Assembly (NCBI GenBank): GCA_025451725.1
Contig: JANWJX010000032.1
Location: forward strand, 1 to 37,987
DNA length: 37,987 nt
Direction: 5' to 3'
From: Allostellaceae bacterium
GTDB lineage: Bacteria > Pseudomonadota > Alphaproteobacteria > ATCC43930 > CGMCC-115725
Shown here: piece by piece, positions 1 to 37,987 of the stretch
Layout of the letters: every line of letters starts with the position of its first letter
Numbering within the stretch: the stretch's first letter is position 1
The notes under the pieces: model-generated
Seen by the model: only the letters and a program-made list of their open reading frames with translations
What the model was told of the DNA's origin: nothing
Databases searched by the model: none
Program-made: the position numbers and the translations under genes

Positions 1-641
1 AGCATTACAAGAACGAGCACGACTATGTCTTCGCCATCGCCGAGGCGCTGCGCGAGGAATATCAGGCGGTGCACAAGGCGGGCTTCGTGCTCCAGGTCGA
101 CGACGCCGTGCTCGCCAACATGTACGATCACTTGGTGCAGCAAAGTCCGGCGAAATATCGCGAATGGGCCGAGCTGCGCGTCGAGGCGCTGAACCATGCG
201 CTCGAAGGCATCCCCGAGGATCGCGTGCGCTATCACGTCTGTTTCGGTTCCTGGCACGTGCCGCACGTCGCCGATGCGCCGCTCGAGGAAATCGTCGACA
301 TCGTGCTCAAGGTGAAGGCGCAAGCCTATTCGATCGAAGCCGCCAATCCCCGCCACGAGCATGAATGGCGGGTGTGGGAGAAAGTGAAGCTGCCGAAGGA
401 CAAAATCCTAATTCCCGGCGTCGTCACGCATCACACGATTACCGTCGAACATCCGCGCGTCGTCGCGGACCGCATCGTGCGCTACGCCAGGATCGTCGGG
501 CGCGAGAACGTGATCGCCGGCACCGATTGCGGCTTCGCCCAGGTCGATTTCATCCAGCGCGTCCATCCCACGGTGATGTGGGCCAAGTTCCAGACGCTGG
601 CTGAGGGCGCGCGCATCGCCTCGAAGGAATTGTGGGGCTAG
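1..641 (+). CDS. MetE-like (cobalamin-independent methionine synthase II family) zinc protein, 5' truncated
   Basis: The reading frame is already open at base 3, so the N-terminus lies outside the window; only about 212 C-terminal residues are seen. They match the C-terminal barrel of MetE-like proteins. The zinc ligands are recognisable: His-x-Cys in YHVCFG (bases 234-242), a Glu in SIEAANPR and a Cys in AGTDCGF. Many members of this family are not true methionine synthases but act as thiol or methyl transferases; the epoxyalkane:coenzyme M transferases belong here. The dehydrogenase gene starts 2 bases after the stop, so the two are very likely co-transcribed and may act on one catabolic substrate. 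Family assignment is firm; the reaction is unknown. Confidence 0.8.
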   Translation, partial: HYKNEHDYVFAIAEALREEYQAVHKAGFVLQVDDAVLANMYDHLVQQSPAKYREWAELRVEALNHALEGIPEDRVRYHVCFGSWHVPHVADAPLEEIVDIVLKVKAQAYSIEAANPRHEHEWRVWEKVKLPKDKILIPGVVTHHTITVEHPRVVADRIVRYARIVGRENVIAGTDCGFAQVDFIQRVHPTVMWAKFQTLAEGARIASKELWG

Positions 642-643
642 GC

Positions 644-1534
644 ATGGAAAATCTCCCCGGCAAGGTCGCGTTCATCACCGGCGGCGCCAGCGGCATCGGG
701 CTCGGCATCGCCAAGGCCTTTGCGAAAGCCGGGATGAAGGTCGCAATCGCCGACATTCGCCAGGATCATCTCGACGGCGCGGTTGCCGAGTTCAAGTCGC
801 GCGGCCAGAGCGTGCATCCGATCCGTCTCGATGTCACCGACCGGCCTGCGATGGCCGCGGCCGCCGAGGAAACCGTGCACGTCTTCGGCAAAGTTCATGT
901 CCTTGTGAACAACGCCGGCATCGGCATCGGCGGGCCGCTCAAGCAGGCGAAATACGACGACTGGGATTGGGGCCTCGACGTCAACCTCAACGGCGTCGTC
1001 AACGGCATCCAGGAGTTCCTGCCGTACATATTGAAGCACGGCGAGGGCGGGCACATCGTCAACACCTCGTCGATGGCGGCGGTGCTGCCGATCTCGCGCG
1101 CCGGCATCTATATCGCGGCGAAGGCGGCGGTGATGGCGATTTCCGAAGTGCTGCGCGGCGAGCTCGCCGACGACAAGATCGGTGTCTCGGCGTTCTGCCC
1201 CGGCCCGGTTCAGACCAACATCGCGCAGACCCGCAAGCTGCGACCCGAGCGTTTCCGCAAGAACAGCGGCTATGCGGAATTCGAGCAGCGCCTCGAGGAT
1301 CGGCCGAACAATCCTCTATGGATGGACCATGAGGAGGTCGGCGAGCGCGTGCTGCACGGCGTCCGGCGCAACGACCTGTTCATCTTCACGCACCCCGAGT
1401 TCAAGGACGGCATCCGTCAGCGCTGCGAGGCGATTCTCGCCGCCTTCCCCGACGAACCGCTCAACAAGGAGCGCGCCGCCGCGATCACGTTTTTGACATC
1501 AAATCCTATTTACCGCCCCGCCGGGGCCGATTGA
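644..1534 (+). CDS. Short-chain dehydrogenase/reductase, LigD/LigL/LigN-like
   Basis: Classical SDR of 296 residues oxidising or reducing an alcohol/ketone with NAD(P). The cofactor motif TGGASGIG is at residues 12-19, NNAG at 89-92, the catalytic Ser near 142 and the Tyr-x3-Lys pair at Y156/K160. An Asp at residue 37, at the end of the second strand, favours NAD. The segments YDDWDWGLDVNLNGVVNG and the C-terminal HPEFKDGIRQR resemble, as I recall them, the C-alpha-dehydrogenases of lignin aryl-ether catabolism (LigD, LigL, LigN), which are also about 290-305 residues long. The ATG at 644 follows the preceding stop by 2 bases and is preferred over an upstream in-frame TTG. LigE/LigF-like etherases lie about 12 kb away. 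SDR class is certain; the substrate is inferred. Confidence 0.85.
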   Translation: MENLPGKVAFITGGASGIGLGIAKAFAKAGMKVAIADIRQDHLDGAVAEFKSRGQSVHPIRLDVTDRPAMAAAAEETVHVFGKVHVLVNNAGIGIGGPLKQAKYDDWDWGLDVNLNGVVNGIQEFLPYILKHGEGGHIVNTSSMAAVLPISRAGIYIAAKAAVMAISEVLRGELADDKIGVSAFCPGPVQTNIAQTRKLRPERFRKNSGYAEFEQRLEDRPNNPLWMDHEEVGERVLHGVRRNDLFIFTHPEFKDGIRQRCEAILAAFPDEPLNKERAAAITFLTSNPIYRPAGAD

Positions 1535-1559
1535 CGCGGGTAGTGCGACCATCTATTAG
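1531..1559 (+). promoter_or_regulatory. Candidate sigma70-type promoter for the first sugar-ABC operon
   Basis: TTGACG (1531-1536) and TATTAG (1554-1559) are separated by 17 bases. The -35 box overlaps the stop codon of the dehydrogenase. Initiation near 1566 would give a leader of about 100 bases before the ATG at 1665. Seen in sequence only; no transcription evidence. Confidence 0.5.
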
Positions 1560-1664
1560 ATCATAGGAAATATACGATTTTGGCACGCGATCATGGGGAC
1601 TTGCGGCCAGGAACCGCCGGCGGAGCAACCCCGGCGTAAGCAAATCGACAGAGGGAGGCTTTTA

Positions 1665-2873
1665 ATGACCAGACTTTGGAGTGCCCTGCGGGCGGCGTCG
1701 CTGACGCTGTGCCTCGCCGGGGTCGCCGGTTATGCGATAGCGGCCGAGCCGCCGGAGCCGAGCAAGGCGGAACAGCAGGCGGCGCTGGCGAACGTGCCCT
1801 CGCACGCCCGTCAGTATTACGACCATTATTGGTACAACGCGCCGGTGGGCGGCAATCCGTATGCCAACTGGACTCCGCCGCCGCCGCCATGGCAGTTCTG
1901 CATCAACGATTCGATGCTTGGCACGTCGTGGCGCACCGATCTGCTGAACGAGGTCAAGAAGCTGAACGCGCAATATCACGCGGCCGGCCTGACCAAGGCA
2001 GAAGTGTTGTCGACGGACTCCAACAACAACATCGGCGTCCAGCTCACCCAGTTCAACAATTTGTCGCGGCAGGGCTGCAACGTCATCATTTCGACGCCCA
2101 GCAACCCGACCGGTCTGTGCGCGGGCATGAAAGACGCTCTCGAGAAGAACGTGCTCAGCATCACCGTGCAATCGCCGGTGAACTGCCCCTACGCGATGAA
2201 TGTCGGCTCCAACCAGTATTACGGCGGCCGCGAGCTTGCCGAATGGGTGGCGAAGGCGCTTAAGGGCAAGGGCAACGTGCTGATCCTCAGCGGCGTGCCC
2301 GGCATCTCGACGACCATCGGTCTCGAAGCCGGATCGAAGGCGGCGTTCGCCAAATACCCGGGCATCAAGATCGTCGGCACGGTCTACGGGTTCTGGAACG
2401 AAGCCACCTCGAAGACCGAAATGGTGAAGTGGCTGGCGACCCATCCGCAAAAGCTCGACGGCATCGTCTCTTACGGCGACATGGCCGTGGCGGCGGACGA
2501 AGCGCTGGCGCAGTCGGGCCGTCCCCCGGTCATGCAGGCCGACGGCACCAACGAATGCGCGTACATCGCCTATTGGCATGAGAAGAAACTGCACACGTTG
2601 GCGCTGCTGGCGGGAGGCGGCTCGAACGGCTACGAAGCCTTCTATGTCGCGTTGAAAATGCTGAACGGCGCCAAGCCGACGACCAACATGGTCTGGTTCC
2701 CGTTGCCGGCGTTGAACGACGCCAGCGCGGAAAAGCTGTACGCGGCCTATCCGGGCATCACCCACACCAGCTCATGCTGGGCGGATGCGCCGGACCATCA
2801 TCTGGTCGCCGACTCCTACATCGACGCGTTCTTCAAGGGCGGCAAGAAGATCGAACCGAAGCCGAATCCTTGA
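1665..2873 (+). CDS. Sugar-type ABC transporter substrate-binding protein (Peripla_BP_4 class)
   Basis: Secreted periplasmic protein of 402 residues that captures the ligand for the permeases and ATPase encoded downstream. Residues 1-26 form a signal peptide ending AIA/AEPP. The mature protein has the ribose/galactose-binding type I fold pattern: an early strand with CINDSMLGTSWR, the loop VIISTPSN, the hinge region VLILSGVPG, and SYGDMAVAADEAL where this family contacts its ligand. A proline-rich stretch (TPPPPPW) precedes the first domain. The ATG at 1665 was chosen because GAGGGAGG lies at 1651-1658 and the signal peptide begins there. Two hairpins separate it from the permease gene, as is common where the binding protein must outnumber the membrane parts. 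The ligand cannot be read from the sequence; it need not be a sugar given the catabolic neighbours. Confidence 0.85.
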   Translation: MTRLWSALRAASLTLCLAGVAGYAIAAEPPEPSKAEQQAALANVPSHARQYYDHYWYNAPVGGNPYANWTPPPPPWQFCINDSMLGTSWRTDLLNEVKKLNAQYHAAGLTKAEVLSTDSNNNIGVQLTQFNNLSRQGCNVIISTPSNPTGLCAGMKDALEKNVLSITVQSPVNCPYAMNVGSNQYYGGRELAEWVAKALKGKGNVLILSGVPGISTTIGLEAGSKAAFAKYPGIKIVGTVYGFWNEATSKTEMVKWLATHPQKLDGIVSYGDMAVAADEALAQSGRPPVMQADGTNECAYIAYWHEKKLHTLALLAGGGSNGYEAFYVALKMLNGAKPTTNMVWFPLPALNDASAEKLYAAYPGITHTSSCWADAPDHHLVADSYIDAFFKGGKKIEPKPNP

Positions 2874-2894
2874 TCCGTCGATAGTTCGCTTTCG

Positions 2895-2926
2895 GAACGG
2901 GCGGCGGCTGCAACCGTCGCCCGTTC
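2895..2926 (+). other. Intercistronic hairpin after the substrate-binding protein gene
   Basis: GAACGGGCGGC (2895-2905) pairs with GTCGCCCGTTC (2916-2926) over 11 positions with one G-U pair and a 10-base loop. It lies 22 bases after the stop codon and has no T-tract. Probably an mRNA-stabilising or attenuating structure rather than a full terminator. Confidence 0.5.
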
Positions 2927-2936
2927 GCGATTGAGT

Positions 2937-2959
2937 CCGGCGGCGATTCCGTCCGCCGG
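2937..2959 (+). other. Second intercistronic hairpin
   Basis: CCGGCGG (2937-2943) pairs perfectly with CCGCCGG (2953-2959) around a 9-base loop, directly downstream of the first hairpin and about 40 bases before the permease start. Probably part of the same expression-balancing region. Confidence 0.4.
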
Positions 2960-3000
2960 TCGGGTTGAGAGTTGGCGATGAAGCGCGGCAAGAATCTCCG

Positions 3001-3957
3001 ATGAACTGGGTTCGTCACCGCCTGGACGTGATCGCGCCGTTCGGCATCGCGATCGCCTTGTTCTTCATCACTGCCGCGGTGATCCCCGGCTACGGCAGCA
3101 TGGTCAGCATCCGCTCCCTGTTGCTGCTGTCGAGCCTCTTGGGCATTGCGTCCGCGGGCCAGACCCTCACCATCATCATGGGCGGCATCGATTTGTCGGT
3201 GCCGGCGGTGATCGGGCTTGCCTGCGTCGGCTTCGCCGTTGCCTTTGGGCAGGGCGTGTCGCCGTGGGTCATCGGCCCCATCGTCATCGTCGCCGGAATC
3301 ATCATCGGCGCCATCAACGGACTGATCTCGCGCGCTCTGCGCGTCAATTCGCTGATCGTCACTCTCGCGACCGCGACCATCATCTACGGCGCGATCTGGG
3401 CGCAGACGAAGGGTGACAATCGCGGCTCGGTGCCGGATTTCGTCACCGACTTCGTCTCGGTGATCGGCTGGACCGGTCCGATCCCGGTGCCCGGCGCGGT
3501 GATTCTGTGGGCCTTCCTGGTCCTGGTTTTCGTGATTCTGGAGCGCCGCTCCGTGCTCGGGCGCTGGGTCTACGCCTCGGGCGCCAATCCCGGCGCGGCC
3601 GAACTGGCGCACATCCCGTCGCTGCTATTGTGGACCGTCGTGTTCGCGATCAGCGGCGGCCTCTCGGCGCTCGCCGGAATCCTGCTCGCCGGTTTCAGCA
3701 GCGCCGCCAACCCCCAGGTCGGCGACGCCTATCTGTTCACGACGCTCTCCGCCGTGGTGATCGGCGGCACGCCGATCATCGGCGGACGCGGCGGCTACGC
3801 GCGCACTGTCGCCGGCTGTTTCATCATCACCGAGTTGACCATGCTGCTGATCGGACTAGGCCTCGACGAAGCGGCGCAGCAAGTCAGTCTCGGTGTCCTG
3901 ATCATCGTCCTGGTCGCGATCTACGGCCGCGAGACGCATGTGAGAATGCAGATATGA
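3001..3957 (+). CDS. Sugar-type ABC transporter permease (RbsC/BPD_transp_2 family)
   Basis: Inner-membrane permease of 318 residues with 8-10 hydrophobic segments. The family hallmark GGIDLSVPAVIGLACV follows the third segment, and the second half carries the conserved GGTPIIGGRGG. It forms the channel with the other permease (5513-6481) and is driven by the ATPase encoded next. The ATG at 3001 gives the usual N-terminus; an in-frame TTG at 2965 is possible but adds residues not typical of the family. The stop overlaps the next start as ATGA, which indicates translational coupling. The ribosome-binding site is weak. Confidence 0.87.
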   Translation: MNWVRHRLDVIAPFGIAIALFFITAAVIPGYGSMVSIRSLLLLSSLLGIASAGQTLTIIMGGIDLSVPAVIGLACVGFAVAFGQGVSPWVIGPIVIVAGIIIGAINGLISRALRVNSLIVTLATATIIYGAIWAQTKGDNRGSVPDFVTDFVSVIGWTGPIPVPGAVILWAFLVLVFVILERRSVLGRWVYASGANPGAAELAHIPSLLLWTVVFAISGGLSALAGILLAGFSSAANPQVGDAYLFTTLSAVVIGGTPIIGGRGGYARTVAGCFIITELTMLLIGLGLDEAAQQVSLGVLIIVLVAIYGRETHVRMQI

Positions 3958-5516
3958 GCGTGCCGGCCCTCAAGGAGACGCCCGCGCCGCTGCCCTCCGC
4001 CGCGCCGCTCGTCGAGTTTCGTGGCCTTCGGCGCAATTTCGGCGAGACGATCGCGCTCGCGGATTGCTCGTTCGAGATTCAGCCGGGCGAGATCCACGCA
4101 CTCGTCGGCGAAAACGGCTCGGGCAAGAGCACGCTGATCAAGATCCTGAGCGGCATCCTGCCGGAGAGCGGCGGAGAGTTATTGTGGGACGGCAAGGTGA
4201 CGCGCATCGCCGATCCCCGCACGGCACAACAGCACGGCATCGCGACGGTGTTCCAGGAAACCCTGGTGCTGGATCAATTGTCGGTGCGCGACAATGTCGT
4301 GCTCGGTCTCGACCGGTTGTTCCGCCGCGTCCACTCGGTTGCCGACGAGACGAAACTGGTGCGCGAGGCGCTCGATACGATCGGCATGAACGCGCTCGAT
4401 CCCGCCATGCCCGTCGCGGCGCTGTCCCTGGCCCAGCGTCAGGGCGTGACCATCGCGCGGGCGCTGCTGCGGCCATGGCGGCTTCTGGTGCTCGACGAAT
4501 CGACCTCGGCGCTCGACGTCGATGCGCGCGACCGCTTGTTCGAGGCGCTGCGCGGCTTCCGCGCGGCGGGACGCTCCATTCTGTTCGTGTCGCACCGCAT
4601 GGACGAGATTCTCGATGTCGCCGACCGCTCCACGGTGCTGCGTTCCGGCCGCTCGGTGGCGACGGTGACGCGCGCCGAGACCACCACCGACGGGCTGCTC
4701 GAACTCATGTCGACGCATGAAGAAGCGCAGGCGGCCGAAGGCGCCGCGCGCGCCGTGCCGAACCGCGCCTTGGGCGCCCCCGTGATCGCGGCGAAGGGCG
4801 TAGCGCTGCTGCCCGAGACGGCGCCGTTCGATCTAACGGTGCGTGCGGGCGAAATCGTCGGCATCGCCGGACTTGAGGGACACGGTCAGGTCGCGTTCGT
4901 CGAAGCGGTTGCTGGCTTGCGGCGTCCCGCCCACGGCGCCGTCGAGACCGATCAAGGCGCGATCACGTCGTTCAGCAACGCGGCGCGCGCGGGAATCGCT
5001 TATTTGCCGCGGGAGCGCAAGACGCAGGGAATATTTGCGCCGCTGTCGGTGCTCGACAATCTGACCATCTCGGCGCTCAAGCGCTTCGCTCATTTCGGCA
5101 TCCTCGCCGAGTCGCGTCGCCGGGCCGAGGGGAGGCGCCTCATCGCGCAGTCGCATGTCGCGACCGCAGGGCTCGGTGCCCCGATCTCGGCGTTGAGCGG
5201 CGGCAATCAGCAGAAAGTGTTTCTTGGCCGCTTGCTCGCGCTTAATCCGCGCGCCTTGGTGCTGAACGATCCGATGCGCGGCGTCGATCTCGGCGCCAAG
5301 CAGGACATCTATAAGATTCTCGAGCAATTCGCCTCGGACGGCGGTGCGGTGATGCTGCTATCGACCGAGCTTGCCGAACTGTGCCTGCTGTGCGACCGCG
5401 TCGCGGTATTCCACAATCGCGCGTTGTTCGCGGTGATCGAGCGCAAATCGCTCGACGTCCAGGCGCTGATCGCGGCGATGTTCGGCCAGTCGGGTGCGTC
5501 GAGGGGGACGGCATGA
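3954..5516 (+). CDS. Sugar-type ABC transporter ATP-binding protein, two nucleotide-binding domains (RbsA/MglA family)
   Basis: Cytoplasmic ATPase of 520 residues with two tandem ABC domains. Domain 1 has Walker A GENGSGKST (52-60), an altered signature LSLAQ (157-161), Walker B LLVLDEST (177-184) and the switch His in FVSHRMDE. Domain 2 has the degenerate P-loop usual in this family (GLEGHGQVAF, near 306-315) and a normal signature LSGGN (414-418). Its Walker B reads LVLNDPMRGVD, with Asn438 where Asp is expected and Asp439 where the catalytic Glu is expected. So site chemistry rests mainly on domain 1, and domain 2 may be unusually weak. Overlapping ATGA junctions on both sides place it firmly in the operon with both permeases. 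Confidence 0.9.
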   Translation: MSVPALKETPAPLPSAAPLVEFRGLRRNFGETIALADCSFEIQPGEIHALVGENGSGKSTLIKILSGILPESGGELLWDGKVTRIADPRTAQQHGIATVFQETLVLDQLSVRDNVVLGLDRLFRRVHSVADETKLVREALDTIGMNALDPAMPVAALSLAQRQGVTIARALLRPWRLLVLDESTSALDVDARDRLFEALRGFRAAGRSILFVSHRMDEILDVADRSTVLRSGRSVATVTRAETTTDGLLELMSTHEEAQAAEGAARAVPNRALGAPVIAAKGVALLPETAPFDLTVRAGEIVGIAGLEGHGQVAFVEAVAGLRRPAHGAVETDQGAITSFSNAARAGIAYLPRERKTQGIFAPLSVLDNLTISALKRFAHFGILAESRRRAEGRRLIAQSHVATAGLGAPISALSGGNQQKVFLGRLLALNPRALVLNDPMRGVDLGAKQDIYKILEQFASDGGAVMLLSTELAELCLLCDRVAVFHNRALFAVIERKSLDVQALIAAMFGQSGASRGTA

Positions 5517-6481
5517 AGTTCAAGATCGACTGGAACGCCTATTACTGGCCTGCGCTCGCCGGATTCGTGATCCTGTTCGTCGGCAATATCGTCGCCAACC
5601 CGATCTTCATAAGCCACGACAATTGGCGCCCGGTGCTGCTCGGCGCCGCACCCTTCATCATCACCACCTGGGCACAGACCGTGCCGATCATGTCGGGCAA
5701 CGGCGATCTTGATTTGTCGGTCGGACCGCTCGCAGGCCTCGTCAACGCCGTCATGGCGATGACGCTGCCGGGCCTCGGCATCACCGATCCGTTTTCGATG
5801 ATCGCGATCGCCCTGGCGATCGGCGTCGCGTCGGGCCTCCTCAACGGTTTTCTCGTCACCATCGTCCGGGTGCAGCCGATCATCGCGACGCTCGGCACGT
5901 TCCTGACTTATCAGGGACTGACGCTCGAACTCCTGCCGATCTCCGGCGGCACCGCGCCACCCTGGATGAAAGTCATTTCAGGCAACGTCGCCGGCATTCC
6001 CGGCGTGTTCTTCGTGTTCGTGCTGATCGCGGTGGCGTGGTGGCTGCTCGGCAAGACCGCGTATCGGCGTAACCTGCTCGCGGTCGGCGGCGATATCCGC
6101 GCCGCCTATACCGCCGGCATCAACGTCATCTGGGTCCGCATCGTCGCCTTCATCGTGTCAGGCGTGTTGGCGGCGATCACCGGCGTCGTCTTCACCGCCA
6201 CGATCGGCGCGGCCGACCCGACCATCGGCAATCCCTACATCCTGACCTCGATCGCGGGGGTCGCGCTCGGCGGCGTCGCGTTCAGCGGCGGGCAGGGCGG
6301 GTTGCTCGGCGCGGCGGCGGGCGGCGCGCTGTTGTTCCTCATCGAGAATCTGTTCTCACTGGCGCAAGTGTCGATCTACTACATTCAGATCGCTTACGGT
6401 TCGATACTGCTGGTGGCGCTCGCGCTGAACTCGATGGTCGACCGCGCGCGCCGGCGCAAGGCGCAAGCGGCGCTGGTCTAG
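5513..6481 (+). CDS. Sugar-type ABC transporter permease, second subunit
   Basis: Inner-membrane permease of 322 residues, BPD_transp_2 family, presumed partner of the permease at 3001-3957. About eight to ten hydrophobic segments are visible. The motif GNGDLDLSVGPLAGL matches the conserved loop of RbsC-like permeases, and GGVAFSGGQGGLLGAAAGG the C-terminal one. The ATG at 5513 overlaps the ATPase stop (ATGA). The gene ends 4 bases before the convergent stop of the next transporter, so transcription of the two operons meets here without an obvious terminator hairpin. Confidence 0.87.
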   Translation: MKFKIDWNAYYWPALAGFVILFVGNIVANPIFISHDNWRPVLLGAAPFIITTWAQTVPIMSGNGDLDLSVGPLAGLVNAVMAMTLPGLGITDPFSMIAIALAIGVASGLLNGFLVTIVRVQPIIATLGTFLTYQGLTLELLPISGGTAPPWMKVISGNVAGIPGVFFVFVLIAVAWWLLGKTAYRRNLLAVGGDIRAAYTAGINVIWVRIVAFIVSGVLAAITGVVFTATIGAADPTIGNPYILTSIAGVALGGVAFSGGQGGLLGAAAGGALLFLIENLFSLAQVSIYYIQIAYGSILLVALALNSMVDRARRRKAQAALV

Positions 6482-6485
6482 TAGT

Positions 6486-8987
6486 TCAGGCGCCCGGCCG
6501 CAGCCGGTGGCGCCGCGCCACGCTGAAAAAGATCGCGGCGAGAATCGTCAGCGTGCCGATCACGGCGTAATGCACCGACGAGTTAGCGTCGATAAAGGAT
6601 GAAGCGCTCGACGTCGCCTGTACCAGCGCCGCGCCGAACAAAGTCGCCAATATCGAACCGCGGCCGCCCGCGACGCTGGCGCCGCCCAGCACCACGACCG
6701 TGATGCTCATCAGCGTGTAATCGGTCCCGGTCGAGGGCGAGCCGATGCCGACCTGGCCCGCTAGCAACATGCCGCCGATGCCGGACAGCAGGCCCGACAG
6801 CGCGAATGCCAGCAGCGTCAGGCGCCGGCTGTCGATGCCGAGCCGGAACGCCGCGAGCGGATTGGAGCCGACGGCGCGGAACCGTCGCCCGACGCCGGTG
6901 CGATAGAGCGCAACTTCCAGCGCCGCGACCACGGCCAGCGTCAGGATGATCGCGAGCGGCACGGAGAGGATTTTGATCTGCGGCCCGTCCTGCACGATAT
7001 CGGCGATGTCGCCCGCGGCCGTAGGCCGCAACAGCAGCGATATGCCTTGCAGGCCGATGAAGGTGGCGATGGTCACGACGATGGCCGGCAGCCTCAGATG
7101 GGTGATGAGCAGGCCTTGCAGCCACCCGAACACCGCCGCGCCGAGCACGACGCCGGCGGTGCCGGCGATCAGTTCGCCGCCGCTCGCGCCGTCCGGCGTC
7201 AGGAACGAAGCGCCGACGACGCACAGGCCGGCGAGCGCGCCGACCGACAGGTCGATGGCTCCGACCAGGATCGTCGCGAGCTGCGCCGCCGATACGAAGG
7301 TAAGAATGCCGAGGAACGACAACATGCTCTTGATGTTGATCGGCGACAGGAAATAGCCGTTCATCGCCTGCGTGCCGGCCAGGATCGCGATTGTCAGCAC
7401 GGCGAGGATGATCGCCGGAAAATGGTCGCTGGCGAGGAGACGATGCCAGAATTCGCCGCGCGCCTCCGCCGCGCCGCCGCCGGTCGCGCGCGACGCTGTC
7501 GCGGTCAGGTTGGCCTCGGTGATCGAGGCATCGGTGACGTCGGCGCCTTCGAGCGTGCGCACCACACGGCCACGCGCGAAGATCAGCACGCGGTCGCACA
7601 GGCCTTCGAGCTCGATGCCGTCTGCCGACGACACCAGCACGGCAAGGCCGCGATCCGCGGCGGCGCGGAGGCGCTGATAGATTTCGCTGCGCGCGCCGAT
7701 ATCGACGCCCTTGGTCGGCTCGTCGACCAGCAGCACTTGCGGCTCGGCCGCCATTTCGCGCCCGAACAATGCCTTTTGCTGGTTGCCGCCGGATAGTTGC
7801 GACAAATCGGCCTCGATAGACGCTGCGCGAATACGCAACGCGTCGACGATGCCTTCGGCCTTTTTTACCTCGGCGGCGCGGTCGATGACGCCGAAGCGCG
7901 AGATCGCGCCGAGAAAGCCAAGGCCGAGATTTTCTCGCAGGGTAAGATTGAGGAACACGCCTTCCCTGTGCCGGTCGTCGGAAATGAATCCGATGCCGGC
8001 CTTGCGGAACGCACCCGGCCGGTCGCCGCTCACCGGGGCGCCGCGCAGCATGACCGTGCCACCGGCGCGGTGATCGATGCCGGCGGCGGCGCGGATGAAC
8101 TCGCGCTGGCCTTCGCCCTCGATGCCGGCGAGGCCGACGATCTCGCCGGCGCGCGCCGCGACATCGACCTGGTCGAAGCCCCGCCCGCTCAGCCCGCGCG
8201 TCTCGAACAGCATGTTGCCCGGCGCCTTGGCCTTGGGCGGGAAGATCTGGCCGAGCGGCTTGCCCGCGATGAGCGTCACGATTTCGCTCGCCGTGATCGA
8301 CCCTGCGAGGCGCCGGTCGATGATCTCGCCGTCGCGCATCACCGAGATGCGATCGGCCAGCTCGTCGACCTCGTGGAGCCGGTGCGAGACATAGACGATG
8401 GCGACGCCGGCGCGCTTCAATTCGGCGATCAGCTCGAACAGCTTGCGCACGTCCGCGTGCTGCAGCGGCTCGGTCGGCTCGTCGAGGAACAGCACCTTGG
8501 GGTCGGTCGCGAGCGCCCGTGCCAGCTCGACGATGTGCCGCTGGGCCAGCGACAGGTCGGCGACGCGGCGATTCACCGGCATCTGCAATTGGGGCGTCGC
8601 GACCCGTTCGATCAGCGCCACGGCGCCGCGCGCGTCGAGCGAGGGCGCGGCGAGCTGAAGGTTTTCGAGTACGGTCAGGTCGGTCGCCAGCGCCGGATGC
8701 TGATAGACCACCGAGACCCCGATCTCGCGCATCGATTTAGCGTCGGGCGCGCGGATCGGTCGATTATCGAACTGAATGCTGCCGGAATCCGCCGCCAGCA
8801 CGCCGGCGGCGATGCCGATCAGCGTTGATTTGCCCGCGCCGTTCTCGCCGACAATGGCATGGACTTCACCGGGGACGATGACCAGATCGACGCCGCGCAG
8901 CGCCTGCACCGGGCCGAAACTCTTGTGCACCCGGTGCAAATCCATCACCGGCACCGGCGCGGTCACGCGCATCGCCGCCTCAACCAT
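6486..8987 (-). CDS. Fused sugar-type ABC transporter: two ATP-binding domains plus permease in one chain
   Basis: A single open frame of 833 residues joins an RbsA-type double ATPase to an RbsC-type permease. ATPase domain 1: Walker A GENGAGKST (48-56), signature LSLAQ (145-149), Walker B FLDEP (167-171). ATPase domain 2: degenerate P-loop near 287-296, signature LSGGN (398-402), intact Walker B VLLVDEP (418-424). A short Ala/Gly-rich linker (about 497-512) leads into a membrane domain from about 515 to the end, with the permease hallmark GAIDLSVGALAGL. No stop or frame change lies at the junction. The ATG at 8987 overlaps the upstream permease stop by 8 bases; an ATG at 8972 behind GAGGCGG is an alternative start. 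It presumably pairs with the separate permease to give one functional transporter. Confidence 0.88.
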   Translation of the reverse strand: MVEAAMRVTAPVPVMDLHRVHKSFGPVQALRGVDLVIVPGEVHAIVGENGAGKSTLIGIAAGVLAADSGSIQFDNRPIRAPDAKSMREIGVSVVYQHPALATDLTVLENLQLAAPSLDARGAVALIERVATPQLQMPVNRRVADLSLAQRHIVELARALATDPKVLFLDEPTEPLQHADVRKLFELIAELKRAGVAIVYVSHRLHEVDELADRISVMRDGEIIDRRLAGSITASEIVTLIAGKPLGQIFPPKAKAPGNMLFETRGLSGRGFDQVDVAARAGEIVGLAGIEGEGQREFIRAAAGIDHRAGGTVMLRGAPVSGDRPGAFRKAGIGFISDDRHREGVFLNLTLRENLGLGFLGAISRFGVIDRAAEVKKAEGIVDALRIRAASIEADLSQLSGGNQQKALFGREMAAEPQVLLVDEPTKGVDIGARSEIYQRLRAAADRGLAVLVSSADGIELEGLCDRVLIFARGRVVRTLEGADVTDASITEANLTATASRATGGGAAEARGEFWHRLLASDHFPAIILAVLTIAILAGTQAMNGYFLSPINIKSMLSFLGILTFVSAAQLATILVGAIDLSVGALAGLCVVGASFLTPDGASGGELIAGTAGVVLGAAVFGWLQGLLITHLRLPAIVVTIATFIGLQGISLLLRPTAAGDIADIVQDGPQIKILSVPLAIILTLAVVAALEVALYRTGVGRRFRAVGSNPLAAFRLGIDSRRLTLLAFALSGLLSGIGGMLLAGQVGIGSPSTGTDYTLMSITVVVLGGASVAGGRGSILATLFGAALVQATSSASSFIDANSSVHYAVIGTLTILAAIFFSVARRHRLRPGA

Positions 8988-9972
8988 GACGCAGCCGCCG
9001 GGCGATCTCGGGCACGGCCACACCGCACAACACGATGATCGCGTCGGCCAGATCCTCGGCCGAGCCGCCAAAGCCGAGCGCCGTCACGAGCTGGGCAAGA
9101 TAAGTCAGAAAGAACGCGCCGATCACGGTGGCGACGACGCTGCCCTTGGTGATGCCGCCGATCGGATTGCCGCCCACCACCACCGCCGCGATGGTGCCGA
9201 GAAGGTAGGGCAGGCCGCACAGCACGGTCGGCGACACGAGATAGCCCGACAGCATCACCGCCGCGACCGCATAGATGAGTCCCGCCAGCGTGTAGGTCGC
9301 GAGACTATAGCTCCTGAGCGGAATCCCGACCGCGTGCGCCGCCGACGGATTGACGCTGACGGCGATGAAGCGCCGCCCGAGCGTGGTGCGCGCCAGCACG
9401 AACACGGTGACGGCGGCGACGATCAGCAGCACCCATACCGTGTTGGGCACGAACAGCGAGCGGCCCTCGAAGAACTGCACCATAATCGGCGGCGACTGCA
9501 CCGACGCGCCGGTGGATACCCAATAGGTCAGGCCGAACAGCACCGCGTTGACGCCGATCGTGGTGACCAGCGGCGGCACAAAGAGGTAGGTGACGATGAT
9601 TCCCGTCACGAGACCGCACAGCGCGCCGACCGCGAGCGCCGCCGCGATCCAGAACAGCACGACGCCGAGATGGGTGCTGCCGTCCGGCAGTTTGGTCGCG
9701 ATCACGGCGGTAAAGGACATGATGCCGGCGACCGACAAATCGAGGCCGCGCTGCTGAATGACGAGATGCTGGCCGATCGACGGCACCGCCAAGATGGCGA
9801 AATAGGGCAGGGTCGAAAGAATGGCGGCGGAATTGACCGTGCTGGGCGCGAGGATGCCGCCGATCACGACCAGAATGGCGGTGGCGATGAACGACTTGGC
9901 CGCCAATGGCAGGTCGGCCAGGTTCCATCCCAGATTCGGCAAGCGCAGACGCCCGGTTCCCCCGTCCGTCAT
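8980..9972 (-). CDS. Sugar-type ABC transporter permease (second system)
   Basis: Inner-membrane permease of 330 residues, BPD_transp_2/RbsC family. It carries QQRGLDLSVAGIMSFTAV, the family loop, and GGNPIGGITKGSVVATVIG near the C-terminus, with about nine hydrophobic segments. It is the free-standing partner of the permease domain fused to the ATPase in the next gene. Its stop overlaps that gene by 8 bases, so the two are co-translated. It follows the substrate-binding protein gene after a 119-base gap that holds a branched inverted-repeat structure. Confidence 0.87.
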   Translation of the reverse strand: MTDGGTGRLRLPNLGWNLADLPLAAKSFIATAILVVIGGILAPSTVNSAAILSTLPYFAILAVPSIGQHLVIQQRGLDLSVAGIMSFTAVIATKLPDGSTHLGVVLFWIAAALAVGALCGLVTGIIVTYLFVPPLVTTIGVNAVLFGLTYWVSTGASVQSPPIMVQFFEGRSLFVPNTVWVLLIVAAVTVFVLARTTLGRRFIAVSVNPSAAHAVGIPLRSYSLATYTLAGLIYAVAAVMLSGYLVSPTVLCGLPYLLGTIAAVVVGGNPIGGITKGSVVATVIGAFFLTYLAQLVTALGFGGSAEDLADAIIVLCGVAVPEIARRLRHG

Positions 9973-9998
9973 GGCGCGATGGTCGCTCCCCTAATAGA

Positions 9999-10068
9999 AA
10001 CCCCCACCCGCAAAGGTTTTGGCCTTTGCCGCCCGCCGACGCAAGCGCCGGAAGGTTGGGTGGGGGTT
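9999..10068 (-). other. Branched inverted-repeat structure between binding-protein and permease genes
   Basis: AACCCCCACCC (9999-10009) is the perfect complement of GGGTGGGGGTT (10058-10068), an 11-base closing stem. Inside it sit two further hairpins. GCAAAGG (10010-10016) pairs with CCTTTGC (10023-10029). On the minus-strand RNA, CCGGCGC pairs with GCGTCGG (bases 10036-10051, one G-U pair, very short loop). Together they give a three-way junction. The minus-strand 3' side continues TCTATT, a poor T-tract, so a full terminator is unlikely. It could protect or attenuate the transcript, or be a copy of a dispersed palindromic repeat. Confidence 0.55.
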
Positions 10069-10091
10069 AACGCGTACTCAGCGTCGGGCGA

Positions 10092-11213
10092 TTACTTGCC
10101 GCCCAGCGCCGTCAGCTGTTCCGCCTTGCTCAGCATCGAGGACGGGATCGAATCGCCCGGCATCGACTTGTCGCACTTGATGGCAAGCTTCGGATTCTTC
10201 GAAGTGTTGTCCTCGGTGAACGGGATGGTGATGATCGACGGCTCGGTGTTGTTGATGCCCTCGGCCGCGGCCACGCCCTTGCGCAGGGCGAGACGCACCA
10301 TCCAGGTATGCGCGTCCATGCTCGCCATCTTCGGGAACTTCGCCTTGTTGTCGGCGGCGAGGCACGACAGATCCATCAGCGACTGGCCGACATAGGCGGG
10401 AACCGGCTTGCCGGCCGCCAGGAAGGCGCGGACGGGTCCGGTGGTCTCGCTGTAGATGCCGTCGATCTGCGGATATTTGGCGATCAGCGCCGCGGTCTTT
10501 TGCTGCGCCAGCGCCGGATCCCAGTTGGTCGGAACCGGGCCGCCTTCGAGGACGTGGATGTCCGGATACTTCTTGAACACGACTTGCCAGCCCGCGACTT
10601 GGGCCTGGGTCATCGGGTTGCCGGGGGTGCCGCCGTACAGCACGACGTTGCCCTTGCCGTTCAGCGTCTTCGCCAGCCACATCGCGAATTGCTGTCCGAC
10701 TTCGCCTTGGTCCTCGGTAACGCGGTCGACATAGTCACGGCCGACCTTGCCGGGGAATGAGTCGCTCGCCGCGCCGGTGTCGTACGGCACCACGGCCACG
10801 CCCGCCTGGGTCGCTTCGCGGGTCGCCTTGGTGATGGCGGCGCCGCCGTCGAGGAAGGCGACGATCACGTCGAAATGCTGCGCGACCAAGCCTTCGATGT
10901 CCGCGATCTGCTTCTCGGGCTTGAACTCGCCGTCGGTGTAGCGCGTCTCGATGATGTTCTTGCACTTCGCGGCTTCGTTCTCGAATTCGGCGCGGGTGAT
11001 GTGGCGCCAGTAATTGCCGCCCCAGCCGTCCGACAGCGCCACCTTGATCTTCTTGGTGCCGCAAAATTTCGACATCGGCTGTAAATCGGCCACCGTGCCC
11101 TTCTTGTTGGGCGCGAGATTGACCTTGCTGAGATCGGCGGCATAACCGGACGTGGCGAGGGCGATGCCCAGGCCAAGCGCGGCGGCGCCGATCGCGAGAT
11201 TGCGTAATGACAT
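10092..11213 (-). CDS. Sugar-type ABC transporter substrate-binding protein (second system)
   Basis: Secreted periplasmic binding protein of 373 residues, Peripla_BP_4 class. Residues 1-25 form a signal peptide ending GYA/AD. The mature part shows the type I fold pattern with KIKVALSDGWGGNYWR, FDVIVAFLDGG, VVLYGGTPGNP at the hinge and DGIYSETTGPVRAF. It is the first gene of the minus-strand transporter operon whose permease and ATPase-permease fusion follow. The ATG at 11213 is preceded by GGGAGGGAA, a strong ribosome-binding site. It is only distantly similar to the other sugar-type binding protein in this window, so the two systems probably take different ligands. Ligand unknown. Confidence 0.87.
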   Translation of the reverse strand: MSLRNLAIGAAALGLGIALATSGYAADLSKVNLAPNKKGTVADLQPMSKFCGTKKIKVALSDGWGGNYWRHITRAEFENEAAKCKNIIETRYTDGEFKPEKQIADIEGLVAQHFDVIVAFLDGGAAITKATREATQAGVAVVPYDTGAASDSFPGKVGRDYVDRVTEDQGEVGQQFAMWLAKTLNGKGNVVLYGGTPGNPMTQAQVAGWQVVFKKYPDIHVLEGGPVPTNWDPALAQQKTAALIAKYPQIDGIYSETTGPVRAFLAAGKPVPAYVGQSLMDLSCLAADNKAKFPKMASMDAHTWMVRLALRKGVAAAEGINNTEPSIITIPFTEDNTSKNPKLAIKCDKSMPGDSIPSSMLSKAEQLTALGGK

Positions 11214-11493
11214 GCGAAATTCCCTCCCGGTTGCGACGTTCAAAGCGGCCGATACGCGAGACACCGTCATGGCGGTCGTCGTTATCGCGCCGCTGCTGAA
11301 TACGAAAAGCCCTGTAAACCGCCGTACTCCTCCCACTCTTCTTGCCGAGGCGCGCCCGGCGCTGGCCGCCCCGTCGGTTCGGCTGAAATAGAAGGCTCAA
11401 AAACGCAATTTTTCAACCACAAACCCGACCGGGTTCACGTCGCGCGTTCGCGAATTTGGCCAAGAAGTTTGCGCTGTGCGAAAAGGCGTTAAT
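11214..11493. promoter_or_regulatory. Upstream region of the second sugar-ABC operon
   Basis: This 280-base stretch, the longest without a gene, must hold the promoter for the minus-strand binding protein. I see no convincing -35/-10 pair. A two-fold symmetric site, AACCCGACCGGGTT (11422-11435: 6-base arms, 2-base centre), is a possible operator, though it lies about 210 bases upstream of the start codon. Confidence 0.35.
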
Positions 11494-11955
11494 CTATTTC
11501 TTGAGCCAGGGGTAACGGGCGGTGTCCTTGCCGGCGTAATCCGGGTCGAGATAAATGAACACGCGCTGGATTTTCCAGTCGCGGATCTCGAACACGTCGC
11601 ACCAGCGTCCGGCCTGCCATTCGGGCAAGCCCGCGCGCCACGGCCCGTCCTTGTGCTCGCCGTGGCTAGTGCCTTCGCACACGACGAGGTCGCTGCCCGA
11701 GAAGATCCAGTTGAAATGCGAATAGTGGTGCACGATCGACTTGATGGTGCCGCCGACCTCGGTGAACAGCTTTTCGATGTCGGCCTTGCCGTTGGCGAGG
11801 CCCCATTTCGGGAAATAGACCTGCGCGTCCGAAGCGAACAGATCGAGGATCGACCCGCCGGTCGAGGTCACCCCGCCATTGTCGAACGCCTTCAGATATT
11901 CGAGCGCGACCGACTTGCGCTGCTCGTCGGTCATGGTCTGCGTGGTCAGTGCCAT
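11494..11955 (-). CDS. SnoaL/NTF2-like protein
   Basis: Small cytoplasmic protein of 153 residues with the NTF2-like cone fold pattern: an N-terminal helix with ALEYLKAFDNGG, LFASDAQVYFPKWG, then alternating strands including VCEGTSHGEH and RWCDVFEIRDWKIQRVFIYLD. Such proteins act as isomerases, cyclases, dehydratases or small binding subunits, often beside oxygenases. It is the last gene of the operon with the LigE- and LigF-like transferases and the flavin monooxygenase-like protein, 39 bases after the latter. A strong GGGGAGGAGG site precedes the ATG at 11955. The fold is recognisable; the function in this pathway is not. Confidence 0.75.
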   Translation of the reverse strand: MALTTQTMTDEQRKSVALEYLKAFDNGGVTSTGGSILDLFASDAQVYFPKWGLANGKADIEKLFTEVGGTIKSIVHHYSHFNWIFSGSDLVVCEGTSHGEHKDGPWRAGLPEWQAGRWCDVFEIRDWKIQRVFIYLDPDYAGKDTARYPWLKK

Positions 11956-11994
11956 TTCTGCCTCCTCCCCTTGGGTGTCGCCATTCTAGCGGTT

Positions 11995-13266
11995 TTACAG
12001 CCCCATCAAACCGGCTTTGCGGCCGAGCTGCATGCGGCCGAGATAGCCGGCGAATTCCTCGTATTGCGACGACATGTGGCCGCGATACATCTGCGCGTCG
12101 TTGAAGCAGCGTTGCAGCCGGTTGCCCTTCTTGGTCAGGAACGAGCCGCCCGAGCGGAACATCAGATCGACCGCTTCGGCGGCGAGCTTGCCGGCGCGCT
12201 GGATCAGCGCCCATTCGCCAATGCCTTCCTGGGGCGATAGCGCCGCGCCGCCGTTGGCCCAGCGCTCGCCGCGCTCCCGGTGCCGCCGCAGCATGCCGAG
12301 AAGGATCATCTCCGCCGCGTCGGCCATCGCCATCGCCTCGCCGAGCTTGCGCTGATAGCGGTCGCTGTCGGCGCGCAAGAGGGTCGGGTCCTCATAGGTC
12401 TTCATGCGCAGCGCGTATTTCTCGAACTCGTCGGCGGCGGCGAGCGCGGCGCCGATCACGGGCGCGGTCAGCGAGCAATGGAACGGCCCCATGAGCTGGC
12501 CGAGATACATCGGATTGCCGTGAAGCCGCGTGCCGGGCGTGCCGTTGCGGTCGCCTTCGGGCAAAAAGAACATGGTCGGCGAGCGCACCACGAAACTGTC
12601 GGGGATAAGCGCGTTCTCGACGCGAATCGAGTTGGAGCCGGAGGAACGCATCCCCATCACTTTGTCGCCGCCCCAATCGTCGAGGATTTTGTATTGCGCG
12701 CGGTCGACCGCGGCCCAGACCGGCGGGCCTTCGTTGCCCTTGGCATCGAACGAGCGGGCGAGGCCGATGAAATGGGTCGAATGGGTCGAGCCCGAGCAGT
12801 AGTTCCATTGCCCCGACAGACGATAGCCGCCGCCTGGCGCCGGCTCGACGCGGCTATTGGGATCGAGCGCGCGCGCCGGACAAACGAAATGCCCGTCCTT
12901 GCCGAACAAAAGGCGCTGACCTTCTTCCGACCAGTGTGACGCCACCATCCAGCCATGCGAGGCGCCGAGCGCGAGGTTCCACCCCGTGCCGGGATCGCCA
13001 TGGCTGATTTCGACGATGACCTTGAAATAGGTTTCGAGCGGGAACTCGTAGCCGCCGAACATTTTCGGCGTGGTCATGCGATAGAACCCGGCCTTGATGA
13101 ACTCGCGATGGAGCTCATCCGTATAGCCACCGAGGGCCTCGGCTTCGTCGGCCTGCGCCAGCACCTTGGGCCGCAGCGCGATCGCGCGCGCGATCACCTC
13201 CTCCGAGGTGAGGCCCGGCTCGGGCTGGGGAATCGGCGGGGTGTGCTTGGTCGCGGTATCGGGCAT
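11995..13266 (-). CDS. Acyl-CoA-dehydrogenase-fold flavoprotein, probable flavin-dependent monooxygenase
   Basis: Protein of 423 residues with the acyl-CoA dehydrogenase fold: an N-terminal helical part, a middle beta part with DPGTGWNLALGASHG and GGGYRLSGQWNYCSGSTHS, and a C-terminal helical bundle ending LGRMQLGRKAG. The pattern is closer to group D two-component monooxygenases (HsaA, DszC and relatives), which use reduced flavin to hydroxylate aromatics, than to true fatty acyl-CoA dehydrogenases. No flavin reductase gene is in the window. The ATG at 13266 is preceded by TGGAGTA. It sits between the LigF-like transferase (26 bases upstream) and the SnoaL-like gene, so it probably acts on the same aromatic substrate. 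Substrate not known. Confidence 0.75.
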   Translation of the reverse strand: MPDTATKHTPPIPQPEPGLTSEEVIARAIALRPKVLAQADEAEALGGYTDELHREFIKAGFYRMTTPKMFGGYEFPLETYFKVIVEISHGDPGTGWNLALGASHGWMVASHWSEEGQRLLFGKDGHFVCPARALDPNSRVEPAPGGGYRLSGQWNYCSGSTHSTHFIGLARSFDAKGNEGPPVWAAVDRAQYKILDDWGGDKVMGMRSSGSNSIRVENALIPDSFVVRSPTMFFLPEGDRNGTPGTRLHGNPMYLGQLMGPFHCSLTAPVIGAALAAADEFEKYALRMKTYEDPTLLRADSDRYQRKLGEAMAMADAAEMILLGMLRRHRERGERWANGGAALSPQEGIGEWALIQRAGKLAAEAVDLMFRSGGSFLTKKGNRLQRCFNDAQMYRGHMSSQYEEFAGYLGRMQLGRKAGLMGL

Positions 13267-13292
13267 ACGAATACTCCAGTGATTCTTGTTCG

Positions 13293-14018
13293 CTATTGCC
13301 GCGGCGGCCGGGTCGCCATCACCGCTTTGGTCGCGGGCCGCTCCGACACCGCGTTGAGCCACGCCATCGAACGCGGGCTGGCCTTGTCGTTCATCGCCTC
13401 GGGATAAAGGAACGGCACGCCGAAACAAATCGAATAGGTGCAGATGTCGGCGAGCGAATAATTGTCACCGGCAAGCCATTTGCGCTCGCCGAGATCGTGC
13501 TCGAGCTTCGCCACCGAGAATAGGATCTTGCGCCGCTCCTCGCTCAGCACGGTTTCGCCGAAGCCGTTGCGCGCATTGCGCCACTTTATTTTCTGTTCGT
13601 GCAGCGGCACCCGCGCGACATACTCCTCGAACTCTTTTTCGGGCATGTCGCGTACGAAGCGCTTGCCGAGCGCCTCCCAGCCCAGCGTCGAGACGCACCA
13701 GCAGAAATATTCGTCGACGAACTTGGTCCAGATGCGCATCTGCGCGCGCCAGTATTCATCCTTGGGCCGCAGCGGCACTTGCGGATAGAGGGCGTCGAGA
13801 TATTCGCAGATCACGGTCGATTCAGTGATCTGCCGGCCGTCATGGATCAGCACCGGCACCTGGCCGCGCGGATTGATTTTCACGAATTCCGGATCGTGCT
13901 GCTCGAACTTCACCAGGTTGAGGCGGTGGTCGACGAACGGGATTTTCTTTTCTTCCATGACCAGCAGCACCTTGAGCGAATTCGCGCCCGGTCCGCCGTG
14001 ATAGAGTTCGAGAGTCAT
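13293..14018 (-). CDS. ligF: LigF-like glutathione S-transferase, probable beta-etherase
   Basis: Cytoplasmic GST of 241 residues. The N-terminal thioredoxin-like part has GPGANSLK (9-16) at the catalytic turn and KINPRGQVPVL with TESTVICEYLD for glutathione binding. The helical part has WTKFVDEYFCWCVSTLGW and KWRNARNGF. These segments agree closely, as I recall it, with LigF, the lignin beta-aryl-ether cleaving GST of sphingomonads (about 257 residues). LigF attacks the beta carbon of the alpha-keto ether with glutathione, releasing a phenol. The ATG at 14018 has AGGAACGG upstream and lies 8 bases after the LigE-like gene. That both etherase types are adjacent supports the call; activity and stereochemistry remain unproven. 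Confidence 0.75.
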   Translation of the reverse strand: MTLELYHGGPGANSLKVLLVMEEKKIPFVDHRLNLVKFEQHDPEFVKINPRGQVPVLIHDGRQITESTVICEYLDALYPQVPLRPKDEYWRAQMRIWTKFVDEYFCWCVSTLGWEALGKRFVRDMPEKEFEEYVARVPLHEQKIKWRNARNGFGETVLSEERRKILFSVAKLEHDLGERKWLAGDNYSLADICTYSICFGVPFLYPEAMNDKASPRSMAWLNAVSERPATKAVMATRPPRQ

Positions 14019-14026
14019 GTCCGTTC

Positions 14027-14752
14027 CTACGAAGCTTTCGGCAGACCGAACAGCGTGTGCATGCCGGGATGCCGCCCCAGCCCGCCATAAAGATCGAAGC
14101 CGCGGTCGATATACTCCTTCAGCGGATCGTCGTCGTGCAACGGCGGAATTTTGGCGACCGAGCCGCACCACAGGAATTGCGACAGGACGCAGTAATCGGC
14201 GTAGTTGGGCCGATCGCCGCCGAGCCATTTGGTCTCCTTGAGGAGGCCGCGTAGCGGCTCGAGCGCCGGCGGCACTTTCGGCAGGCGCTGTTCGCGCCCG
14301 AACTGCATCTCTTCGAGCCTGCCGCCCAGAATGCGCTCGCGGCTTTCGCGGACATAGGCATGGTCGCGCGGCATCGACAGGTCGTGATAGTCGAGGATGT
14401 AACAGCGAATCCACACCCCGATCGCGGTGCGCCACAGCCAGCGATCGACGAACTTGGTCAGGACCTTCGATCCTTCCCCCTCATACAACATCGGCCGACC
14501 GGGATATTTGGCGTCAAGATACTCGGCGATTTTCCAACTATCGATAACCCATTCGCCGTCATCGACGATCACCGGCAAACGGTCGGAGCGGCCGCCGGTC
14601 AGCTCCTTGATCCCGGTGAATCCGTTGGGCACGAGGTCGAGATCGAAGCCCTTGTGGCGGAGCGCGTATTTGATGCGCCACACGAACGGGCTGATGGTGC
14701 AGCCGCTGTCGAGCACCAGGTCGAACAGCCGGATCGAATTATCGCGTGCCAT
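14027..14752 (-). CDS. ligE: LigE-like glutathione S-transferase, probable beta-etherase
   Basis: Cytoplasmic GST of 241 residues. SGCTISPFVWR (16-26) places Thr19 and Ser21 at the same positions as in LigE/LigP. It is followed by KHKGFD-like RHKGFDLDLVPNGFTG, the glutathione-binding RLPVIVDDGEWVIDSWKIAEYL, CYILDYHDLSMP, and the C-terminal RGFDLYGGLGRHPGMHTLFGL. The match to LigE runs through the whole chain, but the roughly 40-residue C-terminal tail of LigE is absent. LigE-type enzymes cleave the opposite beta-ether enantiomer from LigF. The ATG at 14752 gives MARDN, matching the LigE N-terminus, although it lacks its own ribosome-binding site. A 12-codon frame with a strong site ends one base upstream. 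First main gene of the operon. Confidence 0.78.
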   Translation of the reverse strand: MARDNSIRLFDLVLDSGCTISPFVWRIKYALRHKGFDLDLVPNGFTGIKELTGGRSDRLPVIVDDGEWVIDSWKIAEYLDAKYPGRPMLYEGEGSKVLTKFVDRWLWRTAIGVWIRCYILDYHDLSMPRDHAYVRESRERILGGRLEEMQFGREQRLPKVPPALEPLRGLLKETKWLGGDRPNYADYCVLSQFLWCGSVAKIPPLHDDDPLKEYIDRGFDLYGGLGRHPGMHTLFGLPKAS

Positions 14753-14753
14753 G

Positions 14754-14792
14754 TTAAGCGCGACGGCCACCAGATTGGATGTCTCGATTCAT
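14754..14792 (-). CDS. Possible 12-residue leader peptide coupled to the LigE-like gene
   Basis: ATG at 14792 has an excellent ribosome-binding site (GGGAGGCGGCA just before it) and opens the frame MNRDIQSGGRRA, which stops with TAA at 14756-14754. The LigE-like ATG follows after one base and has no site of its own. The simplest reading is a leader whose termination lets ribosomes restart on the main gene. A one-base sequence error joining the two frames is the alternative. Confidence 0.35.
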   Translation of the reverse strand: MNRDIQSGGRRA

Positions 14793-14921
14793 TGCCGCCT
14801 CCCGTGCCACCCCGGTTTCAATGTGCAATCTATATGACAGCCGCAAACATATATGATAACCACGAAATTCAAGCAGCACGGTCATAACGGCCGAAGCGGC
14901 GATACGAGAGGGAGGGTGATC
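14793..14921. promoter_or_regulatory. Divergent promoter region with repeated TATATGA sites
   Basis: This region separates the LigE-like operon (-) from the tandem binding proteins (+). TATATGA occurs twice on the plus strand, at 14831-14837 and 14850-14856, 19 bases apart (about two helical turns), and the second copy lies in the palindrome CATATATG (14848-14855). TATGAT (14852-14857) could be the -10 box of the plus-strand gene, without a clear -35. The repeats look like a binding site for a regulator encoded elsewhere; no regulator gene is in the window. Confidence 0.4.
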
Positions 14922-16454
14922 GTGACAACCAAGCTAGGCGTATGGGGCATGCTGGCCGCGCTGGCGGCGGGCGTGCTCGCGGTCGGGCCGGGCCCGGCTT
15001 TCGCGCAAGACCAGAAGCCGTTGCGGGTGGCGATGAACGCCGATCCCGATGTGCTCGACATGACGCAATCAACCAACCCGCCGCAGGGGTTGGCGACCCT
15101 GACGAACGTCTATGAAGGCTTGTGGGGCTTCAACCCCGACGGCAGCAAGCGGGCGGGCCTGGTGGTTGCGACCGACGTGTCGCCGGACGGCAAGACCATC
15201 ACCTTGCATCTGCGCAAGGGCGTGAAATTCCAGTCGGGCGACCCCTTCACGTCGAAGGACGTGCTGTGGAGCCACGAACGCATGCTCAAAAAGACCTGGT
15301 TCTATGGCGGCTTCGCGCGCTTCATCGATCACATGGAGGCGCCCGACGACAACACCGTCGTCGTCAAGATGAAACAGGTCGACGCACAGTTCCTCGCGAT
15401 CCCGGCGCTGATCATCGCGTCGAAGACCTATTACGACCGCGTCGGCGAAAAGGAGTTCGCGGCGCATCCGGCCGGCACCGGCCCCTACAAGATCGCCGAC
15501 TACAAGCCCGGCCAATATCTCGACCTCGCGACCTGGGACGGCTATTGGGACAAGAAGCCGGAAATCCAGAAAGCGCATTTCGTGTTCGTCCAGGACGACA
15601 ACACCCGCGTCGCGAAATTGCAGGCGGGCGAGGTCGATCTGATCATGGCGACGCCCTACGCCTCGTACGACAAGCTCAAGGCGGACGGCTATACCTTGGT
15701 GAAGCTGCCGGTGCATCCGACGCAGTCGGTGCAGATGTCGCTGATCAACAAGACGGTGCCGTGGGCCAACGTCAAAGTCCGGCAGGCGATGGCCTACGCC
15801 ATCGACAAGGCCGCGATCGTGAAGGGTCTCCTGCACGGCGTGCCGACCGACTATCCGCGCCTGATGCCCGACGAGCTCGGCTACGATCCGAACCTCAAGG
15901 ATTACAAATACGATCCCGCCAAGGCGCGGCAATTGCTGAACGAAGCCGGCTATGCCAACGGCTTCAACATGCCGCTCTATGTCTCGACCGGGGTGTATTT
16001 CGGCACCCAGGAAACCGCCGAAGCGGTGGCGCTCTATCTCAAGCAGAACCTCAACATCAACACCAAGATGCAGGGCATTCAGCTTATCCAACTCCTGCAA
16101 TTGATCGGCCGCATGGCGAAGGACCCGAAGGGCGAATATGTCTCGGTCGCGGGCCTGCCGGTGGCGAACCTGCCGACGCCGCTCGAAGGCGTGTCGCTGG
16201 CCTATTACGGCAAGGCGCCGTTCGCCCTCAATCATGACGAGGTGATGGACGCGCTCTACGAAAAGGCCGACGCCACGCTCGATCTGAAACAGCAGGGCGA
16301 GTTGATCCGGCAGATGATGGCGCGCGAGCAGGAGGTGCTGCAAACCATCACGCTGTGGCAGTATGTCGACGTCTACGCGATGAAGAAGGGCATCACCTAT
16401 CGTCCCACCACGCACGGGCTCGAAGTGGTGTATCTGCCGCAAGTCCATATGTAG
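14922..16454 (+). CDS. ABC transporter substrate-binding protein, family 5 (first of tandem pair)
   Basis: Periplasmic protein of 510 residues, SBP family 5 (the DppA/OppA class that binds peptides, nickel, opines and many other ligands). Signal peptide residues 1-28, ending AFA/QD. Family features include LHLRKGVKFQSGDPFTSKDV, GTGPYKIADYKPG and the helix with VRQAMAYAIDKAAIVKGLL. The GTG at 14922 was chosen because GAGAGGGAGGG precedes it and the signal peptide starts there. The next gene is a close paralog of identical length. No family-5 permease or ATPase gene is nearby, so the protein must use a transporter encoded elsewhere or act otherwise. Divergence from the LigE-like operon suggests, without proving, that the ligand is related to that pathway. 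Confidence 0.85.
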   Translation: MTTKLGVWGMLAALAAGVLAVGPGPAFAQDQKPLRVAMNADPDVLDMTQSTNPPQGLATLTNVYEGLWGFNPDGSKRAGLVVATDVSPDGKTITLHLRKGVKFQSGDPFTSKDVLWSHERMLKKTWFYGGFARFIDHMEAPDDNTVVVKMKQVDAQFLAIPALIIASKTYYDRVGEKEFAAHPAGTGPYKIADYKPGQYLDLATWDGYWDKKPEIQKAHFVFVQDDNTRVAKLQAGEVDLIMATPYASYDKLKADGYTLVKLPVHPTQSVQMSLINKTVPWANVKVRQAMAYAIDKAAIVKGLLHGVPTDYPRLMPDELGYDPNLKDYKYDPAKARQLLNEAGYANGFNMPLYVSTGVYFGTQETAEAVALYLKQNLNINTKMQGIQLIQLLQLIGRMAKDPKGEYVSVAGLPVANLPTPLEGVSLAYYGKAPFALNHDEVMDALYEKADATLDLKQQGELIRQMMAREQEVLQTITLWQYVDVYAMKKGITYRPTTHGLEVVYLPQVHM

Positions 16455-16470
16455 CGCCTGACCGGCCAAG

Positions 16471-16497
16471 ACCGGCGGCGCCCCGCGCGCCGCCGGT
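16471..16497 (+). other. Perfect hairpin between the tandem binding-protein genes
   Basis: ACCGGCGGCG (16471-16480) pairs perfectly with CGCCGCCGGT (16488-16497) around a 7-base loop, 16 bases after the first stop. There is no T-tract, so read-through into the second gene is likely. It may set the ratio between the two paralogs or stabilise the upstream message. Confidence 0.5.
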
Positions 16498-16529
16498 GCC
16501 CGACAAAATCAAAACGAGGGAGAACCGCG

Positions 16530-18062
16530 ATGACGACCAGACACTTGTTGATAGGGCTGGCGGCGGCTGTTCTTGTCGCGGCGGGTATCGCGCCCGGATG
16601 GGCCGCGGATCAGAAGCCGCTGCGCATTGCGATGAACGCCGACCCCGACGTGCTCGACATGACGATCTCGACCAACCCGCCGCAAGGGCTGGCGACCATG
16701 GTCAATGTCTATGAAACGCTGTTTCGCGGCGACGGTCAGGGCCACGCGCAGCCCTTGCTCGCCGAATCCTGGGACATTCTCGATGGCGGCAAGACCATCG
16801 TCATGCATCTGCGCCACGGCGTGAAGTTCCATTCGGGCGACGCGTTCACCGCCGCCGACGTGGTCTGGAGCCATGAACGCATGTCGAAAAAGACATGGTT
16901 CTACGCGCTGTCGCCCGCCAAGTTCATCGCCAAGGTCGAAGCGGTCGATCCCTACACGGTGAAGTTCAGCTTCAAGCAGCCCGACGCCATGTTCATGATG
17001 GTGCCGGCGCTGATCGTCGCCTCCAAAACCTATTACGACCGCGTCGGCGAAAAGGAATTCACCAAGCACCCGGTCGGCACCGGCCCCTACAAGATCGTCG
17101 ATTACAAGGCGGCCGAATATCTCGACCTGGCGCGGTTCGACGAATACTGGGGCGAGAAGCCGAAAATCCAGCAAGCCCGCTTCGTCTTCGTGCAAGACGA
17201 CAACACGCGCGTCGCGAAATTGCAGGCGGGCGAGGTCGATCTCATCATGGCGACGCCCTACTCGGCTTACGACCAGCTCAAAAGCCAGGGCTACCATCTG
17301 ATCAAGCTGCCGGTGCATCCGACGCAGTCGATCCAGATGCAGTTCGCCAACCCGAAAAGCCCGTGGCACGATCTGCGCATCCGGAAGGCGATGGCGTACG
17401 CCATCGACCGCGACGCCATCGTCAAAGGGCTGCTCCACGGCATGCCGACCGATTATCCGCGGCTAATGCCGGACGAGGTCGGCTACGATCCGAGCCTGGT
17501 CGATTACAAATACGATCCCGCCAAGGCCCGTGCGCTCGCGGCCGAGGCCGGCTATCCCAGCGGCTTCACCATGCCGCTCTATTATTCGACCGGCGTCTAT
17601 TTCGGCACGATCGAAACCGCCGAGGCGGTGGCGCTGTATCTGAAACAGAACCTTAACGTCACCACCAAGGTGCAGGGCATCCAGCTGATGCAGCTACTCC
17701 AGATGCTCGGCCGCATCGCGCGCGACCCCAAGGCGGAATATGTCGGCGTCGCCGGCCTGCCGGTCGCCAATCTGCCGACGCCGCTCGAAGGCGTGTCGCT
17801 CGCTTATTCGGGCATGTTCGCGATGTACAAGAACGACAAGCTCGACGCCCTGCTCGCCAAGGCGGACTCGCTTCTCGACGTCAAGCAGCAGGAACCGCTG
17901 ATCAAGGAAATGATGAAGATCGAGCAGGAAGATCTCTCGACCATCACGCTGTGGCAATATGTCGACGTCTACGCGATGAAAAAAGGCATCGAGTACACGC
18001 CGATGCGCCACGGTCTCGAGGTCGTGTTCCTGCCGTTGGTCACCGACAAGAACCTGATGTGA
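16530..18062 (+). CDS. ABC transporter substrate-binding protein, family 5 (second of tandem pair)
   Basis: Periplasmic protein of 510 residues, the same length as its upstream neighbour. Signal peptide ends near residue 25 (GWA/AD). Long blocks are shared with the paralog: AMNADPDVLDM, ASKTYYDRVGEKEF, DDNTRVAKLQAGEVDL, LLHG-PTDYPRLMPDE, PVANLPTPLEGVSLAY and TLWQYVDVYAMKKGI. A run of 35 bases is identical (15606-15640 and 17208-17242). Differences concentrate before residue 130 and near the C-terminus, as expected if the two bind different but related ligands. GAGGGAG precedes the ATG. The gene converges on an MFS transporter gene whose stop is 4 bases away. No cognate permease is visible. 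Confidence 0.85.
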   Translation: MTTRHLLIGLAAAVLVAAGIAPGWAADQKPLRIAMNADPDVLDMTISTNPPQGLATMVNVYETLFRGDGQGHAQPLLAESWDILDGGKTIVMHLRHGVKFHSGDAFTAADVVWSHERMSKKTWFYALSPAKFIAKVEAVDPYTVKFSFKQPDAMFMMVPALIVASKTYYDRVGEKEFTKHPVGTGPYKIVDYKAAEYLDLARFDEYWGEKPKIQQARFVFVQDDNTRVAKLQAGEVDLIMATPYSAYDQLKSQGYHLIKLPVHPTQSIQMQFANPKSPWHDLRIRKAMAYAIDRDAIVKGLLHGMPTDYPRLMPDEVGYDPSLVDYKYDPAKARALAAEAGYPSGFTMPLYYSTGVYFGTIETAEAVALYLKQNLNVTTKVQGIQLMQLLQMLGRIARDPKAEYVGVAGLPVANLPTPLEGVSLAYSGMFAMYKNDKLDALLAKADSLLDVKQQEPLIKEMMKIEQEDLSTITLWQYVDVYAMKKGIEYTPMRHGLEVVFLPLVTDKNLM

Positions 18063-18066
18063 CGGC

Positions 18067-19398
18067 TTAGCGTTTGCCGTCGTACTCCGCCGAAATATCC
18101 TTGCCGGTGTAGTCGGGCATCAGCGCCGTCGCGACGATGCTGATGATCGCGCATACCGCGATATAAGCGGCGATGGCATAGCCCGACCGGTACGCCGCGA
18201 ACAGCGCGGTGGCGATGATCGGCCCCGGCCCGCCGGCGATGATCGACGCGAGCTGATAACCGAGCGAGGCGCCGGAATAGCGCAGCCGTGGCGTGAACGC
18301 CTCGGCGATCAGCGCGGCCTGCGGGCCGTACTGCATGTCGTGCGGGATCAGCGACAGTACCACCGCGATGAACACCAAGAGCGGGCTCGCGGTATCAAGC
18401 ATGCCGAAATAGATGAAGCCGAAAACGCCGGTCGTCGCCGCGCCGATCAGATACATGCGTCGACGGCCGATGCGATCGGAGATATGGCCGAACAGCGGAA
18501 TCGACACGAACGACAGAACCGAGGCCGCCAGCACCGCCGTCAGCACAAAATCGCGCGACAGTTTCAGCGTACCGGTGGCATAGGCGAAAACAAACGCGGT
18601 GAAGATATAAAATGGCGCCTGCTCGGACATGCGCAGGAAGGCGGAGAGGATGATTTCGCGCGGCTGTTTGCGGATAACCTCGGCGGTCGGTGCACGTTCG
18701 ATCCGCTTTTCGCTCACCAGCTTGCGGAACACCGGCGTTTCGAGAATGCCGAGCCGCACCCACAACCCGATTCCGACCAGCACGATGCTGAGCAGGAACG
18801 GAATCCGCCAGCCCCAGGTCAGGAACTGGTCGCCGGTCCACGAACTGAAGGCGAGAATGACCAGATTGGAGATGAACAATCCCGCCGGCACGCCGAATTG
18901 CGGCCACGACGCGACCAGGCCGCGATTGCCGTGGCTGCGTGCCCATTCCATCGAGATCAGGACCGAACCGCCCCATTCGCCGCCGACCCCGATGCCCTGC
19001 ACCACGCGCAGCACGGTCAGGATCACCGCGCCCCAGATGCCGATCGAGGCATAAGACGGCACGAAGGCGATCAGGAACGTCGCGATGCCCATGCACAACA
19101 GTGTCGCGATCAGCGTCGCCTTGCGCCCGATGCGGTCGCCGTAGTGGCCGAAGATCGCGGCACCGATCGGACGGCCGACAAAGCCGATGAAATAGGTGCC
19201 GAACGCCGCGAGCGTCGCGGTCAACGGATCTTCATGCGGGAAGTAGAGCTCGCCGAACACCAGGCCTGCGGCGGTGCCGTAGATGAAAAAATCGTACCAC
19301 TCGATGGTGGTGCCGACAGTGGCGGCAAACACTGCCTTGCGTAATTCGGCGCGGTGTATGGAATCCGGCAACGCGCCGGCGGCGGATACGCTCGTCAT
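18067..19398 (-). CDS. MFS transporter, metabolite:H+ symporter (MHS) family
   Basis: Inner-membrane protein of 443 residues with about 12 membrane segments. GTTIEWYDFFIYGTAA in the first segment and GHYGDRIGRKATL in the first cytoplasmic loop are typical of the MHS family (ShiA, ProP, KgtP and relatives), which import organic acids or osmolytes with protons. A second copy of the loop motif, GHISDRIGRRRM, follows segment 8. The ATG at 19398 is preceded by GGGGAGG. It diverges from the branched-chain-type ABC operon across 117 bases and converges with the tandem binding proteins. A dicarboxylate or aromatic acid substrate fits the surroundings, but none can be assigned. Confidence 0.85.
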   Translation of the reverse strand: MTSVSAAGALPDSIHRAELRKAVFAATVGTTIEWYDFFIYGTAAGLVFGELYFPHEDPLTATLAAFGTYFIGFVGRPIGAAIFGHYGDRIGRKATLIATLLCMGIATFLIAFVPSYASIGIWGAVILTVLRVVQGIGVGGEWGGSVLISMEWARSHGNRGLVASWPQFGVPAGLFISNLVILAFSSWTGDQFLTWGWRIPFLLSIVLVGIGLWVRLGILETPVFRKLVSEKRIERAPTAEVIRKQPREIILSAFLRMSEQAPFYIFTAFVFAYATGTLKLSRDFVLTAVLAASVLSFVSIPLFGHISDRIGRRRMYLIGAATTGVFGFIYFGMLDTASPLLVFIAVVLSLIPHDMQYGPQAALIAEAFTPRLRYSGASLGYQLASIIAGGPGPIIATALFAAYRSGYAIAAYIAVCAIISIVATALMPDYTGKDISAEYDGKR

Positions 19399-19515
19399 CC
19401 CAAGCCTCCCCGATTTTTTGTTGCCGTCATGGTATCGCAATCGATTGTCGCGGGCCATAGTCGGGCGGTACTGTGTGTGGCAAGACCAACCAAGAACCGG
19501 AACGGGGAGGTGAGA
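19399..19515. promoter_or_regulatory. Divergent promoter region between MFS and liv-type operon
   Basis: The 117-base region must hold promoters in both directions. CAATCGATTG (19438-19447) is a perfect 10-base palindrome and a possible operator. TTGTCG (19445-19450) with TACTGT (19469-19474, 18-base spacing) is a weak plus-strand promoter candidate. The plus-strand gene has GGGGAGGTGAGA just before its ATG. Confidence 0.35.
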
Positions 19516-20631
19516 ATGTACTATCGGTTTTTCGCCGTGGCCGCGGCCGCGATGCTCGGCGTCGCACTAGCGGGACCGGCATCGGCGCAAGAGGAATTCC
19601 ATGTCGGCGTCGTCGCCTCGGTGACGGGGCCGTTCGCGTCGCCGACCAAGGACACGTTCGACGGATTTTACGCGTGGGAAAAAACGCGCGGCCTGCCCGG
19701 CAAGAAACTCGTCCTCACCATTCTCGACGACGAAACCAACCCGGTGAACTCGGCCAACGCGTTCCGCAAGCTGGCGAGCGACCCGACCATCAAGCTTATC
19801 ATCCAGAACACCAATTCCTCGTCGGCAATGGCGACCAAGTCCTTTGCCTCGGAATACAAGGTGCCGATCATCTCGGGTGGCGGCCTCGACGCGCTGGGCT
19901 TCCCGCCCAACCCGTGGATGTTCAAGGTCGCGCCGAGCTCGACCGACTCGCTGCACGCGCTTTCCGAGTACATCAAGAAAAAGGGCTATAAGCGGGTCGC
20001 GCATATTTACGGCACCGACGCGTACGGCCAGAACGAGCACGCAATCATCGAGAAATTCGCCGCCGAATACGGGTTCACGCTGGTCGCCGAAGAGAGCTTC
20101 GCCATCGACGACACCAATTTCACGGCGCAATGGGCGAAGATCCGCGCGGCGAACCCGGACATCGTCTATTCGAGCGCGTCGGGCCGCAGCGCGATCCTGT
20201 CGTTCAAGACCTATAAGCAGCTTGGCATCAAGGCGCCGCTCGCGGCGACCGCGGCCGGGGTCGGCGGCGCCTTCTTCCAGGCGGTCGGCGGTCCCAAGGC
20301 GGCGGACGGCATGCTGTCGCCGTCGCAGCGCGGCACCTTCGCCGTCACGACGGGACCGGCGGCGGAATATTACGCGACGCTGCAAAAATCGCTCGGCCAC
20401 ACGCCGATCTATTTCAACGTGTTCGGCTACGATGTCGGGCTGATCCTCGAGGCCATCGTCAAGAATTCCGACGGCACGCGTCAGGGCCTGCGCGACGCGC
20501 TCGAAAAGCTCAAGGACCTGCCCTGCATCAACGGGCCGGTGACTTACACGCCGCAGAACCACACCGGCAACGACTATCGCGCCGTGGCGATGGGCGTGCT
20601 GAAGGGCGGCGTCATGGTTCCGGCCGAGTAA
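19516..20631 (+). CDS. Branched-chain-amino-acid-type ABC transporter substrate-binding protein (LivK family)
   Basis: Periplasmic protein of 371 residues with a 24-residue signal peptide ending ASA/QEE. The mature protein begins with FHVGVVASVTGPFASPTKD, the LivK-type ligand pocket, then NSANAFRKLASDPTIKLIIQ, and IYGTDAYGQNEH in the hinge area. LivK-type proteins often bind aromatic acids rather than amino acids in soil alphaproteobacteria. The operon here ends in a Rieske oxygenase, so an aromatic ligand is a reasonable guess. Start at 19516 is set by GGGGAGGTGA and the signal peptide. First gene of a seven-function operon running to 25807. Confidence 0.87.
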   Translation: MYYRFFAVAAAAMLGVALAGPASAQEEFHVGVVASVTGPFASPTKDTFDGFYAWEKTRGLPGKKLVLTILDDETNPVNSANAFRKLASDPTIKLIIQNTNSSSAMATKSFASEYKVPIISGGGLDALGFPPNPWMFKVAPSSTDSLHALSEYIKKKGYKRVAHIYGTDAYGQNEHAIIEKFAAEYGFTLVAEESFAIDDTNFTAQWAKIRAANPDIVYSSASGRSAILSFKTYKQLGIKAPLAATAAGVGGAFFQAVGGPKAADGMLSPSQRGTFAVTTGPAAEYYATLQKSLGHTPIYFNVFGYDVGLILEAIVKNSDGTRQGLRDALEKLKDLPCINGPVTYTPQNHTGNDYRAVAMGVLKGGVMVPAE

Positions 20632-20638
20632 CCGGCGC

Positions 20639-21541
20639 TTGAACCTGACGCTTTTCCTCCAGCTCTTGCTGCCGGGGATCACGACCGGCTGCGTCTATGC
20701 GTTGGTCGCAGTCGGTTTCGTGATCTGCGCCAATGTCTCGGGCGTGGTGAATCTGGCGCAGGGCGAATTTGTCATGCTCGGCGGCATGGCGGCGTCGTGG
20801 CTCGCCGTCACCGCCGGCTGGCCACTCGTCCTCGCCATTCTCGGGGCGATGCTGGTCGGCGCGGCGCTCGGCGCGCTCCAGGAAAAGCTGACGCTCGCGC
20901 CGGTGCGGCGCGCGCCGCCCTTTATCCAGGTCACCACCACGGTCGGCGTCTCCATCGTGTTGCGCGGCTTCGCCCTGGTGCTGTTCGGCACCGACCCGCT
21001 AAGCCTGCCGGGCTTCAGCGGCGACGGCGTGTTCTTTGTCGGCGGCGCGGTGATGCCGGTGCAATCGCTGTGGGTGTGGGGCATGACGCTGGCGCTGCTC
21101 GCCGCGACCTTCGGCGTGCTGCGCTACACCGATATCGGCCGCGCGGTGCGCGCCTGCTCGATCAATCTCCAGGCGGCGCGCCTCATGGGCGTCGACGCCG
21201 AGCGGCTGCGAGTCATCGTGTTCGCGGTCAGCGGCGCAGCCGGCGCGCTGGCGGGCGCGGTGGTGACGCCCATCGTGCTGTCGAGCTGGGACGCCGGCAT
21301 CAGCTACGGCATCAAGGGCTTCGTCGGCGCCATCATCGGCGGCTTCCGCTCGCCGCTGCTCGCGGTGGCGGGCGGCATCGGCATCGGCTTGGTCGAGGCG
21401 TTCGGCGCCGGCTACATCTCGTCGGGCTGGAAGGACTTCATCGTCTACGGCGTGCTGCTCGCCTATCTCCTGATTCGCGGCGGTGTGTTCCGCGTCGGCC
21501 GCGCCGCTTTCGCGGCGGCGCTCGCCAACCCGATGCGCTGA
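20639..21541 (+). CDS. livH: Branched-chain-type ABC transporter permease LivH
   Basis: Inner-membrane permease of 300 residues with about eight hydrophobic segments. GITTGCVYALVAVGF near the N-terminus, NLAQGEFVMLGGM and the C-terminal GFVGAIIGGFRSPLLAVAGG are typical of LivH. The only suitable start is TTG at 20639, 7 bases after the livK stop: no ATG or GTG precedes it in frame, and starting later would remove the first membrane segment. The unusual start and poor ribosome-binding site may keep membrane subunits below the binding protein. Pairs with the permease half of the next gene. Confidence 0.88.
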   Translation: MNLTLFLQLLLPGITTGCVYALVAVGFVICANVSGVVNLAQGEFVMLGGMAASWLAVTAGWPLVLAILGAMLVGAALGALQEKLTLAPVRRAPPFIQVTTTVGVSIVLRGFALVLFGTDPLSLPGFSGDGVFFVGGAVMPVQSLWVWGMTLALLAATFGVLRYTDIGRAVRACSINLQAARLMGVDAERLRVIVFAVSGAAGALAGAVVTPIVLSSWDAGISYGIKGFVGAIIGGFRSPLLAVAGGIGIGLVEAFGAGYISSGWKDFIVYGVLLAYLLIRGGVFRVGRAAFAAALANPMR

Positions 21542-21544
21542 GCC

Positions 21545-23350
21545 ATGACCACGGCGCAGCAAAAGACCGCGCTGGCGGCGTTGCTCGGCGCCACCGCGGT
21601 GATCGCCTATCCGTTCCTGTTTCCGGGCGACTATCTTCTCGGCGTCGGTATCACCGCGGGCGCGCTTGCCACCAGCACGGTGGGCGTCGTGCTGCTGCTC
21701 GGCCTCGCACATCAATTGGCGATCGGCCAGGCCGCCTTCAGCATCATCGGCGGCTACACCACGGCGATTTTGTGCATCGATTACGGCTGGGACCCGTTCG
21801 TCGCCCTGGTCGTCGGCGCGGCGCTTACCATGCTGATCGCCTGGGCCATCGCGACGCCGCTGTTGAAGCTGCGTGGCTTCGTCCTCGTCATGGCGACGCT
21901 GGGACTCCATCTCATGCTGATCGTCGTCGCCTATCAATTGCCGATCACCGGCGGCGCCATCGGTCTGCCCGGCGTGCCGAAATTCGCCATTCTCGGCGTC
22001 ATGCATTTCACCGGTGAGACCGATTATTTCTATCTCGTCTGGGCCATCGCCGCTGTCGCCATCGTCATCGGCCTCAATATCGACCATTCCGCCATCGGCC
22101 GCGCCTTGCGCGCGCTCGCCGCCAGTGAGGCCGCCGCCGCGTCGGTCGCGGTCGATATCGAGCGCTACAAGGTGCAGATGTTCGTGATCGGCGCCGGCAT
22201 GGCGAGCGTGTCGGGCAGCCTCATCGTGCATTACCTGCGCGCCATCGACCCGACCGTGTTCGGCTTCGCTTTCAGCCTCAATCTCGTCACCGGCACCATC
22301 GTCGGCGGCCTCCTGTCGATCTGGGGCGGCGCGCTCGGCGCGGTCGTCATCATCGGCCTGCGCGAAGTGTTGCGCGAATTGTCGCTGCCGCTGTGGGAGG
22401 CGATGATCATGGGCGGCCTCACGGTCGTCATCCTGATCGCGTTTCCGCGCGGCATCGCCGGCTTCATCGGCGATCTCTACGACCGGCTCGTGGGCGCACG
22501 GCGCGACCGCCGTGTCGATGTCACGCCGCCCGGCGCGGTGCCGCTGGCGTCGTTCCTCGCCGAAGATAAAGACACCGCCGCCATGCTCGAAGTCGCCGAC
22601 GCCGCGCGCGCCTTCGGCAGTTTGCGCGCGGTGGACGGGGTCAGTTTCGCAGTGGCGCCGCGCTCGATCACCGCATTGATCGGCCCCAACGGCGCCGGCA
22701 AGACCACGTTGTTCAACCTCATCGGGGGCTATCAGCCGCTCGATTCCGGCGCAATCCGTCTCGGCGGGCGGGAGATCGGCGCGCTCCTGCCCAAGGACGT
22801 CGCGATGCTCGGCGTCGGCCGCACGTTCCAGAACATACAACTCTTCGACAACATGACCGTGCTCGAAAACGTGATGTGCGGCCGGCATCGGCAATTGCGC
22901 GCCGGCATCGTCGAGATCTGCCTGCGCCTGCCGCACGCGCGGGCGGAGGAAAGGGAAACGCGACGCCGCGCCGAGAACGCGCTCGCCTTTGTCGGGCTGC
23001 GCGGCGCCGAAGACATGGCGCCGACCGCGCTGTCCTTCGGCCATCAGCGCATGGTCGAGATCGCCCGCGCGCTGGCGCTGGAGCCGCGCCTCCTCCTGAT
23101 GGACGAGCCCGCCTCGGGCCTCAACGATACCGAGACGGAACAATTGGCGGAACTGGTGCTGCGCATCGCCGCGCTCGGCGTCACGGTGCTCCTGGTCGAG
23201 CACGACATGCGCCTCGTCATGGGCCTCGCCGATCACGTCGTGGTGATGGATCACGGCGAGAAAATGGCCGAAGGGCCGAGCGACGTGGTGCGCGCCGATC
23301 CGCGCGTCATCGAGGCCTATCTGGGACGCGAGCATGACAGCGCTGCTTGA
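21545..23350 (+). CDS. LivM-LivG fusion: branched-chain-type permease joined to ATP-binding domain
   Basis: One chain of 601 residues. Residues 1 to about 320 are a LivM-like permease, with GLAHQLAIGQAAFSIIGGY and GLNIDHSAIGRALRALAASE. Residues from about 340 are a LivG-like ATPase with Walker A GPNGAGKTT (380-388), a modified signature LSFGH (496-500), Walker B LLLMDEP (516-522) and the switch His in LLVEHDM. Such LivM-LivG fusions are common in alphaproteobacteria. The permease comes first, the reverse of the sugar-type fusion elsewhere in this window. The ATG lies 3 bases after livH; the 3' end overlaps livF by 17 bases. Confidence 0.9.
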   Translation: MTTAQQKTALAALLGATAVIAYPFLFPGDYLLGVGITAGALATSTVGVVLLLGLAHQLAIGQAAFSIIGGYTTAILCIDYGWDPFVALVVGAALTMLIAWAIATPLLKLRGFVLVMATLGLHLMLIVVAYQLPITGGAIGLPGVPKFAILGVMHFTGETDYFYLVWAIAAVAIVIGLNIDHSAIGRALRALAASEAAAASVAVDIERYKVQMFVIGAGMASVSGSLIVHYLRAIDPTVFGFAFSLNLVTGTIVGGLLSIWGGALGAVVIIGLREVLRELSLPLWEAMIMGGLTVVILIAFPRGIAGFIGDLYDRLVGARRDRRVDVTPPGAVPLASFLAEDKDTAAMLEVADAARAFGSLRAVDGVSFAVAPRSITALIGPNGAGKTTLFNLIGGYQPLDSGAIRLGGREIGALLPKDVAMLGVGRTFQNIQLFDNMTVLENVMCGRHRQLRAGIVEICLRLPHARAEERETRRRAENALAFVGLRGAEDMAPTALSFGHQRMVEIARALALEPRLLLMDEPASGLNDTETEQLAELVLRIAALGVTVLLVEHDMRLVMGLADHVVVMDHGEKMAEGPSDVVRADPRVIEAYLGREHDSAA

Positions 23351-24110
23351 GCTCGAGGGCGTGGCCAGCGGCTATGGCCGCACGAAGGTGCTGCACGGTG
23401 TGTCGCTGACGGTCGGCGCCGGCGAGATCGTGGCGCTGATCGGCGCCAACGGCGCCGGCAAAAGCACGCTGTTGAACACCGTCATGGGCCTCCTGCCGGC
23501 GTCGTCGGGCGACATCAGGTTCGACGGCAGGTCGATCGCGCGCCTCCCCACCCCGGCCATCGTGCGCGCGGGACTGGGCCAGGTGCCGGAGCGGCGGCAA
23601 TTGTTCGGCACGATGACCGTCGAGGAAAATCTTCGCATGGGCGCTTATGCCGTCGCCGACCGCGTCGCGGTGGCGGCGTCGCTCGAGGAGCAATTCGCCC
23701 GCTTCCCGATCCTGCGCGAGCGGCGGCGCCAGGCGGCGCAGACCCTGTCGGGCGGCGAGCAGCAGATGGTGGCGATCGCGCGCGCCATGATGGCGCGGCC
23801 GCGTCTCATGTTGCTCGACGAGCCGTCGCTCGGCCTCGCGCCGTTGATGGTGGAGCGGATCATGGCGCAGATTGTGGCGCTGCGCGTCGCCGGCAACACG
23901 ATCCTTTTGGTCGAGCAGAACGCGCGCGCCGCGCTCGGCATCGCCGATCGCGGCTATGTGCTCGAGACGGGCCGCATCGCGTTGGGCGGGCCGGCGGCGG
24001 AACTCGCCGCGAGCGAAGCGGTGCAGGACGCCTATCTCGGCGGTCAGGGCGACCGCGCCGCGCTCGAGGCGCGCATCCGCGCCAAGCGCCGTGCTATCCT
24101 CGGCCGCTGA
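23334..24110 (+). CDS. livF: Branched-chain-type ABC transporter ATP-binding protein LivF
   Basis: Cytoplasmic ATPase of 258 residues. Walker A GANGAGKST (37-45), LivF-type VPERRQLFGTMTVEENL (84-100), signature LSGGE (138-142), Walker B MLLDEPSLGLAP and the tail AYLGG that marks LivF. About 20 extra residues rich in Arg and Ala follow that tail, slightly longer than usual. It forms the ATPase pair with the LivG domain fused in the preceding protein. Overlap of 17 bases with that gene indicates coupled translation. The Rieske oxygenase gene starts 12 bases downstream. Confidence 0.9.
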   Translation: MTALLELEGVASGYGRTKVLHGVSLTVGAGEIVALIGANGAGKSTLLNTVMGLLPASSGDIRFDGRSIARLPTPAIVRAGLGQVPERRQLFGTMTVEENLRMGAYAVADRVAVAASLEEQFARFPILRERRRQAAQTLSGGEQQMVAIARAMMARPRLMLLDEPSLGLAPLMVERIMAQIVALRVAGNTILLVEQNARAALGIADRGYVLETGRIALGGPAAELAASEAVQDAYLGGQGDRAALEARIRAKRRAILGR

Positions 24111-24122
24111 GGGAGGGCGGCG

Positions 24123-25160
24123 ATGAGCGACGGGTTCATCCGCAATCAATGGTATGTCGCGGCGAACGCGGACGAGGTCGGCGACAAGCCGTTCGGTCGC
24201 GTGTTGTGCGGCGAGCCGGTGGTGTTGTACCGCAAGCGCGACGGCGCGGTAGTGGCGCTGCTCGACCGCTGCCCGCACCGCAAGCTGCCGCTGTCGCTCG
24301 GCGCGGTGAGGGGCGACGAGATTCGATGCGGTTATCACGGCGTCACGCTCAACGCCGAGGGCGTCTGCACCGCGATCCCGAGCCAGTCGGGGCCGGTTCC
24401 TAAAGGCTTCGGCGTCCGCGCTTTTCCCGTGGTCGAGCGGCATAAACTGATCTTCGTCTGGATCGGCGAGCCGGTGCGCGCCGACGAGCGCCTGATTCCC
24501 GACTGGAGCATCAACGACAAGCCGGGCTGGACGACCGTGTTCGGCTATCAGCATGTCGCCGCCAACCATCTTCTGATTCTCGACAATCTGCTCGACCTGA
24601 CGCACCTGCCTTTCGTGCACGGCGCGGTGCTGGGCGGCGACGGCTATGCCGAGAACGCGCTCGAGGTCGAAATCGAATCCGACGCGGTGCGGCTGCGCCG
24701 GCCGATGCCGGACGTGGCGCAGTCGCCGCTGATCGTCCTGACGCGCAAATTCGCGGGACAGGGCAATGTGGACCGCGCGCAAACCTCGTCGTTCAAGGCG
24801 CCCGGCTATGTCTTTATCGGCCTGTGGGTCGGGCCGCTCGGCAAGCCCGACGAATTGGCGATCCTCTACGCCGTGGTGAACTCCGTCACGCCCGAGAGCG
24901 AGCGGTCGAGCCATTATTTCTGGTCGGTGGCGCGTTCGGCGGCGCTCGACGATGCGCGCGTCTCGGCCGAGTTCCACCGCCTCACCGTCGCCGCCTTCGA
25001 TCAGGACCGAATCGTGCTCGAGGCGCAACAGCGCGCCATCGACCGCGACGCGTCCGGCGCGCCGCTGGTCAATTTCCGCGACGACCGCGCCGGCGTCGCC
25101 GCGCGGCGCATCATCGCGCGCCTCCTTGCCGAACAGGAAAAAATGCCGCGGGTCGCGTGA
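24123..25160 (+). CDS. Rieske non-heme iron oxygenase, VanA-like (aromatic O-demethylase/monooxygenase oxygenase subunit)
   Basis: Protein of 345 residues. The Rieske 2Fe-2S ligands are C50, H52, C69 and H72 (CPH-x16-CGYH). The mononuclear iron site is in DNLLDLTHLPFVHG, with H161 and H166 and a bridging Asp at 158. Length and the N-terminus (NQWYVAANADEVGDKPFGR) match the VanA, dicamba-demethylase and LigX-like group, which removes methyl groups from methoxylated aromatics, more than ring-dihydroxylating dioxygenases. GAGGGAGGG precedes the ATG. The ferredoxin/reductase partner is not in the window. Position directly behind a LivHMGF-type importer suggests it acts on the imported compound. 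Confidence 0.83.
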   Translation: MSDGFIRNQWYVAANADEVGDKPFGRVLCGEPVVLYRKRDGAVVALLDRCPHRKLPLSLGAVRGDEIRCGYHGVTLNAEGVCTAIPSQSGPVPKGFGVRAFPVVERHKLIFVWIGEPVRADERLIPDWSINDKPGWTTVFGYQHVAANHLLILDNLLDLTHLPFVHGAVLGGDGYAENALEVEIESDAVRLRRPMPDVAQSPLIVLTRKFAGQGNVDRAQTSSFKAPGYVFIGLWVGPLGKPDELAILYAVVNSVTPESERSSHYFWSVARSAALDDARVSAEFHRLTVAAFDQDRIVLEAQQRAIDRDASGAPLVNFRDDRAGVAARRIIARLLAEQEKMPRVA

Positions 25161-25807
25161 CCGATCCCGCCGCCTTCATACGCGCCAACACCGAAACCGC
25201 GTCGCCGCCGCTGGTGCCTGAGATCAGGCTGCATCTTGCGTCCGAAGTCACGCCGCTCTGGCAAATGACCGAGCGCGAGCTGGACCGGCACAATCTGCCG
25301 CCGCCTTATTGGGCCTTCGCCTGGCCGGGCGGGCAGGCGCTGGCGCGCTATCTGCTCGACCATCCCGACACGGTGCGCGGCCGGCGCGTCTGGGACATCG
25401 GCGCCGGCGGCGGGCTGGCATCCATCGCGGCGCTCAAGGCTGGCGCCGCGTCCGCCACCGCGTTCGAGATCGATCCGTTCGCGCTCGCCGCCATCGCGCT
25501 TAACGGCGCCCTCAACGGCGTGGCGCCGCTGGCCGAGGCCCGCGAGGTGCTGGCGGAGCCGTTCGCCGGTGAAGCCGATCTGATCCTGATCGGCGACATG
25601 TGCTACGAGCGGCCGCTGGCCGAACGGCTTGTCGCCTGGCTGCAAACCGCCGCCGGCCGGGCCGAAATCCTGCTCGCCGATCCCGGCCGGGCTTACTTAC
25701 CCAAAACCGGCCTTGAACTTGTCATAAGTTACGCGGTGCCAACCTCGCTCGACCTCGAGGACCGGGCGATCCGCACCACCGCGATCTATCGCCTCGCGGT
25801 GGCTTGA
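25157..25807 (+). CDS. ETF-beta lysine methyltransferase (METTL20/ETFBKMT family)
   Basis: SAM-dependent methyltransferase of 216 residues. FAWPGGQALARYLLDHP (54-70), the SAM-binding WDIGAGGGLASIA (79-91), GDMCYERPLAERL (146-158) and ILLADPGR line up with the human mitochondrial enzyme that trimethylates lysines of the electron-transfer flavoprotein beta subunit. Alphaproteobacteria carry the orthologs. It starts with GTG at 25157, overlapping the Rieske gene stop as GTGA. No etfAB genes are in this window. Its presence here may link ETF modulation to the catabolic operon or may be coincidental. Its stop codon lies inside an FNR-type palindrome that belongs to the next gene. Confidence 0.83.
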   Translation: MTDPAAFIRANTETASPPLVPEIRLHLASEVTPLWQMTERELDRHNLPPPYWAFAWPGGQALARYLLDHPDTVRGRRVWDIGAGGGLASIAALKAGAASATAFEIDPFALAAIALNGALNGVAPLAEAREVLAEPFAGEADLILIGDMCYERPLAERLVAWLQTAAGRAEILLADPGRAYLPKTGLELVISYAVPTSLDLEDRAIRTTAIYRLAVA

Positions 25808-25817
25808 CGCAGGTCAA
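25804..25817 (+). promoter_or_regulatory. FNR/FixK-type operator upstream of the hibernation factor gene
   Basis: TTGACGCAGGTCAA is a perfect TTGAC-N4-GTCAA palindrome of the CRP/FNR family (FixK, FnrL and NnrR type). Its centre at 25810.5 predicts a class II start at about 25852. A fitting -10 box, TAGCAT, lies at 25840-25845, giving a 26-base leader before the ATG at 25878. Direct sequence evidence is strong; the regulator and its oxygen dependence are inferred. Confidence 0.75.
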
Positions 25818-25877
25818 ATCGCCGGATGCGCGATCCCCGTAGCATGATGATCGACGCTGAAACTCTGGGGTGCGGTC

Positions 25878-26453
25878 ATGCAAGTCCCGTTGCAAATCAC
25901 CTTTCGCCATATGTCTCCGTCGCCCGCGGTCGAGGGTCATATCCGCGAGCGCGTCGCCCAGTTGGAAAAATTCTTTCCGGGGATCGTGGCGTGCCGCGTC
26001 TCCGTCGAATCGAGCGCGCGGCAGCATCGGCAGGGCAAGCTCTATCATCTGCGCGTGGCGCTGACGGTTCCGAACCGCGAGATTGTCGTCAAACGCGATC
26101 CCTCGGAACATCACGCCCATGAGGACATTCTGGTCGCGGTGCGCGATGCGTTCGACGCGACGCGGCGACAACTCGAAGACCATATTCGCCGGCAGCGGCT
26201 CGACACGAAATCGCACGCGACGCCGGACCACGGGAGGATCGCGAGCGTATTTCCCGATCATGCCTTCATCCGCACGCCGGCGGGGGACGAGGTGTATATG
26301 CATCGCAATTCGCTCGTCGGCGGCAAGTTCGAGGCTTTGACGGTCGGCGACGAGGTTCGCTTTTTCAGCCACGAAGCCGAGGGCGAAAAGGGTCCGCAGG
26401 CGAGCACGGTCGAGCGGATCGGAAAGCACCATCTGCCGCCGGCAAAGGAATAG
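25878..26453 (+). CDS. hpf: Ribosome hibernation promoting factor (HPF/RaiA family) with C-terminal cold-shock domain
   Basis: Cytoplasmic protein of 191 residues. Residues 1-105 form the S30AE domain that sits in the decoding centre of idle ribosomes: LQITFRHMSPSPAVEGHIRERV, then a basic strand and helix ending ATRRQLEDHIRRQ. A linker leads to residues 118-180, which follow the cold-shock domain pattern (HGRIASVF, FIRTPAGDEVYMHRNSL, FEALTVGDEVRFF, KGPQASTV). RNP2 is present as VYMH; RNP1 has lost most aromatics. This replaces the dimerisation domain of long HPFs, so it probably does not make 100S dimers in the usual way. TGGGGTG lies before the ATG. The upstream FNR-type site suggests induction at low oxygen. 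Confidence 0.85.
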   Translation: MQVPLQITFRHMSPSPAVEGHIRERVAQLEKFFPGIVACRVSVESSARQHRQGKLYHLRVALTVPNREIVVKRDPSEHHAHEDILVAVRDAFDATRRQLEDHIRRQRLDTKSHATPDHGRIASVFPDHAFIRTPAGDEVYMHRNSLVGGKFEALTVGDEVRFFSHEAEGEKGPQASTVERIGKHHLPPAKE

Positions 26454-26483
26454 GCATGCCGGTCCCGCCGGTCGATCGAGGTG

Positions 26484-27911
26484 TCAACCCTTGATGCAGA
26501 CGATCGGCTCGAGCCTGGCGACCTTTCGCGCCAGGCCGGCCCGATGCGCCGCGTCGACAACAGCGTCGGTGTCCTTGTAGGCGCCGGGCGCTTCCTCGGC
26601 GACGCCGCGGCTTGACGGGCTCTTGATCACGATGCCGCGTTCAGCGAGTTGATCGACGACCTGACGGCCGCGCCAGCGGCGCGCCGCCGCATGGCGGCTC
26701 ATGGCGCGGCCCGCGCCATGGCAGGCGGACGCGAAGGCGCGTTCCGGCTGCGGATTGCCGGCGAGGATCGCCGAACTGGTTCCCATGCTGCCGCCGATGA
26801 TCACCGGCTGGCCGACCGCCGCGAACGCCGCCGGCAGATCGGAATGGCCAACGCCGAAGGCGCGGGTCGCGCCCTTGCGGTGCACGAACAAAAGCCGCCG
26901 CTTGCCGCCGACCGCGTGCCATTCCTCCTTGCAAGTATTGTGCGAGACGTCAAACAGCAGATCGAACCGTCCGCCCGGGAAAAAATGCTCGAGCACGCGC
27001 CGCGTCAGATGGGTGACGATCTGGCGGTTGGCATAGGCACAATTGGTCGCGGCGCGCATCGCGCCAAGATAGCGTTGGCCCAACTCGGAACGCAGCGGGG
27101 CGCAGGCCAGTTCGAGATCGGGCAGGACCAAGCCGAAATCCGGCGCCGCGACCGCCATCTCGCGCAGGAATTCGGTGCCGATCTGATGGCCGAGACCGCG
27201 CGAGCCGCAATGGATGCTGACCACGACATCGCCCAGCCGGAGGCCGAACGAAGCCGCGGCGACGGCATCGTGGATCCGGGTCACTTCCTGGACTTCGAGA
27301 TAGTGATTGCCCGAGCCAAGTGTGCCCATCTCGTCATGTTGGCGCTTCTTGGCGTACGTCGAGACGGCGTCAGGCCGCGCGCCCGCAACCTTGCCACGTT
27401 CCTCGATGCGCTCAAGATCTTCGGTCCCGCCGTAGCCCTGGGCCAGTGCCCAATGGGCGCCGCCTTCGAGCATCGCATCCATCTCGGTCTCGTCGAGTGA
27501 GATTTTCCCGGTGCTGCCGACCCCGGCGGGAATGTTGCGGAACAGAGAGTCGGCAAGCGATTTCTTGACCGGCTCGATGTCGGCGCGTTTGAGGCCGGTA
27601 AGCAACGTCCGCACGCCGCAGGAAATATCGAAGCCGACGCCGCCGGCGGAAATCACGCCGCCCTCGTCGGGGTCGAACGCGGCGACGCCGCCGATCGGGA
27701 AACCATAGCCCCAGTGCGCGTCAGGCATGGCGTAGGCGGCCTCGACGATGCCGGGCAGGCCCGCGACGTTGCGCAACTGCTCCAGCACCTTGTTGTCCAT
27801 GTCGTTGATCAGTGCCGCGTCGGCGAAGATGACGCCCGGCACCCGCATCGCGCCGCTTTTCGGCACCTGCCATTCCGTGTCGCCGATCTGCTTCAACCCG
27901 TTGGTGTCCAT
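26484..27911 (-). CDS. rtcB: RNA-splicing ligase RtcB
   Basis: GTP- and Mn-dependent RNA ligase of 475 residues joining 2',3'-cyclic phosphate or 3'-phosphate ends to 5'-OH ends. Metal ligands are visible: D95 and C98 in GVGFDISCGVR, H203 in GSGNHYLEVQ, H234 in SIHCGSRGLGHQ and H324 in DVSHNTCKEE. The guanylylated histidine is H398 in CHGAGRAMSR. All residues required for catalysis are present. The ATG at 27911 lies 7 bases after the archease stop, forming a two-gene unit with its activator. No RtcA or RtcR gene is nearby, so control differs from the E. coli rtc operon; an FNR-type site lies upstream of archease. Converges with hpf, stops 30 bases apart. Confidence 0.93.
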   Translation of the reverse strand: MDTNGLKQIGDTEWQVPKSGAMRVPGVIFADAALINDMDNKVLEQLRNVAGLPGIVEAAYAMPDAHWGYGFPIGGVAAFDPDEGGVISAGGVGFDISCGVRTLLTGLKRADIEPVKKSLADSLFRNIPAGVGSTGKISLDETEMDAMLEGGAHWALAQGYGGTEDLERIEERGKVAGARPDAVSTYAKKRQHDEMGTLGSGNHYLEVQEVTRIHDAVAAASFGLRLGDVVVSIHCGSRGLGHQIGTEFLREMAVAAPDFGLVLPDLELACAPLRSELGQRYLGAMRAATNCAYANRQIVTHLTRRVLEHFFPGGRFDLLFDVSHNTCKEEWHAVGGKRRLLFVHRKGATRAFGVGHSDLPAAFAAVGQPVIIGGSMGTSSAILAGNPQPERAFASACHGAGRAMSRHAAARRWRGRQVVDQLAERGIVIKSPSSRGVAEEAPGAYKDTDAVVDAAHRAGLARKVARLEPIVCIKG

Positions 27912-27918
27912 TGGCGCC

Positions 27919-28341
27919 TCATACGTCGACGATGCATTGCGCAACCCAGCCGCCATCGTCGCGTTGCCCGACCTTCAACTCGGTCAGGGTCGCGCCCTTG
28001 GGCTCGACGGCGGGCGCATGACGATCGCGGTCGACCGGTTCGCCCCATGCTTCGGCGCGGAGCCGCCCATCGTCGATCGCAACCTCGTAACGCCCGAACA
28101 ACATGCGCCGCACCGCCATCTCGTAGATCAGCCGGTTGAGCCAATCGTTGAGCAGAAGCAGATCCGACGGCGCGCTGCATTCCAGTAGCACCTTCGTCCG
28201 CGACGCGACCCCGGCCGGGTCGGTGACGAGCGCCGTCAGCGCCAGCGCCGCTTGCGCGAACGCTTCCGCCTTGCTGTCGGCAATGCCGCGGACCCCGATA
28301 TCCGCGCCGTGGGGGAAATGCTCGTAATGGGCGCTTACCAT
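27919..28341 (-). CDS. Archease, RtcB activator
   Basis: Protein of 140 residues of the archease (SHS2-fold) family, which speeds the guanylylation and turnover of RtcB. The N-terminus YEHFPHGADIGVRGIADS carries the conserved His and metal-binding Asp, followed by the helix FAQAALALTALVTDP and LLLLNDWLNRLIYEMAVRRM. The ATG at 28341 gives the normal archease N-terminus; longer in-frame extensions add low-complexity sequence and cross the FNR-type site. It is the first gene of the unit with rtcB. Distance from the centre of the upstream FNR-type palindrome allows a class II promoter starting near 28358. Confidence 0.88.
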   Translation of the reverse strand: MVSAHYEHFPHGADIGVRGIADSKAEAFAQAALALTALVTDPAGVASRTKVLLECSAPSDLLLLNDWLNRLIYEMAVRRMLFGRYEVAIDDGRLRAEAWGEPVDRDRHAPAVEPKGATLTELKVGQRDDGGWVAQCIVDV

Positions 28342-28392
28342 CCTGGGCGCCTTTCGCGCATGAATCTTTCCCCGGCCGAAGCCGGAACGACG

Positions 28393-28406
28393 TTGATCTG
28401 AATCAA
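28393..28406. promoter_or_regulatory. FNR/FixK-type operator between archease-rtcB and the membrane protein gene
   Basis: TTGATCTGAATCAA matches the FNR consensus TTGAT-N4-ATCAA at every fixed position. It lies in the 99-base gap between divergent genes. Leftward, a class II start would fall near 28358, with AAGATT or GAAAGA as a weak -10. Rightward, it would fall at 28441, the start codon itself. Either or both genes could be controlled; leftward leaves a usable leader. Confidence 0.78.
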
Positions 28407-28440
28407 GGCCGCAGCCGACCGAGCCGGATATTGACTTTCC

Positions 28441-28956
28441 ATGGCTGCCAACTTCTCCACATCGAGCCACGACCGGCGTCAATTGAGCCTTCGCCTGTCG
28501 CATCGCGAAGCAAGCGCCGTTGGCCGCATCGCGGCGGCGGTGATACTTGGCTTGGTGCTGCTGATATTGTCGGCGATCATCAATATCGCCAAGGGTGCGT
28601 CCGGTTCAGAATGGGCGCCAATGTGGATTTCCAGTGCCGTCGCATGCGTGATCGTAGCCGCGGTCGCCGTCGGCGCTTCGACCTTGCGCGCCGTGTGGGG
28701 CGCGCTGTCTTTCCTGTGTTTCCTTGCCGGTGTCGTGCTGGCGGCGTCGCTTCCCTGGTATTCCCGGGCGGCAGAGGCGGTGCCGCAATCATCAGCCGAC
28801 CTGGCCCAATCGCTCGGACTGTCGCCGCCGCTCGGCGCGGCGGTCGGCGGCGCCATCGTCTCCGGCGCCATGGGCATCATCGCGGTCATTGTGACCGTTG
28901 TGTTTCTGGCAGCGAGCTACTTCCTCCTATATCACCACCGCGACCGGCAGGTCTGA
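28441..28956 (+). CDS. Hypothetical membrane protein, four predicted segments
   Basis: I do not recognise a family. The 171-residue product has a polar N-terminus with Ser and Arg (LSLRLSHREASAVGR), then hydrophobic segments at about 29-49 (IAAAVILGLVLLILSAIINIA), 62-80, 85-103 and 135-163, and a short basic C-terminus (YHHRDRQV). No enzyme motif or metal site is seen. The start at 28441 lacks a clear ribosome-binding site and coincides with the position where an FNR-type promoter would begin transcription, so the message may be leaderless. Codon use and the regular hydrophobic pattern support a real gene. It ends 106 bases before typA. Confidence 0.6.
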   Translation: MAANFSTSSHDRRQLSLRLSHREASAVGRIAAAVILGLVLLILSAIINIAKGASGSEWAPMWISSAVACVIVAAVAVGASTLRAVWGALSFLCFLAGVVLAASLPWYSRAAEAVPQSSADLAQSLGLSPPLGAAVGGAIVSGAMGIIAVIVTVVFLAASYFLLYHHRDRQV

Positions 28957-28982
28957 CCGCGCGGCCGTTAGCTTTCCGGCGC

Positions 28983-29011
28983 TTGCGCAGTTGAGCGACG
29001 CCCCTTATTTT
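28983..29011 (+). promoter_or_regulatory. Weak candidate promoter for typA
   Basis: TTGCGC (28983-28988) and TATTTT (29006-29011) are 17 bases apart, about 50 bases upstream of the typA ATG. Matches to consensus are partial (3 of 6 and 4 of 6), so this is only the best candidate in the 106-base gap. Confidence 0.3.
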
Positions 29012-29062
29012 GCACCGCAGCAATCCCCATCTATCGCCGAGAATCTCCGGACCGCCGCCCTT

Positions 29063-30892
29063 ATGGACCTGCGCAACATCGCGATTATCGCCCATGTCGA
29101 CCACGGCAAGACCACGCTGGTCGATGCGCTGCTGCGCCAGAGCGGCACCTTCCGCGCCAACCAGCAGGTGATGGAGCGCGCGCTCGATTCCAACGACCTC
29201 GAGCGCGAGCGCGGCATCACCATCCTGGCCAAATGCACCTCGGTCGAGTGGCACGGCACCCGCATCAACATCGTCGACACGCCCGGCCACGCCGATTTCG
29301 GCGGCGAGGTGGAGCGCATCCTGTCGATGGTCGACGGCGTGCTGGTACTGGTCGACGCCGCCGAAGGGCCGATGCCGCAGACCAAGTTCGTTACCGCCAA
29401 GGCGCTGAAACAGGGCCTAAAGCCCATCGTGGTCATCAACAAGATCGACCGCGCCGACGCCCGCGCGCACGAAGTGCATGACGCGGTGTTCGATCTGTTC
29501 GCGGCGCTCGACGCGACGGACGAGCAGCTCGACTTCCCGACGCTCTATGCCTCGGGCCGCGCCGGCTGGGCGGTCGCGAATCTGGAAAAGGACGAGCGCA
29601 AGGATCTGACGCCGCTGTTCGAGCTGATCCTGAAACATGTGGCGCCGCCCAAGGCCGAGCTCGACAAGCCGTTCGCGCTGCTGGCGACGATTCTCGAATA
29701 CGACCCCTATCTCGGCCGCGTGCTGACGGGACGCATCGAGACCGGAATCGCGCGCATGAACATGCCAGTGAGATCCTGGAGTCCCGATGGCACGCCGATC
29801 GAGGATGCGCGCCTCACCAAGCTCTTGGCGTTCCGCGGTCTCGACCGCCGCCCGGTCGAGGAAGCGCAGGCGGGCGACATCATCGCCATCGCCGGCCTCA
29901 CCACCACCACCGTCGCCGACACGATCGGCGCCGTCGACTTGGCCGAGCCGCTCCACGCCATCCCGGTCGATCCGCCGACCCTCGCCATGACCTTCGCGGT
30001 CAACGATTCGCCGCTCGCCGGGCGCGAAGGCACCAAGGTCACGTCGCGCATGATCGTCGAGCGGCTGAAGCGCGAGGCCGAAGGCAATGTCGCGATCCGC
30101 GTCACGGAATCCGCCGACAAGGATTCGGTCGAGGTCGCGGGCCGCGGCGAGTTGCAGCTCGGCGTGCTGATCGAGCAGATGCGCCGCGAAGGCTTCGAGA
30201 TGGCGATCTCGCGTCCGCGCGTCCTGTTCAGGACCGACGCCAATGGCAACCGGCTCGAGCCGATCGAGGAAGTGCAAATCGACCTCGACCAGGAATATGC
30301 CGGCGTCGTGGTCGACAAACTGTCGCAGCGCAAGGCCGAGATGCAGGACATGCGCCCCTCGGGCGGCGGCAAGATGCGCATCATTTTCCATGCGCCGACG
30401 CGCGGCCTGATCGGCTATCAGGGCGAGTTGCTCACCGACACCCGCGGCACCGCGGTGATGAGCCGCCTGTTCCACGCCTATGCGCCATGGAAAGGGCCGA
30501 TCGAGGGCCGCCGCAACGGCGTGCTGATCTCGACCGCGAACGGCGACGCCGTGGCCTATGCACTATGGAATTTGGAAGAGCGCGGGCCGATGTTCATCGT
30601 GCCCGGCGTGCCGGTCTATCAAGGCATGATTATCGGCGCGCACACGCGCGGCAACGATCTCGACGTCAACCCGATCAAGGGCAAGCAGCTCACCAACATC
30701 CGCACTACCTCGAAGGACGAGGCGGTGCGCCTGACGCCGCCGATCCAGATGAGCCTCGAACAGGCGATTGCCTATATCGACGACGACGAACTCGCGGAGG
30801 TGACGCCGAAATCGATCCGCCTCCGGAAGCGCTTCCTCGACCCCAACGACCGCAAACGCGCCTCCCGCGCCGCCGAGGCGGCGGGGGTGTGA
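29063..30892 (+). CDS. typA: Translational GTPase TypA/BipA
   Basis: Ribosome-associated GTPase of 609 residues, the usual length, involved in 50S assembly and growth under stress or cold. GTP-binding motifs: G1 AHVDHGKTT (10-18), the switch region [10 protein letters not shown]3 [14 protein letters not shown] and G4 NKIDR. The C-terminal half shows the EF-G-like domains and the BipA-specific tail with [17 protein letters not shown] and [17 protein letters not shown]. The ATG at 29063 gives [16 protein letters not shown], the normal N-terminus. A GST gene follows 2 bases after the stop and is probably co-transcribed. Confidence 0.95.
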
Positions 30893-30894
30893 CG

Positions 30895-31515
30895 ATGTTG
30901 CGGATTCTCGGCCGCACCACCTCGTCGAACGTGCAGAAAGTGCTGTGGACCGCGACCACGCTCGGTCTCGAATTCACGCGGGAGGATGTCGGCGGCAAAT
31001 TCGGCCGCAACCGCGACGCCGACTATCTCGCGCTCAATCCCAACGGGCTGGTGCCGACCGTGTTCGACGGCGACCTGGTGATGTGGGAATCGAACTCGGT
31101 CAGCCGCTATCTCTGCAACAAATACGGTCCGAACCCGGCCTATCCGCCTGATCCCGGCCGGCGCGCGCTGGTCGAGCGCTGGATGGACTGGCAGCTCTCG
31201 ATCATGACGCCGGCGCTGACGCCGCTTTATTTCCTGCTCCACCGCCTGCCCGAGGCGCAGCGCACGCCGGAAGAAATCGCGCGCCGCGCCAAGGACACTT
31301 TTGCGCCGTTTGCGATTCTCGAGGCGCGGCTCAAGCACCAGCCCTATCTCGAAGGCGCCGCGATTTCGCTGGCCGATATCGGCAACGGCATCTGGGCGCA
31401 TCGCTGGTTCGCGATGGGGCAGGGCAACCGCGACAGCGCGGTCGGCGCGTGGCTGGTGCGCCTCTCGGACAACGCCGCGTTTCGCCAGCACGTCATCGAG
31501 GTGGGGTTGGAATAG
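30895..31515 (+). CDS. Glutathione S-transferase family protein
   Basis: Cytoplasmic GST of 206 residues. The N-terminal thioredoxin-like domain has GRTTSSNVQKVLW, where a Ser takes the catalytic position, then LNPNGLVPTVFDGDLVMWESNSVSRYL for glutathione binding. The helical C-terminal domain includes ISLADIGNGIWAHRWF. It resembles general beta/theta-like housekeeping or detoxification GSTs and lacks the LigE/LigF-type sequence blocks seen elsewhere in this window. It follows typA by 2 bases. Its TAG stop lies inside an 11-base perfect hairpin. Substrate not assignable. Confidence 0.85.
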   Translation: MLRILGRTTSSNVQKVLWTATTLGLEFTREDVGGKFGRNRDADYLALNPNGLVPTVFDGDLVMWESNSVSRYLCNKYGPNPAYPPDPGRRALVERWMDWQLSIMTPALTPLYFLLHRLPEAQRTPEEIARRAKDTFAPFAILEARLKHQPYLEGAAISLADIGNGIWAHRWFAMGQGNRDSAVGAWLVRLSDNAAFRQHVIEVGLE

Positions 31516-31541
31516 CGCGTCCCGACCACAGGGACGCGCTA
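31513..31541 (+). terminator. Hairpin at the end of the typA-GST unit
   Basis: TAGCGCGTCCC (31513-31523) pairs perfectly with GGGACGCGCTA (31531-31541) around a 7-base loop; the GST stop codon is part of the stem. No T-tract follows, so it is not a classical intrinsic terminator, though it lies between convergent genes where termination is expected. The remaining 84 bases to the queF stop are GC-rich and hold nothing else I can name. Confidence 0.4.
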
Positions 31542-31625
31542 CGCGAGCAAGTGCGAGCGCGCGCCGTTAGGCGCGGAAGCCAAGCGAGCGGACGCGAGCG
31601 CCGGCGATTGAGGCTAACAGAAAGA

Positions 31626-32090
31626 CTAACCCCGTCCCCGATACGGCGCGACGCCTTGGTCCGGCAGCCATAAATCCTTGGGTGGCGCGCCAGTCTGATA
31701 GAACACGTCGATCGGCATGCCGCCGCGCGGATACCAATAGCCGCCGATGCGCAGCCATTGCGGCGCGATCTCGGCGACGAGCCGCTTGGCGATCGCGACG
31801 GTGCAATCCTCGTGAAACGCGCCGTGATTGCGGAACGCGCCGAGATAGAGCTTGAGACTCTTGCTCTCGACGATCCAGCGCTTCGGCACATAGTCGATGA
31901 CCAGATGCGCGAAGTCGGGTTGGCCGGTGACCGGACAGATCGAGGTGAATTCCGGCGCGGTGAAGCGCACGAGATAAAGCGTGCCGGGCTGAGGATTGGC
32001 GACGCGCTCCAGCACCGCCTTGTCGGGCGATTCGGGCGGCGCGACATGCGCGCCAAGCTGTTTCAGATCGGCATATTTCGGTTTGGGCAT
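31626..32090 (-). CDS. queF: preQ0 reductase QueF (NADPH-dependent 7-cyano-7-deazaguanine reductase)
   Basis: Unimodular (type I) QueF of 154 residues reducing the nitrile preQ0 to the amine preQ1, the base that Tgt inserts into tRNA. Catalytic Cys52 and Asp59 lie in [13 protein letters not shown]. The family motif ESKSLKLY with Glu75 and the AFHEDC segment with His93 complete the active site. It is the last gene of the minus-strand queA-tgt-queF run, 8 bases after the tgt stop. The gene order does not follow pathway order (QueF, Tgt, QueA), but all three late steps are here; the early genes queCDE are elsewhere. Confidence 0.94.
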
Positions 32091-32098
32091 GGTCGGGC

Positions 32099-33229
32099 CT
32101 AGAGCGGGGGCAGGTCGCCTTGCGCCTGTTGCGCGGCGAATTCATCGGCGAAATCGTCGAGGCGTCGCTTCGCGATCGCGTCGCGCATCGTCGCCATCAA
32201 TTCGGCATAGTAGCTGAGATTGTGCTGGGTCAACAGCATCGCCGACAGAATCTCGCCGGCGCGCGCGAGATGGTGGAGATAGGCGCGGCTGTAATGCTTG
32301 CAGACCGGGCAGGCGCAGTCGGAATCGAGCGGGCGCGGGTCGCTGATGTGCCGCGCGTTGCGCAGATTGACCGTGCCGCGCCGCGTGAAGGCCTGCGCGG
32401 TGCGGCCGGAGCGCGTCGGGATCACGCAATCGAACATGTCGATGCCGCGCTGCACCGCGCCGACCAGGTCGTCCGGCTTGCCGACGCCCATCAGATAGCG
32501 CGGCGCGTTCTCGGGGAGCGCCGGCACGGTCGCGTCGATCGTCATGAACATCATGTCCTGGCCTTCGCCGACCGCGAGCCCGCCGATGGCGTAGCCGTCG
32601 AAGCCGATATCGGTCAGCGATTCCGCCGAGTGCATGCGCTGGACCGGGAACACGCTGCCCTGCACGATGCCGAACAAGCCGTGGCCGGGCCGCTCCCTGA
32701 AGGAGGCGCGGCAGCGCTCGGCCCAGCGCATCGAGCGCTCCATCGAGACGATCGATTCCTCGGGCGTAACGGGGAACGGCGTGCATTCGTCGAGCGCCAT
32801 GGTGATGTCGGAACCGAGCAGATGCTGGATTTCGATCGAGCGCTCGGGCGGCAGCGAGTAGAGCGTGCCGTCGAGATGGGAGCGGAAGGTGACGCCGCGC
32901 TCGTCGATATTGCGCAGCTTGGCGAGCGACATGACCTGAAACCCGCCGCTGTCGGTCAGGATCGCGCGCGGCCAGTTCATGAATTTGTGCAAACCGCCGA
33001 GCTCGGCGATGCGCTCCGCCGTCGGGCGCAGCATCAGATGATAGGTGTTGCCGAGAATGATTTTGGCGCCGGTGGCGGCGACATCCTCGGGCGTCATTGC
33101 CTTCACCGTGGCGGCGGTGCCGACCGGCATGAAGCACGGCGTCTCGATGACGCCGTGCGCGGTTTCGAGGCGGCCGCACCGGGCCGCGCCATCCTCAGCC
33201 AACACGGTGAACGGCAGGGCGTCGCTCAT
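32099..33229 (-). CDS. tgt: tRNA-guanine transglycosylase
   Basis: Enzyme of 376 residues exchanging guanine 34 of GUN-anticodon tRNAs for preQ1. The general acid/base Asp93 is in LTDSGGFQ, the nucleophile Asp267 in FDCVIPTR, and the zinc site is C305, C307, C310 (DCACPVC) with H336 (LLTQHN). All key residues are intact and the length is normal. The ATG at 33229 overlaps the queA stop (ATGA). Located between queA and queF on the same strand. Confidence 0.96.
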
Positions 33230-34254
33230 GCCTCGGCCGCCGGGTGGAGCAGGCACGCGTCGCCATAGGAGAAAAAGCGATAGCGCCGCACGATGGCATG
33301 CGCGTAGGCCGCCTTCATGCGTGCGAGGCCGGCAAAGGCGCTGACCAGCATGAACAGGGTCGAGCGCGGCAAATGAAAATTGGTCAGCAGCAGATCGACC
33401 GCCTTGAAGCGATAGCCCGGCGTGATGAACAAGGCGGTGTCGCCGGCGAACGGCTTGACCGTGCCATCGTCGCCGGCCGCGCTTTCGAGGAGGCGCAGCG
33501 CCGTCGTGCCGACCGCGACGATTCGGCCCCCGGCGCGGCGCGCGTCGTTGATGCGTGCCGCCGTCGCCGCGTCGATGAAGCCGGTCTCGCTGTGCATCTT
33601 ATGGTCGGCCGTGTCGGCGACTTTGACCGGCAGGAACGTGCCGGCCCCGACATGCAGCGTCACGGCGATCCGCCCAATCCCGGCCTGGTCCAGCGCAGCC
33701 AGCAAACGATCCGTGAAATGCAGCCCCGCGGTCGGCGCCGCCACCGCGCCGTCCTTCGCCGCGAAAATCGTCTGGTAGTCGCCGCGGTCGCCGGCATCGT
33801 CGGGCCGCTTGATATAAGGCGGCAGCGGCACGTGGCCGTGGCGGACCAATGCCGCGTAAAACGAAGCGCCTTCCCGGTCGAAGGCGAGGGTGACATCGCC
33901 CTCCTCGTTCTTGGCGGCGACAGCGGCATGAAAATCCTCGCTGAAATCGATCCGGTCGCCGGCATGGAGCTTTTTCGCCCCTTTGGCGAAGGCACGCCAA
34001 GCGCCGCCGAGGTCACGATGCAATGTCACCTCGATCTTGGCCGCGCCCCGACGGCCGATCAATCGCGCGGGGATCACGCGCGTGTCGTTGACCACGAGCA
34101 AATCGCCCGGCCGCAGCAGTTTCGGCAGGTCGAGCATGGCTCGATCGTCAAGCCGCGCGCCGACCTCCAACAGCCGCGAAGCGTCACGCGGGCTGGCGGG
34201 CCGCTCGGCGATCAGGCTTGGCGGCAGGTCGAAATCGAATTCATCGACGCGCAT
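33226..34254 (-). CDS. queA: S-adenosylmethionine:tRNA ribosyltransferase-isomerase QueA
   Basis: Enzyme of 342 residues that transfers and isomerises the ribosyl group of SAM onto preQ1-tRNA, giving epoxyqueuosine. The N-terminus [27 protein letters not shown] and the later blocks [21 protein letters not shown] and [20 protein letters not shown] are diagnostic. The ATG at 34254 has no good ribosome-binding site and lies inside a 9-base stem, so its translation may be conditional. The OFA transporter small-subunit gene ends 41 bases upstream on the same strand. Confidence 0.95.
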
Positions 34255-34278
34255 CCGATCCGAATAGACCGGATGCGC
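34249..34278 (-). promoter_or_regulatory. Hairpin enclosing the queA start codon
   Basis: In the minus-strand RNA, GCGCATCCG (34278-34270) pairs perfectly with CGGATGCGC (34257-34249), and the second arm contains the queA AUG. A competing 5-base hairpin pairs ATCCG with the first of the tandem CGGAT copies, which would free the start codon. This is a possible two-state translational control. It does not show the preQ1 riboswitch sequence pattern. Confidence 0.4.
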
Positions 34279-34295
34279 GCCGTTGAGAAGGGTCG

Positions 34296-34400
34296 TTACT
34301 GAAACAGCTTCGCCGCGTTGATCGCGGTCTCTATCACGCCCCAGGCCAGCGGGATCCCGACGAGGCCCCAGGCCAGTACCAGCTTCAATCCGTTGCTCAT
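34296..34400 (-). CDS. Small subunit associated with OFA-family MFS transporter
   Basis: A 34-residue hydrophobic protein with one membrane segment: [20 protein letters not shown] (residues 5-24), then [10 protein letters not shown]. It resembles the short proteins annotated as MFS transporter small subunit that follow oxalate/formate antiporter-type genes in many proteobacteria (W-x-x-VGIPL-x-WGV pattern). GAGGGAGG precedes the ATG and overlaps the stop of the transporter gene, which lies 11 bases upstream. Placement and strong ribosome-binding site support real expression. How such proteins affect their transporter is not established to my knowledge. Ends 41 bases before queA. Confidence 0.78.
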
Positions 34401-34411
34401 ATCGGCCTCCC

Positions 34412-35821
34412 TCAGATCATCTGCTCGGCTTCATCGGCGGTCATGTGGTGACGCGAGTTCACCGCCTTGATGAAGAAATTGCAGAAGAAGCCGATCACCA
34501 GCAGCACCGCCATGATGTACATGGTGTTGTTGTAGGCCTGGGCCTTGGGGATGCCGTGCGCGATATTGTAGGCGCGGATGTAGTTCACCAGCACCGGCCC
34601 GAAGATGCCCGCCATCGACCAAGCGGTCAGCAACAGGCCGTGGATGGCGCCGACATAGCGCGTGCCGAACATGTCCTTGAGATAGGCCGGCACGGTCGAG
34701 AAGCCGCCGCCATACATGCTGATGATGACCAGGAAGCAGATCACGAACAGCGGCACGCTGCCGATCGAGCCCGAGGTCGGCACGATGGCGTAGAGCACGG
34801 TGCCAAGCGCGAAGAACACGAAATAGGTGTTCTTGCGCCCGATAAAGTCCGAGGTCGACGCCCAGGCGAAACGACCGCCCATGTTGAAGAGGCTCATCAA
34901 CCCGACCAGTCCGGAGGCTGCGATCGCGGTGATATGGCCCGGGAACATTTCCTGACTCATCGCCGAAGCCTGACCGAGCACGCCGATACCGGCGGTGACG
35001 TTAAGGCACAGCACCCACCAGATCAGCCAGAATTGCGGGGTTTTCAGCGCCTGGTAGACGTAGACGTGGTTGGTGGTGATCAGCGGATGAGGCGGCGGCG
35101 CGACAAACCCTTCGGGCTTCCAGCCCGGCGCCGGAATCTTCACCAGCCAGGCGCCGATCATCATGAAGCAGAGATAGATCAGCCCCATGACAATGAAGGT
35201 CTCGGCGACGCCGACATGGGTCTGGGTGGTGAACTTGCCCATCAGCCAAACCGACAAAGGCGAGGCGATGAATGCGCCGCCGCCGAACCCCATGATCGCC
35301 ATGCCGGTGGCCATGCCCGGCCGGTCGGGGAACCACTTGATCAGGGTCGAGACCGGCGAGATATAGCCGATGCCAAGACCGAAACCGCCGATCACGCCGT
35401 AGCCGATATAGATCAGCCAGATATTGTGGACATAGACGCCAAGCGCCGACAGCAGGAATCCCGCCGCCCAGCACAGCGCCGCGGTGAACATCGCTCGGCG
35501 CGGTCCGCCTTCCTCGACCCAGCGGCCGAGCAGCGCCGCCGACACACCGAGGAAAAAAATACCGAGACTGAAAATCCACCCGAGCTGGGCGAGCGTCCAA
35601 TCGTCCGGCGCCGAGGGCACCGCGATCAGCTTGTGCAGGTCCCAGGCGCCGCCCGGCGCCTTAGCGCCGATGCCGATCAGCTTCGACAGCGGAATGTTGA
35701 ACACGCTGTAGGCATAGGCTTGGCCGATGCAGAGGTGGACGCATAGCGCGGCCGGCGGAATCAGCCAGCGTGAGTAACCCGCCGGCGCGATGGTCCGGCT
35801 CTTGTCGAGAAATCCCAGCAT
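34412..35821 (-). CDS. OFA-family MFS transporter (oxalate/formate antiporter type)
   Basis: Inner-membrane protein of 469 residues with about 12 segments. The N-terminal [20 protein letters not shown] and the phrase [33 protein letters not shown] are typical of the OFA group, which exchange or import oxalate, formate, pyruvate and other small carboxylates. The second half has [13 protein letters not shown]-like [21 protein letters not shown]. The ATG at 35821 was chosen because GGGGAGA precedes it; an ATG at 35833 adds four residues. A one-segment small protein follows as its probable partner. The substrate is not determined. Confidence 0.85.
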
Positions 35822-35896
35822 TTTTCTCCCCATGAATTTTTCTCTTGGCGGTCTTTGCCGACTGCCCCGATGCCGTTGAGGCTTTTCGGTGACATC

Positions 35897-35925
35897 CTAT
35901 TAGTCCAAGCGTGAGGGGCGGACAA
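35897..35925 (-). promoter_or_regulatory. Candidate promoter for the OFA transporter operon
   Basis: On the minus strand TTGTCC (35925-35920) and TAATAG (35902-35897) are 17 bases apart, about 75 bases upstream of the start. The -35 matches 4 of 6 and the -10 only 3 of 6, so this is tentative. Confidence 0.3.
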
Positions 35926-35950
35926 TAAGACAAAGGAATGAGAGACATTC

Positions 35951-35978
35951 TTGCCCTTGGCGCGTGTGGCGATACAAT
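35951..35978 (+). promoter_or_regulatory. Candidate promoter for the zinc-ribbon protein gene
   Basis: TTGCCC (35951-35956) and TACAAT (35973-35978) are 16 bases apart; the -10 box matches 5 of 6. Initiation near 35985 would leave a leader of about 14 bases before the ATG at 35999. Confidence 0.5.
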
Positions 35979-35998
35979 CGTGAACGGACAGCGATGGT

Positions 35999-36805
35999 AT
36001 GATTGTTACCTGCCCCATTTGTGCGACCCGCTTTTTGATCGACCCACGCGCGCTAGGCGCCACGGGGCGAACGGTGCGGTGCACCCATTGCAATCATGTT
36101 TGGATGCAATTGCCGGCGGAAGACGCGCCGCGCCGGGTCGATCTGCCGCTGCCCGGGCTCGACCGGCCGCTGCCGCCGCGCCCGGCGCCGCAGGCCCGTC
36201 CGCTGCCGCCGCCGCCCGTCATTCCGCCGCCGCCCAGTTTCGCGGCGGCCGCACCGGCGGCGGTGCTTGAGGACGAGCCGCTCCCCGCCCCGGTCCCTCC
36301 TCGTCCCGCGGTACGCCGCCTGCCGGAACCTACCAGCTTCAGTGTTGCCGTCTCGGACGAGGACAATGTGGTGCGCGGCAGTAACCGGCCACTATTGATC
36401 GTCGCGCTGGTGGCGGCGGTTTTGGCACTGCTCTGGTACGGCCGCGATTTCCTGATGGACCGCGTGCCGGCGCTCGAGGGCGTTTACGCGGCGGTCGGGC
36501 TGGGGCCTGGCGACCCGCGCGACGATCTCGAAGTTCGCGGTCTACGCTCCAACCGCACCCAGGTCGACGGCCGCCCGGTCTTGGTGATCGACGGCGAGGT
36601 CGCGAACATTTCGAACATGGCGCGCCGGGTGCCGCCCTTGCGCATTACGCTCGAGGATGTGGGCCGCCATCCGATCAGGAGTTGGACGGTGGTGGCGACG
36701 CAGGATCGTCTGCAGCCGGGTGAAAGTGCGCCGTTCCACGCCAGCGTTGCAGATCCTGGCGGCAAGACTGTCGGGGCATCGGTCAGTTTTGAAGGCGCGA
36801 ATTAA
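35999..36805 (+). CDS. MJ0042-type zinc-ribbon protein with one membrane segment (DUF3426-like)
   Basis: Protein of 268 residues. C5-x2-C8 and C28-x2-C31 form an MJ0042-type zinc ribbon at the cytoplasmic N-terminus. Residues 40-110 are a Pro/Ala-rich disordered linker (PLPPPPVIPPPPS). A single membrane segment at 131-147 (PLLIVALVAAVLALLWY) is followed by a periplasmic beta domain with VDGRPVLVIDGEVANIS and LQPGESAPFHASVADP, matching DUF3426. The family is widespread in alpha- and betaproteobacteria; its role is not known. The stop overlaps that of the convergent COQ9-like gene by 4 bases. Confidence 0.85.
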   Translation: MIVTCPICATRFLIDPRALGATGRTVRCTHCNHVWMQLPAEDAPRRVDLPLPGLDRPLPPRPAPQARPLPPPPVIPPPPSFAAAAPAAVLEDEPLPAPVPPRPAVRRLPEPTSFSVAVSDEDNVVRGSNRPLLIVALVAAVLALLWYGRDFLMDRVPALEGVYAAVGLGPGDPRDDLEVRGLRSNRTQVDGRPVLVIDGEVANISNMARRVPPLRITLEDVGRHPIRSWTVVATQDRLQPGESAPFHASVADPGGKTVGASVSFEGAN

Positions 36806-37440
36806 CGTCCGCGCAGCGCCCGGCCGAGCCGAAAGGGGTTGGGCAGCATGTCGAGCCGCGATGCGACGCTCTCGCGCCAGCGGGGCAGGGCGCCGATTTC
36901 GCCGAGCCGCCGTTCGAGGAAGCCGCGCGTCTCGGCGAAATTGGCTGACCGATCTTCAAGCCAATAGAGCGAGGTGACGGCGAGCAAGCCGCCGAGCAGG
37001 CCGCGCTTGGTGTAGAAGCTGAAATCCACCGACTCGTCCCCGACCGCATACCAGATCGCATCGACCGTCTCGTAGATCAGCCGTGCCGCCAACGGCGCGT
37101 TGAGCGGCTGTGCCAGAACGCGCAGGGCGCGGCGCACCGCCTCGCGGTGCAGCGCCAATGCCTCGAAGCGCGCCATTACCGCGGCAGCGACTTTTTCGTG
37201 GGTGCGCATCGTGCCGATATCGAGATGGCCGAGCCGCGCCAGCATCTGCCGGTCGGCCCAGCGGCTGAACGACACGGCCATGTCCGCCGGTCCGCGGGGA
37301 AACGCGGCGGCGGCATCGGCGGCTGCGATGCCGTGCTTTGCGGCGGCGGTCAGCAGCGCATGGCGTGTCCAGCCGTCGAACGGCACGTCGGGCAGCATCG
37401 CCAGCATCAAGGTCTCGCGATCGGCGTCACTCATCGACAT
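36802..37440 (-). CDS. COQ9 family protein (ubiquinone biosynthesis accessory)
   Basis: Protein of 212 residues. The N-terminal part has a TetR-like helical layout (DVPFDGWTRHALLTAAAKHG). The conserved COQ9 core includes ADMAVSFSRWADRQML, WYAVGDESVDFSFYTKRGLLGGLLAVTSLYWLEDRS. Mitochondrial COQ9 presents lipid intermediates to the COQ7 hydroxylase; the alphaproteobacterial homologs are assumed to do likewise. Two ATGs (37440, 37434) are possible; the first overlaps the peptide deformylase stop by 14 bases, so the pair is translated together. No other ubiquinone gene is in the window. Confidence 0.85.
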   Translation of the reverse strand: MSMSDADRETLMLAMLPDVPFDGWTRHALLTAAAKHGIAAADAAAAFPRGPADMAVSFSRWADRQMLARLGHLDIGTMRTHEKVAAAVMARFEALALHREAVRRALRVLAQPLNAPLAARLIYETVDAIWYAVGDESVDFSFYTKRGLLGGLLAVTSLYWLEDRSANFAETRGFLERRLGEIGALPRWRESVASRLDMLPNPFRLGRALRGR

Positions 37441-37984
37441 TGTCAGGTCCGGGAAGGCCGATGGGGAAGCGCGAGGCTTCCTCGTTGAACTGCAAGAGGC
37501 GCATGTCCGGCATCCGCTGCGGATAGAGAATGCCGTCGAGATGGTCGCATTCGTGCTGGACAACGCGTGCGTGGAAACCCTCGACCGTGCGGTCGATGGT
37601 CGCGCCGCCGAGCCCGACCCCGCGATAGCGGATCCTGGTCCAGCGCGGCACCGCGCCGCGCAGCCCGGGTACCGACAGGCAGCCCTCCCAGCCCAGTTCC
37701 CGCTCGTCGCCGATCGGTTCGATGACCGGGTTGATCAGGACCGTCCAGTCCTGCGCCTCGTCGAGCGGCCGACCGGTGAGGCGCTGTGGCCCGACCATGA
37801 AGACGACAAGCCGTTGCGAAACATGGACTTGCGGCGCCGCGAGGCCGGTCCCGGTGGCATCGATCGCGGTTTCCAGCATGTCGTCGACCAGCGCGCGGAT
37901 TTCCGGCGCGGCCGGGTCGGCGACCGGCTGGGCGACGGCGCGCAACACCGGGTGCCCCATGCGTGCGATCTTGAGAATGGCCAT
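37427..37984 (-). CDS. def: Peptide deformylase
   Basis: Metalloenzyme of 185 residues that removes the formyl group from nascent proteins. The three motifs are GTGLAAPQ (45-52), EGCLS (100-104, metal ligand Cys102) and QHECDH (143-148, ligands His144 and His148, catalytic Glu145). All are intact. The ATG at 37984 begins MAILKIARMGHPVLR, the usual N-terminus, so the gene is complete although it ends 3 bases from the window edge. fmt, its usual partner, is not visible; the COQ9-like gene overlaps its 3' end. Confidence 0.95.
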   Translation of the reverse strand: MAILKIARMGHPVLRAVAQPVADPAAPEIRALVDDMLETAIDATGTGLAAPQVHVSQRLVVFMVGPQRLTGRPLDEAQDWTVLINPVIEPIGDERELGWEGCLSVPGLRGAVPRWTRIRYRGVGLGGATIDRTVEGFHARVVQHECDHLDGILYPQRMPDMRLLQFNEEASRFPIGLPGPDNVDE

Positions 37985-37987
37985 GCC

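Follow-up and report, generated by a model that had tools for sequence, protein, structure and literature searches.

An FNR/FixK-type box before an archease-rtcB pair and a candidate low-oxygen dormancy regulon

What archease-type RtcB does in bacterial physiology is poorly understood. The locus described here lies in a 37,987-nt stretch of DNA from an Allostellaceae bacterium (the window, meaning the whole stretch that was analysed), in which a leftward archease-rtcB pair is preceded by an FNR/FixK/DNR-type box. It raises the question of whether this box controls the pair and, if so, through which regulator and in answer to which signal.

The gene pair, the box and its promoter geometry

Alignment of the rtcB product to PH1602 (PDB 1uc2, E 2.3e-148) showed that the Cys, His, Asn and Asp positions, which we take to be the catalytic residues of RtcB, are retained. 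Judged by these positions and by the neighbouring archease gene, the window RtcB is of the archease-partnered type. Archease adjoins rtcB in 93 of 93 loci, and the true start of the window rtcB may be at 27911. The features of the region are collected in Table 1.

Table 1. Features of the archease-rtcB region of the window
Feature	Position	Strand	Basis
FNR/FixK/DNR-type box TTGATCTGAATCAA (minus strand TTGATTCAGATCAA)	28393..28406		motif match
Second FNR/FixK-type box TTGACGCAGGTCAA	25804..25817		TTGAYN4RTCAA match
HPF, S30AE domain fused to cold-shock domain	25878..26453	+	PF02482 5.4e-15, PF00313 1.7e-6
rtcB, 3'-5' RNA ligase, archease-partnered type	26484..27956	-	PF01139 2.5e-163
Archease, 140 aa, leading gene of leftward pair	27919..28341	-	PF01951 4e-35
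Putative -10 region (AAAGAT) and transcription start for archease	28358..28371	-	3/6 matches to TATAAT (weak)
Rightward ORF, 171 aa, about four hydrophobic segments, no known family	28441..28956	+	hydropathy

The first-pass annotation had called the box an exact FNR consensus, and this was borne out. It is a perfect TTGAT-N4-ATCAA and, by motif scan, the sole exact copy within the window, where 18 places match TTGATN4ATCAA with two mismatches or fewer (7.4 expected). It sits inside the 99-bp gap (28342-28440) between archease, whose ATG (28341, minus strand) is 51 nt away, and the rightward ORF, whose ATG (28441) is 34 nt away. The window's own genome (G000) is partial, at 1.73 Mb and 61% completeness; it contains the exact motif in 2 places and the reversed control in none. 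The exact form is too narrow for alphaproteobacteria, the alphaproteobacterial version being the relaxed TTGAYN4RTCAA; this occurs in 8 places in the same genome (reversed control 2), 2 of the 8 within the window, and since it was adopted after the site before the HPF gene had been noticed, the choice of motif is partly data-led. It accords with the FnrL site list of PMC2908626, which was read after the choice had been made. Two further boxes of this genome (L146, contig C4, 3219-3232 and 6363-6376) lie on either side of a gene pair for cytochrome b561 and a P-type cation ATPase, which on this arrangement would plausibly belong to the same regulon.

The letters of the box are also those of sites bound in vivo in another alphaproteobacterium. 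In Rhodobacter sphaeroides, where the FnrL passages of PMC2908626 report 27 regions bound in ChIP-chip, the FnrL sites before coxII and at fnrL/hemZ (Table 2 of that paper) are letter-identical to the minus-strand window 14-mer, TTGATtcagATCAA. By the same passages, FnrL acts through this site to repress coxII and fnrL and to activate hemZ. As one 14-mer both represses and activates, the sign of regulation is unreadable from its letters.

In the leftward direction, the putative -10 region lies 23 nt past the box, which would place the box centre at about -42.5 and leave a leader of about 16 nt, given this weak -10. A consensus promoter scan called no promoter; the spacing would suit a box centred near -41.5 from a sigma-70 start, with a weak -10 match. 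Rightward, if the box is centred at -41.5 as in class II promoters, transcription would start precisely at the first base of ATG 28441, and the -10 position would be occupied by TATTGA. No Shine-Dalgarno sequence was seen before this ATG, so that a leaderless rightward message is possible, and the membrane ORF may be a putative second target of the box. This same coincidence of start and ATG, together with the TATTGA, would also favour a reading in which the box works rightward alone, for the 171-aa ORF and possibly into typA, while archease-rtcB has a separate and unregulated promoter. We hold this to be very unlikely: the ORF lacks a relative in 384 other genomes of the class, and the box recurs before archease where the far-side neighbours differ. 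Nor was a counterpart of the ORF found in 60 related genomes or in plasmids, and with a weak coding signal (coding bias) in its first part it may not be a gene. Archease-rtcB is kept here as the preferred target of the box.

Recurrence of the box before archease

In the window's own family (f1), RtcB of the window's type is encoded at 11 loci. The box stands directly before archease in 4 of them (the window, L032, L033 and L037) and heads the operon in 2 others, namely L034, where the genes behind it read polX-NAPRTase-archease-rtcB with intergenic gaps of 4 to 22 bp, and L035, where they read hsp20-archease-rtcB. An operon-head box is absent from the other 5 (L036, L038, L039, L043 and L145); in L038 a box is found some 700 bp away, and in L145 none is present throughout its 11 kb. 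The box is hence conserved before orthologous operons, though not universally (6/11 family f1 loci, operon heads included). In L037 (G022) archease is split across two frames and the sequence stops inside the RtcB match, so this copy may be damaged or misassembled. L145, counted among the 11, was left out of the 87-locus and neighbouring-start counts given below. Omitted from the counts were L045 and L046, which share contigs with L033 and L034, and L076, L081, L097 and L118, in which archease is cut or partial.

We compared these counts with what would be expected by chance. From each genome's box density, a box in the 200 bp ahead of archease would be expected in 0.03 of the 11 family f1 loci, against the 4 observed; the density used is that of the whole genome, and boxes are denser in promoter regions. 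Chance placement is nevertheless made unlikely by this difference. That the box is a chance palindrome devoid of function could draw on the relaxed motif in the window genome, half of whose 8 places lie inside genes, but the excess over expectation and the presence of the second box before the HPF gene make it a most improbable explanation, the weakest that we considered. The box is very likely to be a genuine archease-rtcB operator of the Crp/Fnr type, as far as motif, position and recurrence can tell.

A stricter comparison sets archease against the gene starts around it. Outside family f1, a box lies within 200 bp of 10/77 archease starts and of 14/510 neighbouring starts (Fisher p 3.6e-4), a roughly fivefold higher frequency at archease. 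Within family f1 the figures are 4/10 archease starts and 16/109 neighbouring starts (p 0.063), and archease is not clearly ahead there because the neighbouring genes are themselves box-rich. Over 87 loci, 15 of 52 boxes fall within the 300 bp before archease, which make up 2.6% of bases; the control motifs gave 0/1 (reversed) and 0/3 (another palindrome) in the same interval. Mapped on the RtcB tree, the presence of the box requires 14 changes and is no more clustered than in shuffles; either the box has been gained and lost several times, or part of the set is noise.

Three family f1 genomes (G011, G023 and G027) hold 50 to 102 boxes each, and the reversed control none; such counts suggest that family f1 has a large Crp/Fnr regulon. 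One of the three, G027, has two archease-rtcB copies, L032 (contig C9) with a box before archease and L043 (contig C166) unboxed.

Candidate regulators

In a well-known system, the E. coli and Salmonella rtcBA operon, the RtcB RNA ligase is under stress control, as is proposed for the window pair; however, its partner is RtcA and not archease, and it is driven from a sigma-54 promoter by RtcR, which senses cyclic-phosphate tRNA ends, as described in the relevant parts of PMC7790460. A search for RtcR (PF06956) gave no match in 61 genomes, including the window genome at 61% completeness, with the E. coli positive control detected, and a sigma-54 -24/-12 site was found before archease in 0 of 87 loci. 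RtcR/sigma-54 control of archease-rtcB was rejected on these two counts. The first-pass annotation had proposed an oxygen regulator instead of RtcR; the recurrence of the box and the two null results agree with this, the control itself being predicted from sequence. An E. coli-type FNR control of rtcBA was also sought in the literature. The passages of PMC10734468 on this operon instead describe a rise of rtcA and rtcB upon phage infection with or without oxygen, and give no link to FNR.

No Crp/Fnr regulator passed the cut-off in the window genome, 61% complete. The complete congener G001 encodes two Crp/Fnr regulators with an E-x-x-S-R helix and an N-terminal Cx2Cx7C cluster plus a further Cys, an arrangement that we take to be that of the oxygen-sensing FnrN/FnrL proteins; no RtcB match is present in G001. 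Family f1 genomes hold many Crp/Fnr proteins. In G053 the archease-rtcB locus (L041) is unboxed, and a Crp/Fnr match is also absent from this genome.

In sequence the box matches the operator used by FnrL and FixK regulons of alphaproteobacteria (Dufour et al. 2010, PMC2908626), and both window 14-mers are bound by FnrL in R. sphaeroides in vivo according to that study. Archease-rtcB differs from the targets described there in that the reconstruction of the alphaproteobacterial FNR, FixK and DNR regulons never names RtcB in its main text (0 occurrences, PMC2908626). No report of FNR/FixK-type control of RtcB or archease was found in the titles, abstracts and passages covered by the literature searches. 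Within these, FNR-type control of RtcB appears unreported, and RtcB under a hypoxia regulator is known from mycobacteria.

A second box, the gene neighbourhood and the signal

The second box lies at the other end of the pair. The HPF gene, which encodes a ribosome-hibernation factor and converges on rtcB, starts 60 nt downstream of this box, whose centre would be at -41.5 with a -10 candidate TAGCAT (a weak match). The second window 14-mer, TTGACgcagGTCAA, is letter-identical to the FnrL ChIP site before RSP2573 of R. sphaeroides in the site list of PMC2908626. Among the closest HPF matches that also carry the cold-shock domain (L151-L162), an exact box is found within 300 bp upstream in 6 of 12 loci; in two others (L152 and L154) a box is found farther off, at 570-660 bp upstream, and in L152 it precedes what looks like a DUF3775-hpf pair. 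Other HPF matches (L163-L174, some of them partial) have a box upstream in 0 of 12.

The genes that stand beside archease-rtcB in family f1, several of them boxed, encode HPF, Hsp20, CBS, BON, DUF2267 and DUF3775 proteins and an APH-AAA kinase, and further neighbours encode phosphoribosyltransferases, PRPP synthase, NAPRTase, DNA polymerase X and a baeRF/host-attachment protein. By family assignment, the box-bearing neighbours are of stress and dormancy families. Hsp20 and CBS-domain genes already belong to the FixK set in the parts of PMC2908626 that list it. A comparable neighbourhood is found in the Balon/RaiA stress operons, where RtcB lies beside the ribosome-hibernation gene RaiA and Hsp20; unlike the window, the passages of that study (PMC10901736) give gene neighbourhoods and not an FNR-type operator.

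This neighbourhood bears on the signal, for which low oxygen is the likeliest candidate and NO the main alternative. In the NO reading, a nitric oxide- or nitrite-sensing Crp/Fnr relative (DNR/NnrR) would read the box, and archease-rtcB would answer nitrosative stress in denitrification. FNR, FixK and DNR share one common target sequence in alphaproteobacteria (PMC2908626), and the many Crp/Fnr proteins of family f1 genomes are in keeping with this reading. However, the boxed neighbours are of the dormancy type (HPF, Hsp20, CBS, NAPRTase) and no denitrification gene was present among the scanned neighbours of archease-rtcB, so that we regard nitrosative control as unlikely. Boxes and neighbours are best read as placing archease-rtcB, together with HPF and Hsp20, in a low-oxygen dormancy regulon of the FNR/FixK type.

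In the full form of this low-oxygen model, to which we assign a probability of roughly 0.78, the box is an operator through which a regulator of the FnrN/FnrL/FixK type activates archease-rtcB at low oxygen. A Crp/Fnr-family dimer would bind the box when oxygen is low and, from a class II position (centre at about -41 to -43), would activate leftward transcription of the pair, while the box at 25804 would turn on the convergent hibernation factor gene. Archease would keep RtcB turning over, and RtcB would reseal broken RNA, such as tRNA halves and cut rRNA ends. With this RNA resealed while ribosomes are parked, translation could restart. The arrangement suggests that the RNA-repair pair would be turned on alongside ribosome-hibernation genes as oxygen runs out. 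A conserved putative low-oxygen box common to archease-rtcB and HPF also suggests where to search for RNA substrates, namely during anoxia and the recovery that follows it, with HPF as the partner.

For the comparison with mycobacteria, we take Rv2630, the small gene upstream of Rv2631 in Mycobacterium tuberculosis, to be archease-like. Block 8 of the hypoxia-induced DosR regulon, Rv2623-Rv2631, ends in Rv2630-Rv2631 (RtcB), and the regulon also contains the hibernation factor Rv0079, HspX, a phosphoribosyltransferase and a nicotinamide-salvage gene, with its RtcB listed as uncharacterised (PMC5309233). The likeness to the regulon proposed here, which extends over RtcB with its small upstream neighbour, hibernation factor, alpha-crystallin, phosphoribosyltransferase and nicotinamide salvage, is one of gene content alone. 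The regulators are unlike, since DosR acts with the sensor kinases DosS and DosT and the window operator is of the Crp/Fnr type. As RtcB is already part of a hypoxia-induced regulon, its control by oxygen is not new in kind. The first-pass expectation that the locus would differ from the known rtc system accordingly holds for the type of regulator, and gives way to this precedent as regards oxygen control. The box would tie RNA repair to hypoxic dormancy outside mycobacteria. A broader proposal, which we put forward tentatively and with less than even confidence, is that archease-RtcB is a recurrent member of low-oxygen dormancy programmes under unrelated regulators (DosR on one side, FNR/FixK-type boxes that would have arisen repeatedly in alpha- and gammaproteobacteria on the other), mainly mending the RNA of hibernating ribosomes for waking.

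Two minor observations concern ribosome-related genes in family f1. Behind archease-rtcB in L036 (7602-8637, G029) lie an ArfB-like, release-factor-like ribosome rescue gene, recognised by eye, and an NMD3-family gene (PF04981). On contig C689 of G027, a gene for HPF with the cold-shock domain is found about 4 kb from a Crp/Fnr regulator with the E-x-x-S-R helix.
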